A DNA stretch of 64,000 nucleotides, from contig NZ_VLKF01000001.1 of the NCBI RefSeq assembly GCF_007994135.1, forward strand, positions 3,968,001 through 4,032,000, given 5' to 3'. Positions 1 to 64,000 of this stretch are shown here, piece after piece. The stretch comes from Modestobacter roseus. Lineage in GTDB: Bacteria; Actinomycetota; Actinomycetes; Mycobacteriales; Geodermatophilaceae. Numbering within the stretch: position 1 is the first letter of the stretch; every line of letters begins with the position of its first letter. A model generated the notes under the pieces. The model was not told the DNA's origin. It saw only the letters and a list, made by a program, of their open reading frames with translations, and ran no database searches. The position numbers were made by a program, and so were the translations under genes.

Positions 1-132
1 GTGAACACCTACGGCATCCTCGACGTCTCGCTGCCCTTCGGCGGCTACAAGGCGTCGGGCTACGGCCGGGAGAACGGTCCCGAGGCGCTCGACGAGTACC
101 TGCAGACGAAGTCGGTCTACGTCGCGCTCTGA
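1..132 (+). CDS. Aldehyde dehydrogenase, C-terminal fragment
   Basis: The window opens inside this gene; only the last 43 residues are visible, ending in TGA at 130-132. The remnant carries the [13 protein letters not shown] stretch typical of the C-terminus of NAD(P)-dependent aldehyde dehydrogenases, where this segment packs near the substrate channel and oligomerisation strand. The family oxidises aldehydes to acids; the substrate cannot be judged from this piece. A 156-base gap with no clear hairpin separates it from the ABC transporter operon, so shared transcription is possible but not shown. Confidence 0.85.
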
Positions 133-288
133 GACGCACGTGGCCCTCGCGGCCGCCGTCCGCAGCCTGGACGGCGGCCGCCGCCGCATGATCACGAAGC
201 GGCAACGATCACCGGTCCCGGCCTGCAACGACCCGGCGGCAGGACCAGGGTCGGGAGTGGATCTGACGTCGACCCCGGAGGCAAGCCC

Positions 289-1818
289 GTGCGCGCCCCA
301 CGACTCCTGTTCCTCGGCACCGCCGGTGCGCTGGCGCTGACCGCCTGCTCCGGCGGGGAGAGCGTCGACACCGGCAACGGCGGTGGCAGCTCCGGCGGCG
401 ACAACACGCTCGTCGCCGCGGTGAGCGCCCAGCCCGACCAGTTCGACCCGCACGTGACCAGCGCCTACCCGAGCTTCCAGGTGCTGGAGAACGTCTACGA
501 CACCCTCGTGGTCCCCAACCCCGAGGACCTCACGATGGAGCCCAGCCTCGCCACCGACTGGGAGACCAGCGACGACGGGCTGACCTGGACGTTCACCCTG
601 CGGGACGACGTCACCTTCCACGACGGCAGCGAGTTCGACGCCGCCGACGTCGTCTACTCCTACGACCGGATCATCGACGAGGAGCTGAACAACGCCTACC
701 GGTTCGCCAACGTCGAGTCGGTGACCGCGGTCGACCCGACCACGGTCGAGATCCAGGTGAGCCAGCCGACGCCGAACCTGCCGGCGCTGATCGGCGGCTT
801 CAAGGGGATGGCGATCCTCCCCGAGGGTGCGGCCGAGGAGTACGACCTGACCACCGAGGCGGTGGGCACCGGGCCGTTCACGCTGGAGAGCTCCGACGCC
901 GGCAGCACCGAGCTGGCCGCCTACGAGGACTACTGGGGTGGCGCGCCGAGCGTCGACGGCGTCGAGTTCCGCTACATCACCGAGCCCGCCGCCGCGCTGA
1001 CCGCGCTGGAGAACGGCGAGGTGCAGTGGACCGACAACGTCCCGCCGCAGCAGATCGAGTCGCTGGAGGGCAACGACCAGGTCGAGCTGGCCACCACCCC
1101 GAGCGTCGACTACTGGTACATGTCGATGAACTACGCCCGGGAGCCGTTCGGCAACCCGGCGGTGCGCCAGGCGATCGCCACCGCCATCGACCGCGGCGCG
1201 GTCACCGAGGCGGCCCGGTTCGGCGCCGCCGAGCCGAACCAGACGGCGATCCCCGAGGACAGCTTCTTCTACTCCGACTACGCCCCCTACGACGCCGACC
1301 CGGCGGCCGCGGAGCAGCTGCTCCAGCAGGCCGGCGTGCAGACGCCCATCTCGATGGGCCTGATGGTCACCGACGAGTTCCCGGAGACGGTCACCGCCGC
1401 CCAGGTGATCGCCAGCCAGCTGGAGCCGATCGGGATCGACGTGGACGTGCAGACCGTCGACTTCGCCACCTGGCTGGACCGCCAGTCGCAGGGTGACTTC
1501 GACGCCTTCCTGCTGGGCTGGCTGGGCAACATCGACCCGTTCGACTACTACCACGCCCAGCACATCACCGACGGCTCCAGCAACTACCAGGGCTACAGCA
1601 ACCCCGAGGTCGACCGGCTGCTGACCGCGGCGGCCAGCGAGACCGACCAGGACGCCCGCAAGGACCTCTACGACCAGGCCGCGCAGCTGATCGTCGACGA
1701 CGCCTCCTACGTGTACCTCTACAACCCCGACGTCGTGCAGGCGTGGGCTCCGGGGCTGTCGGGCTACACGATCCGGCCGGACAAGGCGATCAACTTCGAG
1801 GACGTGGAGCTGCCCTGA
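289..1818 (+). CDS. Peptide-type ABC transporter substrate-binding lipoprotein (SBP family 5)
   Basis: A 509-residue extracytoplasmic binding protein of the oligopeptide/dipeptide/nickel class, the usual length for the family. It starts at GTG 289 after a purine-rich GGAGGC. The N-terminus is a lipoprotein signal with lipobox LTAC at about residues 17-20, so it should be lipidated and tethered outside the membrane. It is followed by a Gly/Ser linker and the family segments AQPDQFDPH, LATDWETSDDGLTWTFTLRDDVTFHDG and a late FLLGWLGNIDPFDYYH region. Four transporter genes follow with 4-base overlaps, forming a complete importer. Ligand specificity (peptides, nickel, glycosides) cannot be read from sequence alone. 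Confidence 0.93.
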   Translation: MRAPRLLFLGTAGALALTACSGGESVDTGNGGGSSGGDNTLVAAVSAQPDQFDPHVTSAYPSFQVLENVYDTLVVPNPEDLTMEPSLATDWETSDDGLTWTFTLRDDVTFHDGSEFDAADVVYSYDRIIDEELNNAYRFANVESVTAVDPTTVEIQVSQPTPNLPALIGGFKGMAILPEGAAEEYDLTTEAVGTGPFTLESSDAGSTELAAYEDYWGGAPSVDGVEFRYITEPAAALTALENGEVQWTDNVPPQQIESLEGNDQVELATTPSVDYWYMSMNYAREPFGNPAVRQAIATAIDRGAVTEAARFGAAEPNQTAIPEDSFFYSDYAPYDADPAAAEQLLQQAGVQTPISMGLMVTDEFPETVTAAQVIASQLEPIGIDVDVQTVDFATWLDRQSQGDFDAFLLGWLGNIDPFDYYHAQHITDGSSNYQGYSNPEVDRLLTAAASETDQDARKDLYDQAAQLIVDDASYVYLYNPDVVQAWAPGLSGYTIRPDKAINFEDVELP

Positions 1819-2759
1819 CCGGGTACCTGCTCCGGCGCACCGGTCAGTCGCTGGTCGTGCTGGCCGGGGTGAGCGTCATCGTGTTCGCCCTGGTCCACCT
1901 CGTCCCCGGCGACCCGGTGCGCCTGGCGCTGGGCACCCGGTTCTCCCAGGAGAGCTACGACGCCCTGCAGCAGCGGTCCGGGCTGGACCAGCCGCTGCTG
2001 CAGCAGTACTTCACCTGGGCCGGCCGGGCGCTCACCGGCGACCTCGGGGTGAGCTTCCGCAGCGGCGAGCCGGTGACCGGGCAGATCCTCGAGCGGCTGC
2101 CGGCGACGCTGACCCTGGCGTTCGCGGCCATCGTCGTGGCGCTGCTCATCGCCGTCCCGCTGGGCACGATCTCCGCGCTGCGCCCCCGGTCGCTGGTCGA
2201 CCGGGGCGCCACGGTGCTCAGCCAGATCGGCATCTCGGTGCCGGACTTCTGGATGGGGATCGTGCTGATCCTGGTCTTCGCCGGGACGCTGGGCTGGCTG
2301 CCCTCGGGCGGCTACGTGCCGCTGACCGAGGACCCGTGGGGCTGGTTCCAGCGGCTGATCATGCCGGCGGTCGTCACCGGCGTCGTCTCCGGCTCGGTGA
2401 TCACCCGCTTCGTCCGTTCCAGCGTGCTGGAGGCGCTGGGTCAGGACCACGTGCGGACGGCGCGGGCGAAGGGGCTGAAGGCGCGGCAGGTGCTCAGCTG
2501 GCACGTGCTGCGCAACGCGCTGCTGCCGCTGGTCACCGTCACCGGCGTGCAGCTGGCCTACCTGCTGTCCGGGGTGGTCGTGGTGGAGATCGTCTTCTCC
2601 TGGCCGGGGCTCGGCCAGCTGGCCCTGCAGGCGGTGCAGGCCCGTGACTACCCGGTGCTGCAGGGCGCCGTGCTGCTGTTCGCGCTGGTGTTCCTGCTGG
2701 TCAATCTGGTGGTCGACCTGCTGTACAGCCGGCTGGACCCGAGGATCGCCCGCCGATGA
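1815..2759 (+). CDS. ABC transporter permease, DppB/OppB type
   Basis: First inner-membrane permease of the importer (about 314 residues). Homology to the family starts at TGYLLRRTGQSLVVLAGVSVI, the conserved first membrane helix, followed by the LVPGDPVR motif. The BPD permease region with the EAA-type loop (EALGQDHVRTARAKGL) lies in the second half. The start is not a standard codon: the codon at the right place is CTG 1815, overlapping the TGA of the binding protein, with a GGAG five bases upstream. The alternative ATG at 1743 lies wholly inside the binding-protein gene and would add 24 unrelated residues. I favour CTG by inference. The end overlaps the next gene as ATGA. Confidence 0.9.
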   Translation: MTGYLLRRTGQSLVVLAGVSVIVFALVHLVPGDPVRLALGTRFSQESYDALQQRSGLDQPLLQQYFTWAGRALTGDLGVSFRSGEPVTGQILERLPATLTLAFAAIVVALLIAVPLGTISALRPRSLVDRGATVLSQIGISVPDFWMGIVLILVFAGTLGWLPSGGYVPLTEDPWGWFQRLIMPAVVTGVVSGSVITRFVRSSVLEALGQDHVRTARAKGLKARQVLSWHVLRNALLPLVTVTGVQLAYLLSGVVVVEIVFSWPGLGQLALQAVQARDYPVLQGAVLLFALVFLLVNLVVDLLYSRLDPRIARR

Positions 2760-3778
2760 CCACCCCTGCCGACCCGGGCCCGAGCCCGGCCGCCGAGCCG
2801 CCGGACGGCGGCCCCTACGGCTCCGCCACCGTCGGGACGCCGACCGCCGGGGCCCGTACCGACCAGCCGACCGCCGGGAACCGCACCGGCCAGCCGGCCG
2901 CCCCGCTGCGGCCCGAGCGCCCGCGCTGGCGGGAGACGCTGGGCCTGCTGCTGCGCAACCCGACCGCGGCGATCGCGGCCGGGTGGATCCTGCTGATGGT
3001 CGTCGTCGCCCTCCTCGACGACCAGCTCGCGCCGCAGACCGCCAACGAGATCTCCGTCGCCGACCGGCTGCAGGCACCGAGCCTCGAGCACCCGTTCGGC
3101 ACCGACGACCTGGGGCGCGACGTGCTCTCCCGGGTGGTCCTGGGGGCGACGGTCTCGCTGCGGGTGGGGCTGATCGCGGTCAGCATCTCCCTGGTCGTCG
3201 GCACGCTGATCGGGCTGCTCGCCGGCTTCTACGGCAAGTGGGTCGACGACGCCCTGATGCGGTTCATGGACATGCTCTTCGCCTTCCCCGCGGTGCTGCT
3301 GGCGATCTCGATCGTCGCCATCCTCGGGCCGGGCCTGACGAACACGACCATCGCCATCGGCATCGTCTACATCCCGATCTTCGCGCGGGTCACCCGCTCC
3401 AGCGTGCTCAGCGTGCGGGAGGAGGTCTACGTCCGGGCGTCCCGGTCGGTGGGCTCCTCGGACCTGCGGCTGCTGTTCCGGCACGTGCTGCCCAACGCCG
3501 CCCCGCCGATCATCGTGCAGACCTCGGTGAGCCTGGCGTTCGCGGTGCTGTCCGAGGCGGCGCTGTCCTTCCTCGGCCTGGGCACCCAGCCGCCGGACCC
3601 GTCGTGGGGGCTGATGCTGTCCGAGGGGCGCGGCTACATCGAGCTGGCCTGGTGGATCGCGGTCTTCCCCGGGCTGGCGATCTTCCTGCTGGTGCTGTCG
3701 TTCAACCTGCTCGGCGACGGGCTGCGCGACGTGCTCGACCCGCGGCAGCGGACGGCGATGAGCGGAGGCCGGCAGTGA
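2756..3778 (+). CDS. ABC transporter permease, DppC/OppC type
   Basis: Second permease (340 residues), starting at ATG 2756 in an ATGA overlap with the preceding stop. The first 55 or so residues are a Pro/Gly/Thr-rich cytoplasmic extension unusual in length for the family. Then comes the OppC N-terminal membrane segment (LGLLLRNPTAAIAAGWILLM), the HPFGTDDLGRDVLSRV motif diagnostic of DppC/OppC, and the BPD transport core with the coupling helix YVRASRSVGSSDLRLLFRHVLPN. It pairs with the DppB-like permease to form the translocation pore. The gene ends in TGA 3776-3778, directly at the start of the tandem 84-bp repeat. Confidence 0.93.
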   Translation: MTTPADPGPSPAAEPPDGGPYGSATVGTPTAGARTDQPTAGNRTGQPAAPLRPERPRWRETLGLLLRNPTAAIAAGWILLMVVVALLDDQLAPQTANEISVADRLQAPSLEHPFGTDDLGRDVLSRVVLGATVSLRVGLIAVSISLVVGTLIGLLAGFYGKWVDDALMRFMDMLFAFPAVLLAISIVAILGPGLTNTTIAIGIVYIPIFARVTRSSVLSVREEVYVRASRSVGSSDLRLLFRHVLPNAAPPIIVQTSVSLAFAVLSEAALSFLGLGTQPPDPSWGLMLSEGRGYIELAWWIAVFPGLAIFLLVLSFNLLGDGLRDVLDPRQRTAMSGGRQ

Positions 3779-3942
3779 GCGGACCGGGGCGTGAGCATCG
3801 CAGCGAGCGCCAGCGAGCGAGGAGCGGAGCGTCCCGCGGGAGCGAACCAGAGGGCACAGTGAGCCGACCGGGGCGTGAGCATCGCAGCGAGCGCCAGCGA
3901 GCGAGGAGCGGAGCGTCCCGCGGGAGCGAACCAGAGGGCACA
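3775..3942 (+). repeat. Two tandem 84-bp repeats at a start-codon junction
   Basis: Two 84-base units (3775-3858 and 3859-3942) differ by one base (G at 3781 versus C at 3865). Each begins with GTGAGC, and a third GTGAG follows at 3943, so every copy recreates a GTG start overlapping the stop of the upstream gene. The unit is made of purine-rich GCGAGCG/GAGCGGAGCG strings. Because 84 is a multiple of three with no stop, the ATPase frame stays open through it and would encode two copies of a 28-residue Arg/Ser/Glu-rich peptide. It looks like an intergenic repeat inserted at a coupled start and then duplicated. Confidence 0.9.
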
Positions 3943-4965
3943 GTGAGTGCGTCGCCAGTGAGCGAGCCGGTGCTGGACGTGCAGGACCTGCGGGTGCGGC
4001 TGCGCACCCCGCGCGGGCCGGCCGACGTGGTCAACGGGATCAGCTACACCGTGGGCCGCGGCGAGACCGTCGCGGTGGTGGGGGAGTCCGGCAGCGGCAA
4101 GAGCGTCTCGGTGCTCGCGCTGATGGGGCTGCTGCCCGACGGCGTCGCCACCGTCAGCGGCGCGGCCCGGCTGGACGGCGAGGACCTGCTGACCATGCGC
4201 CCGGACCGGCTGCGCGAGGTGCGCGGACCGGGCATCGGGATGGTCTTCCAGGACCCGATGACCTCGCTGAACCCGGTGCTGACCGTCGGGCGCCAGCTGG
4301 TCGAGGGCATCCGCGCGCACGCCGACGTCGGCAAGGCGGCCGCCCGGGAGCGCGCCGCCGAGCTGCTGGCCGAGGTGGGGCTGCCCGACCCGGGCAAGGC
4401 GCTGGACCGGTACCCGCACGAGCTCTCCGGCGGCATGCGGCAGCGGGTGATGATCGCGATCGCGCTGAGCAGCTCCCCGGCGCTGCTGATCGCCGACGAG
4501 GCCACCACCGCCCTCGACGTCACGGTGCAGGCGCAGATCATCGAGCTGGTCGAGCGGCTGCAGCGCGAGCACGGCACCGGCGTCGTCTGGATCACCCACG
4601 ACCTGGGCGTGGTCGCCGGCATCGCCGACCGGGTGCTGGTCATGTACGGCGGGCGGTGCGTGGAGGACGGCACGGTCGACGACGTCCTGGAGCACCCCGC
4701 GCACCCCTACACCCGGGGCCTGCTGGGCGCCCTGCCCGACCTGGCGGAGCCGCGTGCCGACGGCTCGGTGCCCGACCTGGCCACGGTGCCCGGCACCCCG
4801 CCGGCGCCCACCGACCTGCCGGCCGGCTGCGTGTTCTGGCCACGCTGCCCGGTCCGCGCCGACCCGCGCTGTGAGACCGAGCAGCCCCCGCTCGCCGTCC
4901 TCGGGGCGGGCGGCGGCGGGCTGCCGCACCGGGCGGCGACCTGGTGCACGGAGGAGGCCCGATGA
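3943..4965 (+). CDS. ABC transporter ATPase, DppD/OppD type
   Basis: First ATPase of the importer (341 residues). Walker A GESGSGKS is near residue 47, the Q-loop is in [11 protein letters not shown], the signature is LSGGMRQR, Walker B is [14 protein letters not shown], and the H-loop is WITHDLG. The C-terminal oligopeptide-transporter extension contains the [15 protein letters not shown] cysteine motif typical of OppD/DppD. Start choice: GTG 3943 gives the usual family length. GTG 3775 and GTG 3859 are also in frame but would add the repeat-encoded peptides, and GTG 3958 is another option. The stop overlaps the next start (ATGA 4962-4965). Confidence 0.92.
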
Positions 4966-5993
4966 GCGACGACGACGTGCTGGTCTCCGCCCGCGGCCTG
5001 CAGGTGCACTTCCCGATCCGCTCGGGGGTGCTGCGCCGGACCACGGGCGCGGTGCGGGCGGTCGACGGCGTGGACCTCGAGGTCCGCCGGGGCGAGACCC
5101 TCGGCCTGGTGGGGGAGTCCGGCTGCGGGAAGTCGACGCTGGGCAACGCGCTGCTGCGGCTGGTCGAGCCGACCGGCGGCACGGTCACCTTCGACGGCAC
5201 CGACGTCACGTCGCTGTCCAGCGGCGACCTGCGCCGGCTGCGGCGGCGGGCCGGGATGGTGTTCCAGGACCCGTTCGCCTCGCTCGACCCGCGGCGCACG
5301 GTGGCGCAGACGGTCGCCGAGCCGCTGGAGGTGCACGGCCTGCACCCCGGACGGCGCGAGCGCGCGGCGCGGGTGGGGGAGCTGCTGGAGCTGGTCGGGC
5401 TCGACCCGGCCGTGGCCGGGCGGTACCCGCACGAGTTCTCCGGCGGTCAGCGGCAGCGGGTGGGCATCGCCCGGGCGCTGGCCGGGGAGCCGGACTTCCT
5501 GGTCTGCGACGAGGCGATCGCCTCCCTCGACGTGAGCGTGCAGGCGCAGGTGCTGAACCTGCTGCGCGGGCTGCAGCGCCGGCTGGGCCTGACGCTGCTG
5601 TTCATCTCGCACGACCTGTCCGCCGTCCGGCACGTCTCGGACCGGATCGCGGTCATGTACCTGGGGCGGATCGTGGAGGTCGGGCCGGCCGCGGCGGTGG
5701 GCAGCGAACCGCAGATGCCCTACACGCAGGCGCTGCTGTCCGCCGTCCCGGTGCCGCACCCGTCGGTGGAGCGTGCCCGGGAGCGGATCGTGCTGCGCGG
5801 CGACGTCCCGTCCCCGGCGGCGGTGCCCAGCGGCTGCCGGTTCCGCACCCGCTGCCCCTCCGTCTTCGAGCCCTGCGACGACGTCGACCCGGCGCTCCAG
5901 CCGGCCGGCGTACCCGGCCAGCTCGCCGCCTGCCACCTGCACGGCGTGGTCGGGACGCCGGTGGCGGAGGAGGCGGGTGCCGCGCCGGCCTGA
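4962..5993 (+). CDS. ABC transporter ATPase, DppF/OppF type
   Basis: Second ATPase (343 residues), starting at ATG 4962 in an ATGA overlap, with GGAGGA about seven bases upstream. It has Walker [11 protein letters not shown]-loop [12 protein letters not shown], signature FSGGQRQR, Walker [14 protein letters not shown] and H-loop FISHDLS. The OppF C-terminal extension carries [15 protein letters not shown], again the paired-cysteine motif of peptide-type transporters. Together with the DppD-like subunit it forms the heterodimeric motor. It ends only four bases before the convergent stop of the phospholipase-D-like gene, with no room for a separate terminator. Confidence 0.93.
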
Positions 5994-5997
5994 GGCG

Positions 5998-7611
5998 TCA
6001 CATGCGGCGGCGGAGCCGCAGCCCCAGCGGCCGGCCGTCGGGGTCGATGGCGAGGCGGTAGACCGGCGCGGCGAGCAGCCGCTTCCACCACGGCGGGTCG
6101 GCGACGAGGTGCGGGCGGACCCGGCCGGCGGGGCGCGGTCCGCGGCGCCCGCGGGCGTACCAGTCGTCCAGGGCGGCCGCGCTGCGCCGCACGGCCTCGG
6201 CCGTTTCGTCCGGGTCGAGCAGGTCGGCGTCGTCGCCGTCGGCCCGGCCCAGGTGCTCGCGCATGAGCGTCAGCCGCAGGTCCCGGGCGAACCGGCGGGC
6301 CCCGTCCCCGAGGCCACCGGGGTCGGTCGGTTCGCGGAGGTCCGGCTCGGCGTCGACGACCGCGGCGGTCAGCTCCGAGTCGTGCGTCCAGGAGCGGCGG
6401 TTGAAGTTGTCGCTGCCGACCGTGGCCCACACGTCGTCGACGATGCAGACCTTGGCGTGCACGTACACCGGCACTCCCTGCGCGTTCTCCACGTCCAGCA
6501 CCTGCACCCGGTCGCCGCCGGCGGCGCGCACCATGTCCAGTGCCCGGGTGTGCCCGTAGGTGATGGGGGCGACCGACAGCGGGCTGTCCTTGTCGGGGTG
6601 GCGCGGGACGACGACCACCAGGTGCAGCCGGGGCTTGGCGCGGAGCGCGTCGGCGAACACCCGGGCGATCTCGGTGGACCACATGTACTGGTCCTCGACG
6701 TACACCAGGCGCTCGGCCCGGCGCAGCGCCTTCGCGTAACCACGGGCGGCGCTGCGCTCGCCGTCCGGGGCGAACGGGTACCCGGGCCGGCGGTTCGGGT
6801 AGGTGCGCAGCAGCTGCACCGCGCAGGAGCCCTCGGCCGGCGGCGCCGGCCGGGCCTCGGGCAGGGACGACGGTTCGCGGTCCTGGCCCCGCAGCACGTC
6901 GGGCAGCACGTGCCAGGGCATCCGGGACAGCGCGGCGGGGTCCTGCCAGCGCTCCCGGAACACCGCCTCGACCTCCCGCACGGCGGGGCCGCGCAGCTCC
7001 ACCTGCACGTCGTGCCACGCAGGGGTCTCGCCGTAGGCGGCGGCGAACGGGCGGGTCTGCGGGTCGCCGTCGTGCGCGGCCCCGTCGCGGCGGCTGTGCG
7101 CCACGTCGATCCCGCCGACGAACGCGACGTCGTCGGCCGGGCGGTCGCGGTGCCGGACGACGACGAACTTCTGGTGGTGGCTGCCCGCGGGGCGGACCCG
7201 CTGGTCGAGCAGCACCTCGCCCCCGGTCTCGTTCACGTCGCGGGACAGGTCGCGGTTCTGCGCGGCGGAGAACTCCAGGGCCTGGACGTGCGACCGCCAG
7301 ATGAGCCCCTTGACCAGCGCGCCGCGGCGGACGGCGTCCGACAGCGCCTTGCCCACCGTCGGGCCGTCGTCGGTGAGCAGCTCGTCGGTGTCCCCGCGCC
7401 AGCCGGCCAGGTACACCAGGTCACCGCGCCCCGCGTCGGCCAGCGCCGCGGCGAGGGCGGGGAAGTAGCTGCGGCCGTGGACCAGTGGCCGGACGGCGTT
7501 GCGCTCGGTCCAGGGCAGCAGGCGGGTGGCGTCGTTGCCCCGCTCGGCGGCGGTGAGGAACCAGTCCGACAGGTCGTTCGGGGTCGGTTCGTCGCGGGTC
7601 GGACGGGTCAT
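5998..7611 (-). CDS. Phospholipase D-family phosphodiesterase
   Basis: A 537-residue minus-strand protein of the PLD superfamily, which hydrolyses or transfers phosphodiester bonds through a phospho-histidine. Two HKD half-sites are visible. The first is HHQKFVVVRHRD (HxK then D), with downstream FVGGIDVAHSR. The second is HAKVCIVDDVWATVGSDNFNRRSW, near the C-terminal third. No signal peptide is seen, so a cytoplasmic or membrane-peripheral location is likely. ATG 7611 was chosen because the frame upstream is low-complexity Arg/Gly sequence without homology. Some proteins of this size are annotated as cardiolipin-synthase-like; the substrate cannot be fixed here. Confidence 0.88.
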   Translation of the reverse strand: MTRPTRDEPTPNDLSDWFLTAAERGNDATRLLPWTERNAVRPLVHGRSYFPALAAALADAGRGDLVYLAGWRGDTDELLTDDGPTVGKALSDAVRRGALVKGLIWRSHVQALEFSAAQNRDLSRDVNETGGEVLLDQRVRPAGSHHQKFVVVRHRDRPADDVAFVGGIDVAHSRRDGAAHDGDPQTRPFAAAYGETPAWHDVQVELRGPAVREVEAVFRERWQDPAALSRMPWHVLPDVLRGQDREPSSLPEARPAPPAEGSCAVQLLRTYPNRRPGYPFAPDGERSAARGYAKALRRAERLVYVEDQYMWSTEIARVFADALRAKPRLHLVVVVPRHPDKDSPLSVAPITYGHTRALDMVRAAGGDRVQVLDVENAQGVPVYVHAKVCIVDDVWATVGSDNFNRRSWTHDSELTAAVVDAEPDLREPTDPGGLGDGARRFARDLRLTLMREHLGRADGDDADLLDPDETAEAVRRSAAALDDWYARGRRGPRPAGRVRPHLVADPPWWKRLLAAPVYRLAIDPDGRPLGLRLRRRM

Positions 7612-7855
7612 CCAGGCGGCTCCGTGGTCGTGGGGCGTCCCCGGCCACCGGGCGGCGGTCAGGGCGCAACCTCTCAGTCCTACCGGAGGACCGGCCGGTC
7701 CGCTCGCAGTGGCCGCGCCGGTACCGGTGGGCAGCGAGTGACGGGTGCGTCGCCGCTGACCGCGGCCACCCGCGCGGAGCGTCCCGGCTCGCCTAGTGTC
7801 CGCATGGCGCCGTCCCCTCGTGGTCCCCGGCGCGCTGACTCGACGGGCGGAAGGC

Positions 7856-8740
7856 GTGGTGGACCTGGCACGGACCGAGTGGGACCAGAGCGACACCACG
7901 CAGCGGTGGGAGCGGGTCCCCGACCTGATCCCACGGGATGCGCTGCCTCCCGTCCCCGCCGTGGCACCGGTGGACCCGCCGCGCGGGCCGGTGGCCCGGC
8001 GTGACCCGTGGTGGCGCATCGCCGTCCGCGGCACGGGTGAGCTGCTGGTGACCGCCGGGCTGCTCGTCCTGCTGTTCGTCGTCTACGAGCTGTACGTGAC
8101 CGACCTGCTCAGCGACCGGGCACAGGGCCAGCTCGCCGACGAGATCCACCAGCAGTGGGACGGCGCGCCCGCACCGGTGTCCGGCCCCGGCACCCCGATG
8201 ACCGTCGCCCCGGCCGAGGGGGAGCCGCTCGCCGTCCTCCACGTGCCGCGGCTCGGTGAGGACTGGGCCCGGGTGGTGCTGGAGGGCACGACCGAGGACG
8301 CGCTGCGCGAGGGGCCGGGGCACTACGTCGGCACGACGTTGCCCGGTCAGCCGGGCAACGTCGGGATCGCCGGGCACCGGGTGGGCAAGGGCTCCCCGTT
8401 CCTGGACGCCGACCGGCTGGTGCCCGGGGACGCGATCGTGGTGGAGACCGTCGACAGCTGGTTCACCTACCGCGTGCTCGGGGACCCCGCGACCGGGGAC
8501 TACGCGGCCGACCCCAGCGGCATCCCGGGTCAGCAGATCGTGTCGCCGGCCGACGTCGGGGTCATCGCGACCACGCCGAACGCGCCCGGGGCAGGGGCCA
8601 CCGGCTCCTACCTGACGATCACCACCTGCCACCCCAAGTACTCCGCGCGGCAGCGGCTCATCGTGCACGCGGTGCTGGAGGGCAGCGGGATCAGCAAGGC
8701 CGACGCCCCGGACGGGCCACCGGAACTGCAGGAGGACTGA
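7856..8740 (+). CDS. Class E sortase
   Basis: Membrane-anchored transpeptidase that cleaves a C-terminal sorting motif and links the surface protein to peptidoglycan. A cytoplasmic N-terminus is followed by one membrane helix (LLVTAGLLVLLFVVYELYV), then the sortase barrel. The catalytic His lies in GIAGHRVG, the catalytic Cys in LTITTCHPK and the Arg in SARQRLIVHAV, near the C-terminus as in class E. Start: GTG 7856 or 7859 sits behind GGCGGAAGG; GTG 7796 is an in-frame alternative adding 20 residues, but TAGTGT there could be a -10 element. Class E sortases prefer LAxTG motifs, and two LAxTG proteins lie 2.8 kb downstream. Confidence 0.93.
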   Translation: MVDLARTEWDQSDTTQRWERVPDLIPRDALPPVPAVAPVDPPRGPVARRDPWWRIAVRGTGELLVTAGLLVLLFVVYELYVTDLLSDRAQGQLADEIHQQWDGAPAPVSGPGTPMTVAPAEGEPLAVLHVPRLGEDWARVVLEGTTEDALREGPGHYVGTTLPGQPGNVGIAGHRVGKGSPFLDADRLVPGDAIVVETVDSWFTYRVLGDPATGDYAADPSGIPGQQIVSPADVGVIATTPNAPGAGATGSYLTITTCHPKYSARQRLIVHAVLEGSGISKADAPDGPPELQED

Positions 8741-8742
8741 GC

Positions 8743-8901
8743 GTGTACGGCTGGATGTGGCGGCACCTGCCGGGTGGGACGGCGATCAGGACGGTGGAGG
8801 CGCTGGTGCTGGTGCTCGCCGTGGTGGCGCTGCTGCTGTTCGTCGTCTTCCCGTGGGTGGAGCCGAGGCTGCCGTGGAACGACGTCACGGTCGACGCATG
8901 A
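8743..8901 (+). CDS. Small single-pass membrane protein linked to sortase
   Basis: A 52-residue protein beginning at GTG 8743, two bases after the sortase stop and preceded by GGAGGACTGAGC. It has a short WMWRHLPGGT head, one hydrophobic helix (ALVLVLAVVALLLFVVFPWV) and a tail with PWNDVTVDA. Small proteins of this form are commonly found next to class E sortases in actinobacteria; their role is unknown. Tight spacing suggests co-translation with the sortase. The stop overlaps an ATG at 8898 (ATGA), the expected coupled start for the next gene. Confidence 0.75.
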   Translation: MYGWMWRHLPGGTAIRTVEALVLVLAVVALLLFVVFPWVEPRLPWNDVTVDA

Positions 8902-8938
8902 CCGCGCCGGTCGGATCGTCCCGCCGGCCGGCACCGGC

Positions 8939-9184
8939 ATGCTCTTCCGCTCCGCCGAGCACCGCGAGGTGACGTTCTGGATGGCGGACACCCTGGTCCC
9001 GCTGGACATCGCGTGGCTGGACGGCGACACCGTCCTGGGGGTCACGCGCATGACCCCCTGCCTGTCGGACCAGGCGCAGCAGTGCCCGCGGTACCCGTCC
9101 CCGGGGCCGGTGGACGCCGCGCTGGAGGTGCCCGGCGGCGCGCTGGCCGAGCTGACCGTCGGGGCCGCCGTCACCCGGGGGTGA
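8939..9184 (+). CDS. DUF192 family protein, N-terminally incomplete
   Basis: The visible domain runs from GMLFRSAEHREVTFWM through TLVPLDIAWLDGD to LEVPGGALAEL, the second half of the DUF192 fold. Family members normally begin with a strand-rich segment containing GLM just upstream; that part is absent. No start codon occurs in this frame between 8774 and 8939, so ATG 8939 is the only near start and gives 81 residues. The natural coupled ATG at 8898 is in a different frame. A one-base indel between about 8910 and 8935 would join them. The gene may therefore be degraded, wrongly sequenced, or genuinely short. Function of DUF192 is unknown. Confidence 0.55.
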   Translation: MLFRSAEHREVTFWMADTLVPLDIAWLDGDTVLGVTRMTPCLSDQAQQCPRYPSPGPVDAALEVPGGALAELTVGAAVTRG

Positions 9185-9202
9185 CGGCAGCTCGTCGCCG
9201 GG

Positions 9203-11191
9203 TCAGCTGCGGCCGCTGCGGTTGGGCCGGCGCCCCTGCCGCGACCCCGAGCGGGAGCCGGGACGGCGGCCGTCGCGGGGCCGGCCGCCGTCGTTGCCCC
9301 GGCCGGCGGGGCGGGAGCTGCACGGCCGGCAGGTGCTGAACCACGGGGCGATCGCCGTGCCGCACTCGGCGCACTTCCCGGAGCGGCCGATCGAGATGGC
9401 GTCGGGGAGCAGCTCGCTGATGCTCTCCGCACACTCCTCCTCGACCCAGGCGGCGTCCTCGCTGCTGAGCCCGGCGACGTCGGGGAACTGGCGGAGCAGG
9501 GTCTGCGCGTCGCGCGCGGCGGCGGCGGCCTGCTCGTAGTCCTCCACCGAGCCGCCGCGCGGGACGTCGGGCAGCACCGTCTCGGCGGCCACCGGCAGCC
9601 CGACGGCCTGCCGCAGCGCGGCGCGGGCCAGGGTGAGCCAGCGGATCCGCCGCGGCGGGTTGTAGTCGATGGCCAGGTTGACCAGTCGCCACACCGTCTC
9701 CAGGTCACCGGCGGCGCCCAGCGGGCCGCGCAGCAGCGGCAGCAGGGCGTGCACCCGCAGGATGAGCGGGGTGACGTCGTCGGCGGTCATGCCGGTGTCC
9801 CGGGTGGCGCGGCGCGCCCAGGCCATCCAGCGGGTGAGCGCCTCGGGCAGGTCGACGGCCTCGAACGCGCCGAGGTCGGCCAGCTCCGGCCGCAGCCGGG
9901 GTGCCCGCTTGGGGAGGTCGCTCATCTCGTCGCCACGGGCGACGGCGGCGCCCTTCGCGACCAGGGCGGGCACCGGCTTCAGCCCGCCGACCCCGGTGAG
10001 GACGCCGACCGAGCCGTGCCCGGTGAGGCCGTAGCGACCCGCGCGGCCGGCGATCTGCGCAGCCTCCCAGCTGCGCAGCGGGCGGACCTCGACGCCGTCG
10101 AACTTGCTGGTCTCGGCGAACAGCACGGTCGTCGCCGGCACGTTGATGCCGTGGCCGATGACGTCGGTGGTGACCAGCACGTCGAAATCGCCGTCGGTGA
10201 ACTTCTCGATCACCTCGCGGCGGGTGGCCGGGGGCAGCGCGCCGTAGAGGACGCCGACCTTCCCCGTGCGGTGCTGGTCGAGCTCGGCGGCGACCGCGTA
10301 GACGTTCTTCCGGGAGAAGGCGACGACGAGCGTCTGCGGGCGCACCGTGGTGGGCTTCACCGGCGCGTGCAGCACGTCGAGGCGGGACAGCCGCTTGTGG
10401 TTGACGACCTCGACCGACGCGGCGTCGGCGACCAACGGCTTGAGCAGCAGATAGGCCTCGGCCGCGGAGATCAGGTGCATCTCCCGGAACTCGCCGGTCA
10501 GCAGCAGCCGGGCCCAGTGGTGGCCGCGGTCGGGGTCGGCGACCCAGTGCGACTCGTCGAGCACCAGGAGCTCGCCCCGCATCGGGGCCTTCTCCACGGT
10601 GCAGCAGACGATCGGCGCGAAGGGGTCGATCTCCTCCTCACCGGTGGACAGGCCGACGGTGCCCGCGGGCAGCTGGGCGGAGAGCTTGGCGTAGGCCTCG
10701 TGGGCGAGCTGGCGCAGCGGGGCGGCGTAGACGCCGGAGCCGGTGGCGGCCAGCGCCTGCAGCGACTCGTAGGTCTTGCCGGAGTTGGTCGGGCCCAGGT
10801 GGAACACGACCGACTCGGGCCGCACGGTGCGGCGGGGCAGCTCGGGCGCGGCGCCGTCCACCCAGATCTGCTGGGCGGTCTTCTCGTCGCGGGTGGCCTG
10901 GCGGTCGGCCTCGCGCGCGGCAGCGGCACGGACGGTCGTGCGCTCGCGACGGCGGGGGGCGGACTGCTCGGGGGCGGTGGCAGACAGGAGGTGGTCCTTC
11001 GGTGGGGGACGGGAGCCAGGAGGAGGTCGACGCGGTGCCGCGGACCTCGGCTGGACAACAACGCGCGCCTCCCGGTCATGCCCGGCGCGGAGGCCGGGCC
11101 CTCCCTCCCGGCCCCTGCGTCCCGCGGCTTCGGCGGAACGGCGAGGTGGGTACGGCGACGTACCCGGCCGGGTCGAGGTGGAGGTGATCAC
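9203..11191 (-). CDS. SUV3-like DExH RNA helicase with C-terminal zinc ribbon
   Basis: A superfamily 2 ATP-dependent helicase. Motif I is HLGPTNSGKTYESLQAL, the hallmark of SUV3, the mitochondrial RNA degradosome helicase; motif II is LVLDESHW. The second RecA domain contains TTDVIGHGINVP and the QIAGRAGRYG motif VI. A C-terminal CAEC...CRPC cluster should bind zinc and is followed by an Arg/Gly-rich basic tail suited to RNA contact. The N-terminal 100 residues are low complexity, so the true start may lie downstream of 11191. It converges with the DUF192 gene 18 bases away. A role in RNA turnover is inferred from the family, not shown. Confidence 0.85.
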   Translation of the reverse strand: MITSTSTRPGTSPYPPRRSAEAAGRRGREGGPGLRAGHDREARVVVQPRSAAPRRPPPGSRPPPKDHLLSATAPEQSAPRRRERTTVRAAAAREADRQATRDEKTAQQIWVDGAAPELPRRTVRPESVVFHLGPTNSGKTYESLQALAATGSGVYAAPLRQLAHEAYAKLSAQLPAGTVGLSTGEEEIDPFAPIVCCTVEKAPMRGELLVLDESHWVADPDRGHHWARLLLTGEFREMHLISAAEAYLLLKPLVADAASVEVVNHKRLSRLDVLHAPVKPTTVRPQTLVVAFSRKNVYAVAAELDQHRTGKVGVLYGALPPATRREVIEKFTDGDFDVLVTTDVIGHGINVPATTVLFAETSKFDGVEVRPLRSWEAAQIAGRAGRYGLTGHGSVGVLTGVGGLKPVPALVAKGAAVARGDEMSDLPKRAPRLRPELADLGAFEAVDLPEALTRWMAWARRATRDTGMTADDVTPLILRVHALLPLLRGPLGAAGDLETVWRLVNLAIDYNPPRRIRWLTLARAALRQAVGLPVAAETVLPDVPRGGSVEDYEQAAAAARDAQTLLRQFPDVAGLSSEDAAWVEEECAESISELLPDAISIGRSGKCAECGTAIAPWFSTCRPCSSRPAGRGNDGGRPRDGRRPGSRSGSRQGRRPNRSGRS

Positions 11192-11502
11192 GTCGATGGT
11201 AGGCCCCCGCGGTGCCCGACAGGGCGCATGCGCGGCGCGTCACCCGATCGGCGTCGCCAGTCCGCCTTCGGATGTCATTGGCAGTTCTCGTCGTCTGATC
11301 AGCCTCTGCGCCCTCGCGACATCGATTCCATGGCGCAAGAAGTGATGCCAGCGGGGACTTTCATTGGCAGGTCACCGTTCTATAACGCGACGTCACACCG
11401 TCGAGTCGTTGACAGTTGCCAACGTGGACGAGTGGTGCAGTTCGTCTGCGCCCGGCTCACCGGTCGCCCGCGCCCGGGTCGGGCTGTCTCCTGGGAGTCG
11501 AC
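11192..11502. other. Divergent intergenic region, helicase / surface protein
   Basis: This 311-base gap between divergent genes is less GC-rich than its surroundings and should hold promoters for both. Visible items are a 10-base direct repeat TCATTGGCAG at 11275-11284 and 11361-11370, a set of RTMAC half-sites at 11371-11396 (listed separately), a TTGACA at 11409-11414 that could be a -35 element without a convincing -10, and a GGGAG ribosome-binding site at 11493-11497 for the GTG at 11503. No gene is seen in it. Confidence 0.6.
11371..11396 (+). promoter_or_regulatory. RTMAC direct-repeat cluster (MtrA-like)
   Basis: Three half-sites GTCAC (11371), ATAAC (11382) and GTCAC (11392) are spaced 11 and 10 bases apart on one helix face. 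Actinobacterial MtrA recognises GTAAC/GTCAC-like direct repeats with roughly this spacing and controls cell-wall genes. A comparable pair lies before the paralogous gene at 13398. Assignment to MtrA is inference. Confidence 0.35.
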
Positions 11503-13005
11503 GTGCGCTTCGCGTCATCGTCCCGTCGCGCTGTCGCGGTCCTCGCCGCCGGCACGGTCGGGTTGTCCACCGCAGTCCTCAGCGTCACCGGCGTCGCGTC
11601 GGCCGACATCGACCGCACCTACACCTTCTCCACGGACCCGGGCGCTGCCGCCGACGTCCACGTGGACGAGGTGCTCCCCGTCAGTGACGCCTTCTGCAGC
11701 ATCACGTGGGAGTTGGTCGGCGGGTCCGGGGGCAAGGACAGCCTCGGGAACCCGGGCAAGCCGGGTGGTCGCCTGGGGATCACCGTCCCGCTCGACATCC
11801 CCGCCGACCAGGTGGCCGAGTTCTACCTGTTCCCGGGTGGGGCCGGCGGCGATGGCCAGTCCAGCTTCGACCCCCACCAGGATCTCGGCTCGGCGGGCCA
11901 TGGCGGCATGAGTGGTCACGACGGCAATGGCACGGACGGGTCGAAGTACCTGTTGCTGCAGGAGAACGAGTACTTCTATGGCGGTGGAGGTGGCGCGGAG
12001 TCGGCCGTGGCGATCATGCCGGCAACCCCGCCGGCGGAGCAGGGCACTGCGGCCGGTTCGTACCTGCAGACCGTGCTGAGCGCCTTCGGCGGTGACGGGG
12101 CGGGGGCCGACGAGGGGGCCGGCGCCGGCGGTGGCTACGGCAAGTACACCAACAACAGCCCCTTCCCTGGGGACACCGGCCTTGCCGCCGTTCCTGGGGC
12201 CGGCGTCATCTCCGGCACGGTGACGCTGTGCAAGACGGACGTGCCGACCCCGGACGTGGTGGTCAAGCCGCGGGTGTCGGTTCCGGTCGAGGTCGCCGCC
12301 GTTGCGGGGGCGTCGTCGATCAAGATCTCGTGGAAGGCGCCGCAGGACGCCGCCGGTGTCGCGGGGTACCAGGCGTTCGCGAGCCCGGTGGGGGCGCAGT
12401 CCAGTGGCGGCACCGTGTTCTGCAAGCCCGCCGCCGCGCTGGGCACCTCCTGCGTGGTGCCGGCGATCCCGGGGCTGACCTACAACGTGGGCGTCGAGTC
12501 GCTGGACGCCAAGGGTGAGCGGATCGGGGTGTCCGACCGGGTGACCACCACCGCGATCGCCGCGCCGGTCGTGGCGGCGTCGCTGCCGAAGGCGTCGGGC
12601 ACGCTGACCAGTGACGCCAAGGACGGCAAGGCCGTGGCGGGGGAGAAGGTCACCGTCACGGGCAAGGACTTCCTGCCCGGGTCGGTGGTGGAGCTGGTCG
12701 CCTACTCCACCCCCGTGTCGCTGGGGCAGGCCGTGGTGCTCTCCGACGGCACCTTCACCGCGGAGGTGACGCTGCCCGAGGACATGGCCAACGGCACCCA
12801 CCACCTGGTCGCCTCCGGCGTGGACGTCAACGGTGACCCGCGCACCCTGGTGGTCGAGGTGACCGTCTCCGGTGGCGTGGCCACCGCGGAGATCGCGGGG
12901 CTGGCCTACACCGGTTTCACCCCCGCGCCCTGGCTGGCCGGCGGTGCGCTGACGCTGCTGGCCGGCGGCGGTCTGCTCGTCGCCGCGCGGCGCCGCTCGG
13001 CCTGA
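11503..13005 (+). CDS. LAxTG-anchored surface protein
   Basis: A 500-residue exported protein. A signal peptide (SSRRAVAVLAAGTVGLSTAV... ASA) occupies residues 1-34. A glycine-rich region follows (about 60-240), then an Fn3-like domain (about 260-370) and an Ig-like domain with the VTGKDFLPGSVVELVAYS motif (about 375-460). A sorting signal LAYTG at about 467 is followed by a hydrophobic helix and an ARRRSA tail. LAxTG is the motif preferred by class E sortase, encoded 2.8 kb upstream. GTG 11503 was chosen because it begins the signal peptide and has GGGAG six bases upstream. The gene ends before a perfect hairpin terminator. It is paralogous to the next gene, especially at the C-terminus. Ligand or role is unknown. 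Confidence 0.85.
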   Translation: MRFASSSRRAVAVLAAGTVGLSTAVLSVTGVASADIDRTYTFSTDPGAAADVHVDEVLPVSDAFCSITWELVGGSGGKDSLGNPGKPGGRLGITVPLDIPADQVAEFYLFPGGAGGDGQSSFDPHQDLGSAGHGGMSGHDGNGTDGSKYLLLQENEYFYGGGGGAESAVAIMPATPPAEQGTAAGSYLQTVLSAFGGDGAGADEGAGAGGGYGKYTNNSPFPGDTGLAAVPGAGVISGTVTLCKTDVPTPDVVVKPRVSVPVEVAAVAGASSIKISWKAPQDAAGVAGYQAFASPVGAQSSGGTVFCKPAAALGTSCVVPAIPGLTYNVGVESLDAKGERIGVSDRVTTTAIAAPVVAASLPKASGTLTSDAKDGKAVAGEKVTVTGKDFLPGSVVELVAYSTPVSLGQAVVLSDGTFTAEVTLPEDMANGTHHLVASGVDVNGDPRTLVVEVTVSGGVATAEIAGLAYTGFTPAPWLAGGALTLLAGGGLLVAARRRSA

Positions 13006-13023
13006 CCTCGGCCGCACGACCCG

Positions 13024-13060
13024 GGCCCGGCCCGTCCGCACACCGCGGACGGGCCGGGCC
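13024..13060 (+). terminator. Intrinsic terminator after first LAxTG gene
   Basis: A perfect 16-base stem (13024-13039 with 13045-13060) closes a five-base ACACC loop 19 bases after the stop codon. There is no U-run, as usual for high-GC actinobacteria. A nearly identical hairpin follows the paralogue at 15268-15304. Confidence 0.85.
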
Positions 13061-13397
13061 TGTGCTGCGTCGAGAGGTCGACGGCGGTCGTCCGGTGGGG
13101 CCCGGTGGTCGACCGATCGGTGCAGAGACCGTGGGACCGCTGTTGCCCGAACACGGCCGTTCGTACGTGAGGAGCTGGTCGAACTCAGCAACTCATCCGG
13201 CCGCTGATGGTCGATTCCTGTCATTTGGTGACGATGATCGACCGAAATCGCCACAAGTAACGATGGGATAACGCAGTGCACCATCGGCTCGGCGGCGTGT
13301 CTGTGCACTGGGTGTGAGTGGTCGGGTTGCGCCAGCACCCGGACCTCCGGGTAGACGAAGCCCCGGCGTTCCGGGCACCCCTCCTTGGGAGATCGAC
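13061..13397. other. Intergenic leader of second LAxTG gene
   Basis: A 337-base gene-free stretch after the terminator and before GTG 13398. It contains a run of lower GC around 13180-13275 with a GTAACG...ATAACG direct repeat (listed separately), and a long probable 5' leader (about 120 bases) rich in short G and C runs. I see no tRNA, riboswitch core or reading frame that I can support. Confidence 0.5.
13257..13273 (+). promoter_or_regulatory. GTAACG-N5-ATAACG direct repeat (MtrA-like)
   Basis: GTAACG at 13257-13262 and ATAACG at 13268-13273 form a direct repeat with an 11-base period, about 125 bases before the second surface-protein start. It resembles the arrangement at 11371-11386 before the paralogue, suggesting shared control. 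MtrA or a related response regulator is a guess from motif shape. Confidence 0.35.
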
Positions 13398-15250
13398 GTG
13401 CACCTCACGTCCCCGTCCCGTCGTGCCGCCGGCCTGCTGGCCGTCACGACGATCGGCCTGTCCACCGCAGTGCTCTGCACCGCCGGCGTTGCCGCGGCCG
13501 CCCCGGTCACCCTGACCCCCGCCTCGCCCGACCTGGTCGTCACCGCCGGGCCCAACACCTGCGCCATCGACTGGACCGTCCAAGGCGCAGCCGGCGGTCG
13601 GCTCACCGGCGGTGCGGGAGCCGTGGTCACCTTCACCACGCTCACCCAGCCCGGCGGGGTCTTCCACGCGGTGATCGGCACCGCCGGCGGTGCGTCGGCG
13701 GGCGGGACCGGCGCCCACGCCGGTGGCGCGGGTGGCGCAGGCGGCGGCGGCGGTGGCGGCAGCACGGCCGTGTACGCCGGCAGCACCGGCACGACCCTGA
13801 TCGCGGAGGCCGCCGGTGGTGGCGGCGCCGGTGTCGATGCTGCCGGTGGGGACGCCGACGGCAACGGCAGCGGCTTCTCCGGCGTCCAGTGGGACTACTT
13901 CGGCGGCCAGGCCGGCGGTGGCGGCGGTGCCGGCGGCGAGACGCAAGACCCGGCCGGTGCGAACGGGGGCAACGCGGCGGGCGGTGTCGGCGGCGCGGGT
14001 GCGCCCGGTGCGGGTGGCGGCGGTGGGGCGTCACCGGTGGCGGTGGCGGCGCTTCCGACGGCGTCGACGGTGCCGGCGGTGGCGGCGGGTACAGCGAGCT
14101 GGGTCAGCTGGCCTTGGACGCGGACTTCCTCGAGGACGCCATGAACTACGGGGACGGCTCGGTCACCTACGAGTTCCTCGACTGCGCCGCCCCTGCGGCC
14201 CCCCGCGTGCATAGCGCCTACGGCGGTGACGGAGTCGGCACCGTCGAGTTCTGGCCCGCCTACCTCGACCCGGAGTCGCCCGTCTCCCCGGTGACCGGGT
14301 ACGAGTACAGCACCGACGGCACCACCTGGGTGCCGTTCAGCACCCGCACGGTGAACGCAGGCGGCGACGACGACGACCTGCGCACCGGGACCGTCTCCGG
14401 GCTCACCAACGACAAGGCGTACACGGTCGCCGTCCGGGCGCAGAGCGCGTCCGGTCCGAGCGCCGCCAGCGCGGCGAGCGCCCCGTTCACGCCGCACCAC
14501 TACATCGACGGCCCGGCCACCGCGACGATGACCGCCGGCCCGAGCTCGGTCACGTTCACCTGGACCGCGCCGGCCGAGGATGCCGCCAAGGTCACCGGCT
14601 ACCGGGCGCAGGCGTTCCCGCAGGAGTTCGAGGGTGACTGGGAGGCTCCGGGCGCACCGGTCATCGCCCAGTGCGAGGCGCCGGCCGGGGCGACCAGCTG
14701 CGTCGCCGCTGCGTCCCCGGGCTACTCGTACGCCGGGTACGTGAGCACCGAGGAGGGCGAGTACCAGGGCGGGGACACCGACGCCGGGACCACCGCCGTC
14801 ATCGCCGGTCCGTCGATCCCGACCACGCTGCCCACGGCTGACGGCGTGCTGACCACGAGTGACGCCGACGGCAAGGTCGTCGCCGGCGAGAAGGTCACCG
14901 TCACCGGCAAGGACTTCCTGCCCGGCTCGACGGTCGAGCTGGTCGTCTACTCCACGCCGGTGAAGCTGGGGTCGGTCGTGGTGCTGGCCGATGGCACCTT
15001 CACCGCCGAGGTGACGCTGCCGAAGGAGCTGGCCAACGGCGTCCACCACCTGGTCGCCACGGGCGTCGACGTGAACGGCGACGTCCGCACCCTCGTCGTC
15101 GAGGTGACCGTCTCCGGCGGCGTCGCCACCGCGGCGGTCGCGGGTCTGGCCTCCACTGGTGTCACCCCCGCGCCCTGGCTGGCCGGCGGTGCGCTGACGC
15201 TGCTGGCCGGCGGCGGTCTGCTCGTCGCCGCGCGGCGCCGCTCGGCCTGA
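13398..15250 (+). pseudogene. LAxTG-anchored surface protein, frameshifted
   Basis: Paralogue of the preceding surface protein. It begins at GTG 13398 behind TTGGGAG with a signal peptide ending near AAAA, then a very glycine-rich segment. At the GGGG run 14025-14028 the coding frame jumps. Upstream, the frame continues into unrelated Pro/Ala/Val sequence and stops at 14142-14144. Downstream, a different frame gives GVTGGGGGASDG..., an Fn3-like domain, the VTGKDFLPGSTVELVVYS Ig-like domain and the sorting signal LASTG with hydrophobic tail ARRRSA. Adding one base at about 14025-14029 restores roughly 617 residues. It may be a sequencing error, a true mutation, or phase variation. An RNA hairpin terminator follows. 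Confidence 0.8.
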
Positions 15251-15267
15251 CCCAGCCGCACGACCCG

Positions 15268-15304
15268 GGCCCGGCCCGTCCGCACACCGCGGACGCGCCG
15301 GGCC
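15268..15304 (+). terminator. Intrinsic terminator after second LAxTG gene
   Basis: A 16-base stem (15268-15283 with 15289-15304) with the same ACACC loop as the terminator at 13024-13060, but one mismatch in the 3' arm. It shows that the duplication of the surface-protein gene extended past the stop codon. Confidence 0.8.
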
Positions 15305-15339
15305 CGGCTGCGTGTCCGGGCGCTAGCCTCGGTGCGCCA

Positions 15340-15427
15340 GGAGGGCTCGCCTAGTGGCCGATGGCGGCGGTCTTGAAAACCGCTAAGAGGTAACCCCTCT
15401 TCGTGGGTTCGAATCCCACGCCCTCCG
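15340..15427 (+). tRNA. tRNA-Ser (anticodon UGA)
   Basis: An 88-base tRNA. The acceptor stem pairs GGAGGGC (15340-15346) with GCCCTCC (15420-15426), with discriminator G at 15427. The anticodon loop is CTTGAAA with anticodon TGA. A long variable arm (AAGAGG...CCTCTT) marks it as a class II serine tRNA, and the T-loop is GGTTCGAATCC. CCA is not encoded. It reads UCA and wobble UCN codons. It is not a selenocysteine tRNA: the arm lengths and anticodon are those of ordinary serine tRNA. Confidence 0.95.
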
Positions 15428-15557
15428 CTCCCGACACGCCGGGTCGCGACACGCGATCGTCCGACGGCCCCAGAAATGTGTCCCGCCTCACATGTTTCCC
15501 GGGTGATGGACGTCACCGCAGGTCAGCGCGGGGTTGCGTGACGGACCCGTCCCCGAC

Positions 15558-15600
15558 GTTCACCCGGCGTCCGGTGGTGGACACACAGAGTTCACCCGGC
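15558..15600 (+). promoter_or_regulatory. PHO-box-like direct repeats
   Basis: GTTCACCCGGC occurs at 15558-15568 and again at 15590-15600, with two weaker units between, giving roughly an 11-base period. This matches the 11-base direct-repeat unit of actinobacterial PhoP boxes (GTTCACC core). It lies 54-96 bases before a gene for secreted nuclease plus 5'-nucleotidase, a logical member of a phosphate-starvation regulon. Inference from motif and context. Confidence 0.5.
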
Positions 15601-15653
15601 CGGGTGAGAGTCTGCGGGTCCTTCCGACCGACCCGTCCACCGGAGGTCCCTCC

Positions 15654-18600
15654 GTGCGTCCCGCACCCCGGATGACGGCGCGCATCGCCGCCGTCACCGC
15701 CGCTGTCGTGGGAGGGGCCGTGCTCGGCGCCTCGCCCGCCGCAGCGCTCATGCCGCCCGCCGGCAGCCCCTTCATCAGCGAGTTCCACTACGACAACGGC
15801 GGAGCCGACGCCAACGAGCGCGTCGAGATCGCGGCCGCGCCCGGCACCGACCTCACCGGCTGGACCCTGGTCGGCGTCAACGGCGGCAACAACGCCACCT
15901 ACGACCCCAAGAAGCTGACCGGCGTCGTCGGCGAGTCCGGCGTCGTCGTCGTCGACTTCCCCGGGCTGCAGAACGGCGCGCCCGACGGCCTGGCGCTGAT
16001 CGACCCGGCCGGCACGGTCGTGCAGTTCCTCTCCTACGAGGGCACCTTCTCCGCCACCATCAGCGGCGCGACGGTCGAGTCCACCGACGTCGGCGTCGCC
16101 GAGACCGGCAGCGGCCCGGCCGAGGGGTCGATCCAACTGATCGACGGCACCTGGGTGGTCACCGAGACCAACACCTTCGGCGCGGCCAACGGCGTCGTCG
16201 ACCCCGAGCCGGAGCCCGACCCGGAGCCGGTCGACTGCGACACCGACGGTCTCACCGCCATCACCGACGTGCAGGGCACCGGCGAGGAGAGCCCGCTGGT
16301 CGGCGACACGGTCACCGTCGCCGGCGTCGTGACCAGCAGCCCCGACGGCTTCGGCAGCGTCTACGTGCAGGACCCCGCGGCGACCCCGGGTGCGGCCTCC
16401 ACCGCGGTCAACGTCTTCCGCAACACCGCGGGCCTGGAGATCGGCGACGCCGTCCAGGTCACCGGCGAGGTCGCCGAGTACGAGGGCCTCACCCAGGTCG
16501 AGGCCAGCGCCGTCGCCGTCTGCGCCGAGGACGCTTCGCTGCCCGGTGCGGTCGACATCGACTGGGCGCAGACCGACGCCGCCGAGCGCGAGGCGCTCGA
16601 AGGCATGCGCATCCAGCCCACCGGCGACTACACGGTCACCGAGGTCTACAACCTCAACCGCTACGGCGAGGTCATGCTGGCCGCCGGCACCGAGCCGCTG
16701 CGGCAGGCCACCGACGTCGTCGAGCCCGGCGCCGAGGCCATCGCCTACGAGGCGGCGAACGCCGAGAAGGTCCTGCTGCTCGACGACGGCCGCAGCACCA
16801 ACCTCGCCACCGCCGGCACCGCCCCGAGCTACGGCGCGCTCGAGGACGCCGTCCGGGTGGGCGACCGGGTCAGCTCCTTCGGCGAAGTGCCCTACGTGCT
16901 CGACTACCGGTTCGGCGCCTGGCGCGCCCAGCCGGCCACCGTCGTCACCGCGGAGATCACCGGCAAGGCCGCCTTCGACGACAGCAACCCGCGCACCGAC
17001 GCCCCCGAGGAGGTCGGCGGGGACGTCCAGGTCGCCTCGTTCAACGTCCTCAACTACTTCACCACCTTCGGCGGCGAGGCGCGTGGCGCCGAGAACGCCG
17101 CGGAGCTGGCCGAGCAGCAGGCCAAGATCGTCGCCGCGATCAACTCCCTCGGCGCCGAGGTCGTCTCCCTGGAGGAGATCGAGAACTCGGTCAAGTTCGG
17201 CAAGGACCGCGACGACGCGCTGGCCACCCTCACCGACGCGCTGAACGCAGCCGCCGGCGAGGACCGTTGGGCCTACGTGCCCTCGCCCGCCGTGCTGCCG
17301 CCGGTCGAGGACCAGGACGTCATCCGGACCGCCTTCATCTACCAGCCCGCCGCGGTGGAGCTGGTCGGGGAGTCGGTCGTCGACACCGACGACGTGTGGG
17401 CCGGACTGGCCCGCCAGCCGCTCGCGCAGACCTTCCGCGCCGACGGCGGCGAGTTCACCGCCGTGGTGAACCACTTCAAGTCCAAGGGCTCGGCGCCCGC
17501 GGGCGACGAGGACACCGGCGACGGCCAGGGCAACGGCAACGCGACCCGCGTCGCCGAGGCGCAGCGGCTGGTCGCCTTCGTCGACTCCCTCGAGGGCGCG
17601 GCCGAGGACGTCCTGATCCTGGGCGACCTGAACAGCTACACGATGGAGGACCCGCTCGACGTCCTCCGCGAGGCCGGCTACGCCAACCTCGCCGACGGCA
17701 CCGGCGAGAGCAGCTACGTGTTCAGCGGCCGGGTCGGCTCCCTGGACCACGCGTTCGGCTCGCCGGCGCTGGTCGAGGACGTGACCGGCGTCGACATCTG
17801 GAACATCAACTCCGTCGAGTCCTACGGCTACCAGTACGACGGCTACGAGGGCTGGTACGACGCGGACCCGTTCCGGTCCTCCGACCACGACCCGATCATC
17901 GTGGGGCTGGAGCTCGGTGGTGCCGGTGAGCCGGACCCCCAGCCGGAGCCCGAGGTGGGCAACCCGACCGGGGTGGCCAACGGCAACAGCTGGCTGCACC
18001 CGCAGGACCGGGTGGGCTACATCGCCGGGCACTTCCGGAACACCGACACCGTGCCGGTGCAGGTCCGCCTGCTGACCGACTACGGGCAGTCGGAGGCCCA
18101 GACGGCCGAGCCGGGCGAGGCCGTGTACCTGACGGTGGACACCGGGCTGGCCGAGCTGCCGGCCGGCTCCGCCACGATCCGCGTGTACAAGAACGTGGCC
18201 GGCAAGGGCTACCAGTCGCTGTTCCCGATCTCCTACCCGGCGCAGTCCGCCGGTGACGGTGGTGCGGGCGACGGCGACGGCACGGTGGACCTGCAGCTGC
18301 TGGGGATCAACGACTTCCACGGCCGGCTGGACGACGCGGTGGCCCTGGCGGGCACCGTCGAGGAGCAGCGGGCCCGGGACGACGTCGACGCCACGCTGCT
18401 GCTGTCGGCGGGGGACAACATCGGCGCCTCGCCGTTCGTCTCCTCCAGCCAGCAGGACCGGCCGACCATCGAGGTCCTCAACGAGCTGGGGCTGCAGGCC
18501 TCCGCGGTGGGCAACCACGAGTTCGACCGCGGCTTCGCCGACCTGACCGGGCGGGTCGGGGTCGACGGCGAGAGCGGCCTGGCCGACTTCCCGATCCTCG

Positions 18601-20261
18601 GGGCGAACGTCTACGGCGCTGATGGTGCGCCGGCGCTGCCCGAGTACGCGCTGCTGGAGGCCGAGGGCGTCACGGTCGGCGTGATCGGTGTGGTCACCGA
18701 GGAGACGAGCTCGCTGGTCTCCCCGGCCGGCATCGAGGGGATCACCTTCGGTGACCCGCTCGAGGCGACCAACCGGGTGACCGACGAGCTCACCGACGGC
18801 GTCGGGGACGAGGCGGACGTGATCGTGCTGCTCGCCCACGAGGGCGCGCCGGAGGGTGAGGCCACCAGCACGCTGGAGGAGCAGCTCGCCGCCGACACCG
18901 CGTTCGCCGCCATCGTCAACGGTGCCGACGCCGACGTCGACGCGATCGTCACCGGGCACACGCACCAGACCTACGCGTGGGAGGCGCCGGTCCCCGGCAC
19001 CGACGAGACCCGCCCGGTGATCCAGACCGGCGCCTACGCCGCGGACCTGGGCCGGATCGTGCTGACCTACGACGAGGCGACCGGTGAGGTCACCGCTTCG
19101 ACGGTGGAGAACCTGCTGCTCACCGAGCGCACCGAGGAGGACCTGGTCGCCGCCTACCCGGTGGTGGCCGAGGTCGCCGAGACCGTCGCCGCCGCGCAGG
19201 CGGTGGCCGAGGAGGTCGGCAGCCAGGTCGTGGGGTCGGTCACGGCCGACATCACCCGGGCCTTCACCACCGGCCCCGACGGCGGGCAGGTCGAGGACCG
19301 CGGGTCGTACTCGGCCCTGGGTGGTCTGGTCGCGGACAGCTACGTCTACGGCGCCGCGGACAGCGCCATCGAGGCGGCCGACCTCGGCCTGGTCAACCCC
19401 GGTGGCCTGCGGGCCGACCTGCGCTACGGGGAGGACGGTGTGATCACGCTGGCCGAGGCCAACGAGGTCACCCCGTTCGCCAACGACCTGGTCGTCGTCT
19501 CGCTCACCGGCGCGCAGCTGGTGCAGGTGCTGGAGCAGCAGTGGCAGCCCGCGGGCAGCTCCCGGCCGTTCCTGGCGCTGGGCACCTCCGAGGAGCTGAC
19601 CTGGTCCTACGACCCGGAGGCGGCCGCCGGCGAGCGCATCATCGTCGACAGCATCCGGATCTCGGGGGAGCCGATCGACCTGGCCGGCACCTACCGGGTG
19701 GCGACCAACAGCTTCCTGGCCTCCGGCGGTGACAACTTCACCACCTTCGCCGAGGGCACCACCGAGCAGACCGGTCTGATCGACTTCGACTCCTTCCAGG
19801 CCTACCTGGAGGAGAACTCCCCGCTCAGCCCGGAGGACTTCACCGACCGGGTGACCATCGGGGAGGCCGAGGAGCCGCAGGCGCCGGCGACCGTCACCGT
19901 CTCGCCGACCACCTTCTCCCGCGGTGACCAGGTGACCTTCTCGGTCACCGGCTTCGGTCCCCGCGAGCGGGTCGTGGTCACCGTCGGCGGGAAGCGGCTG
20001 GGCAACGTCCGCACCGACGCTGAGGGCGCCGCGTCGGTTCGGGTCACCGTGCCGAAGTCGGTCGGCCTGGGCGCCGTCCAGGTCACCGCGACCGGGGCGG
20101 AGTCGGGGACGACCGCCAGCGTCGACGTCACCGTCACCGAGAAGCCCAAGCCGGGCCACGGCAACGGCGGGGGCAACGGCGGCGGCAACGGCGGCGGTCA
20201 GGGCTTCATCGGTCAGCTCCTGGGCTGGCTGTGGCAGCTGCTGCGCGACTGGCGCGGCTGA
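15654..20261 (+). CDS. Secreted ExeM/NucH-type nuclease fused to 5'-nucleotidase
   Basis: A 1535-residue exported protein (signal peptide about 1-35). Domains in order: a lamin-tail domain (about 38-150), an OB-fold-like segment (about 200-330), and an endonuclease/exonuclease/phosphatase domain (about 458-752; SFNVLNYF, SLEEIEN, GDLNSY, SSDHDPI). Next come a short beta-domain and a UshA-like metallophosphatase (about 878-1160; NDFHGRLDD, GDNIGASPF, GNHEFDRG, GHTHQTY). A 5'-nucleotidase C-terminal domain follows (about 1190-1375; NPGGLRADL, NSFLASGGDNF), then an Ig-like domain and a Gly/Asn-rich linker with an amphipathic tail. The likely role is degrading extracellular DNA and then dephosphorylating nucleotides. 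GTG 15654 follows GGAGG and begins the signal peptide. Confidence 0.9.
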   Translation: MRPAPRMTARIAAVTAAVVGGAVLGASPAAALMPPAGSPFISEFHYDNGGADANERVEIAAAPGTDLTGWTLVGVNGGNNATYDPKKLTGVVGESGVVVVDFPGLQNGAPDGLALIDPAGTVVQFLSYEGTFSATISGATVESTDVGVAETGSGPAEGSIQLIDGTWVVTETNTFGAANGVVDPEPEPDPEPVDCDTDGLTAITDVQGTGEESPLVGDTVTVAGVVTSSPDGFGSVYVQDPAATPGAASTAVNVFRNTAGLEIGDAVQVTGEVAEYEGLTQVEASAVAVCAEDASLPGAVDIDWAQTDAAEREALEGMRIQPTGDYTVTEVYNLNRYGEVMLAAGTEPLRQATDVVEPGAEAIAYEAANAEKVLLLDDGRSTNLATAGTAPSYGALEDAVRVGDRVSSFGEVPYVLDYRFGAWRAQPATVVTAEITGKAAFDDSNPRTDAPEEVGGDVQVASFNVLNYFTTFGGEARGAENAAELAEQQAKIVAAINSLGAEVVSLEEIENSVKFGKDRDDALATLTDALNAAAGEDRWAYVPSPAVLPPVEDQDVIRTAFIYQPAAVELVGESVVDTDDVWAGLARQPLAQTFRADGGEFTAVVNHFKSKGSAPAGDEDTGDGQGNGNATRVAEAQRLVAFVDSLEGAAEDVLILGDLNSYTMEDPLDVLREAGYANLADGTGESSYVFSGRVGSLDHAFGSPALVEDVTGVDIWNINSVESYGYQYDGYEGWYDADPFRSSDHDPIIVGLELGGAGEPDPQPEPEVGNPTGVANGNSWLHPQDRVGYIAGHFRNTDTVPVQVRLLTDYGQSEAQTAEPGEAVYLTVDTGLAELPAGSATIRVYKNVAGKGYQSLFPISYPAQSAGDGGAGDGDGTVDLQLLGINDFHGRLDDAVALAGTVEEQRARDDVDATLLLSAGDNIGASPFVSSSQQDRPTIEVLNELGLQASAVGNHEFDRGFADLTGRVGVDGESGLADFPILGANVYGADGAPALPEYALLEAEGVTVGVIGVVTEETSSLVSPAGIEGITFGDPLEATNRVTDELTDGVGDEADVIVLLAHEGAPEGEATSTLEEQLAADTAFAAIVNGADADVDAIVTGHTHQTYAWEAPVPGTDETRPVIQTGAYAADLGRIVLTYDEATGEVTASTVENLLLTERTEEDLVAAYPVVAEVAETVAAAQAVAEEVGSQVVGSVTADITRAFTTGPDGGQVEDRGSYSALGGLVADSYVYGAADSAIEAADLGLVNPGGLRADLRYGEDGVITLAEANEVTPFANDLVVVSLTGAQLVQVLEQQWQPAGSSRPFLALGTSEELTWSYDPEAAAGERIIVDSIRISGEPIDLAGTYRVATNSFLASGGDNFTTFAEGTTEQTGLIDFDSFQAYLEENSPLSPEDFTDRVTIGEAEEPQAPATVTVSPTTFSRGDQVTFSVTGFGPRERVVVTVGGKRLGNVRTDAEGAASVRVTVPKSVGLGAVQVTATGAESGTTASVDVTVTEKPKPGHGNGGGNGGGNGGGQGFIGQLLGWLWQLLRDWRG

Positions 20262-20314
20262 TCCAGCGGGGCTGAGGCCCCGCGAGGTGCACCGAGCGTG
20301 GTGCACCCGTTCGA

Positions 20315-20348
20315 CGACGGGCCCCCGACTCCGGTCGGGGGCCCGTCG
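20315..20348 (+). terminator. Intrinsic terminator after nuclease gene
   Basis: A perfect 15-base stem (20315-20329 with 20334-20348) closed by the tetraloop TCCG, 53 bases after the stop codon. No U-tract follows. Confidence 0.85.
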
Positions 20349-20428
20349 CCGTCGCGGGTGGGGACCGCGGTCCCACCCGGACGGGTGATCGCGCTCAGGC
20401 GCCACCCGGACGTGCCGATCTGGCTGTC

Positions 20429-21457
20429 GTGGCCATTGCTCCGTCCCTCCGTGCCCGGGACGCCGAGGCGACTGCCCGGGCGTCGGTCGTGGTGCTCGCG
20501 GCGAGCGCCGTCGTCGTCGCGGGCGCCGCCGTCCTGGACCCGGTCAACCGCACCGTGCCGGGACAGATCGCCTGCTGGACGGCGGTGGCCCTGCTGCTGG
20601 TCGGCGTCGTGGCCTGCCGCCTGGTGCCGGCGGACCGGCTGGACGGGCACGGCGGGCTGCTGGCCATCCCCCTCGTGGGGGCGGCGCTGGTCAGCGTCAC
20701 CAACCTCGCCACCGGGGACACCTCCGCGGCGGCCCAGGTGTTCCTGGTCATGCCCGCACTGCTCGGCGCGGCCAAGTTCCGCGCCCCCGCCGCGGCTCTG
20801 GTCACCGCGGTCGCGGTCGTCGGCAACGTGGTCGTGAACCTGCTGCTCGCCGACCCGGTCCGCGCAGTCACCGACTCGCTGTTCACCGGCACGGCGCTCA
20901 CCACGCTGACCGTCGTGCTGGCCGGCGCGGAAGGACGCCGCGAGAGCCTCGTGCGGGTGCTGCAGCAGCAGGCGACCATCGACGCCCTGACCGGGCTCGT
21001 CACCCGGCGGGTCCTGGACGATGCGGTGTCCGACGCCGTCGGCACCCCACCAGGGACGGCGCTCGTGCTCGTGGACATCGACCGGTTCAAGGCGGTCAAC
21101 GACGTCCACGGCCACCCGGTCGGCGACGCGGCGCTCGCGCACGTCGCCGGGGTGCTCGCGCGCGCCGTTCGCCGGTCGGATGCCGTGCTGGGCCGGATGG
21201 GTGGTGACGAGCTGGCCCTGCTGATGCCCGGGTGCTCCGCCACGGCGGCCGTCGACCGGGCGCGGCAGGTGCTCGAGGCGGTGCGCACCAGCCCGCTGGA
21301 GCTCCCCGACGGATCGCTGCTGGCGCTGTCGGTCAGCCTCGGCGTCGCGCACGTCGACGCCGACGGTCGACCCGGAGACCTCTACCCGGCTGCGGACGAG
21401 GCGCTCTACCGGGCCAAGCGGGCCGGGCGGGACCAGCTCGCCGTCGCCGGGGCGTGA
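20429..21457 (+). CDS. Membrane GGDEF-domain protein with GGDEL signature
   Basis: A 342-residue protein with about six hydrophobic helices in the first 170 residues, then a GGDEF domain (about 180-335) that begins DALTGLVTRRVLDD. The metal and substrate motif reads VDIDRFKAVND, and the active loop is RMGGDEL instead of GG(D/E)EF. An RxxD (RRSD) lies upstream, but six residues rather than the usual five separate it from GGDEL, so I-site feedback is uncertain. Diguanylate cyclase activity is likely but unproved given the Phe-to-Leu change. It is a close paralogue of the protein at 23663-24706, and the two flank the potassium transporter genes. GTG 20429 is the chosen start. Confidence 0.85.
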   Translation: MAIAPSLRARDAEATARASVVVLAASAVVVAGAAVLDPVNRTVPGQIACWTAVALLLVGVVACRLVPADRLDGHGGLLAIPLVGAALVSVTNLATGDTSAAAQVFLVMPALLGAAKFRAPAAALVTAVAVVGNVVVNLLLADPVRAVTDSLFTGTALTTLTVVLAGAEGRRESLVRVLQQQATIDALTGLVTRRVLDDAVSDAVGTPPGTALVLVDIDRFKAVNDVHGHPVGDAALAHVAGVLARAVRRSDAVLGRMGGDELALLMPGCSATAAVDRARQVLEAVRTSPLELPDGSLLALSVSLGVAHVDADGRPGDLYPAADEALYRAKRAGRDQLAVAGA

Positions 21458-21493
21458 CCCGGCTCCTCGCGGCCGAGCTCTAGAGTCGCCCTC

Positions 21494-22903
21494 GTGCCCG
21501 CGCCGACGAGCCGCCCCACCCGGCGTGCCATCCGTCGGCGGCGGGCCGAGGGCGAGCTGCCGTCCCGGCTGCGGTTGCCGCACCTGCGGCACCCCGCGCA
21601 GGTGGTCGTCGCCGCCTTCGCGGTGGCGGTCTCCGTGGGCACCCTGCTGCTGTGGCTGCCGGTCGCCAGCGAGCCGGAGGGCAGCCCGACGCTGCTGCAG
21701 GCGCTGTTCACCGCCACCTCGGCGGTCTGCGTCACCGGGCTGGCCGTCGTCGACACCCCCACCTACTGGACCGGCTTCGGCGAGGCGGTGATCCTCGGGC
21801 TGATCCAGGTCGGCGGGTTCGGGATCATGACGCTGGCCTCGGTGCTGGGCCTGGTGCTCGCCCGGCGGCTCGGGCTGCGTGCCCGGCTCAACGCCGCCGC
21901 GGAGACCAAGAGCATCGACGTCGGCGACATCCGCCGGGTCGTCGTCGGCGTCGCGACGATCAGCCTGCGCTTCGAGGCGGCGGTCGCGCTGGTGCTCACG
22001 CTCCGGTTCGCCCTGGGCTACGACCAGGACCTCCCGGAGGCGCTGTGGAACGGCGTCTTCCACGCCGTCTCCGCCTTCAACAACGCCGGGTTCGCGCTCT
22101 ACACCGACAGCCTGATCCCGTTCGCCACCGACCCGTGGATCTGCCTGCCGATCAACGCCGCGGTCATCGCCGGCGGGCTCGGCTTCCCGGTGCTGATGCA
22201 GCTGCGCCGCGACCTCCGGGTGCCGCGCAAGTGGGTCATGAACACCCGGCTCGTGCTGCTGGGCACCGGCGTGCTGCTCGTCGTCGGCACCGTCTTCCTC
22301 ACCGCGGCGGAGTGGTCGAACCCGGCCACGCTCGGCCCGCTGTCGGTGGCCGGCAAGCTGCTGGCCGGGTTCACCACCGCCGTGATGACGCGCACCGCCG
22401 GGTTCAACGTCGTCGACGTGGGCGCCATGGAGCCGGCCAGCTGGCTGGCCACCGACGTGCTGATGTTCATCGGCGGCGGGCCCGCCGGCACCGCCGGCGG
22501 GATCAAGGTGACCACCTTCTTCGTGCTGGTGTTCATCGTGCTCACCGAGATCCGCGGTGAGGGCGCGGTGAACGTGCTGGGCAAGCGGCTGCCGCGGTCG
22601 GTGCAGCGCCAGGCGATCACCGTGGTGCTGCTGTCGGTGATGGCGGTGGGGCTGCCGGTGCTGGCGCTGCTGGCCACCACCCCGTTCACCCTCGACCGGG
22701 TGCTGTTCGAGGTGGTCTCGGCGTTCGCCACCGTGGGACTGTCCACCGGCATCACCGCCGACCTGCCCACCTTCGGGCAGCTGCTGCTGGTGGCCCTGAT
22801 GTTCATCGGCCGCCTCGGCCCGATCACCCTGGCCTCGGCGCTGGCGCTGCGGCAGCGCACCCAGGCCTACGAACTACCGAAGGAGCGACCCGTCATTGGC
22901 TGA
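21494..22903 (+). CDS. ktrB: Potassium transporter membrane subunit, KtrB/TrkH type
   Basis: A 469-residue integral membrane protein of the Trk/Ktr/HKT superfamily. The four pore-loop repeats with selectivity-filter glycines are visible as TSAVCVTGL, VSAFNNAGF, TRTAGFN and FATVGLSTG, each flanked by membrane helices. The size fits KtrB. It begins at GTG 21494 after a basic cytoplasmic N-terminus rich in Arg. It overlaps the start of the RCK subunit gene by eight bases, so the two should form one potassium (possibly sodium-coupled) uptake system. Confidence 0.92.
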   Translation: MPAPTSRPTRRAIRRRRAEGELPSRLRLPHLRHPAQVVVAAFAVAVSVGTLLLWLPVASEPEGSPTLLQALFTATSAVCVTGLAVVDTPTYWTGFGEAVILGLIQVGGFGIMTLASVLGLVLARRLGLRARLNAAAETKSIDVGDIRRVVVGVATISLRFEAAVALVLTLRFALGYDQDLPEALWNGVFHAVSAFNNAGFALYTDSLIPFATDPWICLPINAAVIAGGLGFPVLMQLRRDLRVPRKWVMNTRLVLLGTGVLLVVGTVFLTAAEWSNPATLGPLSVAGKLLAGFTTAVMTRTAGFNVVDVGAMEPASWLATDVLMFIGGGPAGTAGGIKVTTFFVLVFIVLTEIRGEGAVNVLGKRLPRSVQRQAITVVLLSVMAVGLPVLALLATTPFTLDRVLFEVVSAFATVGLSTGITADLPTFGQLLLVALMFIGRLGPITLASALALRQRTQAYELPKERPVIG

Positions 22904-23591
22904 CTGGCTGCACCCCCGTCGCCCCGGCGGCCGGCGGTCCCCGTCCAACGCCGTCGTCGTCATCGGGCTGGGACGGTTCGGCTCCGCGCTGGCGCTCGAG
23001 CTGATGGCCGCCGGCACCGAGGTGCTCGGCATCGACGCCGACCCGGACATCGTCCAGGGCCTCAACGGCCAGCTCACCCAGGTGGTGCGCGCCGACTCCA
23101 CCAAGGAGGAGGCGCTGCGGCAGCTGTCGGTGCCCGACTTCGACCTGGCCGTGGTCGGCATCGGCACCGACGTCGAGGCGAGCATCCTCACCACCTCGTT
23201 GCTGCTCAGCTTCGGCATCGACGACGTCTGGGCCAAGGCGCTCAGCGAGCCGCACGGGCGGATCCTGCGCCAGCTCGGCGTCGGGCACGTGGTCTTCCCC
23301 GAGCACGACATGGGCCGGCGGGTGGCGCACCTGGTGCGCGGCACGGTGCTGGACTACATCCAGTTCGAGGACGACTTCGCCATGGTCAAGACCCGGCCGC
23401 CGGCGGAGGTCGTGGGCCACCGCCTCGGCGACAGCGGGATCCGCACCCGGCACCAGGTGACGATCGTCGCGGTCAAGCGGCCGGGGGAGGGGTTCACCTA
23501 CGCCACCGCCGACACCGTGCTGGAGCCCGACGACGTGGTCATCGTGGCCGGCCGGACGAAGCTCGCCGAGCGGTTCGCCCAGCGCACCTGA
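22896..23591 (+). CDS. ktrA: Potassium uptake regulatory subunit, KtrA/TrkA type
   Basis: A 231-residue cytoplasmic gating protein. The RCK_N Rossmann domain begins with VVVIGLGRFGSALALEL (GxGxxG for nucleotide binding) and continues through IDADPDIV and the RADSTKEEAL segment. A C-terminal RCK_C domain (about 145-225; VVGHRLGDSGIRTRHQVTIVAVKR) should bind a second ligand. It starts at TTG 22896 inside the end of the ktrB gene. In well-studied systems, ATP/ADP or c-di-AMP binding to KtrA controls KtrB opening. Confidence 0.92.
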   Translation: MADWLHPRRPGGRRSPSNAVVVIGLGRFGSALALELMAAGTEVLGIDADPDIVQGLNGQLTQVVRADSTKEEALRQLSVPDFDLAVVGIGTDVEASILTTSLLLSFGIDDVWAKALSEPHGRILRQLGVGHVVFPEHDMGRRVAHLVRGTVLDYIQFEDDFAMVKTRPPAEVVGHRLGDSGIRTRHQVTIVAVKRPGEGFTYATADTVLEPDDVVIVAGRTKLAERFAQRT

Positions 23592-23662
23592 CGCCTCACC
23601 CCTTCGGGTCGGCCGGCCGACGGCCGGGCACAGTCGATCATGCCCGGTGTCGTTGACCAGGT

Positions 23663-24706
23663 GTGCCACTGCCGCCGTCGATGAGGGCCCGCGACCCGCG
23701 GGCCGCAGCGCGCACGGCGCTGCCCATCATCGCCGTGTGCGCCGCCGTCATGGCCGCCTTCACCACGTTCGGCCCCAACTCGGTCAGCGTCACCACCCGC
23801 GCCGCGTCGTGGGGCACGGTCGCGCTGCTGGTCGCGCTCGGCGGGGTGCTGCTGCTGGTCCCGGCCGAGCGGCTGGACCGCGCCGGGGTCTTCCCCGCGC
23901 TCGGGGTGCTCGGCGTCGTGCTGGTCTGCGCGATGAACGTGGTCACCGACGACCCGTCGGCGGCCGCCCAGGCGTTCCTCTCCTTCCCGGTGCTCTGGAT
24001 CGCCGCCCACCTGCGCCGGGCCGCCGTCGCGCTGGTCACCACCACCGCCGTGCTGCTGGACGCCGCCGTCCTGCTGGTGCTGCTGCCGGTGGAGCCCGCG
24101 CTCACCGACCTGGTGTTCTTCGGCAGCGTGCTGGTGGTCATCTCGCTGATGCTGGTGCGGGCCGGTGATGTCCAGGAACGACTGGTCTCCGCGCTGCACC
24201 GGCAGGCCAACGTCGACTCGCTCACCGGCCTGGTCAACCGCCGGGTGCTCGACGAGGCGCTGGCCGGGGCGCTGAGCGCACCGCTGCACCCGCGGGGCAC
24301 CGCGCTGGTGCTGGTCGACGTCGACTCGTTCAAGGCGATCAACGACCAGCACGGCCACCCGGTCGGTGACGACGCGCTGGTGCACGTGGCCGGGGTGCTC
24401 CGCAGCGTCGTCCGCGCCGGGGACGCCGTGCTGAGCCGGATGGGCGGGGACGAGCTGGCGGTGCTGCTGCCGGACTGCCCGCCCGACGTCGCCGCCCGCC
24501 GGGCCGTCGAGGTGCTCGACGCCGTCCGCGCCACCCCCGTGCGCCTGCCCGACGGCTCGCTGCTGGCGCTGTCGGTCAGCCTGGGCGTGGCGCACGCCCC
24601 GCTGCACGCGACCGGGCTGGCGGAGCTCTACGCGGCCGCCGACGCCGCGCTGTACGCGGCCAAGCGCGGTGGCCGCGGCCGCGTCGAGGTGGCCGGTTCC
24701 CGGTGA
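23663..24706 (+). CDS. Membrane GGDEF-domain protein with GGDEL signature (paralogue)
   Basis: A 347-residue paralogue of the protein at 20429-21457, with the same architecture: about six N-terminal membrane helices and a C-terminal GGDEF domain. Matching motifs are DSLTGLVNRRVLDEAL, VDVDSFKAINDQHGHPVGDDAL and RMGGDELAVLLPDC. The F-to-L change in the active loop is shared, so it predates the duplication. GTG 23663 mirrors the paralogue's start; ATG 23681 is an alternative. The two genes bracket ktrBA in the same direction, which suggests a duplicated unit or a functional link between c-di-GMP and potassium uptake (speculative). Confidence 0.85.
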   Translation: MPLPPSMRARDPRAAARTALPIIAVCAAVMAAFTTFGPNSVSVTTRAASWGTVALLVALGGVLLLVPAERLDRAGVFPALGVLGVVLVCAMNVVTDDPSAAAQAFLSFPVLWIAAHLRRAAVALVTTTAVLLDAAVLLVLLPVEPALTDLVFFGSVLVVISLMLVRAGDVQERLVSALHRQANVDSLTGLVNRRVLDEALAGALSAPLHPRGTALVLVDVDSFKAINDQHGHPVGDDALVHVAGVLRSVVRAGDAVLSRMGGDELAVLLPDCPPDVAARRAVEVLDAVRATPVRLPDGSLLALSVSLGVAHAPLHATGLAELYAAADAALYAAKRGGRGRVEVAGSR

Positions 24707-24741
24707 CCTGGTGGCACGGAGCAGGTCGCCGGCGTGCCGGC

Positions 24742-26109
24742 TCAGCGGGCCGCGTGGTCCGCTGGGACGACCCCGGCCCGGTGGGTGCGGGCCGAGGAGC
24801 CACGCTGGGCCGGCTCCTCCAGGACCGCGCCGATGAGCGGGGTGTCGAGCGTGGTGAGCAGGGTCGTGGCGTCCCGGATCTCGCGCCGGGTCGTGCGGCC
24901 GGCCCGCAGCACCAGGACGACGCCGTCAGCGAGCGCCGCGAGCGCGGTCGCCCCCGAGTGCTGGTCCAGGGCCGGCGCCAGCACCAGGGTGACGTCCGTA
25001 CCCGCGGACACCTCGGTCAGCAGCTCGGCCATCCGGGGCCCGGCCAGTGCGTCTGCGACGTCCGCCCCGGCCTGCGGACCGGCGGGGAGGACCTGGAGTC
25101 CGTGCGGCCCCCTCACCAGGGCCTGGTGCACCGCGACCTGCCCGGTGAGCACCGTGGACGTGCCGGACGTCTGCCCGGCGAGCCCGAGCAGTCCCGTCGC
25201 CGCCCGGTCGGCCGGCATGTCGGCGTCCACCAGGACGGTGCGCACGTCCGCGGCGGCGAGGACGACCGCCAGGTCGCACCCGAGCCCGGCACTGTCCGCG
25301 CTCGTGGTGGGGCTGAGCACGGTGACCACCCGGGGTGCATCGGGACGGCGACCCGCGCGGTCACCCAGGAGTGCCCGGAGGCGGCGCAGCGCCTCCCCGC
25401 GCACCGGTCCCGTCGGCCCACCCGCGGGGCGCCTGCGGTCCCGCGCCGGGACGACGGCGAGGACCGGGACCCCGAGCGCGACCAGCTCGTCGGCGCTGTG
25501 CACCCGGTCGTCGGTGGCCGCCCGCGCGAGAGCCAGGGCCACGCCGACGGCGAGCCCCAGCAGTGCGCCGGCCGCCACCAGCACCGTCGCCGTCGGCGGG
25601 GCCGGGTCCGTCGGCAGCGCCGCCGGCCGGATGGTGGTCACCTGCACCGCGTCGACGGTCGCCCCGGGGGTGTCCTCCAGCTCGGCCAGCAGCGCGGAGA
25701 ACGCATCCCCGGCGGCGTTGGCGATCGCCTGGGCGCGGTCCGGCGACGGGTCGGTCACCTGCACGTCGAGCAGCACCGTCTCGGCCGGCACCTGGACGGC
25801 CATCTCGGCGGCCACCTCCGCACCGGTCAGGTCGAGTGCGAGCCGTCCGGCGATCCGCTCACCGAGCAGCGGGCTGCCCAGCACGGCGGCGTAGGAGGGC
25901 ATCCGCTGCTGCAGGTAGGCGGTGTCCTGCCGGGTCACCACACCCCCGTCACTCTCCTCGGAGGCACCGAGGAACAGCTGGACGCCGGCCGTGTACTCCG
26001 GGGTCCGCAGGGCGGCGAACGCCACCGCCGCGACGGCGCCGAGCACGGTGCAGACGGCGACGAGCAGGGCTCCCCGGCGGAGCGCGCGGCCGAGCTCACG
26101 GAAGGTCAT
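24742..26109 (-). CDS. Wzz / BY-kinase-like polysaccharide chain-length protein
   Basis: A 455-residue minus-strand protein. An N-terminal Wzz domain has membrane helices at about 14-35 and 188-210, bracketing an extracytoplasmic segment that includes the conserved YLQQRMPSYAAVLGSP. A CpsD/CapB-like nucleotide-binding domain follows (about 260-420). The Walker A region reads LSPTTSADSAGLGCDLA and lacks the GK(S/T) lysine, whereas the Walker A' motif LVDADMP is kept. The C-terminus lacks the tyrosine cluster of active BY-kinases. I infer a chain-length regulator that has lost kinase activity. It is divergent from the glycosyltransferase gene, with a 143-base shared promoter region. Confidence 0.82.
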   Translation of the reverse strand: MTFRELGRALRRGALLVAVCTVLGAVAAVAFAALRTPEYTAGVQLFLGASEESDGGVVTRQDTAYLQQRMPSYAAVLGSPLLGERIAGRLALDLTGAEVAAEMAVQVPAETVLLDVQVTDPSPDRAQAIANAAGDAFSALLAELEDTPGATVDAVQVTTIRPAALPTDPAPPTATVLVAAGALLGLAVGVALALARAATDDRVHSADELVALGVPVLAVVPARDRRRPAGGPTGPVRGEALRRLRALLGDRAGRRPDAPRVVTVLSPTTSADSAGLGCDLAVVLAAADVRTVLVDADMPADRAATGLLGLAGQTSGTSTVLTGQVAVHQALVRGPHGLQVLPAGPQAGADVADALAGPRMAELLTEVSAGTDVTLVLAPALDQHSGATALAALADGVVLVLRAGRTTRREIRDATTLLTTLDTPLIGAVLEEPAQRGSSARTHRAGVVPADHAAR

Positions 26110-26252
26110 GCGGGGGCCTCTTCACGTCGACGGTGCACCGGTGGCGACGACCGCACCTGTACGGTGCCCACGGTTGCGCCGAGCCGACGTAGCGTAACCA
26201 GCTGCCCGCCGAACGTGCGGACGGCGCACGGGGCGCCGGCGCGGAGGCACCA

Positions 26253-27185
26253 GTGACCGGCACGGCCAGCGACGCCACGCCCGGCACCGGCCTCGGCTCG
26301 GTAGGGGTCGTCTGCGTGCTGCACGGCGACCCGCCGCTGCCGGAGTGGCTCTCCCAGCTCGCGGCGGTCGTGCCGCTGGTGCTGGTGCTCAACGACCCGG
26401 CGCCCGGGCGGTACACCGACCTGCCGCCGGCTCTCCGGACGCTGGTCAACGCCGAACCGGCCGGCTTCGCCGAGAACGTCGACCGGGGGGTCGAAGCGCT
26501 GCTGGCGCAGGTCCCCGTCGACGTCCTGCTGAGCCTCAACTTCGACCTGGAACTGGACCTGTCCGTGGTCGGGTCGCTGGTGGCCGCGCTGGCGCGGTCC
26601 CCGGAGACCGCCGCCGTCGGCCCCCTGCTGGTCGGCCCCGACGGTCGGCCGGTGTTCAGCGCCGGCCGCCTGCCCCGCGCCCCCCTCGAGTTCCTCCGGG
26701 CGGCCGGGTTGCGCCAAGGCCGGCTGCTGCAGCTCCAGCGCCGGCTGCTCCGACGCTCCGCGGCCTGGCGCGGTCGCAACTCCGGATCCGACCAGGGCAC
26801 GGGAACCGCCGGGGCGGTACGGCTGCTGCCCGAGGGGGAGTACCTGCCATGGACCTGCGTGGCCGTGCGCCGCACGGCCTGGGCGGCGATCGGCCCGCTG
26901 GACCGCCGGTTCCGGCTCTACGCCGAGGACATCGACTGGTCGGTGCGGGCGGTGGCGGCGGGCTGGCGGCTGGGCCTGGTCGCCACCGGCACACCGGTGG
27001 TCCACGCGGAACGCTGGACCCGCAGCCCGCTCACCGACGCCTGGTACGAGGCCAGCCACACGCGGTTGCACCGCAAGCACGGCTGGACGGCGTGCGGTCG
27101 CGCGCAGCGGGCCGGACTGGCGTTGCGCCGGTGGACCCCGCTCCGCTGGACCGCCCCGCTCACCTGGCCTGAGGTCCACCGGTGA
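26253..27185 (+). CDS. Glycosyltransferase family 2 protein
   Basis: A 310-residue cytoplasmic GT2-type transferase resembling rhamnosyltransferases. The nucleotide-sugar fold starts at GVVCVLHGD. The acidic motif region reads LLSLNFDLELD, weaker than a classic DxD. The acceptor-side motif is PLDRRFRLYAEDIDWSVRA, whose ED is the usual catalytic pair. It would add a sugar to a lipid-linked repeat unit. It begins at GTG 26253 and ends in a GTGA overlap with the polymerase gene, so it is translationally coupled. Sugar specificity is unknown. Confidence 0.85.
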   Translation: MTGTASDATPGTGLGSVGVVCVLHGDPPLPEWLSQLAAVVPLVLVLNDPAPGRYTDLPPALRTLVNAEPAGFAENVDRGVEALLAQVPVDVLLSLNFDLELDLSVVGSLVAALARSPETAAVGPLLVGPDGRPVFSAGRLPRAPLEFLRAAGLRQGRLLQLQRRLLRRSAAWRGRNSGSDQGTGTAGAVRLLPEGEYLPWTCVAVRRTAWAAIGPLDRRFRLYAEDIDWSVRAVAAGWRLGLVATGTPVVHAERWTRSPLTDAWYEASHTRLHRKHGWTACGRAQRAGLALRRWTPLRWTAPLTWPEVHR

Positions 27186-28486
27186 GCTCCCCGGCGCTGT
27201 CCCGGCGGTTCGTGCTCGGCTACGCGGGGCTGTGGCTGCTCGGGGCCGGGTTCCTCTGGTGGCCCTGGCTGCTGGTCCGGCTGCTCCGCCGCGTCCGCAG
27301 CGCGGAGCGGCCGCCCCTGCTGCTGGCCGGGGTCGCCAGCTGCCTGGGGCTGAGCCTGCTGCTCGCCCTGGTGCAGGCACCCCCGGCCGGCCGGGTGCTG
27401 GGTGCGGTGCTGAACCTGGTCGTCTGGGTCTGCCTCGTCCTGCTGGTCGCCGCCCGTCCGTCCCGGCCGGAGCTCGCCGAGGCGGCGGCCGGGCTGGTGG
27501 GGCTGGCGCTGGTGCAGGGCGTGCTGACGGCGCTGGCCTGGGCGGTCTACCCGCGGGCCCAGGACCTCGTGTTGCCGCTGGGCCGGCTGCTGCCCGATGC
27601 GGTGCTCGCCGATCCCAGCATCGCCGCCTTCGCCCGCACCCACCTGGCCTTCCCCGACTACTTCGCGATGCCGGTCATCCGTAGCGCCGGCATCCTCGGC
27701 AACCCGACCTGGGGTGGCTCGCTCGCAGCGCTGGGCATCCTGCTGCTGCTGGTCGACCCCTTCCGCCGGCGTCGGCGGAGTGCGCGGACCTGGCTGCTGA
27801 CCGGCGCGGGGGTGCTGGTCCTCGTCCCGTCGCTGGTGCTGTCCTACTCGCGGAACACCGTGCTGGCGCTGGTGGTCGCGCTGGCCGCCGCCGGGGTGGT
27901 GGCACTGCGGCACCGGATGAGCGCGCCCGGCTTCTACGCGGCCGTCTCCCTGGCGACGGCCGCCGCGGGCGCCGTGCTGGTGGCCCTGCCGCTGCCTGCG
28001 CTGATCGCGTCGTTGAACGGCACCCGGGCAGGTTCGGCCGAGACCCGCGGGGAGATCTACCGGATCACCCTGGATCGGGTGCTCGCGGCGCCCACGCCGT
28101 TGCTGGGGTCGGGTGTGAAGGAACGGGTGCCCGGCCTGGTGGCCAGCCTCGGCAGCCACAGCACCTACCTCGGCCTGCTCTACCGCGGTGGCCTGGTCGC
28201 GCTGGTGCTGCTGCTCGTCGTCCTGGCGGCTGCGTCGTGGGCGGCCTGGCGGCGCCGGGACGGCTGGGCGCTCGCGCTCGTCGTGTTCGTCGCGGTGTGG
28301 TCGGTGGCCGAGGACCTGGACGTCGGCCACTTCGTGCCGCTGGCCCTGGCCCTGGCCCTCGCCTCGCTGCGGTCACCCGCGCCGTCTCCCCGGGAAGCGG
28401 CCCCGGCCGTCCCGGACCGCTTCGACGTCCAGCCGGTGACCACCCCGGAGCCGGCCCTGTCCCGGGCGGTCGGCCGTGGCGGGTGA
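27182..28486 (+). CDS. O-antigen ligase / Wzy-like polymerase
   Basis: A 434-residue polytopic membrane protein with about ten or eleven hydrophobic helices and a large loop in the second half. The loop contains GTRAGSAETRGEIYRITLDRVLAAP and GSGVKE...LGSHSTYLGLLYRGG, the pattern of the Wzy_C / O-antigen ligase family. It probably polymerises or ligates lipid-linked repeat units outside the membrane. GTG 27182 overlaps the stop of the glycosyltransferase gene (GTGA), and its end overlaps the flippase start by 11 bases. Confidence 0.85.
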   Translation: MSSPALSRRFVLGYAGLWLLGAGFLWWPWLLVRLLRRVRSAERPPLLLAGVASCLGLSLLLALVQAPPAGRVLGAVLNLVVWVCLVLLVAARPSRPELAEAAAGLVGLALVQGVLTALAWAVYPRAQDLVLPLGRLLPDAVLADPSIAAFARTHLAFPDYFAMPVIRSAGILGNPTWGGSLAALGILLLLVDPFRRRRRSARTWLLTGAGVLVLVPSLVLSYSRNTVLALVVALAAAGVVALRHRMSAPGFYAAVSLATAAAGAVLVALPLPALIASLNGTRAGSAETRGEIYRITLDRVLAAPTPLLGSGVKERVPGLVASLGSHSTYLGLLYRGGLVALVLLLVVLAAASWAAWRRRDGWALALVVFVAVWSVAEDLDVGHFVPLALALALASLRSPAPSPREAAPAVPDRFDVQPVTTPEPALSRAVGRGG

Positions 28487-29735
28487 GCCGGCGGTCGCCG
28501 GCGAGGACGTCCGTCCGGGGCGGGAACGGCTGTTCACCCTGCTGGACCAGGGGCTGTCCAGCGTCACCAACTTCGCGCTCTCGCTGGTCGCGGCGCGCGA
28601 GCTCGGGGTGGCCGAGCTGGGCGCGTTCGCGGTGGCGGCGGCGACCTACCTGATCGCGCTGGGGCTGGTGCGCGCAGCCTGCGGCGAGACCCTGCTGGTC
28701 CGGTACGGCGGTGCCGCGGCCGGGCAGTGGCCGGCTCTGACGCGGGCGTCCACCGGCCTGGCCGCCGGTGCGGGGTGCCTGATCGCGGTGGTGGTGGCGG
28801 TGGCCGGGCTGGTGGTGGGTGGCCGCGTGGGTCCCGCACTGCTGGGGCTGGCCGCCACGCTCCCGGCCCTGCTGGTGCAGGACGCCTGGCGGTACTGCTT
28901 CCTGGGGCGTGGCCGGGCGGGTGCGGCGGCGGCGCTGGACGGCGTGTGGGCCGTGCTGCTCGTGCCGGCGTTCGCGACGCTGCTGCTCGCCGACCGGGTG
29001 AGCGCCGGGTCGTTGCTGCTGGCCTGGGGGCTGGCGGGCGCGGCGTCGCTGCCGGTCGCGCTGGCCGTGGACCGCTCGGTGCCGGACCTGCTCCTCGGCC
29101 GGCGGTTCCTGCGCGACAACTCCCAGCTCATCCGGCGGTACTGCCTCGAGTCGCTGACCGGGTTCGGCGCCTACCAGCTGCTCGTGTACGGGCTGGCGGC
29201 GCAGTTCGGCCTCGCCCTCGCCGGCGCCCTCCGGTTGGCCACCACGGCACTGAGCCCGGTCAACGTGCTGTTCCAGGGCGCGTACACGATCGCCACGCTG
29301 CGCAGCGTCCGGCTCCGGGACCGGGGGAGCGCCGAACACCTGCGCTGGTCGGTCACCGTGGGCGCCGCGCTCGCCGTGGTCGCCGTGGTCTGGACCGCCG
29401 TGCTCCTGCTGCTGCCCTCCTCCTGGGTCGTCGGGCTGCTCGGGCCGGAGTGGCCGGAGGTCCGGGGTGTCGTCGCGCTGCTGGGCGTCTGGCTGGTGGC
29501 GATCGGGCTCCAGTCGGGAGCCGCCACCGGGCTGCACGGGTTGGCCGACTCCGGCCGGAGCCTGACCGCCCAGCTGCTGTCCGCGCCGGCCCTGCTGGTG
29601 CTCGCCTGGGCCGGGGCGGTGCTGGCCGGGGTCACCGGCGTGGCGGTCGGCTACGCCGCAGCCGGCGCCGTCTCCGGGGTCGTCTGGTGGACGCTCTACC
29701 GCCGGTCGCTGCGGCAGGGGACACGGGTCGCCTGA
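28476..29735 (+). CDS. Polysaccharide flippase, Wzx-like
   Basis: A 419-residue membrane protein with about twelve hydrophobic helices, beginning LFTLLDQGLSSVTNFALSLVAARELG, the signature start of the Wzx/MATE-like polysaccharide exporters. It should move the lipid-linked repeat unit across the membrane for the Wzy-like polymerase encoded just upstream. GTG 28476 overlaps the preceding gene by 11 bases. With the GT2, Wzy-like and Wzz-like genes it makes up a recognisable Wzx/Wzy-dependent assembly set, although the initiating phosphosugar transferase is not in this window. Confidence 0.85.
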   Translation: MAGEPAVAGEDVRPGRERLFTLLDQGLSSVTNFALSLVAARELGVAELGAFAVAAATYLIALGLVRAACGETLLVRYGGAAAGQWPALTRASTGLAAGAGCLIAVVVAVAGLVVGGRVGPALLGLAATLPALLVQDAWRYCFLGRGRAGAAAALDGVWAVLLVPAFATLLLADRVSAGSLLLAWGLAGAASLPVALAVDRSVPDLLLGRRFLRDNSQLIRRYCLESLTGFGAYQLLVYGLAAQFGLALAGALRLATTALSPVNVLFQGAYTIATLRSVRLRDRGSAEHLRWSVTVGAALAVVAVVWTAVLLLLPSSWVVGLLGPEWPEVRGVVALLGVWLVAIGLQSGAATGLHGLADSGRSLTAQLLSAPALLVLAWAGAVLAGVTGVAVGYAAAGAVSGVVWWTLYRRSLRQGTRVA

Positions 29736-29802
29736 CCACCGGAGCGTCGCTGTGCGTGGGGGAGTCGGCGGGCGGTCGGTGGTTGTCGCCAGCAACCGGA
29801 AT

Positions 29803-29870
29803 GTCACGCTGAGTGACGTCATCGACGTTCCCGGACGGGTGAACGTCAGCGCTGACGGGTGAACCTCGGC
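29803..29870. promoter_or_regulatory. Palindrome and paired 17-bp repeats upstream of pectinase gene
   Basis: In the 292-base gap before the large secreted protein, GTCAC-N5-GTGAC (29803-29817) fits the TNAC-N5-GTNA form reported for BldD. Two 17-base direct repeats beginning GACGGGTGAAC lie at 29834-29850 and 29854-29870. Read on the minus strand, their core GTTCACCCG equals the PHO-box unit seen elsewhere in this window. Regulator identities are inferred from motif shape only. Confidence 0.4.
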
Positions 29871-30027
29871 GCCGATCCCAAGTTTCGGTGACGGTGCGTT
29901 GCGTTGTGTACTGCCGGACCCGTAGCGTCCCGCCGGCATCACACAGCCCGCGCTGACCGACGGTCACCTGCGCCCGCGCTGTGGTCCGTAGCCGGGTCGC
30001 CCGGCTGGAACAGAGAAGAGCTCGTCC

Positions 30028-33000
30028 GTGATCCCAGCTGTCCGCCCGCCCGGCCTGGCCTCCCCGGCCGCCGCGGCTCTCGTGGCCGCCGCCGCCCTGA
30101 TCGGCAGCCTCGCCGTCGGCGTCCCCTCGGCCTCGGCCGCCACCGGTTCGACCGCCGTGGCCGACTTCGACGGGGACGGCACCAGCGACCTCGGCGTCTT
30201 CCGGCCTGCCGAAGGCCGGTTCCTGATCGAGGGTCAGGACGCCACCTGGTGGGGCGGTGAGGGCGACGTCGACGTCTCCGCCGACTACGACGGGAACGGC
30301 ACCACCGACATCGCGGTGTTCCGCCCGGAGACCGGGCAGTGGTTCGTCGACGGCGGCACCACCTCGTGGTGGGGCGAGGCCGGGGACGTGGCAGTGCCGG
30401 CGGACTACGACGGCGACGGTGCGGCCGAGGTCGCGGTGTTCCGCCCCTCGACCGGGCAGTGGTTCGTCGAGGGTGGCGCCAGCACGTACTGGGGCGCCCA
30501 GGGTGACGTGGCCGTGCCGGCGGACTACGACGGGAACGGCACCACCGACATCGCGGTGTTCCGCCCCTCGACCGGGCAGTGGTTCGTCGACGGCGGCACC
30601 ACCTCGTGGTGGGGCGAGGCCGGGGACGTGGCCGTGCCGGCGGACTACGACGGCGACGGTGCGGCCGAGGTCGCGGTGTTCCGCCCCTCGACCGGGCAGT
30701 GGTTCGTCGAGGGTGGCCCCAGCACGTACTGGGGTGCCCAGGGTGACGTGGCCGTGCCGGCGGACTACGACGGCGACGGTGCGACCGAGGTCGCGGTGTT
30801 CCGCCCGGAGACCGGGCAGTGGTTCGTCCAGGACGGCGCCAGCACGTACTGGGGCGGCGAGGGCGACCTCGCGCTGACCCGCGGCCTGGGCGCCCGCCAG
30901 GCGACGGCCACCACGCCGGTGGAGGACACCGAGGCCCCGGCCGCGCCCGCCGACGTCCGCACCGTGCTGGGCGACAGCTCGGTCACGGTCACCTGGGCGG
31001 CCCCCGCCGAGGACGACGTCGCCGGCCACTCCGTCCAGCGCACCGAGGCCGGTGGCGAGCCGGTCGTGCTGACCGACGCCCTGGTCGAGGGCACCTCCTT
31101 CACCGACTCCACCGCCACGGTCGGGACCCGGTACTCCTACACGGTCACCGCCACCGACACCGCGGGCAACACCTCGGCCGCCTCCGCCGCCGCCGTCGCC
31201 ACCCCGGTGGACGCCGACGTCGTCGTGGCCGCCGACGGCTCCGCCGACGCCACGACGGTGCAGGCCGGCGTCGACCTGGTGCCGAACAACGCCGACCACC
31301 GCGCCGACCCGAAGCTCGTGCTGGTCCAGCCGGGCACCTACGAGGGCCTGGTCACCTCGGGCAACCGCTACGGCGTCACGATCATGGGCGCCACCAGCGA
31401 CCCCGCCGACACCGTCGTGACCGCCGCCGACGCGGTCAACCCGACCGTCTCGCTGTCCGGTGCCGAGTGGTCGCTGCAGAACCTGACCGTGGCCAACACC
31501 AACGGCACCGGCGTGAGCGGCGCGACGGCCACCGCGCTGAAGGTCAACTCCGGTGACAAGGACGTGTTCGACAACGTCGCCTTCCTCGGCAACAAGCAGA
31601 CCCTGCAGCTGCAGACGGCGAACACCACCACCTACAGCCGGCTCTACTTCACCAACGCCTACGTCGAGGGTGGCCAGGACATGGTCCTGGGCCGCGCGGT
31701 CGCCGTCTTCGAGGACAGCACCCTCCACGTGCTCGACCAGCCCGGCGCCGCGATCACCGACTCGGCGATCAGCTCCGAGCACCCGTACGGCTTCCTGATC
31801 ACCGACAGCGAGATCGTCACCGACGGCGCCGCCGGTTCCATCCACCTGGGCCGTCCCTACCCGGCCAGCGCGATGTCCCAGGCGCAGGTGACGATCCGCG
31901 ACACCGAGCTCGGCGTGGGGATCAACACCGCCCAGCCCTGGAAGGACTGGAACGCCACCACGCCGTGGACCTCGGCGCGGTTCTCCGAGTACCAGAACAC
32001 CGGTCCGGGCGCGACGGTCAACGCCAACCGCCCGCAGCTGACCGACGAGCAGGCCGCGCAGTTCACGAAGGCCGCCTACCTCGCCGGCACCGACGGCTGG
32101 GCCCCGGTCGGGCAGCAGCTGCCCACCGAGCCGGCCGACACCACCGCCCCCGCGGTCCCCGCCGGGTTCACCGCCACCGCCGGCGACGGCCAGGTGGAGC
32201 TGACCTGGACGGCGAACACCGACAGCGACCTCGCCGGCTACGACCTCTACCGGGCCGCGGGCGGCACGGTCGAGGTGACGGCCGCGAACAAGGTGAACAC
32301 CGAGCTGCTCACCGGCTCCGCCTACACCGACCGCGCGGTGGTCAGCGGCACCGGGTACGCCTACGTGCTCGTCGCCGTCGACGCCGCGGGCAACGCGTCG
32401 GCCGCCTCGGCGACCGTCTCGGCCACCCCGACCGGTGCGGTGCTGCCGGCGCACGACCTGCTCGTCGCCCAGGACGGTTCGGGTGACTTCACCACCGTGC
32501 AGGCCGCCGTCGACGCCGCCGGCGCCGGCACGGCGGAGGACCCGGTCGTCATCGCGATCGCGCCGGGCACCTACCGCGAGCTGATCAGCATCACCAAGAA
32601 CGGCGTCTCGCTGCTCGGCACCACCGGCACCGCCACCGACGTCGTGCTCAGCTACGACAACGCCGCCGGCACCACCAACCCGGCGACCGGTTCGGCGTAC
32701 GGCACCGGCAACAGCCAGAGCGTGCTGGTCAAGGGCAACGACGTCACGATCAGCGACCTGACGATCGAGAACTCCTTCGACGAGGCAGCCTCGACGTTCA
32801 AGGACAACCAGGCGGTCGCGCTGAACACCACCGGTGACCGGCTGGTCTTCGACGGGGTGCGCGTGCTGGGCAACCAGGACACCCTGCTGGTCAACTCCGG
32901 CGACGCCAACAAGGTCGCCCGGTCCTACTTCGTGGACAGCTACATCGAGGGCGACGTCGACTTCGTCTTCGGCCGGGGCACCGCGGTGTTCGACCGCAGC

Positions 33001-35790
33001 ACGATCCACGCGCTGAGCCGGGGCAGCAGCTCCAACAACGGCTACCTCACCGCCGCGAGCACCGCGGACGACAACCGGTACGGGATCCTGATCACCAACA
33101 GCACGGTGACCAGCGACGCCCCGGCGGAGACGTTCTCCCTCGGTCGCCCGTGGCGCGGCTGGAGCGACGACTACACGAAGAACGGCGTGGAGATGCCGAA
33201 CTCGCGTGGTCAGGTCACCATCCGCGAGACCGAGCTGCCGGCCGCGATCCGGACCAGCCAGCCGTGGGCCGACATGTCCCCGAACCTGTGGACCGACGGT
33301 CGCTTCGCCGAGTACGAGAACACCGGCGCCGGTGCGACGGTGAACGACAACCGCCCGCAGCTCACCGTCGCCGAGGCCACCGAGTACACCAAGTGGGACT
33401 ACCTCGCCGGCAGTGACGGCTGGAACCCCACGGGTGCCGCGGAGCCGGCCACCGGCGACATCACCGCCCCGGCCGCGCCCGCCGGCCTCACCGCCACGGC
33501 GACCGCCGACGGCGCGACCGTCAGCTGGGCGGCGAACGGCGAGGCCGACCTGGCCGGCTACCACGTGTACCGCGCCACCGGCACCACGGTCGAGGCCACT
33601 GCGGCCAACCGGCTCAGCACCGAGCTCCTGTCGGGCACCAGCTACGCCGACGCGGCGGTCGCACCGGGCGTCCAGTACGCCTACGTGGTCACCGCGGTGG
33701 ACACGACCGGCAACGAGTCGGTGGCCTCGGCCCCGACGACGGTCACGGCCGCGGGCAAGTCGCTGCCCGAGCACGACCTGCTCGTCTCCGCCGACGGCTC
33801 CGGTGACTTCACCACGGTCCAGGCCGCGGTGGACGCGGCCGGCGCCGGCACCGCGGCCGACCCGGTCGTCATCGCGGTGACCCCGGGTGAGTACCGCGAG
33901 GTCGTCACGATGTCGCGTGACCACGTGACGCTGATCGGGACCACCGGCAACGCCGCGGACGTCGTGATCGTGGAGGACCACGCGGCCGGGACGCCGAAGC
34001 CCGACGGTTCGGGCACCTTCGGCTCCTCCGGCAGCGCGACGGTGCTGATCAAGGGCAGCGACATCACCGTCCGGGACCTCACCTTCGCCAACGACTTCGA
34101 CGAGGCGTCGTCCACGCTGTCGGCGAAGCAGGCGCTGGCCACCAAGACCCAGGGTGACCGGCTGGTGTTCGACAACGTCCGGTTCCTGGGCGACCAGGAC
34201 ACCCTGATGCTCGACTCGCCCGGCACCGGGGTGCAGGCCCGCTCCTACCTGGTGAACAGCTACGTCGAGGGCGACGTGGACTTCATCTACGGCCGCGGCA
34301 CCGCGGTGCTCGACCGGACGACGATCTTCGCGTCCACCCGCGGGAGCAGTTCGAACAACGGCTACATCACGGCGAGCAGCCTGGACAAGAGCCTCGACCA
34401 CGGCATCCTGATCACCGACAGCACGGTGCAGAGCGACGCCCCGGCCGGATCGTTCCACCTGGGCCGCCCGTGGCACCCCGGCGGCGACGTGAACGCCATC
34501 GCCCAGGTCGTCGTCCGCGACACCGAGCTGCCCGCGGCGATCAAGTCCGCGCCGTGGACGGACATGAGCGGGTTCTCCTGGACCGAGGCCCGGTTCTTCG
34601 AGTACCAGAACACCGGCCCGGGCGCCGGGGTCAACGAGAACCGCCCGCAGCTGACGGCCGCGCAGGCCGAGCAGTACACCAAGTGGGACTACCTGGCCGG
34701 ATCCGACGGCTGGAACCCCACCGGTGAGCAGGAGCCGCCGCCGTCGGACACCACCGCGCCGGCCGCGCCGGCCGGGCTCACCGCCACGGTGGCGCCGGGT
34801 GAGGTGACGCTGGACTGGGCCGACAACGCCGAGTCCGACGCCGCCGGGTACGTCGTCTACCGCGCGCTCAGCGAGACGGGCACCTACGCCCGGCTCACCG
34901 GCGAGCCGATCACCGCGTCGACCTACCTGGACACCACCGTCCCGGTCGGCTCGACCGGGTGGTACCGGGTGACCGCGGTCGACGTCACGGGCAACGAGTC
35001 CCCGGTGGCCACCGTGAACGCGACGGTGACCGAGGGCAACGGAGAGACCCGCCCGCTGAGCGTCTTCGTCATCGGTGACTCGACCGCGTCGGTGTACCAG
35101 GCCAACGAGGGCCCGCGGACCGGCTGGGGCCAGGCGCTGGGGCTGTTCACCACCGAGAACGCCACGGTGGTCGACTACGCCAAGTCCGGGGCGAGCTCGA
35201 AGGACTACTTCGACCGCGGCCTGTTCGACCGGACGCTGGCGGAGATCCAGCCGGGTGACTACCTGCTCATCTCCTTCGGGCACAACGACGAGAAGGCCGA
35301 CGACCCGAGCCGGTACACCGACCCGTACGGCACGTACCAGGAGTACCTGCAGAAGTACATCGACGGGGCCCGGGCCAAGGGTGCGACGCCGGTGCTGGTG
35401 ACCTCGGTGGAGCGGCGCCGGTTCGACGACGCGGGCGTCGCCAAGACCACCCACGGCGAGTACCCGGCCGCGATGCGGGCGCTGGGCGCGGAGCAGGGCG
35501 TGGCGGTGGTCGACCTGACCGCGATGAGCACCGACCTGTGGAACGAGCTGGGGCCGGAGGGGACGAAGGACTACTTCCTCCACGTCGAGCCGGGTGAGTA
35601 CCCGAACTACCCGGACGGTCGCGCCGACGACACCCACTTCCAGGCGCGGGGGGCGATCGAGCTGGCTCGCATCGTCGCCACGTCCCTGGCCGAGCAGGGC
35701 GTGCTGCCCGCGGGTGGCGGCTACTTCCAGCGGCTGGACGGCGCGGTCGCCGACGACGAGATCGTCTGGCCGGCCAAGCGCCCGATCTGA
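30028..35790 (+). CDS. Secreted multidomain pectinesterase (three domains) with SGNH esterase
   Basis: A 1920-residue exported protein. The signal peptide is about 1-40. Six 40-residue FG-GAP-like repeats follow (about 45-283), each with DxDGDGxxD/E loops that can bind calcium. Then four Fn3-like domains alternate with three pectinesterase beta-helix domains (about 397-685, 808-1131 and 1248-1565). An SGNH domain of rhamnogalacturonan acetylesterase type ends the protein (about 1675-1911; GDST, GHNDE, DDTHF). Pectinesterase domains 2 and 3 keep NQDTL/DQDTL and GDVDFVFG/GDVDFIYG, but domain 1 has NKQTL and GGQDMVLG, losing one catalytic Asp. Likely role: removing methyl and acetyl esters from plant pectin. 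GTG 30028 opens the signal peptide. Confidence 0.9.
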   Translation: MIPAVRPPGLASPAAAALVAAAALIGSLAVGVPSASAATGSTAVADFDGDGTSDLGVFRPAEGRFLIEGQDATWWGGEGDVDVSADYDGNGTTDIAVFRPETGQWFVDGGTTSWWGEAGDVAVPADYDGDGAAEVAVFRPSTGQWFVEGGASTYWGAQGDVAVPADYDGNGTTDIAVFRPSTGQWFVDGGTTSWWGEAGDVAVPADYDGDGAAEVAVFRPSTGQWFVEGGPSTYWGAQGDVAVPADYDGDGATEVAVFRPETGQWFVQDGASTYWGGEGDLALTRGLGARQATATTPVEDTEAPAAPADVRTVLGDSSVTVTWAAPAEDDVAGHSVQRTEAGGEPVVLTDALVEGTSFTDSTATVGTRYSYTVTATDTAGNTSAASAAAVATPVDADVVVAADGSADATTVQAGVDLVPNNADHRADPKLVLVQPGTYEGLVTSGNRYGVTIMGATSDPADTVVTAADAVNPTVSLSGAEWSLQNLTVANTNGTGVSGATATALKVNSGDKDVFDNVAFLGNKQTLQLQTANTTTYSRLYFTNAYVEGGQDMVLGRAVAVFEDSTLHVLDQPGAAITDSAISSEHPYGFLITDSEIVTDGAAGSIHLGRPYPASAMSQAQVTIRDTELGVGINTAQPWKDWNATTPWTSARFSEYQNTGPGATVNANRPQLTDEQAAQFTKAAYLAGTDGWAPVGQQLPTEPADTTAPAVPAGFTATAGDGQVELTWTANTDSDLAGYDLYRAAGGTVEVTAANKVNTELLTGSAYTDRAVVSGTGYAYVLVAVDAAGNASAASATVSATPTGAVLPAHDLLVAQDGSGDFTTVQAAVDAAGAGTAEDPVVIAIAPGTYRELISITKNGVSLLGTTGTATDVVLSYDNAAGTTNPATGSAYGTGNSQSVLVKGNDVTISDLTIENSFDEAASTFKDNQAVALNTTGDRLVFDGVRVLGNQDTLLVNSGDANKVARSYFVDSYIEGDVDFVFGRGTAVFDRSTIHALSRGSSSNNGYLTAASTADDNRYGILITNSTVTSDAPAETFSLGRPWRGWSDDYTKNGVEMPNSRGQVTIRETELPAAIRTSQPWADMSPNLWTDGRFAEYENTGAGATVNDNRPQLTVAEATEYTKWDYLAGSDGWNPTGAAEPATGDITAPAAPAGLTATATADGATVSWAANGEADLAGYHVYRATGTTVEATAANRLSTELLSGTSYADAAVAPGVQYAYVVTAVDTTGNESVASAPTTVTAAGKSLPEHDLLVSADGSGDFTTVQAAVDAAGAGTAADPVVIAVTPGEYREVVTMSRDHVTLIGTTGNAADVVIVEDHAAGTPKPDGSGTFGSSGSATVLIKGSDITVRDLTFANDFDEASSTLSAKQALATKTQGDRLVFDNVRFLGDQDTLMLDSPGTGVQARSYLVNSYVEGDVDFIYGRGTAVLDRTTIFASTRGSSSNNGYITASSLDKSLDHGILITDSTVQSDAPAGSFHLGRPWHPGGDVNAIAQVVVRDTELPAAIKSAPWTDMSGFSWTEARFFEYQNTGPGAGVNENRPQLTAAQAEQYTKWDYLAGSDGWNPTGEQEPPPSDTTAPAAPAGLTATVAPGEVTLDWADNAESDAAGYVVYRALSETGTYARLTGEPITASTYLDTTVPVGSTGWYRVTAVDVTGNESPVATVNATVTEGNGETRPLSVFVIGDSTASVYQANEGPRTGWGQALGLFTTENATVVDYAKSGASSKDYFDRGLFDRTLAEIQPGDYLLISFGHNDEKADDPSRYTDPYGTYQEYLQKYIDGARAKGATPVLVTSVERRRFDDAGVAKTTHGEYPAAMRALGAEQGVAVVDLTAMSTDLWNELGPEGTKDYFLHVEPGEYPNYPDGRADDTHFQARGAIELARIVATSLAEQGVLPAGGGYFQRLDGAVADDEIVWPAKRPI
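30160..30876 (+). repeat. Six tandem 120-bp FG-GAP-like repeats
   Basis: Six in-frame units of about 120 bases (30160, 30280, 30400, 30520, 30640 and 30760) encode 40-residue repeats with the pattern ADYDGxGxxxxAVFRPxTGQWFV. Units 2 and 4 are nearly identical, as are units 3 and 5, so a 240-base dimer was duplicated recently. Copy number is probably variable between strains. Confidence 0.9.
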
Positions 35791-35805
35791 CCCGACGGGT
35801 CCTTC

Positions 35806-35855
35806 GTCACCCGCGGGGGTGGGGCGGCAGCTGCCGACCCACCCCCGCGGGTGAC
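35806..35855. terminator. Strong intrinsic terminator hairpin
   Basis: A perfect 18-base stem (35806-35823 with 35838-35855), whose 14-base interior GCGGCAGCTGCCGA is itself nearly palindromic, so the stem extends almost to the tip. It lies 15 bases after the pectinesterase stop and before the glycosyltransferase gene. Confidence 0.85.
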
Positions 35856-35939
35856 ATCCCCGGCCGCGCAGGAGCACGGGGGCTCCGCAGCGACTGGTAT
35901 GGCTGTGCACCACAAGATCGGACGAGGCGAGGACAGCAC

Positions 35940-36806
35940 GTGCGCAGCCCGGACACCCCACCGCTCGGCTCGGTCGTCGACCTCGTCGCCGAGCGCTCCC
36001 GCCGTCGCGGCCTGCCGGTCACCCGGCCGGCTCCGGACCCCTCGGCGGACCCCGTCGCCGAGGTCGCGGAGCACCTGGCCCGGCTGCACGACACCCGGCA
36101 GCCCGTGGTCACCGTCTCCTGGGTCAACCACCACAGCGCCCTGCGGGTGCTGGACTCGGCACCCGAGGTGCTGGGGCGGCTCACCTACCTCGGTGTGGAC
36201 GGGCTCCTGCTGCGTCGCCTGCTCGGCGCGGACCTGGTGCCCCGCACGAGTGCGGACCTGGTCCTCCCGGAGCTGCTGGGCCGGCTGCGCGCGCCACGCG
36301 TCGCCGTCGTCGGCGGCCGTCCGGAGGACCTGGCGAGCCTGCGGCGCGCGGTGTCCGCGTTGCTGCCCCCGGACGGCGAGCTGGTCGCGGTCCTGGACGG
36401 CTACGCGGGCCGGCCGTCCGCGGACGAGCTGGAGGAATGGACGGCCCGGACCCGGCCGACCGTGGTCCTGGCCGGTCTCGGGGCGCCCCTGCAGGACCAG
36501 TTCGTCCTCGAGGTCGCCCGCCATCTGTCGCGTGGCCTGGTGCTCACCTGCGGTGGCTTCCTGGACCAGGTGCAGCAGGAGGGCTACTACCCCCGGTGGG
36601 CCTACCCGCTCAAGCTCAACTGGCTGGTCCGGCTGGCGCGGGAGCCCCGGCGGATGTGGCGGCGGTACTCTGTCGACGCGGTGGCGGCGTTCCGCGCGCG
36701 TTCGGTGCTGCGCGCCGGGGTCCTGGCCGCGCCGGGCTTCCAGCGGCTCCGCTGCTACGCCTGGCCGGACGCCGACCCGTGGGAGCCGGAGGCCAGCACC
36801 TCCTGA
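35940..36806 (+). CDS. WecG/TagA/CpsF family glycosyltransferase (GT26)
   Basis: A 288-residue transferase of the GT26 family, which adds N-acetylmannosamine(uronate)-type or glucosyl residues to lipid-linked precursors. Visible family features are VTVSWVNHHSALRV, LTYLGVDGLLL, RVAVVGGRPED, the VVLAGLGAPLQDQFV loop (usually GxPxQE) and LTCGGFLDQVQQ...YPLKLNWLVRL near the C-terminus. The protein is probably peripheral to the membrane inner face. It starts at GTG 35940 after GAGGACAGCAC. It belongs by function with the polysaccharide genes upstream, although the secreted pectinesterase and a terminator separate them. Confidence 0.85.
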   Translation: MRSPDTPPLGSVVDLVAERSRRRGLPVTRPAPDPSADPVAEVAEHLARLHDTRQPVVTVSWVNHHSALRVLDSAPEVLGRLTYLGVDGLLLRRLLGADLVPRTSADLVLPELLGRLRAPRVAVVGGRPEDLASLRRAVSALLPPDGELVAVLDGYAGRPSADELEEWTARTRPTVVLAGLGAPLQDQFVLEVARHLSRGLVLTCGGFLDQVQQEGYYPRWAYPLKLNWLVRLAREPRRMWRRYSVDAVAAFRARSVLRAGVLAAPGFQRLRCYAWPDADPWEPEASTS

Positions 36807-36836
36807 CCGGGCGCCGCGGCGCACCGCCGGACGACG

Positions 36837-37976
36837 TCAGCGCAGCCGGCGGGCCGTGGCGGCCAGCGTGCCGGCGGTGAGCCGGCCGTCGGCCAGCCCC
36901 AGCGCGACGACGTCGTCGAAGACCGCCCCGTCCGCGGCGGCCGCCCGGACGACGCCGTCCATCAGCCTCGGCCAGCGGGACAGCTGCGAGGCGGCGCGCA
37001 CCGACCGCAGGTGGCCGCCCAGCCGCCGGGCCAGCATCGCCCGGTGCACGGCCCCCGCCCGGTCACCGTGGACGGCCGCGAGCCCGGCGAGCGCGCCGGA
37101 CAGCACCGCGTAGAAGATGCCCTCGCCGGTCAGCGGGTTGATCAGCGAGCGCGCGTCCCCGGCCAGCAGCACCCGGCCGTCGGGGGTGCGCGGGTGCCCG
37201 GTCGACAGCGGCAGCCGGTGCGCGCGCAGCCCCTCGGGCTCGACCCCCGGCAGCAGCCGGTGCAGCCCCGCGACCAGCTCGGCCCGGGTGACCCCGCCCG
37301 ACACGAGCTCCCCGTACCCGACGTTGGCACGGCCGTCGCCGATCGGGAACGACCAGGCGTAGGCCGGCCAGCGCTGGTCGGTGGTGGTCACCACCTGCAC
37401 GCCGGCCTGGCCGGGCGGCTCGGGGGCATAGCCGCGGATCGCCACCGCCAGCCGGTCGGCCCGGTTCGGCGGCACCCCCAGCGCCCGCCGGACGGCGGAC
37501 TCCGCCCCGTCGGCGCCCACCACCACGGACGCCGTCCAGCGTCCGTCGACGTCGACCCGGTCGCCCCGGTCGGTCACCGAGCGCACCGTGTGCCGGGCGA
37601 AGCGCACCCCTCCTCCGCACATCCCGCCGGCCAGGACCTGGTCCAGCAGCCGGCCGTCGAGCACCGCGCGCGGCACCACCACCGACGGGCGGCGGGTGGT
37701 CCGCTCGACGACGTCCCCGCCGGGCCCGGTCAGCCGCAGCCGCGGCACCCCGGGGAAACCGTCGGTCAGCGCGGCGACGTCCACACCGAGCGCGGCGAGC
37801 ACGTCCAGCGCCTCGGGGGCCACGCCGTCCCCGCACACCTTGTCCCGGGGGAAGTCCGCCCGGTCGACGACCAGCACGTCGGCGTCCGGCGCCGCCCGTC
37901 GGGCCGCCGCGGCGCACGCGGCCCCGGCCGGCCCGCCCCCGACGACCAGGACGTCGACGTGCGGCACGTCAGGCAC
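36837..37976 (-). CDS. Geranylgeranyl reductase family FAD-dependent oxidoreductase
   Basis: A 379-residue flavoprotein. The FAD-binding Rossmann motif VDVLVVGGGPAGAACA is near residue 8, VVDRADFPRDKVCGDGV marks the GGR subfamily, and LAGDARSLINPLTGEGIFYA is the second FAD contact. Family members reduce isoprenoid double bonds, as in archaeal lipids, chlorophyll, or the menaquinone side chain (MenJ). A menaquinone gene (menB) lies 7 kb away, so a MenJ-like role is plausible but unproved. It begins at GTG 37976, only three bases after the stop of the LOG gene, so the two are co-transcribed. Confidence 0.87.
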   Translation of the reverse strand: MPDVPHVDVLVVGGGPAGAACAAAARRAAPDADVLVVDRADFPRDKVCGDGVAPEALDVLAALGVDVAALTDGFPGVPRLRLTGPGGDVVERTTRRPSVVVPRAVLDGRLLDQVLAGGMCGGGVRFARHTVRSVTDRGDRVDVDGRWTASVVVGADGAESAVRRALGVPPNRADRLAVAIRGYAPEPPGQAGVQVVTTTDQRWPAYAWSFPIGDGRANVGYGELVSGGVTRAELVAGLHRLLPGVEPEGLRAHRLPLSTGHPRTPDGRVLLAGDARSLINPLTGEGIFYAVLSGALAGLAAVHGDRAGAVHRAMLARRLGGHLRSVRAASQLSRWPRLMDGVVRAAAADGAVFDDVVALGLADGRLTAGTLAATARRLR

Positions 37977-37979
37977 GGC

Positions 37980-38552
37980 TCAGGCGGCCGGGACGGGGGT
38001 CCACTTGCGGGGCGGGTGCTCGTAGCCCGCGACGAAGGCCAGCAGGCCGGCCGCGTCGTGCACCACCCCGAGCGCGTCGAGCCGGTTCGCCGCCAGGTAG
38101 CCGTCGTCGACCATCCGCCGCAGCTGGGCCAGCTGCGGCTGCCAGAAGCCGTCGACGTCGAGGAGCGCGGTCGGCTTGGCGTGCAGCCCGAGCATCCCCC
38201 AGGTCCACGCCTCGAAGAGCTCCTCGAGGGTGCCGGCGGCGCCGGGCAGGGCGACGAACGCGTCGGCGAGGCCGGCCATCGCGGCCTTGCGCTCGTGCAT
38301 CGTCTGCACGACCTCCAGCCGGGGGAGCCCGGGGTGCGCCAGCTCGTCGTCCACCAGGTGCTGGGGGATCACCCCGACCACCTCGCCGCCGGCGGCCAGC
38401 GCCGCGTCGGCGACGACGCCCATCAGGCCGACGCGCCCGCCGCCGTAGACGATGCCCACCCCCGAGTCGGCGAGGTCGGTGGCGAAGGCGGCAGCGGCCC
38501 GCTGGTGGCTTGGCGGGCCGGCCTGGGAGCCGGTGAAGACGGCGATGCGCAC
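37980..38552 (-). CDS. LOG family (TIGR00730) Rossmann-fold protein
   Basis: A 190-residue protein starting at GTG 38552. It has the LOG family signatures [11 protein letters not shown] and [13 protein letters not shown]. The canonical second motif is PGGxGTxxE; here the second Gly is Ala. LOG proteins act as nucleoside 5'-monophosphate phosphoribohydrolases releasing cytokinin-like bases, and many bacterial members are annotated as putative lysine decarboxylases, a historic misannotation. The physiological substrate here is unknown. It is the first gene of a two-gene minus-strand unit with the flavoprotein. Confidence 0.88.
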
Positions 38553-38663
38553 GTACGGACCCTAGGCACCCGGTCCTCCGGGCGCGCGGGCGCGGCCCGC
38601 GCTACTGCCGGTTCCACTGCGAACTCCTCGCAACAAGCGAGTTGCCACGCAGCGAACCGGAGT

Positions 38664-38696
38664 GTTCACCCGAAGTGGCACTCCGTGTCACCCGTT
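38664..38696 (+). promoter_or_regulatory. PHO-box-like 11-base direct repeats
   Basis: Three consecutive 11-base units, GTTCACCCGAA, GTGGCACTCCG and TGTCACCCGTT, lie 64-96 bases before a secreted phosphoesterase gene. Outer units match the PhoP-type GTTCACC core; the middle is weak. The same core is repeated before the nuclease/nucleotidase gene at 15558-15600. Confidence 0.45.
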
Positions 38697-38759
38697 CGTG
38701 GGGGACGCCCCGCAGAGTCCCCGCCGACGGATGCGCCACGGACGATGCGGGAGCAGAAC

Positions 38760-40451
38760 ATGAGCCACGGTCACGACCACGGTCACCACCACCACCACGA
38801 TCACGACCACCACCACGGCGACGTCGCCGGCGTCGAGGGCACCTGGGCCGACCCGGCCGCCGACGACCCGCTGTCGGTCTCGCGCCGCGCCTTCCTGGCC
38901 ACCGCGGCCGCCGTCGCGGGGGCCGCTGCCGCCGTCGGCGGTGGGGTCGCGGGCCTGGGGCAGGGCGTCGCCCGCGCCGCGGAGGCCGGCACCACGACCA
39001 ACGCCTGGACCGGGCGTTCGCAGTACTACGCCGGTGACCACCACATCCACACCAAGTACTCGCCGGACGCGCAGTACGAGGTCCTCGACCAGGTGATCAA
39101 GGGCCGCCAGTACGGCCTGAGCTGGATGGTCATCACCGACCACGGCGGCGTCGCCCACCAGAAGCTCTCGATCGACAAGATCACCCCGGAGATCGAGAAG
39201 GTCCGCCGCCAGTACGCGGGCACGTTCATCTACCAGGGCCTGGAGTGGAACATCCCGGGCGCCGAGCACGCCACCGTCATGCTGCCCCCGGGCAGCGCGA
39301 CCGTCGACATCCTCAAGGCCTTCGAGGCCGGCTACGACGGCAGCGTGCTGTCGTCCCGGGGTGTCACCGGCAACGTCGAGCCCTACGCGATCGAGGCGCT
39401 GAAGTACCTGGACAACCAGGTCCGCAACCGGCGCACCGAGATCGCGCTGATGTTCGCCAACCACCCCAGCCGTCAGGGCATCGACAGCCCGCACGAGATG
39501 CGCAACTGGCGCGACGCCGCCCCGCAGGTCGCCGTCGGCATGGAGGGCGCCCCCGGGCACCAGGCCGCCGGCATCCCCACCTCGCAGGGTGGCCCCGGCA
39601 GCGGCCGCGGCTACTACGACAACGCCGGCCAGCGGGCGGACCGGTTCATCCCCTACCCGCCGGAGTCCTACCGCACCTTCGGTGGCTTCGACTGGATGAC
39701 CTCCACCGTCGGCGGCATGTGGGACTCGCTGCTGGCCGAGGGCAAGCCCTGGTGGGTCACCGCGACGTCGGACTCGCACCGGGTCTTCCGGGACACCCGC
39801 GTCCAGGGGCCGCTGGACTTCAACACCAACGGCACGAAGGGCCCCGCCGTCGACACCGGCCGGCCGATCACCGAGTACGGGGACTTCTGGCCCGGCCAGT
39901 ACAGCAGCACCCTGGTGGGCTCGGACTCCCGCTCCTACGTCGGCATCATGCAGGGCCTGCAGGCCGGCAAGATCGTCGCGGTGCACGGCCGGCTCATCGA
40001 AGCCCTCGACGTGCGGGTCCGTTCGGCGAACCACGGTGACGCGCAGGGCGCCACCCTGGGCGGCCGTACCTGGGTCCGCCGGGGCGGCGACGTCACGGTG
40101 ACCATCACGGTGAAGGTGGCCGGTGGCGCCAACGCCAACGGCGACGTGCCGAAGCTCGCCAAGGTCGACGTGATCAGCGGCCCGGTCACCGGTGCCGCGA
40201 GCGACCGGGACACCTTCACCGCCCCGGAGACCCGCGTGGTGAAGACCTTCGAGGTCGGCACCGGCCGGGCGCAGTGGACCTTCGAGCACACCTTCACGAA
40301 GGTGGACCGCTCGTTCTACGTGCGGCTGCGGGGCAGCGACGGCAAGCAGCTCGACGCGAACGGCAACCCGTCGATGGACGTCATCGGCGACGCCAACCCG
40401 TGGGAGGACCTCTGGTTCTACGCGAACCCGGTCTTCGTCGACGCCATCTGA
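38760..40451 (+). CDS. Tat-exported PHP-domain metallophosphoesterase with His-rich leader
   Basis: A 563-residue protein. Residues 1-20 are almost all His, Asp and Gly, an evident metal-binding leader preceding a twin-arginine signal (SRRAFLATAAAVAGAAAAVGG, about 41-62). The mature part has a PHP/CehA-like fold: GDHHIHTKYSPDA and VITDHGG supply the first metal ligands, ANHPSRQGID and TATSDSHRVF supply later ones. A C-terminal beta domain follows (about 430-560). Expected activity is metal-dependent phosphoester hydrolysis outside the membrane. ATG 38760 follows CGGGAG; an in-frame ATG at 38745 is possible. It overlaps the next gene by one base (TGATG). Confidence 0.85.
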   Translation: MSHGHDHGHHHHHDHDHHHGDVAGVEGTWADPAADDPLSVSRRAFLATAAAVAGAAAAVGGGVAGLGQGVARAAEAGTTTNAWTGRSQYYAGDHHIHTKYSPDAQYEVLDQVIKGRQYGLSWMVITDHGGVAHQKLSIDKITPEIEKVRRQYAGTFIYQGLEWNIPGAEHATVMLPPGSATVDILKAFEAGYDGSVLSSRGVTGNVEPYAIEALKYLDNQVRNRRTEIALMFANHPSRQGIDSPHEMRNWRDAAPQVAVGMEGAPGHQAAGIPTSQGGPGSGRGYYDNAGQRADRFIPYPPESYRTFGGFDWMTSTVGGMWDSLLAEGKPWWVTATSDSHRVFRDTRVQGPLDFNTNGTKGPAVDTGRPITEYGDFWPGQYSSTLVGSDSRSYVGIMQGLQAGKIVAVHGRLIEALDVRVRSANHGDAQGATLGGRTWVRRGGDVTVTITVKVAGGANANGDVPKLAKVDVISGPVTGAASDRDTFTAPETRVVKTFEVGTGRAQWTFEHTFTKVDRSFYVRLRGSDGKQLDANGNPSMDVIGDANPWEDLWFYANPVFVDAI

Positions 40452-41032
40452 TGGCAGGCCTCTGGTGGGGCGGGGCGGTCGCGGAGCGTGAACCCGCGGA
40501 CGCCCACCTGCTGGCGGCCGTCGACCGGGCCCTGTCCGGGTCCGGGGCCGCGGCGGAGCTGGTCTGCACGCACGTGGACCGCTCCGCCGCGGACCCCCGG
40601 ACCGGGGTGTCGATCCGGCTCTCCGGCCCGCCGGCCGACCCGGCGGCGACCCGGGCCGCGCTCGCCCGTGCACTGGGCGGGCCGGTGCTGGTGGACGCCG
40701 ACGGGGACGACCCGGACGGCGCTCCGGCCCGGACGGCGCTGGCCGAGGCACCCTCCGCGGTGGCCGGGCGGGTGCTCCGCTTCCCCGGTGCCGACGGCGT
40801 CCGGGGGCGGGTGGCGGTGGCCGAGCTGGTCTCCACCACCCCGATCGAGGAGGTCCGGGCGGTGGGCGCGACGGTCGGCCCGGACGACGTCGTGGACGCC
40901 GGGCCGAACGGCTTCCTGCGGCCGCAGCTGACCGGTGGGCGGATGACGCTGCTGGTCGAGCGGGCCGTCGGCGGGGTGTTCACGCCGTTCGAGATCGAGA
41001 ACCCGCACGTCTGCTGCGAGGGCGGGCACTGA
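40451..41032 (+). CDS. Uncharacterised protein coupled to PHP phosphoesterase
   Basis: A 193-residue protein that I do not recognise. It starts at ATG 40451 sharing a base with the upstream TGA, so it should be translated with the phosphoesterase. It is Ala/Asp/Gly-rich, with no signal peptide or membrane helix. The last 12 residues, NPHVCCEGGH, form a conspicuous Cys-Cys-x3-His cluster that could bind a metal or be redox active. Given the His-rich leader of its partner, a role in metal handling or maturation is conceivable; this is speculation. Confidence 0.75.
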   Translation: MAGLWWGGAVAEREPADAHLLAAVDRALSGSGAAAELVCTHVDRSAADPRTGVSIRLSGPPADPAATRAALARALGGPVLVDADGDDPDGAPARTALAEAPSAVAGRVLRFPGADGVRGRVAVAELVSTTPIEEVRAVGATVGPDDVVDAGPNGFLRPQLTGGRMTLLVERAVGGVFTPFEIENPHVCCEGGH

Positions 41033-41043
41033 CCCCCGTTCCG

Positions 41044-41095
41044 CAGGAATGGCCGTTTCCGCCCTCCCCGAGGGGGGCGGAAATGGCCATTTCTG
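41044..41095. terminator. Bidirectional hairpin between convergent genes
   Basis: An imperfect inverted repeat of about 24 bases per arm (CAGGAATGGCCGTTTCC... with ...GGAAATGGCCATTTCTG), two mismatches, short loop. It sits between the coupled unknown protein and the convergent NIPSNAP-like gene and can terminate both. Confidence 0.8.
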
Positions 41096-41098
41096 CCC

Positions 41099-41404
41099 TC
41101 AGGTGACGGGGGTGGCGAAGCCGATCTCCATCGTGGCGATGCACGCCGGGAACGTCTCGAACACCCGCGCCCGCTCGGGTGAGGCGTTGTACCCGGCCTC
41201 GACCCGGCGGAACTCGGCCTCGTCGCCGTCGTGCGCGACCGCCCAGGTGAACGTCTCGTGCTCGTGGTCGGCGAGGGCGAACAGCAGCCGGAAGCCGTAC
41301 TGCTCCCGCACCGGGGTGAGGGTCGGGAACCAGGCCAGGAAGTCGGCCATCCGACCGGGCTCGAGCTGGTAGCGGCGCAGCTGCACGGTCTCCATGCCGC
41401 CCAT
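41099..41404 (-). CDS. NIPSNAP / ABM-like small protein
   Basis: A 101-residue protein with a ferredoxin-like alpha/beta pattern: METVQLRRYQLEPGRMADFLAWF, then REQYGFRLLFALAD and TFTWAVAHDGDEAEFRRVEAGY. This is the layout of NIPSNAP and antibiotic-biosynthesis-monooxygenase-like dimeric barrels. No enzyme activity can be assigned. Start choice is ATG 41404; ATG 41395, three codons on, is equally plausible. Confidence 0.75.
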   Translation of the reverse strand: MGGMETVQLRRYQLEPGRMADFLAWFPTLTPVREQYGFRLLFALADHEHETFTWAVAHDGDEAEFRRVEAGYNASPERARVFETFPACIATMEIGFATPVT

Positions 41405-41445
41405 CCTGCGCCGGGCCCGCCGCGGGCCCGGCGCAGGGGCGCCGA

Positions 41446-41799
41446 TCAGGCGGACGGCGGCCCGTAGAACTGCAGGTCGTTGCCCTCGGAGTCCTTGAAC
41501 GGCGCGATCCGGCCCCACGGGTGGTCGCTGATCCCACCGGTGAACTGGACGCCCTTGTCGCGCAGCGCCGCCACCTCGTCGTCCAGGTCGCCGTCGGGCT
41601 GGAAGGTGATGACCGCTCCGCCGTCCGCCGACCGGGCGCTCTCCCGGCCGTTGAGCCCGATCATCACGCCGCCGGCGTCGAACTCGCTCCAGTCCTCGTC
41701 GGTCTTGGTCTCGGGCAACCCCAGGGTGTCCCGGTAGAACGCCCGGGCCCGGTCCATGTCCGACACCGGCACCCAGACGCTCGCGACTCCGCTGGCCAT
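41446..41799 (-). CDS. VOC family (glyoxalase-like) protein
   Basis: A 117-residue vicinal-oxygen-chelate fold protein: VASVWVPVSDMDRARAFYRDTLGL opens the first beta-alpha-beta-beta-beta unit, and FKDSEGNDLQFYGPP closes the second. Such proteins are small metalloenzymes or resistance proteins; the substrate cannot be told. It begins at ATG 41799 after GAGGAGAG on the minus strand and is followed 42 bases later by the NIPSNAP-like gene in the same direction, so the two may be co-transcribed. Confidence 0.88.
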   Translation of the reverse strand: MASGVASVWVPVSDMDRARAFYRDTLGLPETKTDEDWSEFDAGGVMIGLNGRESARSADGGAVITFQPDGDLDDEVAALRDKGVQFTGGISDHPWGRIAPFKDSEGNDLQFYGPPSA

Positions 41800-41914
41800 G
41801 ACTCTCCTCTGCTCGATCAGGTGGTGCCCGGCTGGTTCCCCGGACCGCCAGGGGGCAACCGCCGTCCCGGCGCGGCACACTGGCGGGCCCGACCACGACG
41901 GCGAGAGGACGGCG

Positions 41915-42379
41915 GTGCGTTCCGCGACCGACGGCTGGACCACCTGCGCGCTCGGGCACCGGCACTGGGGGCTGGCCGGCGCCGCCGGCCTGCTGGTGCA
42001 CCGGCCCGGCGTCGACGGCGTCGAGGTGCTGCTGCAGCTGCGCGTGGGCTGGTCGCACCACGGCGGCACCTGGGGCACCCCGGGCGGCGCGCTGCACCCC
42101 GCCGAGTCCGCCGCCGACGGCGCGCTGCGGGAGGCGGGGGAGGAGCTGGGGCTGCACCCGGCGGACCTGGTGCTCGGGGCGGAGTCGGTCGACGACCACG
42201 GGGGCTGGCGCTACACGACGGTGCTGGCCGCCCCCGCCGGCCCGCTCGACGCCGCGGACCTGGTGCTCAGCGACGAGAGCGCGGGCGTCGGCTGGTTCCG
42301 GGTCGCGGCGCTGCCCGACGTGCTGCTGCACCCGGGCCTGGCCGCCTCGCTGCCGGTGCTGCTGCCGCTGCTGGGTTGA
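41915..42379 (+). CDS. NUDIX hydrolase
   Basis: A 154-residue protein with a complete NUDIX box starting GGALHPAESAADGALREAGEE and ending LGL, fitting G-x5-E-x7-REUxEExGU. It hydrolyses a nucleoside diphosphate linked to another moiety, with Mg2+ bound by the box glutamates; the substrate is unknown. GTG 41915 was chosen because GAGAGGA lies just upstream and the earlier in-frame region is non-homologous and overlaps the divergent VOC promoter. Confidence 0.88.
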   Translation: MRSATDGWTTCALGHRHWGLAGAAGLLVHRPGVDGVEVLLQLRVGWSHHGGTWGTPGGALHPAESAADGALREAGEELGLHPADLVLGAESVDDHGGWRYTTVLAAPAGPLDAADLVLSDESAGVGWFRVAALPDVLLHPGLAASLPVLLPLLG

Positions 42380-42437
42380 TCCACCGGGCCGACGTCGCCC
42401 GGCTGGACTTCGGCGCCGCCCGGCCGACGTTGACCGG

Positions 42438-43112
42438 GTGACCGATGCCGTGCCCAGCTCCCGGACCCCGGCCGCCCGCGTCTGGTGGGCGGTCCTCGCC
42501 CTCGTGGTCGCCGCCTCGGTGGGCACCGAGCTGGTGCGCGCACTGGCCGACACCGGCAGCGACGCCGGGGTGCTGGCCCGGGTGGTCCGCTTCCTGAGCT
42601 GGTTCACCATCCAGTCCAACCTGCTGGTGCTGGCCGCCGCGCTGCCGCTGGTCCGCGACCCGGAGCACGACGGCCGGATCTGGCGGGTGGTGCGGCTGGA
42701 CGCGCTGCTGGGCATCTCGGTGACCGGGCTGGTGTTCGCCGTCGTGCTGGCGCCCACGACCCACCCGCAGGGGCTCGGCTGGTGGACCAACGCCGGCACG
42801 CACTACGTCGTCCCGGTGGTCGCCGTCGTCGGCTGGCTGGTGTTCGGGCCCCGGCCGCGGGTCAGCGGCGCGACGATCGTCGCCGCGCTGGCCTGGCCGC
42901 TCGCGTGGATCGCCTACACGCTCGCGCACGGGGCGCTGACCGGCTGGTACCCGTACGGCTTCCTCGACGCCCAGGCCCTGGGCTACGGCACCGCGCTGCG
43001 CAACCTCGGCGTCGTCGTGGCGCTGGCGGTGGCGTTCCTGCTGGTCGTCGGCGTGCTGGACCGGCGGCTGCCGGCCACCGGCGGAGAGCGCGTGCCGGTG
43101 CCCAGCCGCTGA
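42438..43112 (+). CDS. Pr6Pr family membrane protein
   Basis: A 224-residue protein with six predicted membrane helices. Diagnostic features are FLSWFTIQSNLLVL in the second helix region and YPYGFLDAQALGYGTALRNL near the end, typical of the Pr6Pr (FAR-17a/AIG1-like) bacterial family. Function is unknown. It starts at GTG 42438, 58 bases after the NUDIX gene, and ends before a strong hairpin shared with the convergent nuclease gene. Confidence 0.82.
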   Translation: MTDAVPSSRTPAARVWWAVLALVVAASVGTELVRALADTGSDAGVLARVVRFLSWFTIQSNLLVLAAALPLVRDPEHDGRIWRVVRLDALLGISVTGLVFAVVLAPTTHPQGLGWWTNAGTHYVVPVVAVVGWLVFGPRPRVSGATIVAALAWPLAWIAYTLAHGALTGWYPYGFLDAQALGYGTALRNLGVVVALAVAFLLVVGVLDRRLPATGGERVPVPSR

Positions 43113-43135
43113 ACGCGGTCCGCCGGCGGCGAGGT

Positions 43136-43180
43136 CTGCGGTCTCGTGGCCTCCCGGTCCGGGAAGCCACGAGACCGCAG
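43136..43180. terminator. Bidirectional intrinsic terminator
   Basis: A perfect 15-base stem (43136-43150 with 43166-43180) whose interior TCCCGGTCCGGGA can pair further. It sits between the convergent Pr6Pr and nuclease-like genes. Confidence 0.87.
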
Positions 43181-43199
43181 CTGTCGCGGACCCGGCGGG

Positions 43200-43985
43200 T
43201 CAGCGCCGGCTGATGGTCGCGGTGACCAGCCGGTGGTCCCCGAAGACCAGCTGGCGCACCCGCGGATCGTGCGCCCGCACGTCGGGAGAGCCGAGCAGGT
43301 GGTCGAACTGCACGCGCGGCGCCGGCGCCGGGTAGGTGTGCTCGGCGACCAGGCGCCGGCCGCCCCACACCCGCGCCGGCAGCGGCCCGATCAGGTTCAG
43401 ATCGCCGGCCAGCACCACCGGCCCCGGCAGCCCGGCCGCCCAGCGGCGCAGCCGCAGCAGCTGGCGCACCGCCGTGTGCGGGGCGAAGGAGAGGTGGGTG
43501 CCGACCACCGTGCACCCGTCGAGCTCCGCGGCGATCGCCAGCCGCGGCTCGTCGGGGAACCACCACAGGCGGTTCCGGCCGGTGCGCGGGTCGGGGGCCT
43601 GCAGCGGCAGCCGGGCCCGGCCGGCGCCCAGCGCGTGCACCGACCAGCGCCGCACCGGCAGCCGGCTGAACAGCGCGATCCCGTAGTGCGGGCCGTCGGC
43701 GCCGTCGCCGGGCCCGCGCAGCCCGGCCGCCGCCGGTGACCAGCTGCGGAACGGGTCCGGGGTGCCGGCCACCGCGGCGGCGAACCGCCAGTCGGTGGCG
43801 CCGAGGGCGGCGGCGACCTCGGCCGGCTGGTCGGTGTGCCGCGAGCGGGGCTGGCCGACGTCGACCTCCTGCACGGCCAGCACGTCGACGTCGACGTCGC
43901 CGAGGGCGGCGCGCAGTGCGGCGGGGTCCAGCGAGCTGCCCCGGGCGTCGCGGCCGGAGGCGAGGTTCAGCGTCCCGACCCGCAC
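43200..43985 (-). CDS. Endonuclease/exonuclease/phosphatase family protein
   Basis: A 261-residue cytoplasmic EEP-fold hydrolase. Catalytic motifs are VGTLNLASGR, VLAVQEVD (Glu metal ligand), GTHLSF, VLAGDLNLIG and a terminal FGDHRLVTA (Asp-His). Such enzymes cleave DNA, RNA, phosphoinositides or sphingolipids; which one cannot be said. It begins at GTG 43985, divergent from menB with 81 bases between starts. Confidence 0.87.
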   Translation of the reverse strand: MRVGTLNLASGRDARGSSLDPAALRAALGDVDVDVLAVQEVDVGQPRSRHTDQPAEVAAALGATDWRFAAAVAGTPDPFRSWSPAAAGLRGPGDGADGPHYGIALFSRLPVRRWSVHALGAGRARLPLQAPDPRTGRNRLWWFPDEPRLAIAAELDGCTVVGTHLSFAPHTAVRQLLRLRRWAAGLPGPVVLAGDLNLIGPLPARVWGGRRLVAEHTYPAPAPRVQFDHLLGSPDVRAHDPRVRQLVFGDHRLVTATISRR

Positions 43986-44066
43986 GGAGGCGACGGTAGC
44001 CGGGTGGCAGGCGGCCCGCAGTGGTCGGCCGAGGCGGCGGCGCGGCGCGGCGGATAGGTTCGCCGG

Positions 44067-44957
44067 GTGAGCGCACGCGAGGACGTCTCGGAGATCTTCG
44101 ACCCCACGGCGTGGCAGGTGGTCCCCGGCTTCGAGGGCCTGACCGACCTCACCTACCACCGGGCCGTCGACGCCGGCGTCGTCCGGGTGGCCTTCGACCG
44201 CCCCGAGGTGCGCAACGCCTTCCGGCCGGAGACGGTCGACCAGCTGCTCGCCGTGCTCGAGCACGCCCGGCTGGCCCGCGACGTCGGCTGCGTGCTGCTC
44301 ACCGGCAACGGCCCGAGCCCCAAGGACGGCGGCTGGGCGTTCTGCTCCGGTGGCGACCAGCGGGTGCGCGGCCGGTACGGGTACGAGTCCGCCGCGGGGG
44401 CGAGCGGCCGGCTGCACGTCCTGGAGGTGCAGCGGCTGATCCGGTTCATGCCCAAGGTCGTCGTCTGCGTGGTGCCCGGCTGGGCGGCCGGCGGCGGGCA
44501 CAGCCTGCACGTCGTCGCCGACCTCACGCTCGCCAGTGCCGAGCACGCCCGGTTCAAGCAGACCGACGCCGACGTCGGCAGCTTCGACGGGGGCTTCGGC
44601 TCGGCCTACCTCGCGCGCCAGGTGGGGCAGAAGTTCGCCCGGGAGATCTTCTTCCTGGGTGACGAGTACTCCGCCGCCGACGCGCACGGCATGGGCATGG
44701 TCAACCGGGTGGTGCCGCACGCCGAGCTGGAGGCCACCGCGCTGGACTGGGGGCGGCGGATCGTCGCCAAGAGCCCCACGGCCCAGCGGATGCTGAAGTA
44801 CTCGTTCAACCTGATCGACGACGGGCTGGTCGGTCAGCAGCTGTTCGCCGGGGAGACCACCCGGCTGGCCTACATGGCCGAGGAGGCCGTCGAGGGGCGC
44901 GACGCGTTCCTGGAGAAGCGCGATCCGGACTTCAGCCAGTTCCCCTGGCACGTGTAG
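44067..44957 (+). CDS. menB: 1,4-dihydroxy-2-naphthoyl-CoA synthase
   Basis: A 296-residue crotonase-fold enzyme of menaquinone synthesis: it cyclises o-succinylbenzoyl-CoA to 1,4-dihydroxy-2-naphthoyl-CoA. MenB signatures are VRVAFDRPEVRNAFRPETV, AFCSGGDQRVRG (oxyanion and bicarbonate loop), PGWAAGGGHSLHVVADLTLAS, QTDADVGSFDGGFGSAYLARQVGQK and a C-terminal KRDPDFSQFPWHV. Start is GTG 44067. The stop is TAG (44955-44957), worth noting because TAG is inferred to encode selenocysteine in fdhA in the same genome. Confidence 0.95.
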   Translation: MSAREDVSEIFDPTAWQVVPGFEGLTDLTYHRAVDAGVVRVAFDRPEVRNAFRPETVDQLLAVLEHARLARDVGCVLLTGNGPSPKDGGWAFCSGGDQRVRGRYGYESAAGASGRLHVLEVQRLIRFMPKVVVCVVPGWAAGGGHSLHVVADLTLASAEHARFKQTDADVGSFDGGFGSAYLARQVGQKFAREIFFLGDEYSAADAHGMGMVNRVVPHAELEATALDWGRRIVAKSPTAQRMLKYSFNLIDDGLVGQQLFAGETTRLAYMAEEAVEGRDAFLEKRDPDFSQFPWHV

Positions 44958-44972
44958 ACGAGAGGAGCGGAC

Positions 44973-45302
44973 GTGATCGTCGAGGTGATCACCGGTGCCG
45001 ACGAGGTGCCGGAGGTGCGGGTGGCCGACGTGGAGGACCTGGGGCGGCTGCACCTGGCCCTCGGGGCGCTGACCGACGCCGACGGCGACCGGGCGCTGCG
45101 CGCCGCGGGCCTGGGTCGGCTGGAGGACGGCACGGGCTTCCTGGACGTCGCCGCGCTGCGCGCTGCCGCTGAGCGGGAGGCGCGGTCCCCCGACTGGGGT
45201 GGTCGTTTCGACGCGATGGTCACGTCCGCGGCGGACGCCGGATGGGCCGCCGACGACGGCGCCAGCCTGCGGGCACACGTCGAGCCGGCCGCCTCCGCCT
45301 GA
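44973..45302 (+). CDS. Small conserved-looking hypothetical protein
   Basis: A 109-residue acidic protein starting at GTG 44973 after GAGAGGAG, 15 bases behind menB, so probably co-transcribed with it. It has no signal, helix or catalytic motif that I recognise. The C-terminal half, PDWGGRFDAMVTSAADAGW...ASLRAHVE, looks like a folded helical domain. No function can be given. Confidence 0.7.
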   Translation: MIVEVITGADEVPEVRVADVEDLGRLHLALGALTDADGDRALRAAGLGRLEDGTGFLDVAALRAAAEREARSPDWGGRFDAMVTSAADAGWAADDGASLRAHVEPAASA

Positions 45303-45479
45303 GCGAACGGGCAGGTCAGCGCCTCGCGCACCGGTCGGCGACACGGCCGGGCGAGGCGCCGCGGGGCGCTCCGGCGAGCGCTGGACCGGCTCCGGGCGGT
45401 CTCGATTCGGAACCTGTGATTTCAATGTGGGTGCGCGCGGTTGTTGTGGTCACTCCACTTTCTTGGGCACGATTGCACG

Positions 45480-46103
45480 GTGACGACCACAGACGCGCCT
45501 CCCCGCCCTGCCGGCGCACGCCCGCCGGGGCGCCCGCTGTCGACGGAACTGTCCGAGCAACTGGTCGCGGTGGCGGTCGACATCCTGGCCGACGAGGGCT
45601 GGGGGCGGCTCAACAGCGACCGCGTCGCCGCCCGTGCGCGCGCCGGGAAGGCCGGCATCTACCGCCGCTGGCCCACCATGGCCGCGCTCGCCCGGCACGC
45701 CCTGAGCACCGGCACCCTGGTGCAGCTGCCCGCCGACGCCGGTTCGCTGCGGGCCGACCTGTGTGCGCTGCTGACCCCGTGGACCCGCCCGCTGGAGCGG
45801 ATGGAGCGCGCCGCGGCGAGCCTCGTCGGCCCCGCCCGGCACGACGCGGACCTCCGCGCCGGCCTGGAGGAGTCGCTGGTGCGCCCGCTGGCCGCCGTCG
45901 TCCGGGAGCTCGCCGCCCGGGAGGCCGCCCGTGGGCGTGAGCTGCCGCACGAGCGGGTCGCCCTGCTCGGGTCGGTGCTGCAGGCCCTGTGGTGGCAGCG
46001 CTACAGCGCCTTCGGCAGCGAGCCGATCCGGGTGCCCGAGGTCGAGGCGCTGGTCGCGGACGTGCTGATGCCGATCGTCGAGCCGGGCGGCACCACAGCC
46101 TGA
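45480..46103 (+). CDS. TetR family transcriptional regulator
   Basis: A 207-residue regulator. The N-terminal helix-turn-helix is LNSDRVAARARAGKAGIYRRW at about residues 40-60, followed by PTMAALARHAL; the C-terminal ligand domain matches TetR_C-type repressors. GTG 45480 starts after a Pro-rich N-terminus; upstream in-frame codons are poor. Immediately upstream is a lower-GC promoter-like stretch (45415-45475), consistent with autoregulation. The target is unknown. Confidence 0.87.
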   Translation: MTTTDAPPRPAGARPPGRPLSTELSEQLVAVAVDILADEGWGRLNSDRVAARARAGKAGIYRRWPTMAALARHALSTGTLVQLPADAGSLRADLCALLTPWTRPLERMERAAASLVGPARHDADLRAGLEESLVRPLAAVVRELAAREAARGRELPHERVALLGSVLQALWWQRYSAFGSEPIRVPEVEALVADVLMPIVEPGGTTA

Positions 46104-46140
46104 GACCGGCGGCCTGAGACCGGCGGCCTGGGACCGGCGG
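46099..46140. repeat. Three 14-bp tandem repeats at a gene end
   Basis: CCTGAGACCGGCGG occurs at 46099-46112 and 46113-46126, and with one change at 46127-46140. The last copy pairs with CCGCCGGT downstream to form a hairpin, so the array may act in termination. It spans the TetR stop codon. Confidence 0.8.
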
Positions 46141-46155
46141 CCCACCGGCCGCCGG

Positions 46156-46848
46156 TCAGGCCTCGGCCGCGCCGTCGGCCAGACGTCCGGCCAGCGTCCG
46201 CAGGCACTCCTCGAGGGCGCCGAGCGTGGCCTCGGTGTGCCTGCGCACCTCCGCCTGCTCGGCCTCGTCCGCCGGTTCGGCCAGCACCAGCCGGCGGTGC
46301 TCGAGCACGAGCACCCGCCCGGCGACCATGAACAGCGCTCCGGTCAGCTCGCTGAGGAACTGCGTGGTCACCGGCGAGAGCGGCGTCCCGTCGGCCGTGG
46401 TGGCCGCGAGCAGCTCGCCGGCCACCAGCTGCCAGGCCTGCTCGACCAGTGAGCGCTCCCGCGCCTGCAGGCTGGGGCTCTGCGCCAGCGCCTCCAGGTA
46501 GCTGCGGTTCTCCGGCCGCGTCTCCTGCTCCAGCAGGGCGGTCAGGTCGGCCTGCAGGTAGGCCCGCAGCGCCGCCGTCGGGTCCTGCCCGCCCGCCCGC
46601 TGCGCCACCGACTCGGCGGTCCCCTCCACCCACGGCGTCCGGCCGTCGAAGAAGAGGTCCTCCTTCGTCGGGAAGTGGTTGAACACCGTCTGCACGGCGA
46701 CGTCGGCGGCGGCAGCGACGTCGGCGATGGTCACGCCGTCGAAGCCGCGCTCGGCGAACAGCCGCTGCGCGACGCTGCGGATCTCGGCCCGGGTCTGCGC
46801 CTTGCGCAGCTCCCGTCGGCCCCCCGTGGCCTCGGTCACGGCACTCAA
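46156..46848 (-). CDS. TetR family transcriptional regulator
   Basis: A 230-residue regulator. The DNA-binding domain is at the N-terminus: RSVAQRLFAERGFDGVTIADV, then AAAADVAVQTVFNHFPTKEDLF, an orthodox TetR helix-turn-helix. The C-terminal domain is helical and unassigned. It is convergent with the other TetR gene, with the 14-bp repeat array between them. No obvious target gene adjoins it, as the next gene (DUF5946) is in the same orientation upstream. Confidence 0.87.
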   Translation of the reverse strand: MSAVTEATGGRRELRKAQTRAEIRSVAQRLFAERGFDGVTIADVAAAADVAVQTVFNHFPTKEDLFFDGRTPWVEGTAESVAQRAGGQDPTAALRAYLQADLTALLEQETRPENRSYLEALAQSPSLQARERSLVEQAWQLVAGELLAATTADGTPLSPVTTQFLSELTGALFMVAGRVLVLEHRRLVLAEPADEAEQAEVRRHTEATLGALEECLRTLAGRLADGAAEA

Positions 46849-46884
46849 TCTAGGTGCCCACCGCCGTTCGCGGTGGTAGCGGTC

Positions 46885-47403
46885 TCACCCCGGGGGTGGC
46901 GTGCCGCCGGCGACGGTGCGCAGCCGGTCGAGCGACGGCGACCAGTCCGCCCGCACCGCCGTCGCCCAGGACCGCACCAGCGTGGGCAGGTCGACCACGT
47001 CCAGGTCGGCGGCGAGGTCGGCGATGGTCGTCGTCCAGTGGGCGGGCGGGGTGATCCCGGCCGGCGCGTCGGTGACCTCCCCGGGGGCCGGGAGCCGGCC
47101 GTGCTCGAGCACCAGGCGCAGCCGTACCGGGGCGCCTGCCTGCTCGCCGGGGACCAGGTGCTGGGCGTCGTAGGCGGCGGTGGCCAGCTGCAGCAGGGCG
47201 GCGGCCCGGGGGTCCTGCGCCGACTCGTCACGCAGTCCGCGGACGGTGACCGCGAACAGCGCCGCGCACCCGGCCGAGGCGCCGGGGTGCCGGAGGGGCA
47301 GGCCGGGGACGACCGCGAGCACCGCACCGCACCCGGGGCAGGCCGCCGTCTCGGCCGGGCCGGCCGGGTCATGGACGGCTGCGCGGGGGTCGACGGGGCT
47401 CAC
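46885..47403 (-). CDS. DUF5946 family protein
   Basis: A 172-residue protein starting at GTG 47403. The N-terminal CPGCGAVLAVV...HPGASAGCAALF segment resembles the cysteine-containing start of DUF5946 proteins, perhaps a zinc site. Then come LLQLATAAYDAQHLV and WTTTIADLAADLD. Function is unknown. It is divergent from the HAD hydrolase gene 78 bases away. Confidence 0.72.
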   Translation of the reverse strand: MSPVDPRAAVHDPAGPAETAACPGCGAVLAVVPGLPLRHPGASAGCAALFAVTVRGLRDESAQDPRAAALLQLATAAYDAQHLVPGEQAGAPVRLRLVLEHGRLPAPGEVTDAPAGITPPAHWTTTIADLAADLDVVDLPTLVRSWATAVRADWSPSLDRLRTVAGGTPPPG

Positions 47404-47480
47404 GCCGACCGATCGTGCCCCACGGTGGTGCGGAACGCGGAGCGTGGGTGAGATGGGGCGCGAATGGGCAGGCCCCGGGC

Positions 47481-48146
47481 ATGCCTGAACCAACGATCGC
47501 CGTCCTGGACGTCGACGGGACCCTCGTCGACTCGAACTACCAGCACGCCCTCGCCTGGTACCGGGCGTTGCGCGCCCAGGGTGAGGTCTACCCGGTGTGG
47601 CGGCTGCACCGGCTGATCGGGATGGGCGGGGACCAGCTGGTGACCGCGCTCGGCGGGGAGGAGCTGGAGCGCCGCGTCGGCGACGCGGCCCGGGACCGCC
47701 AGAGCGAGGAGGTCGACGGGGTGATCGACGAGATGGCGCCGCTGCCCGGGGCCCGCGACCTGCTGGTGTCGATCAAGGAGCGGGGCCACCGGCTGGTGCT
47801 CGCCAGCTCCGGCAAGCAGCGCCACGTGGACGCCTTCCTGGACCTGCTGGACGCCCGGGACCTCGCCGACGACTGGACCTCCAGCTCCGACGTCGAGAAC
47901 TCCAAGCCCGCGCCGGACCTGCTCCAGGTGGCGCTGCAGAAGATCGGCGCCGACCCCGGCGCGTCGGCGGTGATGGTCGGCGACTCGGTGTGGGACGTCG
48001 AGGCGGCGAAGCAGGCGGGGATGCCGGCGATCGTGGTCCGCTCCGGCGGCTTCGGGGACGACGAGCTGCGGGACGCCGGCGCGGTCGGGATCTACGACAC
48101 CCCCGGCGACCTCGCCGCGGCCCTGGACGACACCCCGCTCGCCTAG
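47481..48146 (+). CDS. HAD superfamily phosphatase
   Basis: A 221-residue HAD hydrolase of the phosphoglycolate-phosphatase/beta-phosphoglucomutase type. Motif I is LDVDGTLVDSN (nucleophile Asp), motif II is LASSGK, motif III Lys is in NSKPAPD, and motif IV is GDSVWDVEAA. A helical cap lies between motifs I and II. The substrate is unknown. ATG 47481 was chosen over the upstream in-frame start because the fold begins there. The stop is TAG 48144-48146, which overlaps the first of four 14-bp tandem repeats. Confidence 0.9.
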   Translation: MPEPTIAVLDVDGTLVDSNYQHALAWYRALRAQGEVYPVWRLHRLIGMGGDQLVTALGGEELERRVGDAARDRQSEEVDGVIDEMAPLPGARDLLVSIKERGHRLVLASSGKQRHVDAFLDLLDARDLADDWTSSSDVENSKPAPDLLQVALQKIGADPGASAVMVGDSVWDVEAAKQAGMPAIVVRSGGFGDDELRDAGAVGIYDTPGDLAAALDDTPLA

Positions 48147-48200
48147 CTCCTCCGGCTCAGCTCCTCCGGCTCAGCTCCTCCGGCTCAGCTCCTCCGGCTC
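48145..48200. repeat. Four 14-bp tandem repeats between convergent genes
   Basis: AGCTCCTCCGGCTC is repeated exactly four times (48145, 48159, 48173, 48187), filling the whole gap between the HAD stop and the stop of gpgS on the other strand. Likely to vary in copy number by slippage. Confidence 0.9.
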
Positions 48201-49194
48201 AGCCGACGACGCCGGCGCTGTGCGCGGTGTACTCCGGCACCGCGCACAGCGGCGGGCGCTCGTCGGTGGCGACGGTGGTGCTGCTGGGCACGAAGCGCTC
48301 GCCGTCGTGCTGGAACTGGGTGAGCAGGCCGCCGGGCTCCAGCCCGCTGCGCTCGGCGCGGGCCAGCAGGGTGGAGACGATCTGCCCGGCCATCCGGCCC
48401 AGCGCCGCGTCGGTCTGGTGCGAGTGCTGGCGGGTGCCCAGGTCGACCTGGGCGAGCCCGTTGAGGCCGCAGACGCCGAGCAGGTCGACCAGCAGCCCCA
48501 CCTCGACGCCGTAGCCGGAGACGAACGGCACCCGCTCCAGGGCGCTGCGCCGTCCGGCGTACTCCCCGCCCAGTGGCTGCACGAACCCGGCCAGCTCCGG
48601 CCACAGGGCGTTGAGCAGCGGGCGAGCGGTGAGCTCGGTGACCCGGCCCCCGCCGGCGGGGCGGTGCTCGCCGTCGACGGTCAGCGGCCGGGTGTAGCAG
48701 CCCTTGACGTAGTCGACGCGCGGGTCGGTGAGCAGCGGGATGAGCAGCCCCGGCACGTAGTGGCTGACGTCGCCGAGCAGGTCGGAGTCCATGAAGACGA
48801 CGAGGTCGCCGGAGGTGGCGGCCACGCCCTTCCACAGCGCCTCGCCCTTGCCGCGGCGGTTGCCGTGCGCGGGCAGCACGTCGGCGGCGGCGACGACGTC
48901 GGCACCGGCGGCGCGGGCGACGTCGGCGGTCGCGTCGGTGGAGTCGGAGTCGATGACGACCAGCTCGTCGACCAGGGGGATGCCGTGCACCCAGCGGTCG
49001 GCGAGATCTCGCACCAGGGTGCCGACGGTCGCCTCCTCGTCCCGGGCGGGCAGGACGACGCTCACGCGGTGCCCGCCGCGGCGCTTGGCCAGCAGGAGGG
49101 CGTCGACGTCGATCTCGGCCAGCGAGGTGGCCGACGTGGTGCGGTGCTCGAACCAGGCCCGGGCGTCAGGTCGCATCCGCCCACTGTCGGGCAC
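48199..49194 (-). CDS. gpgS: Glucosyl-3-phosphoglycerate synthase
   Basis: A 331-residue GT81/GT2-fold enzyme making glucosyl-3-phosphoglycerate from a nucleotide-glucose and 3-phosphoglycerate, the first step to glucosylglycerate and methylglucose lipopolysaccharide. Motifs: VSVVLPARDEEATVG, ELVVIDSDSTDAT, RRGKGEALWKG, VFMDSDL (DxD metal site), YVKGCYTRP and FVSGYGVEVGLLVD, all characteristic of GpgS. Start is GTG 49194 with GGTGAGG upstream; ATG 49176 is an alternative. In actinobacteria it supports nitrogen-stress or osmotic adaptation. It is separate from the large operon upstream. Confidence 0.93.
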   Translation of the reverse strand: MPDSGRMRPDARAWFEHRTTSATSLAEIDVDALLLAKRRGGHRVSVVLPARDEEATVGTLVRDLADRWVHGIPLVDELVVIDSDSTDATADVARAAGADVVAAADVLPAHGNRRGKGEALWKGVAATSGDLVVFMDSDLLGDVSHYVPGLLIPLLTDPRVDYVKGCYTRPLTVDGEHRPAGGGRVTELTARPLLNALWPELAGFVQPLGGEYAGRRSALERVPFVSGYGVEVGLLVDLLGVCGLNGLAQVDLGTRQHSHQTDAALGRMAGQIVSTLLARAERSGLEPGGLLTQFQHDGERFVPSSTTVATDERPPLCAVPEYTAHSAGVVG

Positions 49195-49225
49195 GGCCTC
49201 ACCCCCTGCACGTCAACAGGGCGTC

Positions 49226-49237
49226 GTTCACGTGAAC
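49226..49237. promoter_or_regulatory. Perfect 12-bp palindrome upstream of gpgS
   Basis: GTTCACGTGAAC at 49226-49237 is perfectly palindromic and lies 32 bases before the gpgS start. It could be an operator for a dimeric regulator. No known binding protein is assigned. Confidence 0.35.
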
Positions 49238-49363
49238 TTCACGCACCCCCGCCGTCCAGGGTGACGGGCGGCGTCGACGGCAGCAACAACGGTCGGTCGT
49301 CCGGTGTGCGGCGCGCGACACCGCAGTCTCTCCGCCAAGATGCCCATCTCGGCGAACGGGTGC

Positions 49364-51499
49364 TCAGGCCGGGGTGGCAACCCGGTCGTCGGTGACCGCC
49401 GGCTCGGGGTGGCCGAGGTCGGTCAGCCAGCCGCGCAGCACCCGGTGCAGCTGCTCGGCGCCGACGATCTCGCCCGGGTCGGCGAAGGACCGGGGGTGCA
49501 GCAGGAAGCCGTGCTGCTGCGGCCCGCCCAACCCGCCGTGCGAGCCCACGTGCGGTTCGAACGGGGACGCCTCGTCGGTCTCCGGGTCGTACCGGCTGTT
49601 GATCACCACGTCGGGGCAGTGCGCGAAGCCCGACACCCGGGCGACCAGCGCCGCGGCGTGCTCGCCGTAGGGGGCCAGCGGATCGGCGCCGACGACCACG
49701 CCGCTGTCGAGCCGGTGCAGCCCGTCCCGGCCGAGCACGACCGGCCCGAACTCGGTGGAGTGCACCAGCAGGAAGCCGACGCCGGGGTGGTCGACGAGGG
49801 CCGGCAGCAGGTGCGGCCACCGCCGCTCGATGGTCTCCAGCGGCACCCGGCCGGCCAGGTCGGCGAACGACACGTGCGCCATGTGGCCGGAGACGCTGAC
49901 GACGACGCCGGGCGCCACGCGGCGGACCGCGCCGTGCTCGCCGGCCGGGCTGGCGCCGGGCTCCCCGGGGGCGGCCCGCCCGACCCGGTCCCGCAGCCGG
50001 CGGGCGACGACCCCGCTGCCCTCGGCGAGCGCGGAGGTCACCTGCCAGGCCTCCGCGGGCCGGCGGCTGTCCTCGACCGGCGCGGGCGTGCGCAGCCCCA
50101 GCAGCCGGCGCCGCGGGGCGGGCGGCACGGGGCCGCCGCACAGCCGCCCGACCAGCTGCTCCACCGTCTCCCCGAACCGGTCGGCGAAGGCCTGCCCCTG
50201 GGTCTGCCCGTGGTCGGAGAGGCAGACGAGGTGGTAGCGGCGCGGCGCGAGCTGGGCGGCCCGCCACAGCCGGCCGATCTGCTGGTCGATGCTGCGCAGC
50301 ACCTCCAGGCTGTCGAACCGCTCGATGCCGGAGTGGTGGGCCACCTCGTCGTAGCCGAGGAAGTCCGCGTAGACGACCGGGCGGCCGGCGAGCATGTCCT
50401 CCAGCAGCGCGTTGACCACGACGTCCCGGGCGATGACCGTCGTGCCGGGCCGGGCGAGGGGGTAGAGGCCCCCGCGGCTGACCCGGGGCCGCACGTCCGC
50501 GCGGCGCTGCCGGGCCGCGGCCGACAGCTCCCGGTAGACGTCGACCAGCGACACCGCCAGGGTGCGCAGCGCGTTCGCCGGGTTGGCGAAGTAGGCGTGG
50601 TAGCCGGCGCCGATGCGGTCCCGCGCCCGCCGATCGCGGCGGGAACCGCTGGGCACGACGAGGGCCAGCGAGCTCATCGTCAGCGAGACGTGCGGGGCGT
50701 CGCCGGTGAACAGGTTGCCCCGGCCGGCGCCGTCCCCGGCGAGCAGCCCGCGGCCGTCGGAGTGCCGGCGCTCGACGTCGGCGGCGTCCTCCGGGTGGGA
50801 GACGGCGACGACGTGGTCGCGGTCCTTCTCGTACCAGCGGAAGCCCAGGATGTCGTCGTTGGAGCCCTGCAGGATGCCGCAGACGCTGGCCCCGGTCTGC
50901 GAGCTCCAGTCGGTGTGCCAGGAGCGCAGCACGTGGCTGTCGGCGCGCAGCCAGGCGGCGAGGGTGGGCATCGACCCGTCCCGGACGGCGCGGCGGGCGA
51001 CGTCGTGGCCGAGGCCGTCGATCTGCAGGAACAGCACGCCCGGTGGGCAGTCGCCCAGGTCGGCGACGCCGCGCCGGCGCCGGGCGCGGCGGAAGAACAC
51101 CTCGTCCTCGTTGACCGCCAGCGCGCTGCTGACCGCCCCGGCGACGCCGGCCATCGCGACGGCGACCACGACGCTGGTGCGGAAGGAGTGCACCTCCACG
51201 CCGGGCAGCGCGTGGAAGACCGCCAGCACCCCGGCGCCCAGCAGCAGGAAGCTGCTCACGCCGAAGGTGAGGAAGGCGACCGGCAGCGCGATCCGGACGA
51301 CCAGCGGCCACACGACGGCCACCAGCACGCCCAGCAGCAGCGCGGCGACCGGCGGCTGCCACCAGTCCCGCATGTCGAAGCCGGTCAGCCACTCGTCGAG
51401 CAGCACCAGCGCGCCGGTGACCGCCGCCCACACCAGCAGCAGCCGCGCCAGGGTGCGGCCGCCGCGCAGCACCCGGCCGGACGGCGTCGCCTGGCTCAC
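49364..51499 (-). CDS. Membrane-anchored alkaline-phosphatase-like protein
   Basis: A 711-residue protein with about four N-terminal membrane helices (first 135 residues), followed by an alkaline-phosphatase/phosphodiesterase fold. Catalytic-type motifs are LFLQIDGLGHDV (metal Asp), SSQTGASVCGI (nucleophile Thr or Ser region), YADFLGYDEVAHHSG and CLSDHGQTQG (Asp-His). This is the pattern of type I phosphodiesterase/nucleotide pyrophosphatase proteins. The catalytic domain should be outside the membrane. GTG 51499 overlaps the DedA stop (GTGA). It is the last gene of the five-gene minus-strand operon. A phospholipid or phosphoglycan substrate would suit the DedA neighbour. Confidence 0.85.
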   Translation of the reverse strand: MSQATPSGRVLRGGRTLARLLLVWAAVTGALVLLDEWLTGFDMRDWWQPPVAALLLGVLVAVVWPLVVRIALPVAFLTFGVSSFLLLGAGVLAVFHALPGVEVHSFRTSVVVAVAMAGVAGAVSSALAVNEDEVFFRRARRRRGVADLGDCPPGVLFLQIDGLGHDVARRAVRDGSMPTLAAWLRADSHVLRSWHTDWSSQTGASVCGILQGSNDDILGFRWYEKDRDHVVAVSHPEDAADVERRHSDGRGLLAGDGAGRGNLFTGDAPHVSLTMSSLALVVPSGSRRDRRARDRIGAGYHAYFANPANALRTLAVSLVDVYRELSAAARQRRADVRPRVSRGGLYPLARPGTTVIARDVVVNALLEDMLAGRPVVYADFLGYDEVAHHSGIERFDSLEVLRSIDQQIGRLWRAAQLAPRRYHLVCLSDHGQTQGQAFADRFGETVEQLVGRLCGGPVPPAPRRRLLGLRTPAPVEDSRRPAEAWQVTSALAEGSGVVARRLRDRVGRAAPGEPGASPAGEHGAVRRVAPGVVVSVSGHMAHVSFADLAGRVPLETIERRWPHLLPALVDHPGVGFLLVHSTEFGPVVLGRDGLHRLDSGVVVGADPLAPYGEHAAALVARVSGFAHCPDVVINSRYDPETDEASPFEPHVGSHGGLGGPQQHGFLLHPRSFADPGEIVGAEQLHRVLRGWLTDLGHPEPAVTDDRVATPA

Positions 51500-52188
51500 G
51501 GCCGCTCGCAGACGGCCGGCGCCGCGGCGTCCGGCCCGGCTTTCGGCGCCGAACCCCGCCCGGCTTCCGGCGCGGAAAGCTGGTCGGGAGGGGCGGTGGC
51601 GGCGCGGGAGCGGTGCTGGGAGACGAGGTTGAGCACCAGGCCGACGGCGAGCACCAGCAGCGTGGCGATGAGCGTGGCGACGAGCGGGGAGTCGAAGATT
51701 CCCCCGCTGACCACCCCGAGCAGCGCGTAGGCCGAGGCCCAGGCGGTGGCGGCGAGGAAGGAGGCGGGCAGCAGCCGGCGCCACGGGTAGGCCAGCGCCC
51801 CGGCGGCCAGCAGCACCGGGATGCGCCCCGCCGGCAGCAGCCGGCCGACGACGACGATCTGCCAGCCGTGCCGGCGGAACTGCTCGCGCACCTCTGCGAT
51901 CCGCTCCGCGTGCTGCCCGCGGGCCACCCAGCGCACCGCGGCGGGCCCGCCGAACCGGCAGATGGCGAACGTGACGACGTCGCCGAGCCAGGCGCCGAGC
52001 ACGGCCAGCGCCAGCACCACCGGCAGCGAGAGGTGGTCGGTGGTGAGCGCGACCGCGGCGCCCGCGCCGACGACGGCGCCGGTGGGCACCACCGGCACGA
52101 TCGAGCCGAGCAGGACGCCGCCGAAGACCACCGGGTAGCCGATCGAGCCGGCGTCGGTCCAGCCGGCGGCGAGCACGTCGGCGGTCAC
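51496..52188 (-). CDS. DedA family membrane protein
   Basis: A 230-residue SNARE-associated/DedA (VTT-domain) protein. Features are GAWLGDVVTFAICRFGG, the amphipathic re-entrant segment QFRRHGWQIVVVGRLLPAGRIPVLLAAGALAYPW with conserved RLLPAGR, and several membrane helices. DedA proteins act in undecaprenyl-phosphate or phospholipid translocation. The C-terminal 40 residues are a Pro/Ala-rich cytoplasmic tail with a repeated SAPEAG/SAPKAG motif. GTG 52188 overlaps the preceding stop (GTGA). Confidence 0.88.
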   Translation of the reverse strand: MTADVLAAGWTDAGSIGYPVVFGGVLLGSIVPVVPTGAVVGAGAAVALTTDHLSLPVVLALAVLGAWLGDVVTFAICRFGGPAAVRWVARGQHAERIAEVREQFRRHGWQIVVVGRLLPAGRIPVLLAAGALAYPWRRLLPASFLAATAWASAYALLGVVSGGIFDSPLVATLIATLLVLAVGLVLNLVSQHRSRAATAPPDQLSAPEAGRGSAPKAGPDAAAPAVCERP

Positions 52189-53030
52189 GGCGGTGTCCCC
52201 GCGGGCAGCAGCACGGGCGACCCGGGCTCGGTCACCGCCACGGCGGTGGCCGAGCCGGCCGCGGCGACCGCGGCGGCGAACCGCATCGGCGGCTCGGTGA
52301 GCAGTGCGCGCATCCGGGCCCGCCACGGGCTGGGCAGCCGGGTGAGGCCGGCGACGGCGAGCGTGCCCCAGTGCACCGGGACGGCGACCCGCGGGCGCAG
52401 CAGCCGCACCGCTTCCGCGGCGCGCGGCGGGTCCAGGTGGCCGGGCCCGAGCGTGGGGCCCCAGCCCCAGACCGGCAGGGCGGCGACGTCGATGCCCTCG
52501 GCGCCGAGGTCGGTCATGCCCGGGAACAGGTCGGTGTCGCCGGCGGCGTAGACCGTCGTCCCGGCGCCCTGCAGCAGGTGGCCGACGGCGGGGGCGTGCG
52601 GGCCGGAGGTGAGCCGCGGGCCCCAGCGGTGCCCGGCGTGCCGGGCCTCGGTGGCGGTGACGGTCAGCCCGCCGTCGGTGAGGCTCTGCCCGGGGGCGAG
52701 CTCCTCGACGGCGGTGAACCGGTGGGCGCGCAGCCACGACCCGGCGCCGCGGGGCACCACCACCGGGGTCGACCGGCCCAGCCGGCGCAGCGAGGGCAGG
52801 TGCAGGTGGTCGTTGTGCAGGTGGGAGACGACGACCAGGTCGACGCCGGCCCAGCTCTCCGGCGGCAGCGGCGGGGCGACCCGGCGCAGCGGTCCGAGGC
52901 CGGCGGTCAGCAGCGGGTCGGTGAGCACGGTCCGCCCGGCCAGCTCCACCCGCACGGTGGAGTGGCCCAGGTAATGCAGGGACAGCGCGGTCACCGGGCC
53001 AGTATCGGCGTGACGGGGCGGGGTGGGCAT
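52185..53030 (-). CDS. Metallo-beta-lactamase-fold hydrolase (UlaG/RomA-like)
   Basis: A 281-residue MBL-fold enzyme: HYLGHSTVRVELAGRTVLTDP, the metal motif VVSHLHNDHLHLPSL (HxHxDH form), a later YAAGDTDLF and PVHWGT. The layout is that of the beta-lactamase-like UlaG/RomA/NAPE-PLD group, often lipid or lactone hydrolases. Start ATG 53030 shares a base with the upstream stop (TGATG) and has GGAAG upstream; GTG 52994 is an in-frame alternative nearer the start of homology. In an operon with DedA and an alkaline-phosphatase-like protein, a lipid phosphodiesterase role is conceivable. Confidence 0.88.
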   Translation of the reverse strand: MPTPPRHADTGPVTALSLHYLGHSTVRVELAGRTVLTDPLLTAGLGPLRRVAPPLPPESWAGVDLVVVSHLHNDHLHLPSLRRLGRSTPVVVPRGAGSWLRAHRFTAVEELAPGQSLTDGGLTVTATEARHAGHRWGPRLTSGPHAPAVGHLLQGAGTTVYAAGDTDLFPGMTDLGAEGIDVAALPVWGWGPTLGPGHLDPPRAAEAVRLLRPRVAVPVHWGTLAVAGLTRLPSPWRARMRALLTEPPMRFAAAVAAAGSATAVAVTEPGSPVLLPAGTPP

Positions 53031-55639
53031 CACACTTCCGCGCGTGGACGAGGACCGCGCAGTTCCGGTGCCACCACGGCCGAGGCGGGGTGACGCAGCA
53101 GCGCCGCGAGCTCCGGCAGGGTGAGGCCGCTGGGCAGCACGGGACCGGTCACCGCCATCCGGCAGTGCTCGCGGATGGCCTGGTAGAGCGCCGGGCTGCT
53201 CACGCCGCCGGCCACGGTGTAGACGTCGAAGGCGGCCGCGCTGGACTCGATCGCGGTGAGCACCTTCATCGTCCGCTCGTCGTCGCCCGGGGCGGCCAGC
53301 CCGCGCACGTCCACCCAGACCGTGTCCAGCGGCACCCGGGCCAGCTGCGACCAGAGGGTGGAGCCCATGCCGAACTCGGTCAGGCACAGGTGGACCCCGG
53401 CGGCGCGCACCACGTGCAGGGCGGGGACCAGACCGGCCGAGGAGGTCTGCAGCACCTCCTCGTCGAAGGCCAGGACCAGCTGCCGCGGGGCCATGCCGGC
53501 CCCGGCGAGCGCCGCGGTGACCTCACCGGCCAGGGTGTCGGCCTCCACCTGGCCGGCCGGCAGGTCGAACCCGACCTGCAGCTCGCCCTCCAGGCCCGCC
53601 ACCTCCGCGCACGCCTGGCGCAGCAGCCACTGCTGCAGGTCGCCGTTGCGGCCCTGCCGTTCGGCGGCGGCCCACAGCTCTGCCGCGGGCAGCGTGCCCA
53701 GCCCCGGGTGCACCCAGACCGGCGACGCGTGGACGCCGGTGAGGCCCCCGGTGTCGCTGGTGGCGACGACGTCGTAGCGCAGCTGGACCTCACCGGCGGC
53801 CAGCGCGGCGGCGACGTCGCGGCCGGCCGCGGCCTGGGCGACCCGGTCGGTGTCGTGCACGCGCCAGCAGCCCTTGCCGGCCTGCTTGGCGGCGCGCAGT
53901 GCGCCGTCGGCCTCGCGGAAGGCGAGCTGGCCGCCGCCGGGGAGCACCCGGGACAGCCCGACGCTGGCGCCGACGACGAAGGTCTGCTCCCCGATCCGGT
54001 AGGGGTGGCCGAGGACCTCGACGATCCGCTGCGCGGCCTCGGCCGCGGCGGCCTCCGCGCCGGTGACCAGGACGGCGAACTCGTCCCCGCCGAGCCGGGC
54101 GACCAGGTCGTCGGCGCGCACCAGGCCGTCCAGCCGCCGGGCGACCTCGATCAGCAGCTGGTCGCCGGCCTCGTGGCCGGCGGCGTCGTTGACCGCCTTG
54201 AACCCGTCGAGGTCGAGCACCAGCAGGCAGCGGTCCCCGGTGGTGGTCGGCCGGGCCATCTCCTGGAAGAGCAGGGCGCGGTTGGGCAGCCGGGTCAGGT
54301 GGTCGGTGAAGGCCATCCGCTCGAGCTCGCGCTCCCGGCGCCGGCGGGTGGTCACGTCGCGCAGGTGCAGCACCCGCCGTCCGCTGCGGGGCCGTTCGTG
54401 GTGGGTGACCTCCAGGTCGCGGGGTTCGCCGGCGGCCGACGGCACCCGCAGGTGCAGCGCCGGGGTGACCTCGCCGGCCGCGGTGGTGAGCTCGCGGGCC
54501 ACGCGGGCCCGGTCCTCCTCGTGCAGCAGGTCCAGCAGCAGCGGGTGCGGGACGCCGTCGGGGACGCCGAGCAGCGTGCGGGCCGCCGGGGAGGTGAACT
54601 CCAGGCGCAGGTCGGCGCCGACGATCGCGACGCCGTCGGAGCTGGCCTCCACCAGCCCGCGGAAGTCCTCCTCGCTGCGCAGCAGGTCCTGGGCCATCCG
54701 ACCGCTCTCCCGGATGCGCAGCCCGGTCCGCACCAGCAGCAGCAGGATGAGACCGGCGGTGCAGGTGACCTCGCCGGTGCCGATCGGCAGATCCAGGAAG
54801 ACGGCGAGCAGCAGGGTCACCGGTACCCCCACCAGGGCGAGGACGTCGATCGCCACGCCTGCGGCGTTCACCCGGGGCACCGGCTCGCCGCTCGCGGTGG
54901 CACCGGTCGGAGCCAGGGCCACCGCGCGCAGGCCGGTGGCCAGGGCCAGCAGCACGGCGACGTCGGAGACGGCGACCAGCACGTCGAGGGGGGCGAGGAA
55001 GTGTGCGGCGACCAGCGACGAGGCCAGCCCGAGCAGCGCGGTCATCTGGATGATCGCGGTCGCCGACCGGTGCACGGCCTCGGAGGAGACCGTGCACAGC
55101 GCCCCCACCGCACCGAGGACGACGGCGGGGTAGAGGCCGTAGACCAGCACCACCGGCTGCAGCTGCGGCGCGAGGGCGCCGGGGGCGAGCGCGGGGGAGA
55201 GCACCAGCACGTCGGCGACGATCACCAGGGCGACGGTGACCATCAGCCCGTCGATCACCAGCATCGGCCACCGCGTGCCGCGCACCCGGCCGCCGATCAG
55301 CGCGGCGCTGACCAGCGGGCCGAGCGCGGCCAGCAGCATGAACGCGTCGGCCAGCCGCAGCCCCTCCGGCGAGCCGCCGTTGCCGGCCGCCGCCAGCACG
55401 CTGGCGGCCGAGTAGAGCAGGGCGCTGGCCCCGAGCACCCGCCAGGGCAGCCGGTCCCGGCGGTGCATCGTCCGGGTGAGGCGGGCGCAGTGCCAGGCCG
55501 CCCAGCTGCCGAAGAGGGCGAGGACCACGTCGTCCCACTGGGGCAGGGCACCAGCGGGGCTGAAGGGCAGGGCGACGGCCAGGCCGGCGAGGGTGAGCAG
55601 CACGGGCAGCCGGAGTCGTGGCCCGCGGGGCCCGGTCAC
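53030..55639 (-). CDS. Diguanylate cyclase with degenerate EAL domain
   Basis: An 869-residue membrane protein: about nine N-terminal helices (1-300), a PAS domain (about 320-430), a GGDEF domain (about 440-590) and a C-terminal EAL-fold domain. The GGDEF site is intact (RLGGDEFAVL), and an RxxD product-inhibition site (RADD) is correctly spaced five residues upstream. The EAL domain is decayed: the usual EALLRW is HASPVW, the usual DDFGTGYSSL is TEFGMGSTLW, and the catalytic Lys segment is DTVWVDVRGL. So it should make, not break, c-di-GMP. GTG 55639 overlaps the stop of the phosphodiesterase gene (GTGA). Confidence 0.9.
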   Translation of the reverse strand: MTGPRGPRLRLPVLLTLAGLAVALPFSPAGALPQWDDVVLALFGSWAAWHCARLTRTMHRRDRLPWRVLGASALLYSAASVLAAAGNGGSPEGLRLADAFMLLAALGPLVSAALIGGRVRGTRWPMLVIDGLMVTVALVIVADVLVLSPALAPGALAPQLQPVVLVYGLYPAVVLGAVGALCTVSSEAVHRSATAIIQMTALLGLASSLVAAHFLAPLDVLVAVSDVAVLLALATGLRAVALAPTGATASGEPVPRVNAAGVAIDVLALVGVPVTLLLAVFLDLPIGTGEVTCTAGLILLLLVRTGLRIRESGRMAQDLLRSEEDFRGLVEASSDGVAIVGADLRLEFTSPAARTLLGVPDGVPHPLLLDLLHEEDRARVARELTTAAGEVTPALHLRVPSAAGEPRDLEVTHHERPRSGRRVLHLRDVTTRRRRERELERMAFTDHLTRLPNRALLFQEMARPTTTGDRCLLVLDLDGFKAVNDAAGHEAGDQLLIEVARRLDGLVRADDLVARLGGDEFAVLVTGAEAAAAEAAQRIVEVLGHPYRIGEQTFVVGASVGLSRVLPGGGQLAFREADGALRAAKQAGKGCWRVHDTDRVAQAAAGRDVAAALAAGEVQLRYDVVATSDTGGLTGVHASPVWVHPGLGTLPAAELWAAAERQGRNGDLQQWLLRQACAEVAGLEGELQVGFDLPAGQVEADTLAGEVTAALAGAGMAPRQLVLAFDEEVLQTSSAGLVPALHVVRAAGVHLCLTEFGMGSTLWSQLARVPLDTVWVDVRGLAAPGDDERTMKVLTAIESSAAAFDVYTVAGGVSSPALYQAIREHCRMAVTGPVLPSGLTLPELAALLRHPASAVVAPELRGPRPRAEV

Positions 55640-58296
55640 CGCCCGAGCCCGGGGTCGTCACCGGCCGGGACCGGGGCGCCCAGCGGCGGCACCGTCTCGT
55701 CGCCGGGCAGCGCACCGGTGAGCGCGGCCGCCGGCAGTGGCCGGGCGAGCAGGTAGCCCTGGATGAAGCGGTGCCCCATGTCGCGCAGCAGCTGCAGCTC
55801 GGCCGGGGTCTCCACGCCCTCGACCACCACGGCCAGGCCCAGGCTGGTGCCCAGGTGCAGCACCGACGCGCACAGCGCGCGGCGCTGCTGGTCGTGCTCG
55901 ACGTCGGCGAGGAACTGCCGGTCCATCTTCAGCACGTCGATCGGCAGGCCGACCAGGTAGGCCAGCGACGACCAGCCGGTGCCGAAGTCGTCGACCGCGA
56001 TGCGCACGCCCAGGCGGCGCAGCAGCTCCAGGTCGGCGACCACGTGGCCGTCGTCGAGGAGCACGGACTCGGTGATCTCCAGGACCAGCCGCGAGGCGGC
56101 CAGCCCGCTCTCCTCCAGCGCCGCCAGCACGTCGTCCACCAGCTCGCCGGTGCGCAGGTGCCGGGCGGAGACGTTGACGGCGACCGCGAGGTCCTCGTGC
56201 GGCAGCCCGGCGACCGTGGCGGTGGCCTGGTGCAGCACCCAGCGGCCGAGGTCGGTGATCAGCGCCGACTCCTCGGCCAGCGGCACGAACTCGGCGGGGG
56301 AGACCTCGCCGTAGACCGGGTGCCGCCAGCGCAGCAGCGCCTCCACCGAGGTCGTCCGGTGCAGCGCCAGGTCGACCACCGGCTGGTACACCAGGTGCAG
56401 CTGGCCGGCGCCGAGCGCCTGCGCCAGGTCGGCGCGGAGCGCCTCCTCGCGGTCCTGGTTCATCCGCAGCGCGTCGGAGTGCCGGCGGACCCGGCCGGGG
56501 CCGGCCGCGCGGGCACTGCGCAGCGCCAGGTCGGCCCGGCGGAGGGTCTCCCCGGCGTCGGCGTCAGCGGGCAGCCAGGTCACCCCGGCGGCGGCGGTCA
56601 GCCGCACGGTGCTGCCGCCGGTGAGCACCGGCTCGACGGCGTCCACCAGCCGTCCGGCCACCGTCTCGGCGTCGGAGATGGTGCCCTGCACGAGCACGGC
56701 GAACTCGTCGGCGTCGGCCCGGGCCAGCCAGTCGGCGCCCCGCAGGGCGCGGCTGAAGCGCGTGGTCAGCTCCCGCAGCACGTTCTGGTCGCCGCCCGGG
56801 GGCAGCCCGTCGACGCCGATGACCACCAGCGCGGCGGCCCCCGTCGCGGGGTCCCGGAGTGCCGCGGTCAGCCGCTGGGTGAGCGCCGAGCGGTTGGGCA
56901 GGCCGGTGGCCGGGTCGGTGGTGCTGAAGGCGGTGAGGTCGGCGTCGGCCGGGCGCGGGGCGGTGGCGCTGACGTCGCGGCAGTACAGCACCAGCGCGCC
57001 GACGTCGGGGTCGCCGCGCAGGTCGCGGACCTGGGCCCGGATCAGGCGCCAGCGGCCGTCCAGGTGCTGGATCCGCGCGGTGCGCGTCTTGGTGCCCGCG
57101 TCGTCGGGCTGCGCCGAGCCGAGCGCGGTGATCAGCGCGGGGGCGTCGTCGGGGTGGACGGCGTCGGCGATCGGGAGGCCCACGATGCGCTGCGGGTCCA
57201 GCCCGAGCAGGTCGGTGATGGCGGGGGAGACCCACCGCACCCGCAGCTCGTCGTCCAGGATGACGACCGGGTCCGCGCTGCCCCGCACCAGCGTTCGGAA
57301 GTACGCCTCGGAGCGGGTCAGCTCGGCGGTCAGCCGCTGCTGCGCCCGCCAGGACACCGCCTGGTGGATCATCAGCGTGCTGAGGCCGACGAGCCCCAGC
57401 ACGCTGCCGGTGATGGTCAGCGTGCCGGTCACCGGGACGCTGGCCAGCAGCAGGGCGCCGCCGACCATGGCGGTGGCGTGCGGCAGCAGCGCGCCCAGCG
57501 CCGAGCTGCTGTGCGGGGCGTCGCGGTGGTCGGTCACGAACCGGTCGGCGCGGCCGGCGGTGGTCAGCAGGCAGAGCCCGAGCACGCTGAGCGAGCAGGC
57601 CAGGTACACCAGCGGACCGGGGCCCGCCGCGACCGAGGAGAAGCCGGCAGCCACCGAGGCGCAGCACTGCGCGGCGAAGACCAGCAGGCCCACCTGCCGT
57701 CCGGTGGCCGGGCTGGCCGCCACGAGCAGCAGCGAGCAACCGGTCCCGATGGCGATGGTGAACAGCAGCGCGAACATGCTGATCGTCGACGTCGGCGACA
57801 GCAGCCCGGTGCCGGCGATGGTCAGCCGGTAGATGGTGTGCACGGTCAGCAGGTCGGCGATCACGAAGAGCACCAGGGAGGTCAGCAGCTGCGCGCGGCT
57901 GGCCCGCAGCCCGCGCAGGTCGATCAGGCGGACGACCGCGGCGACGACCAGCAGCTGCCCGGGGATGCTGCCCAGCGCCGACTGCCCCCAGGGCATGACC
58001 GCGCCGGCCAGGGCCGAGCCGGCACCGCCGAGCCCCACCGACCCCGCGTACCAGCGCCAGGCCGTGGGGTGGGCGCTGGCGGCGGCGCTGCGGGCGAGCA
58101 GCACGGTGACCCCGGCGATGACCGCGAAGTTGACGGCCACGGGAGCCAGGAACCCCACCAGCGGCCCGGCCACCCCCGTGGCGAGGGTGACGGCGAAGGC
58201 CAGCAGCAGCGCGCGGCCGAGCCGTGGCGCGGCCGGTGCGCGCCGGGTCGGGGCGGCCGCGACACGGGCCGGTGCGGCGAGCGCTCCTGAGGTCAC
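55636..58296 (-). CDS. c-di-GMP phosphodiesterase with degenerate GGDEF domain
   Basis: An 886-residue membrane protein: about nine N-terminal helices, a PAS domain (about 345-460), a GGDEF-fold domain and a C-terminal EAL domain. The GGDEF site is lost (LARADADEF replaces R.GGDEF), whereas the EAL domain looks fully active: SVEALLRWRHP, the EITES glutamate, DDFGTGWSSLAYL, LKMDRQFL and VVEGVET. It should hydrolyse c-di-GMP to pGpG. GTG 58296 was chosen because upstream in-frame sequence is non-homologous and antisense to the DUF5313 gene. It heads a five-gene chain of overlapping genes. Confidence 0.9.
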   Translation of the reverse strand: MTSGALAAPARVAAAPTRRAPAAPRLGRALLLAFAVTLATGVAGPLVGFLAPVAVNFAVIAGVTVLLARSAAASAHPTAWRWYAGSVGLGGAGSALAGAVMPWGQSALGSIPGQLLVVAAVVRLIDLRGLRASRAQLLTSLVLFVIADLLTVHTIYRLTIAGTGLLSPTSTISMFALLFTIAIGTGCSLLLVAASPATGRQVGLLVFAAQCCASVAAGFSSVAAGPGPLVYLACSLSVLGLCLLTTAGRADRFVTDHRDAPHSSSALGALLPHATAMVGGALLLASVPVTGTLTITGSVLGLVGLSTLMIHQAVSWRAQQRLTAELTRSEAYFRTLVRGSADPVVILDDELRVRWVSPAITDLLGLDPQRIVGLPIADAVHPDDAPALITALGSAQPDDAGTKTRTARIQHLDGRWRLIRAQVRDLRGDPDVGALVLYCRDVSATAPRPADADLTAFSTTDPATGLPNRSALTQRLTAALRDPATGAAALVVIGVDGLPPGGDQNVLRELTTRFSRALRGADWLARADADEFAVLVQGTISDAETVAGRLVDAVEPVLTGGSTVRLTAAAGVTWLPADADAGETLRRADLALRSARAAGPGRVRRHSDALRMNQDREEALRADLAQALGAGQLHLVYQPVVDLALHRTTSVEALLRWRHPVYGEVSPAEFVPLAEESALITDLGRWVLHQATATVAGLPHEDLAVAVNVSARHLRTGELVDDVLAALEESGLAASRLVLEITESVLLDDGHVVADLELLRRLGVRIAVDDFGTGWSSLAYLVGLPIDVLKMDRQFLADVEHDQQRRALCASVLHLGTSLGLAVVVEGVETPAELQLLRDMGHRFIQGYLLARPLPAAALTGALPGDETVPPLGAPVPAGDDPGLGR

Positions 58297-58380
58297 CCCC
58301 CGGTGTTCGGGACGGCGGGGGTGCTGCTCCAGCCCTGGCGCCGGCCGTTCACCCGTCGGGGGGAGTGGTACGAACGGGGG

Positions 58381-58824
58381 GTGCAGCCCGCGGACCCACC
58401 GGACGGCGGCCGGGTGGTGCGCCCCGGGCCGCTGCGCTGGCTGCAGTACGCCTTCGGTGGCCGGCTGCCCGCCCGCCACCGCCCCTGGGTGCTGCACGAC
58501 ACCACCACCCGGACCTGGGCGTGGCGGCACGTGGCGCGCTCACTGGTGCAGCTCGCCGTCCCGGTGGCCCTGGTGCTCCTGCTGGTGCCCGGCCCGTTCT
58601 GGATCCGCGGCATGGCCGCCCTGGGCGGGGTGGCGATGGGGCTGATCTTCTCCGTTGCCTACATGACCGAGACCACCGAGCACCGGCTGGTGCGCGCCGG
58701 CTACCCCGCCGGTACCGCGGCGGCCGCGCACGACCGGGCGGCGCAGGAGCGGCTGGCGGCGGAGTCGGTGCGCAAGCGCGAGGCCGCCGCCCGCCGCGCG
58801 GCCCGGTATCGCGGCGAGAGCTGA
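58381..58824 (+). CDS. DUF5313 family membrane protein
   Basis: A 147-residue protein with RPGPLRWLQYAFGGRLPARHRPWVLHD near the N-terminus, the signature of DUF5313, followed by two membrane helices (LVQLAVPVALVLLLVPG and ALGGVAMGLIFSVAYM) and a basic coiled-coil-like tail rich in Ala, Arg and Glu. Function is unknown. GTG 58381 is the chosen start; an in-frame codon at 58303 would add 26 unrelated residues. It is divergent from the c-di-GMP operon, sharing an 84-base intergenic region. Confidence 0.82.
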   Translation: MQPADPPDGGRVVRPGPLRWLQYAFGGRLPARHRPWVLHDTTTRTWAWRHVARSLVQLAVPVALVLLLVPGPFWIRGMAALGGVAMGLIFSVAYMTETTEHRLVRAGYPAGTAAAAHDRAAQERLAAESVRKREAAARRAARYRGES

Positions 58825-58849
58825 CCCGTCGCGCTGTCGTCGTCCCGGT

Positions 58850-58928
58850 GCGGGTCGACCCGGCTGGGCGGACGTCGAGCCGGGTCATGGCGTGGGTCAG
58901 GGTCCGGTAGGGCGGGTCGACCCGGCTG
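58850..58928. repeat. Paired 17-bp repeats with palindromic core upstream of fdh
   Basis: GCGGGTCGACCCGGCTG occurs at 58850-58866 and 58912-58928, 62 bases apart; each contains the palindrome CGGGTCGACCCG. They lie 93-171 bases before the formate dehydrogenase start and could be operators. The surrounding 196-base gap holds no gene. Confidence 0.5.
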
Positions 58929-59020
58929 TGCGCGCGGTGACCGCGCGGTGATGTCGACCCGACGCGCCAGAGGGGGAGGCGGACGCGCGCGGCACGCAAT
59001 CAAGTGGCAAGCTCGCGCTC

Positions 59021-62000
59021 GTGAAGACGTGGCTCGATGCGTGGCCGGTGTTCCGGCAGCTGACCGGTCCTGATCCGCTGGGGCGTGGCAAGGCCGCGCG
59101 CAGCAAGGCGACCGAAGAGGTGGTCAGCCGCACGGCGACCGCGGACAAGGTGGTGCAGACGGTCTGCCCGTTCTGCGCGGTGGGCTGCGGCCAGCGGGTG
59201 TTCGTCAAGGACGAGCAGATCGTGCAGATCGAGGGCGACCCCGACTCGCCGATCAGCCGCGGCCGGCTGTGCCCCAAGGGCAGCGCGACCAAGCAGCTGG
59301 TCACCAGCCCGAGCCGGGTCACCACGGTCAAGTACCGCCGTCCGCACGGGACGGAGTGGGAGGACCTGGACCTCGACACGGCGATGGAGATGATCGCCGA
59401 CCGCGTCCTCGATGCCCGCCGCAAGGGCTGGCAGGACGAGGTCGACGGGCACAAGGTCAACCGCACGCTGGGCATCGCGAGCCTCGGCGGGGCCACGCTG
59501 GACAACGAAGAGAACTACCTGATGAAGAAGCTGTACAGCGCCATGGGCGCGGTGCAGATCGAGAACCAGGCCCGCATATAGCACTCCGCGACGGTCCCCG
59601 GTCTGGGGACCTCGTTCGGTCGTGGCGGCGCCACGAACTTCCAGCAGGACCTGGTGAACTCCGATTGCATCGTGATCGAGGGTTCGAACATGGCCGAGTG
59701 CCACCCGGTCGGCTTCCAGTGGGTCATGGAGGCCAAGGCGCGGGGCGCGAAGGTCATCCACATCGACCCGCGGTTCACCCGCACCAGCGCGCTGGCCGAC
59801 CTGCACGTGCCGCTGCGCGCGGGCACCGACATCGCGTTCCTCGGCGGGCTGATCAAGTACGTCCTGGACAACGACCTGGACTTCCGCGAGTACGTCGTCG
59901 CCTACACCAACGCGGCGGCGATCCTGCGTGAGGACTTCCAGGACACGGAGGACCTCGACGGCCTCTTCTCCGGCTTCGACCCGGAGACCGGGCAGTACGA
60001 CGAGACGACCTGGCAGTACGAGGGCGTGAACGTGCCCGCCTCGGCCGGCCAGCGCTCGCCGAGCCAGCCCGGTGGGTCCGCCTTCCGCGAGGACGGTGAC
60101 GGCGCCCGGAACGACGATGCCGCGCAGGACGGCAGCGACGACGAGACCGAGGGCGTCAAGGAGTCCGACCAGCAGCAGGGCGCCCAGGGCTCGGCCGACA
60201 TCCACGGCAAGCCGAAGCGGGACGAGACGCTGCAGCACCCGCGCTGCGTCTTCCAGGTGCTCAAGCGGCACTACGCCCGGTACACCCCGGAGATGGTGTC
60301 GGACATCTGCGGCATCGAGCCGGAGGTGTTCCTCAAGGTCGCCGAGTGGGTCACCGCGAACAGCAACCGCGACCGGACGACGGCGTGGGTGTACTCGGTG
60401 GGCTGGACGCACCACACCGTGGGCGTGCAGTACATCCGCACCGCCGGGATCCTGCAGGCGCTGCTGGGCAACATGGGCCGTCCGGGCGGCGGGATCCTGG
60501 CGCTGCGCGGGCACGCGAGCATCCAGGGGTCGACCGACATCCCGACGCTGTTCAACATCCTGCCCGGCTACATCCCGATGCCCCACGCCCAGCAGCACAC
60601 CGACCTGGACAGCTTCTGCTCCTCGAGTGACGACCGGATCGGCTTCTGGGGCAACATGCGCTCGTACACCACCAGCATGCTCAAGGCCTGGTGGGGCGAC
60701 GCGGCGACCGCGGAGAACGACTTCGCGTTCAACTACCTGCCCAAGATCACCGGCGACCACGGCACGTACACCACGGTCGCCGACATGATCGAGGGCAAGG
60801 TGCCCGGCTACTTCCTGGTCGGTGAGAACCCGGCGGTGGGCAGCGCCAACGGGCGCATGCAGCGCTTCGGGCTGGCCAACCTGGAGTGGCTGGTCGTCCG
60901 CGACCTGCAGATGATCGAGTCCGCGACGTTCTGGAAGACCGCCCCAGAGATCGAGACCGGTGAGCTGGTCACCGAGGACATCGCCACCGAGGTCTTCTTC
61001 ATGCCCGCGGCCACGCACGTGGAGAAGGAGGGCACCTTCACCCAGACGCAGCGGCTGCTGCAGTGGCGGCACAAGGCCGTCGAGCCGCCGGCCGACTGCC
61101 GCAGCGACCTGTGGTTCTACTTCCACCTGGGCCGCCGCCTCCGGGAGAAGCTGGCCGACTCCACCGACCCGCGGGACCGTCCGCTGCTGGACCTCGTGTG
61201 GGACTACCCGACGCACGGCGCGGACGACGAGCCCAGCGCCGACGCCGTCCTGCGGGAGATCAACGGCCGGGGCCCGGACGGCGAGATGCTGTCGACCTAC
61301 CTGGACATGAAGGACGACGGGTCGACCACCGGTGGCTGCTGGATCTACACCGGCGTCTACGCCGACGGGGTGAACCAGGCCGCCCGCCGCAAGCCCGGGC
61401 GGGAGCAGGACTGGGTCGCCGCCGAGTGGGGCTGGGCCTGGCCGTCGAACCGCCGGGTGCTCTACAACCGTGCCTCGGCCGACCCGGACGGCAAGCCGTG
61501 GAGCGAGCGCAAGGCATTCGTCTGGTGGGACGAGGAGGCCGGCACGTGGACCGGTCACGACGTCCCCGACTTCGAGGCGACCAAGCGCCCGGACTACGTG
61601 CCGCCGGAGGGTGCGGTGGCGCAGGCCGGCATCGGCGGTGCCGACCCGTTCGTCATGCAGGCCGACGGCAAGGCGTGGCTGTACGTGCCGGCCGGGCTGG
61701 CCGATGGTCCGATGCCGGCGCACTACGAGCCGGCCGAGTCGCCGGTGGAGAACGCGCTGTACGGGCAGCAGGCCAACCCGGGCCGGGAGGAGATCCACGC
61801 TGCGTACAACCGGGGCAACCCGCCGCGCAGCGAGGTCTACCCGTTCGCGATGATCACCTACCGGCTCACCGAGCACCACACCGCCGGTGGGATGAGCCGC
61901 ACGCTGCCCTACCTGTCCGAGCTCCAGCCGGAGTTCTTCGTCGAGGTCAGCCCCCGGCTGGCCGAGCTGCGCGGGCTGGAGAACGGCGGCTGGGCGACCC

Positions 62001-62347
62001 TGATCAGCGCCCGGACGGCGATCGAGGCCAGGGTGCTGGTCACCGAGCGGATGCGGCCGATGAAGGTCAAGGGCGGCCAGGTCGTCGAGACCATCGGCAT
62101 CCCCTACCACTGGGGTGAGCAGGGCCTGTCCACCGGCGACTCGGGCAACGACCTGTTCGGCGTGGTGATGGACCCGAACGTGCACATCCAGGAGTCGAAG
62201 GTCGCCACCTGCGACATCCAGCCCGGGCGGCGTCCGCGCGGCAAGGCGCTGGTGCAGTACGTGGAGGACCACCGGATCCGGGCGGGCGTGCAGTCGGGGC
62301 TGGTCCCCAGCGGTGGCCGGGTCCCGACCGAGGAGGGGACGAGCTGA
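59021..62347 (+). CDS. fdhA: Formate dehydrogenase alpha subunit, selenoprotein with UAG-encoded Sec
   Basis: Molybdopterin-dependent catalytic subunit oxidising formate to CO2. With the TAG read through it has 1108 residues. A 4Fe-4S site is formed by Cys49, Cys52, Cys56 and Cys84 (CPFCAVGC, LCPKG). At codon 187 (59579-59581) is TAG, in the context NQARI-*-HSATVPG; this is exactly where the family has the Mo-ligating Cys or Sec. The frame continues unbroken with full homology (TSFGRGGATNF, GSNMAECHPVGFQW), and a SECIS-like hairpin follows the TAG. An Asp/Glu/Gln-rich insertion spans about 333-400. GTG 59021 starts the gene. Without suppression it would be two fragments. fdhB follows 47 bases later. 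Sec assignment rests on context, not experiment. Confidence 0.9.
59579..59581 (+). other. In-frame TAG, predicted selenocysteine codon
   Basis: TAG at codon 187 of fdhA occupies the active-site Sec/Cys position. The preceding codon is ATA, very rare in this GC-rich genome. TAG is also used as an ordinary stop in menB and the HAD gene here, so decoding must depend on the adjacent hairpin. A tRNA-Sec with CUA anticodon is required and is not in this window. Confidence 0.85.
59593..59611 (+). promoter_or_regulatory. SECIS-like hairpin for Sec insertion
   Basis: A perfect 7-bp stem (GGTCCCC 59593-59599 with GGGGACC 59605-59611) closes the loop GGTCT. It begins 11 bases after the TAG, the same distance as in E. 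coli fdhF, whose SECIS loop also contains GGUCU. A lower extension pairs CGA with TCG around one bulged base. It should bind SelB in the mRNA. Confidence 0.85.
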
Positions 62348-62393
62348 TGCGGCGCGTCCCGATGGAGTGCGGCCCGACCGCAGAGGAGCGCTC

Positions 62394-63512
62394 GTGACCA
62401 CCGTCAGCTCGGCGAGCCCGGCGCTCACCGGCAAGGACCCGGCCAACCGGCTCTACGGCCCGTTGCCCGACGTGAGCGGGGAGGCCGGCTACGAGGAGGA
62501 CCACCCCGCGCGGGTGGGCTTCTTCACCGACACCTCGGTCTGCATCGGCTGCAAGGCCTGCGAGGTCGCCTGCAAGGAGTGGAACACGCTCCCGATGGAC
62601 GACGCGAACGGCCAGCGGGACGCGATGGGCCTGTCCGGGATGTCCTACGACAACACCGGGATGCTCGGCGCCAACTCCTGGCGGCACGTGGCCTTCGTGG
62701 AGCAGAGCCGCCCGGTCGACCTGCCGATGCCGGGCGTCGGGCTGCCGGGCGCCGGTGGCACGGGCGCGGCTGCTCCGGCGGCCGGCGGCTGCGGGAGCGG
62801 CGGGGGCTGCGGGAGCGGCTCCGGCGACCCGCACGCCACCTCGGCCGGCGGGAACGCCGACGGTGTCGGCATGGCCCAGTCCAGCGTGCTGAACGCCGAG
62901 GCGCTCAGCGAGTTCGACCCGCAGACCGGCCAGTCCGGCGACCGGGAGATCCGCTGGCTGATGTCCTCCGACGTGTGCAAGCACTGCACGCACGCCGGTT
63001 GCCTGGACGTCTGCCCGACCGGGGCGCTGTTCCGCACCGAGTTCGGCACCGTGGTCGTGCAGGGCGACATCTGCAACGGCTGCGGCTACTGCGTGCCGGC
63101 CTGCCCCTACGGCGTCATCGACAAGCGAGAGGACGACGGCCGGGTCTTCAAGTGCACGATGTGCTACGACCGCCTGACCGACGGGCTGCAGCCGGCCTGC
63201 GCCACCGCGTGCCCGACCCAGTCGATCCAGTTCGGCGACCTCGACGAGCTGCAGGCCCGGGCCGACGCCCGGCTGGCCACGCTGAAGGAGCAGGGCGTGC
63301 AGACCGCCCGGCTCTACGGGCGCGACGAGGCCGACGGCGTCGGCGGCGTGGGGGCGTTCTTCCTGCTGCTCGACGAGCCGGAGGTCTACGGCTTCCCGCC
63401 GGACCCGATCGTCACCACCCGGAACCTGCCGGCGATGTGGAAGGCGGCCGCCGCGGGGGCCGCGATGATCGTCGGCGTCGTGGCCTCGGCCTTCGTCGGG
63501 AGGAAGGGCTGA
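62394..63512 (+). CDS. fdhB: Formate dehydrogenase iron-sulfur (beta) subunit
   Basis: A 372-residue electron-transfer subunit with four cysteine clusters for 4Fe-4S centres: CIGCKACEVACKEW (about residue 50), CKHCTHAGCLDVCPTGAL, CNGCGYCVPACPYG, and CTMCYDRL...CATACPT. A Gly/Ser-rich insertion with extra cysteines, GGCGSGGGCGSGSG, lies at about 129-142. A single C-terminal membrane helix (AAAGAAMIVGVVASAFVG) anchors it. GTG 62394 follows GAGGAG. It passes electrons from FdhA to the membrane subunit and overlaps that gene by one base (TGATG). Confidence 0.93.
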   Translation: MTTVSSASPALTGKDPANRLYGPLPDVSGEAGYEEDHPARVGFFTDTSVCIGCKACEVACKEWNTLPMDDANGQRDAMGLSGMSYDNTGMLGANSWRHVAFVEQSRPVDLPMPGVGLPGAGGTGAAAPAAGGCGSGGGCGSGSGDPHATSAGGNADGVGMAQSSVLNAEALSEFDPQTGQSGDREIRWLMSSDVCKHCTHAGCLDVCPTGALFRTEFGTVVVQGDICNGCGYCVPACPYGVIDKREDDGRVFKCTMCYDRLTDGLQPACATACPTQSIQFGDLDELQARADARLATLKEQGVQTARLYGRDEADGVGGVGAFFLLLDEPEVYGFPPDPIVTTRNLPAMWKAAAAGAAMIVGVVASAFVGRKG

Positions 63513-64000
63513 TGGCCGGCGAGCCGGAGAACGAGACGACGACGGGCGCGACGCCCGGCGAGGCGCCGATGACGCCGGGCGCCGGTGGCTGGCACCGTGC
63601 CGGCGGCGAGGACCTGACCCGCCCGAAGCGGAAGCGCCGTCGCGGCGGTGGCGGCTGGGGCAGCGGCAACCGCGAGGCGGCGATGGTGCCGGACGCGGAG
63701 TTCAGCTCCTACTACGGCCGGCAGATCATCAAGTCACCGGTCTGGAAGAACCCCGAGGTCCCGATCTACTTCTTCCTCGGCGGAGCCGCGGGCACGGCGT
63801 CGGTGATCGCGGCGCTGGCCGAGTTCACCGGACGGCAGAAGCTGGCCCGCAACGCCGAGTACACCGCCGGCGTCGGTGCGCTCGCCTCGGTCGTGCTGCT
63901 CATCGACGACCTGGGCCGGCCGGAGCGGTTCCTGCACATGCTGCGGGTGTTCAAGCCGACCTCCCCGCTGTCGGTCGGGTCGTACATCCTGTCCCCGTTC
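63512..64000 (+). CDS. nrfD: NrfD-like membrane subunit of formate dehydrogenase, partial
   Basis: The gene starts at ATG 63512, sharing a base with the fdhB stop, and is cut by the window end after 163 codons. About 65 residues of charged N-terminus (Lys/Arg-rich) precede YYGRQIIKSPVWKNPEVPIYFFLGGAAGTASVIAAL and DDLGRPERFLHMLRVFKPTSPLSVGSYIL, diagnostic of NrfD/PsrC quinone-reactive membrane proteins. It should deliver electrons to menaquinone. This type of module contrasts with cytochrome-b type FdnI. Confidence 0.9.
   Translation, partial: MAGEPENETTTGATPGEAPMTPGAGGWHRAGGEDLTRPKRKRRRGGGGWGSGNREAAMVPDAEFSSYYGRQIIKSPVWKNPEVPIYFFLGGAAGTASVIAALAEFTGRQKLARNAEYTAGVGALASVVLLIDDLGRPERFLHMLRVFKPTSPLSVGSYILSPF

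Follow-up and report, generated by a model that had tools for sequence, protein, structure and literature searches.

The formate dehydrogenase gene fdhA in the window (the whole stretch of 64,000 nucleotides that was analysed) is, in all probability, a selenoprotein gene in which UAG encodes selenocysteine (Sec), read through a tRNA-Sec with the anticodon CUA, the proteins SelA, SelB and SelD and an mRNA hairpin, by a code that arose inside the family Geodermatophilaceae. The genes, the tRNA, the codon, the covariation of the hairpin and the distribution across the family were established by computation. Because the machinery sought in the rest of the genome was present, the hairpin covaries and relatives share the TAG, these results support the UAG-Sec interpretation of the first-pass annotation of this DNA.

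That annotation had described an fdhA frame interrupted only by a TAG between NQARI and HSATVPG, at the site where homologs carry Sec or Cys, with both halves intact. The frame indeed contains exactly one internal stop, codon 187, flanked by these residues, and both halves match a single curated model in the same frame (NF041513, actinobacterial formate dehydrogenase; profile positions 2-185 and 187-1065). By itself, the segment downstream of the TAG reaches 1584.7 bits against a cut-off of 1400 and thus qualifies for NF041513. Codon 187 aligns with the X in 1h0h_A (QARI-X-HSATV) and 1kqf_A (QARV-X-HGPTV), which we take to be the active-site Sec of these solved formate dehydrogenases, and other genomes of the order have TGA there. 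In the rest of the operon, described as intact in the annotation, an open frame for an Fe-S subunit, whose start codon was our choice, is followed by an NrfD-like gene. Coordinates are listed in the table. Two further features of the region were noted in passing. FdhA residues about 335-392 (window positions 60023-60196) are rich in charged residues and have no counterpart in the alignments with the two solved formate dehydrogenases. On the minus strand, two long adjacent genes at 53030-58530 have translations with GGDEF- and EAL-like motifs and presumably encode cyclic-di-GMP enzymes.

Table. Positions of the features discussed; coordinates refer to the window or to the genome that contains it.
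Feature	Reference	Position	Strand	Remarks
menB	window	44067-44957	+	ends in TAG as ordinary stop (44955-44957)
HAD-family hydrolase gene	window	47415-48146	+	ends in TAG as ordinary stop (48144-48146)
fdhA, formate dehydrogenase catalytic subunit	window	59021-62347	+	1108 codons; codon 187 is TAG (Sec reading)
ATA (Ile) codon at -1	window	59576-59578	+	
TAG at the active-site Sec position	window	59579-59581	+	alignment with 1h0h_A and 1kqf_A
Possible lower extension of the hairpin	window	59589-59614	+	three additional pairs with one bulged base; weak support
bSECIS-type hairpin	window	59593-59611	+	7-bp stem GGUCCCC/GGGGACC; loop GGUCU at 59600-59604
Fe-S subunit of formate dehydrogenase, fdhB-like	window	62394-63512	+	best model TIGR01582, below cut-off
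NrfD-like membrane subunit	window	63512-64000	+	runs past window end; weak match, E 0.00067
selD	genome	638829-639830	-	384 bits, over curated cut-off
tRNA-Sec, anticodon CTA (CUA)	genome	C1:639892-639983		RF01852, 65.6 bits, over cut-off
selA	genome	646569-647879		402 bits, over curated cut-off
selB	genome	647870-649615		278 bits, over curated cut-off

The genome that contains the window (4.5 Mb in 2 contigs, 99.83% complete) was searched for a tRNA-Sec with a CUA anticodon and for selA, selB and selD, as the first-pass annotation had proposed, and all four were found in the same region. The genes selA and selB lie approximately 6.6 kb beyond the tRNA-Sec, separated from it by genes that were named from sequence only as a LacI-type regulator and sugar-transport genes. 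Among four further matches to RF01852 in this genome, three scored below the cut-off and one above it (49.7 bits); the latter is the tRNA-Ser(TGA) of the window. The pattern for a tRNA-Sec with the anticodon UCA had no match in the window genome. ARAGORN labels the CTA tRNA as tRNA-Pyl. The host had been guessed to belong to Geodermatophilaceae, and in a comparison of 96 loci over one 18-kb region it was indeed nearest to Modestobacter records, which made up nine of the twelve best named loci (ranks 2-10), with a "Geodermatophilaceae bacterium" ranking best and Geodermatophilus at ranks 11 and 12.

The codon nevertheless retains its ordinary function in the same genome. Because menB and the HAD gene both end in TAG, as had been claimed and as we verified, UAG has two meanings here, Sec in fdhA and stop in the two other genes. 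Overall, the stops of the gene-like ORFs in the window, which were picked by composition and some of which may be wrong, were TGA in 30 of 32 cases and TAG in 2, with the fdhA fragment left out. Counts from five further genome stretches (26 gene-like ORFs, TGA 24 and TAG 2) were not used because these stretches overlap the window and contain Sec TAGs.

A SECIS-like hairpin after the TAG had been proposed from the window alone. It occupies bases +14 to +32, counting the T of TAG as 0, and we compared it over 59 fdhA sites that were chosen for their TAG, namely that of the window, 30 others of the 74 places found by pattern and 28 from the protein-search set. Over the 38 distinct fdhA sequences, 92.4% of the cells were paired; shuffles gave 86.3%, and sliding the arms against each other gave no more than 48.4%. 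Double changes occurred in 4 of 10 hairpin pairs, and between 0 and 2 of 500 shuffles were as high on the five measures used. The bases +17 and +29 pair in 59/59 sites by four different combinations (G-U 34, C-G 13, G-C 9 and U-A 3), and RNAalifold, unprompted, returned the same 7-bp stem together with a small second stem. The middle pair of the possible lower extension fails in 22 of the 38 sequences. Taken alone, the window hairpin is less distinctive: its z-score against shuffles is -1.8 to -2.0, with 8 or 9 of 200 shuffles folding as well, and the Rfam match to SECIS_3 (59576-59637) is below threshold (21.6 bits against a gathering score of 63, E 0.31). It is thus the covariation that supports the hairpin, the single-sequence fold and the Rfam score being weak. 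Formate dehydrogenase genes of the same order that use UGA for Sec (22 distinct sequences) have the same site and the same stem core at the same distance; they vary less, with 75.5% of cells paired compared to 74.0% in shuffles and a double change in 1 of 10 pairs.

The UGSC family provides the second and third TAG genes of the window genome. Two of its four members there have one TAG and two are free of stops; the TAG occupies the U position of the UGSC motif (*GSC, the asterisk denoting the TAG), where the two paralogs without a stop have Cys (CGSC). These Cys paralogs therefore serve as an internal control for what UAG stands for. Across 112 genomes of the family, 95 UGSC matches were found in 54 genomes, 72 with one TAG and 23 without a stop, and TGA or TAA occurred within none of the 95. 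Of four stop-free matches that were fetched, one (L275) has Cys (CGAC), and the motifs gave no assignment for the other three (L272-L274). The loop RGUNU at +21 to +25 is present in 59/59 fdhA sites and in 38/38 UGSC sites (the two of the window genome and 36 hand-picked among the remaining 70 TAG matches), carried by stems that differ in sequence, and no such hairpin was found in the two Cys paralogs.

The codon that precedes the Sec codon is likewise biased. It was ATA in 59/59 extracted fdhA TAG sites and ATT in 30/30 extracted TGA sites; a few ATA-TGA sites also appear among the matches listed in the draw of genomes from the order. For comparison, the Ile codons of the gene-like ORFs in the window are ATC in 400 of 404 cases and ATA in 2. 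At the UGSC sites the preceding codon is GAT in 25/38 and GAC in 13/38, and among the 1121 Asp codons of the gene-like ORFs in the window, 38 are GAT. The UGSC genes do not obey a strict rule on the base that precedes the Sec codon, U being enriched there and not obligatory, so A or U at this position is favoured and not required everywhere. Because related sequences share their history, these counts are not independent.

We determined the distribution of the system in the same 112 family genomes. The tRNA-Sec(CUA) was present in 101 of them, and in 92 of the 96 genomes with a completeness of 90% or more and a contamination of 5% or less. A TAG-containing fdhA was found in 98 of the 112, 73 by pattern and 25 more by protein search followed by sequence inspection. 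The protein search covered 40 family genomes (the 39 without the fdhA-TAG pattern and G060) and found FdhA in 28, with 35 matches, of which 32 contained one TAG and three contained none; these three begin after residue 187. One of the 32 TAG-containing matches, an fdhA copy (L207, on G081:C4), lacks the Sec region, has a TAG elsewhere and was dropped from the counts; another fdhA sequence of the same genome lies on C12. Two genomes, G098 and G099, have fdhA-TAG and lack the tRNA-Sec(CUA) pattern, at 72 and 80% completeness, respectively. Because 98/112 family genomes share the TAG at the fdhA site, its occurrence there is not due to chance. In a draw of 397 genomes from the order, which did not include the nine genomes of the genera g6, g7 and g8, the fdhA Sec site was TGN in 0 of 75 family genomes, compared to 147 of 322 others, and among the TGN matches listed all but one (TGG) were TGA.

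The tRNA-Sec(UCA) was found in eight family genomes, seven of the nine from g6, g7 and g8 and in addition G060; none of the seven had a tRNA-Sec(CUA). G060 carries, besides its tRNA-Sec(CUA), a quite different tRNA-Sec(UCA) (81.8 bits; L210, G060:C17:1-14000, positions 1173-1263, minus strand) on a contig stretch with putative transposase genes, and no UGA selenoprotein was seen there in searches for fdhA and UGSC genes.

A scan of genome contigs for tRNA-Sec(CUA)-like genes returned 96 stretches, of which 14 were run against Rfam and 82 were judged by sequence alone. Rfam assigned tRNA-Sec in eight of the 14 (L027, L029, L039, L066, L068, L097, L098 and L103), five were misfits, and L099, cut off near a contig end, gave no match. 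Nine stretches bore titles from outside the family. Three of them (L039, L066 and L029, titled Jatrophihabitans, Frankiales and Bacillus, respectively) fit tRNA-Sec with the sequence type of the family and are probably mislabelled or mixed records; L103 fits tRNA-Sec with another sequence type. The remaining five (L018, L038, L056, L081 and L088), as well as the viral L113-L116, do not fit tRNA-Sec and were rejected; several of these, from metagenome-assembled genomes (MAGs; L038, L081, L088) and viral contigs (L113, L116), carry RF00005 tRNA genes with CTCTAAA that possibly read UAG. On a Blastococcus endophyticus contig (NZ_JABGCI010000003.1), two slightly different tRNA-Sec(CUA)-like genes (L098 and L112) lie approximately 59 kb apart, the former being the one of the two that was scored by Rfam.

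Because seven of the nine g6-g8 genomes have the anticodon UCA, we place the switch inside the family. The window tRNA-Sec(CUA) is identical to the tRNA-Sec(UCA) of G070 (g6), G074 (g8), G075 (g8) and G072 (g7) at 84, 84, 82 and 80 of 93 positions, respectively, and in all four comparisons two anticodon bases and the pair that closes the anticodon stem (U-A vs C-G) are among the differences. This comparison suggests that the change from UCA to CUA most likely happened within Geodermatophilaceae. Genes that resemble selA, selB or selD, as named from their sequences, are found close to the UCA tRNA in G072, G074, G075 and G076. Because no FdhA was found at E 1e-100 in the nine g6-g8 genomes, the corresponding change from TGA to TAG in fdhA is not seen inside the family, nor was a UGA selenoprotein identified in these genera. 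We suppose that leaving UGA, the commonest stop, was favoured, and the rarity of UAG as a stop (2/32 gene-like ORFs) may have made the codon move cheap.

A second lineage was found in Coriobacteriia. The stretch L103 (also L235; JAUNNF010000009.1, Coriobacteriia MAG, G001:C6) carries a tRNA-Sec with the anticodon CTA (64.2 bits) that follows selA and selB, and selD lies nearby. The same contig contains grdB with one TAG, at ST*GTC, and a putative grdA frame with a TAG at ECFV*TSAGAMD, both at positions that we take to be Sec in relatives. TAG also ends ordinary-looking genes in L103, such as the gene preceding grdB. No clear hairpin followed the two Coriobacteriia TAGs, for which 161 and 54 of 200 shuffles, respectively, were at least as good. 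Among 138 genomes of the L103 family searched with a strict pattern, CUA was found in that of L103 alone and UCA in one other (G481). Contamination of the bin is possible for this MAG, but these genes share one contig. Because its tRNA sequence differs and its host is distant, the Coriobacteriia case is apparently an independent switch. We consider it likely that at least two independent moves of the Sec codon from UGA to UAG took place in Actinomycetota, one within Geodermatophilaceae after the split from g6-g8 and one in a Coriobacteriia lineage with grdA and grdB, and that the move in fdhA was accompanied by a fixed change of the preceding Ile codon from AUU to AUA.

Other explanations of the fdhA frame were weighed against the UAG-Sec reading. 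A single stop in an otherwise open gene is also what a pseudogene with a recent nonsense mutation, or an error in sequencing, would produce; however, the same TAG occurs at the same codon in 98/112 family genomes, together with a conserved hairpin and a matching tRNA, so both are ruled out by the relatives and their probability is close to nil. Insertion of pyrrolysine, or reading by an ordinary amber suppressor, would agree with the ARAGORN label of the CTA tRNA, but this tRNA exceeds the cut-off of the tRNA-Sec model, shares 80 to 84 of 93 positions with the tRNA-Sec(UCA) of four genomes from basal family genera and is located in the same region as selD, selA and selB, and the site is X in the two solved enzymes and, in the UGSC genes, Cys in two paralogs. 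We regard this possibility as extremely unlikely.

It is also conceivable that UAG in fdhA acts mainly as a stop and that readthrough to Sec is minor or gated by selenium. Because UAG keeps its role as a stop elsewhere in this genome, a release factor would have to compete at the fdhA codon. The part of the protein encoded after the TAG is nevertheless conserved, as its score against NF041513 indicates, and the hairpin is under constraint; we consider it very improbable that readthrough is a minor or selenium-gated event.

Under the UAG-Sec reading, the tRNA-Sec(CUA) would be charged with Ser, which SelA would convert to Sec using selenophosphate supplied by SelD. The Sec-tRNA would then be brought to the ribosome by SelB, which would also bind the hairpin whose first base lies 14 bases downstream of the U of UAG, so that SelB bound to the hairpin would cause this UAG to be read as Sec, and the protein would contain Sec. 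UAGs that presumably lack such a hairpin, such as those of menB and the HAD gene, would be read as stops by the release factor. The code itself would have arisen in the family through the anticodon change from UCA to CUA together with changes from TGA to TAG in selenoprotein genes.

The pyrrolysine system also reads UAG with a CUA tRNA; here, in contrast, the tRNA is of the tRNA-Sec type and is accompanied by selA, selB and selD. Compared to the UGA-Sec formate dehydrogenases of the same order, the family genes have TAG instead of TGA and are preceded by ATA instead of ATT. UAG-programmed selenoproteins in Geodermatophilus and Blastococcus were reportedly shown by 75Se or mass spectrometry by Mukai et al. 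in 2016, in a paper that is said to have surveyed genomes and metagenomes. The first-pass annotation had referred to reports of UAG-Sec in these two genera, which fits what PMC5330540 describes: three Geodermatophilaceae genomes with tRNA-Sec(CUA) and Sec-TAG in formate dehydrogenases and UGSC-motif proteins, with AhpC as a further Sec-TAG protein in Blastococcus saxobsidens DD2 and credit given to an earlier 2016 paper. UAG-Sec in Geodermatophilaceae is thus already published, and the window fdhA, with the same type of tRNA and of genes in the same family, is a further case. It differs from the published account in its Modestobacter-like host, the family-wide counts, the split between g6-g8 (UCA) and the rest (CUA), the ATA at -1 and the covariation of the hairpin. 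According to PMC10778597, some species recode further stop codons, and also sense codons, to Sec, and term counts in PMC10778597, PMC7609411, PMC13188914 and PMC8318568 returned no mention of Geodermatophilaceae. Among the literature matches listed, none described UAG-Sec in Coriobacteriia or Modestobacter, an absence of little weight given that the 2016 genome and metagenome survey lay outside the comparison.

What is new here is the spread of the code through the family, the place of its origin and a second, apparently unrelated case, all traced by computation. If AUU indeed changed to AUA alongside the move in fdhA, the base before the codon would be part of the recoding signal. Usual annotation rules break UAG-Sec genes, and the labelling of the CUA tRNA-Sec as tRNA-Pyl adds to this. 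In Geodermatophilaceae, the change of a Sec codon can be traced stepwise, with sister genera that keep the old anticodon, numerous genomes that have the new one, a single genome that carries both, and Cys paralogs as controls, and codon reassignment thereby becomes testable in bacteria of the soil, many of them cultured strains.
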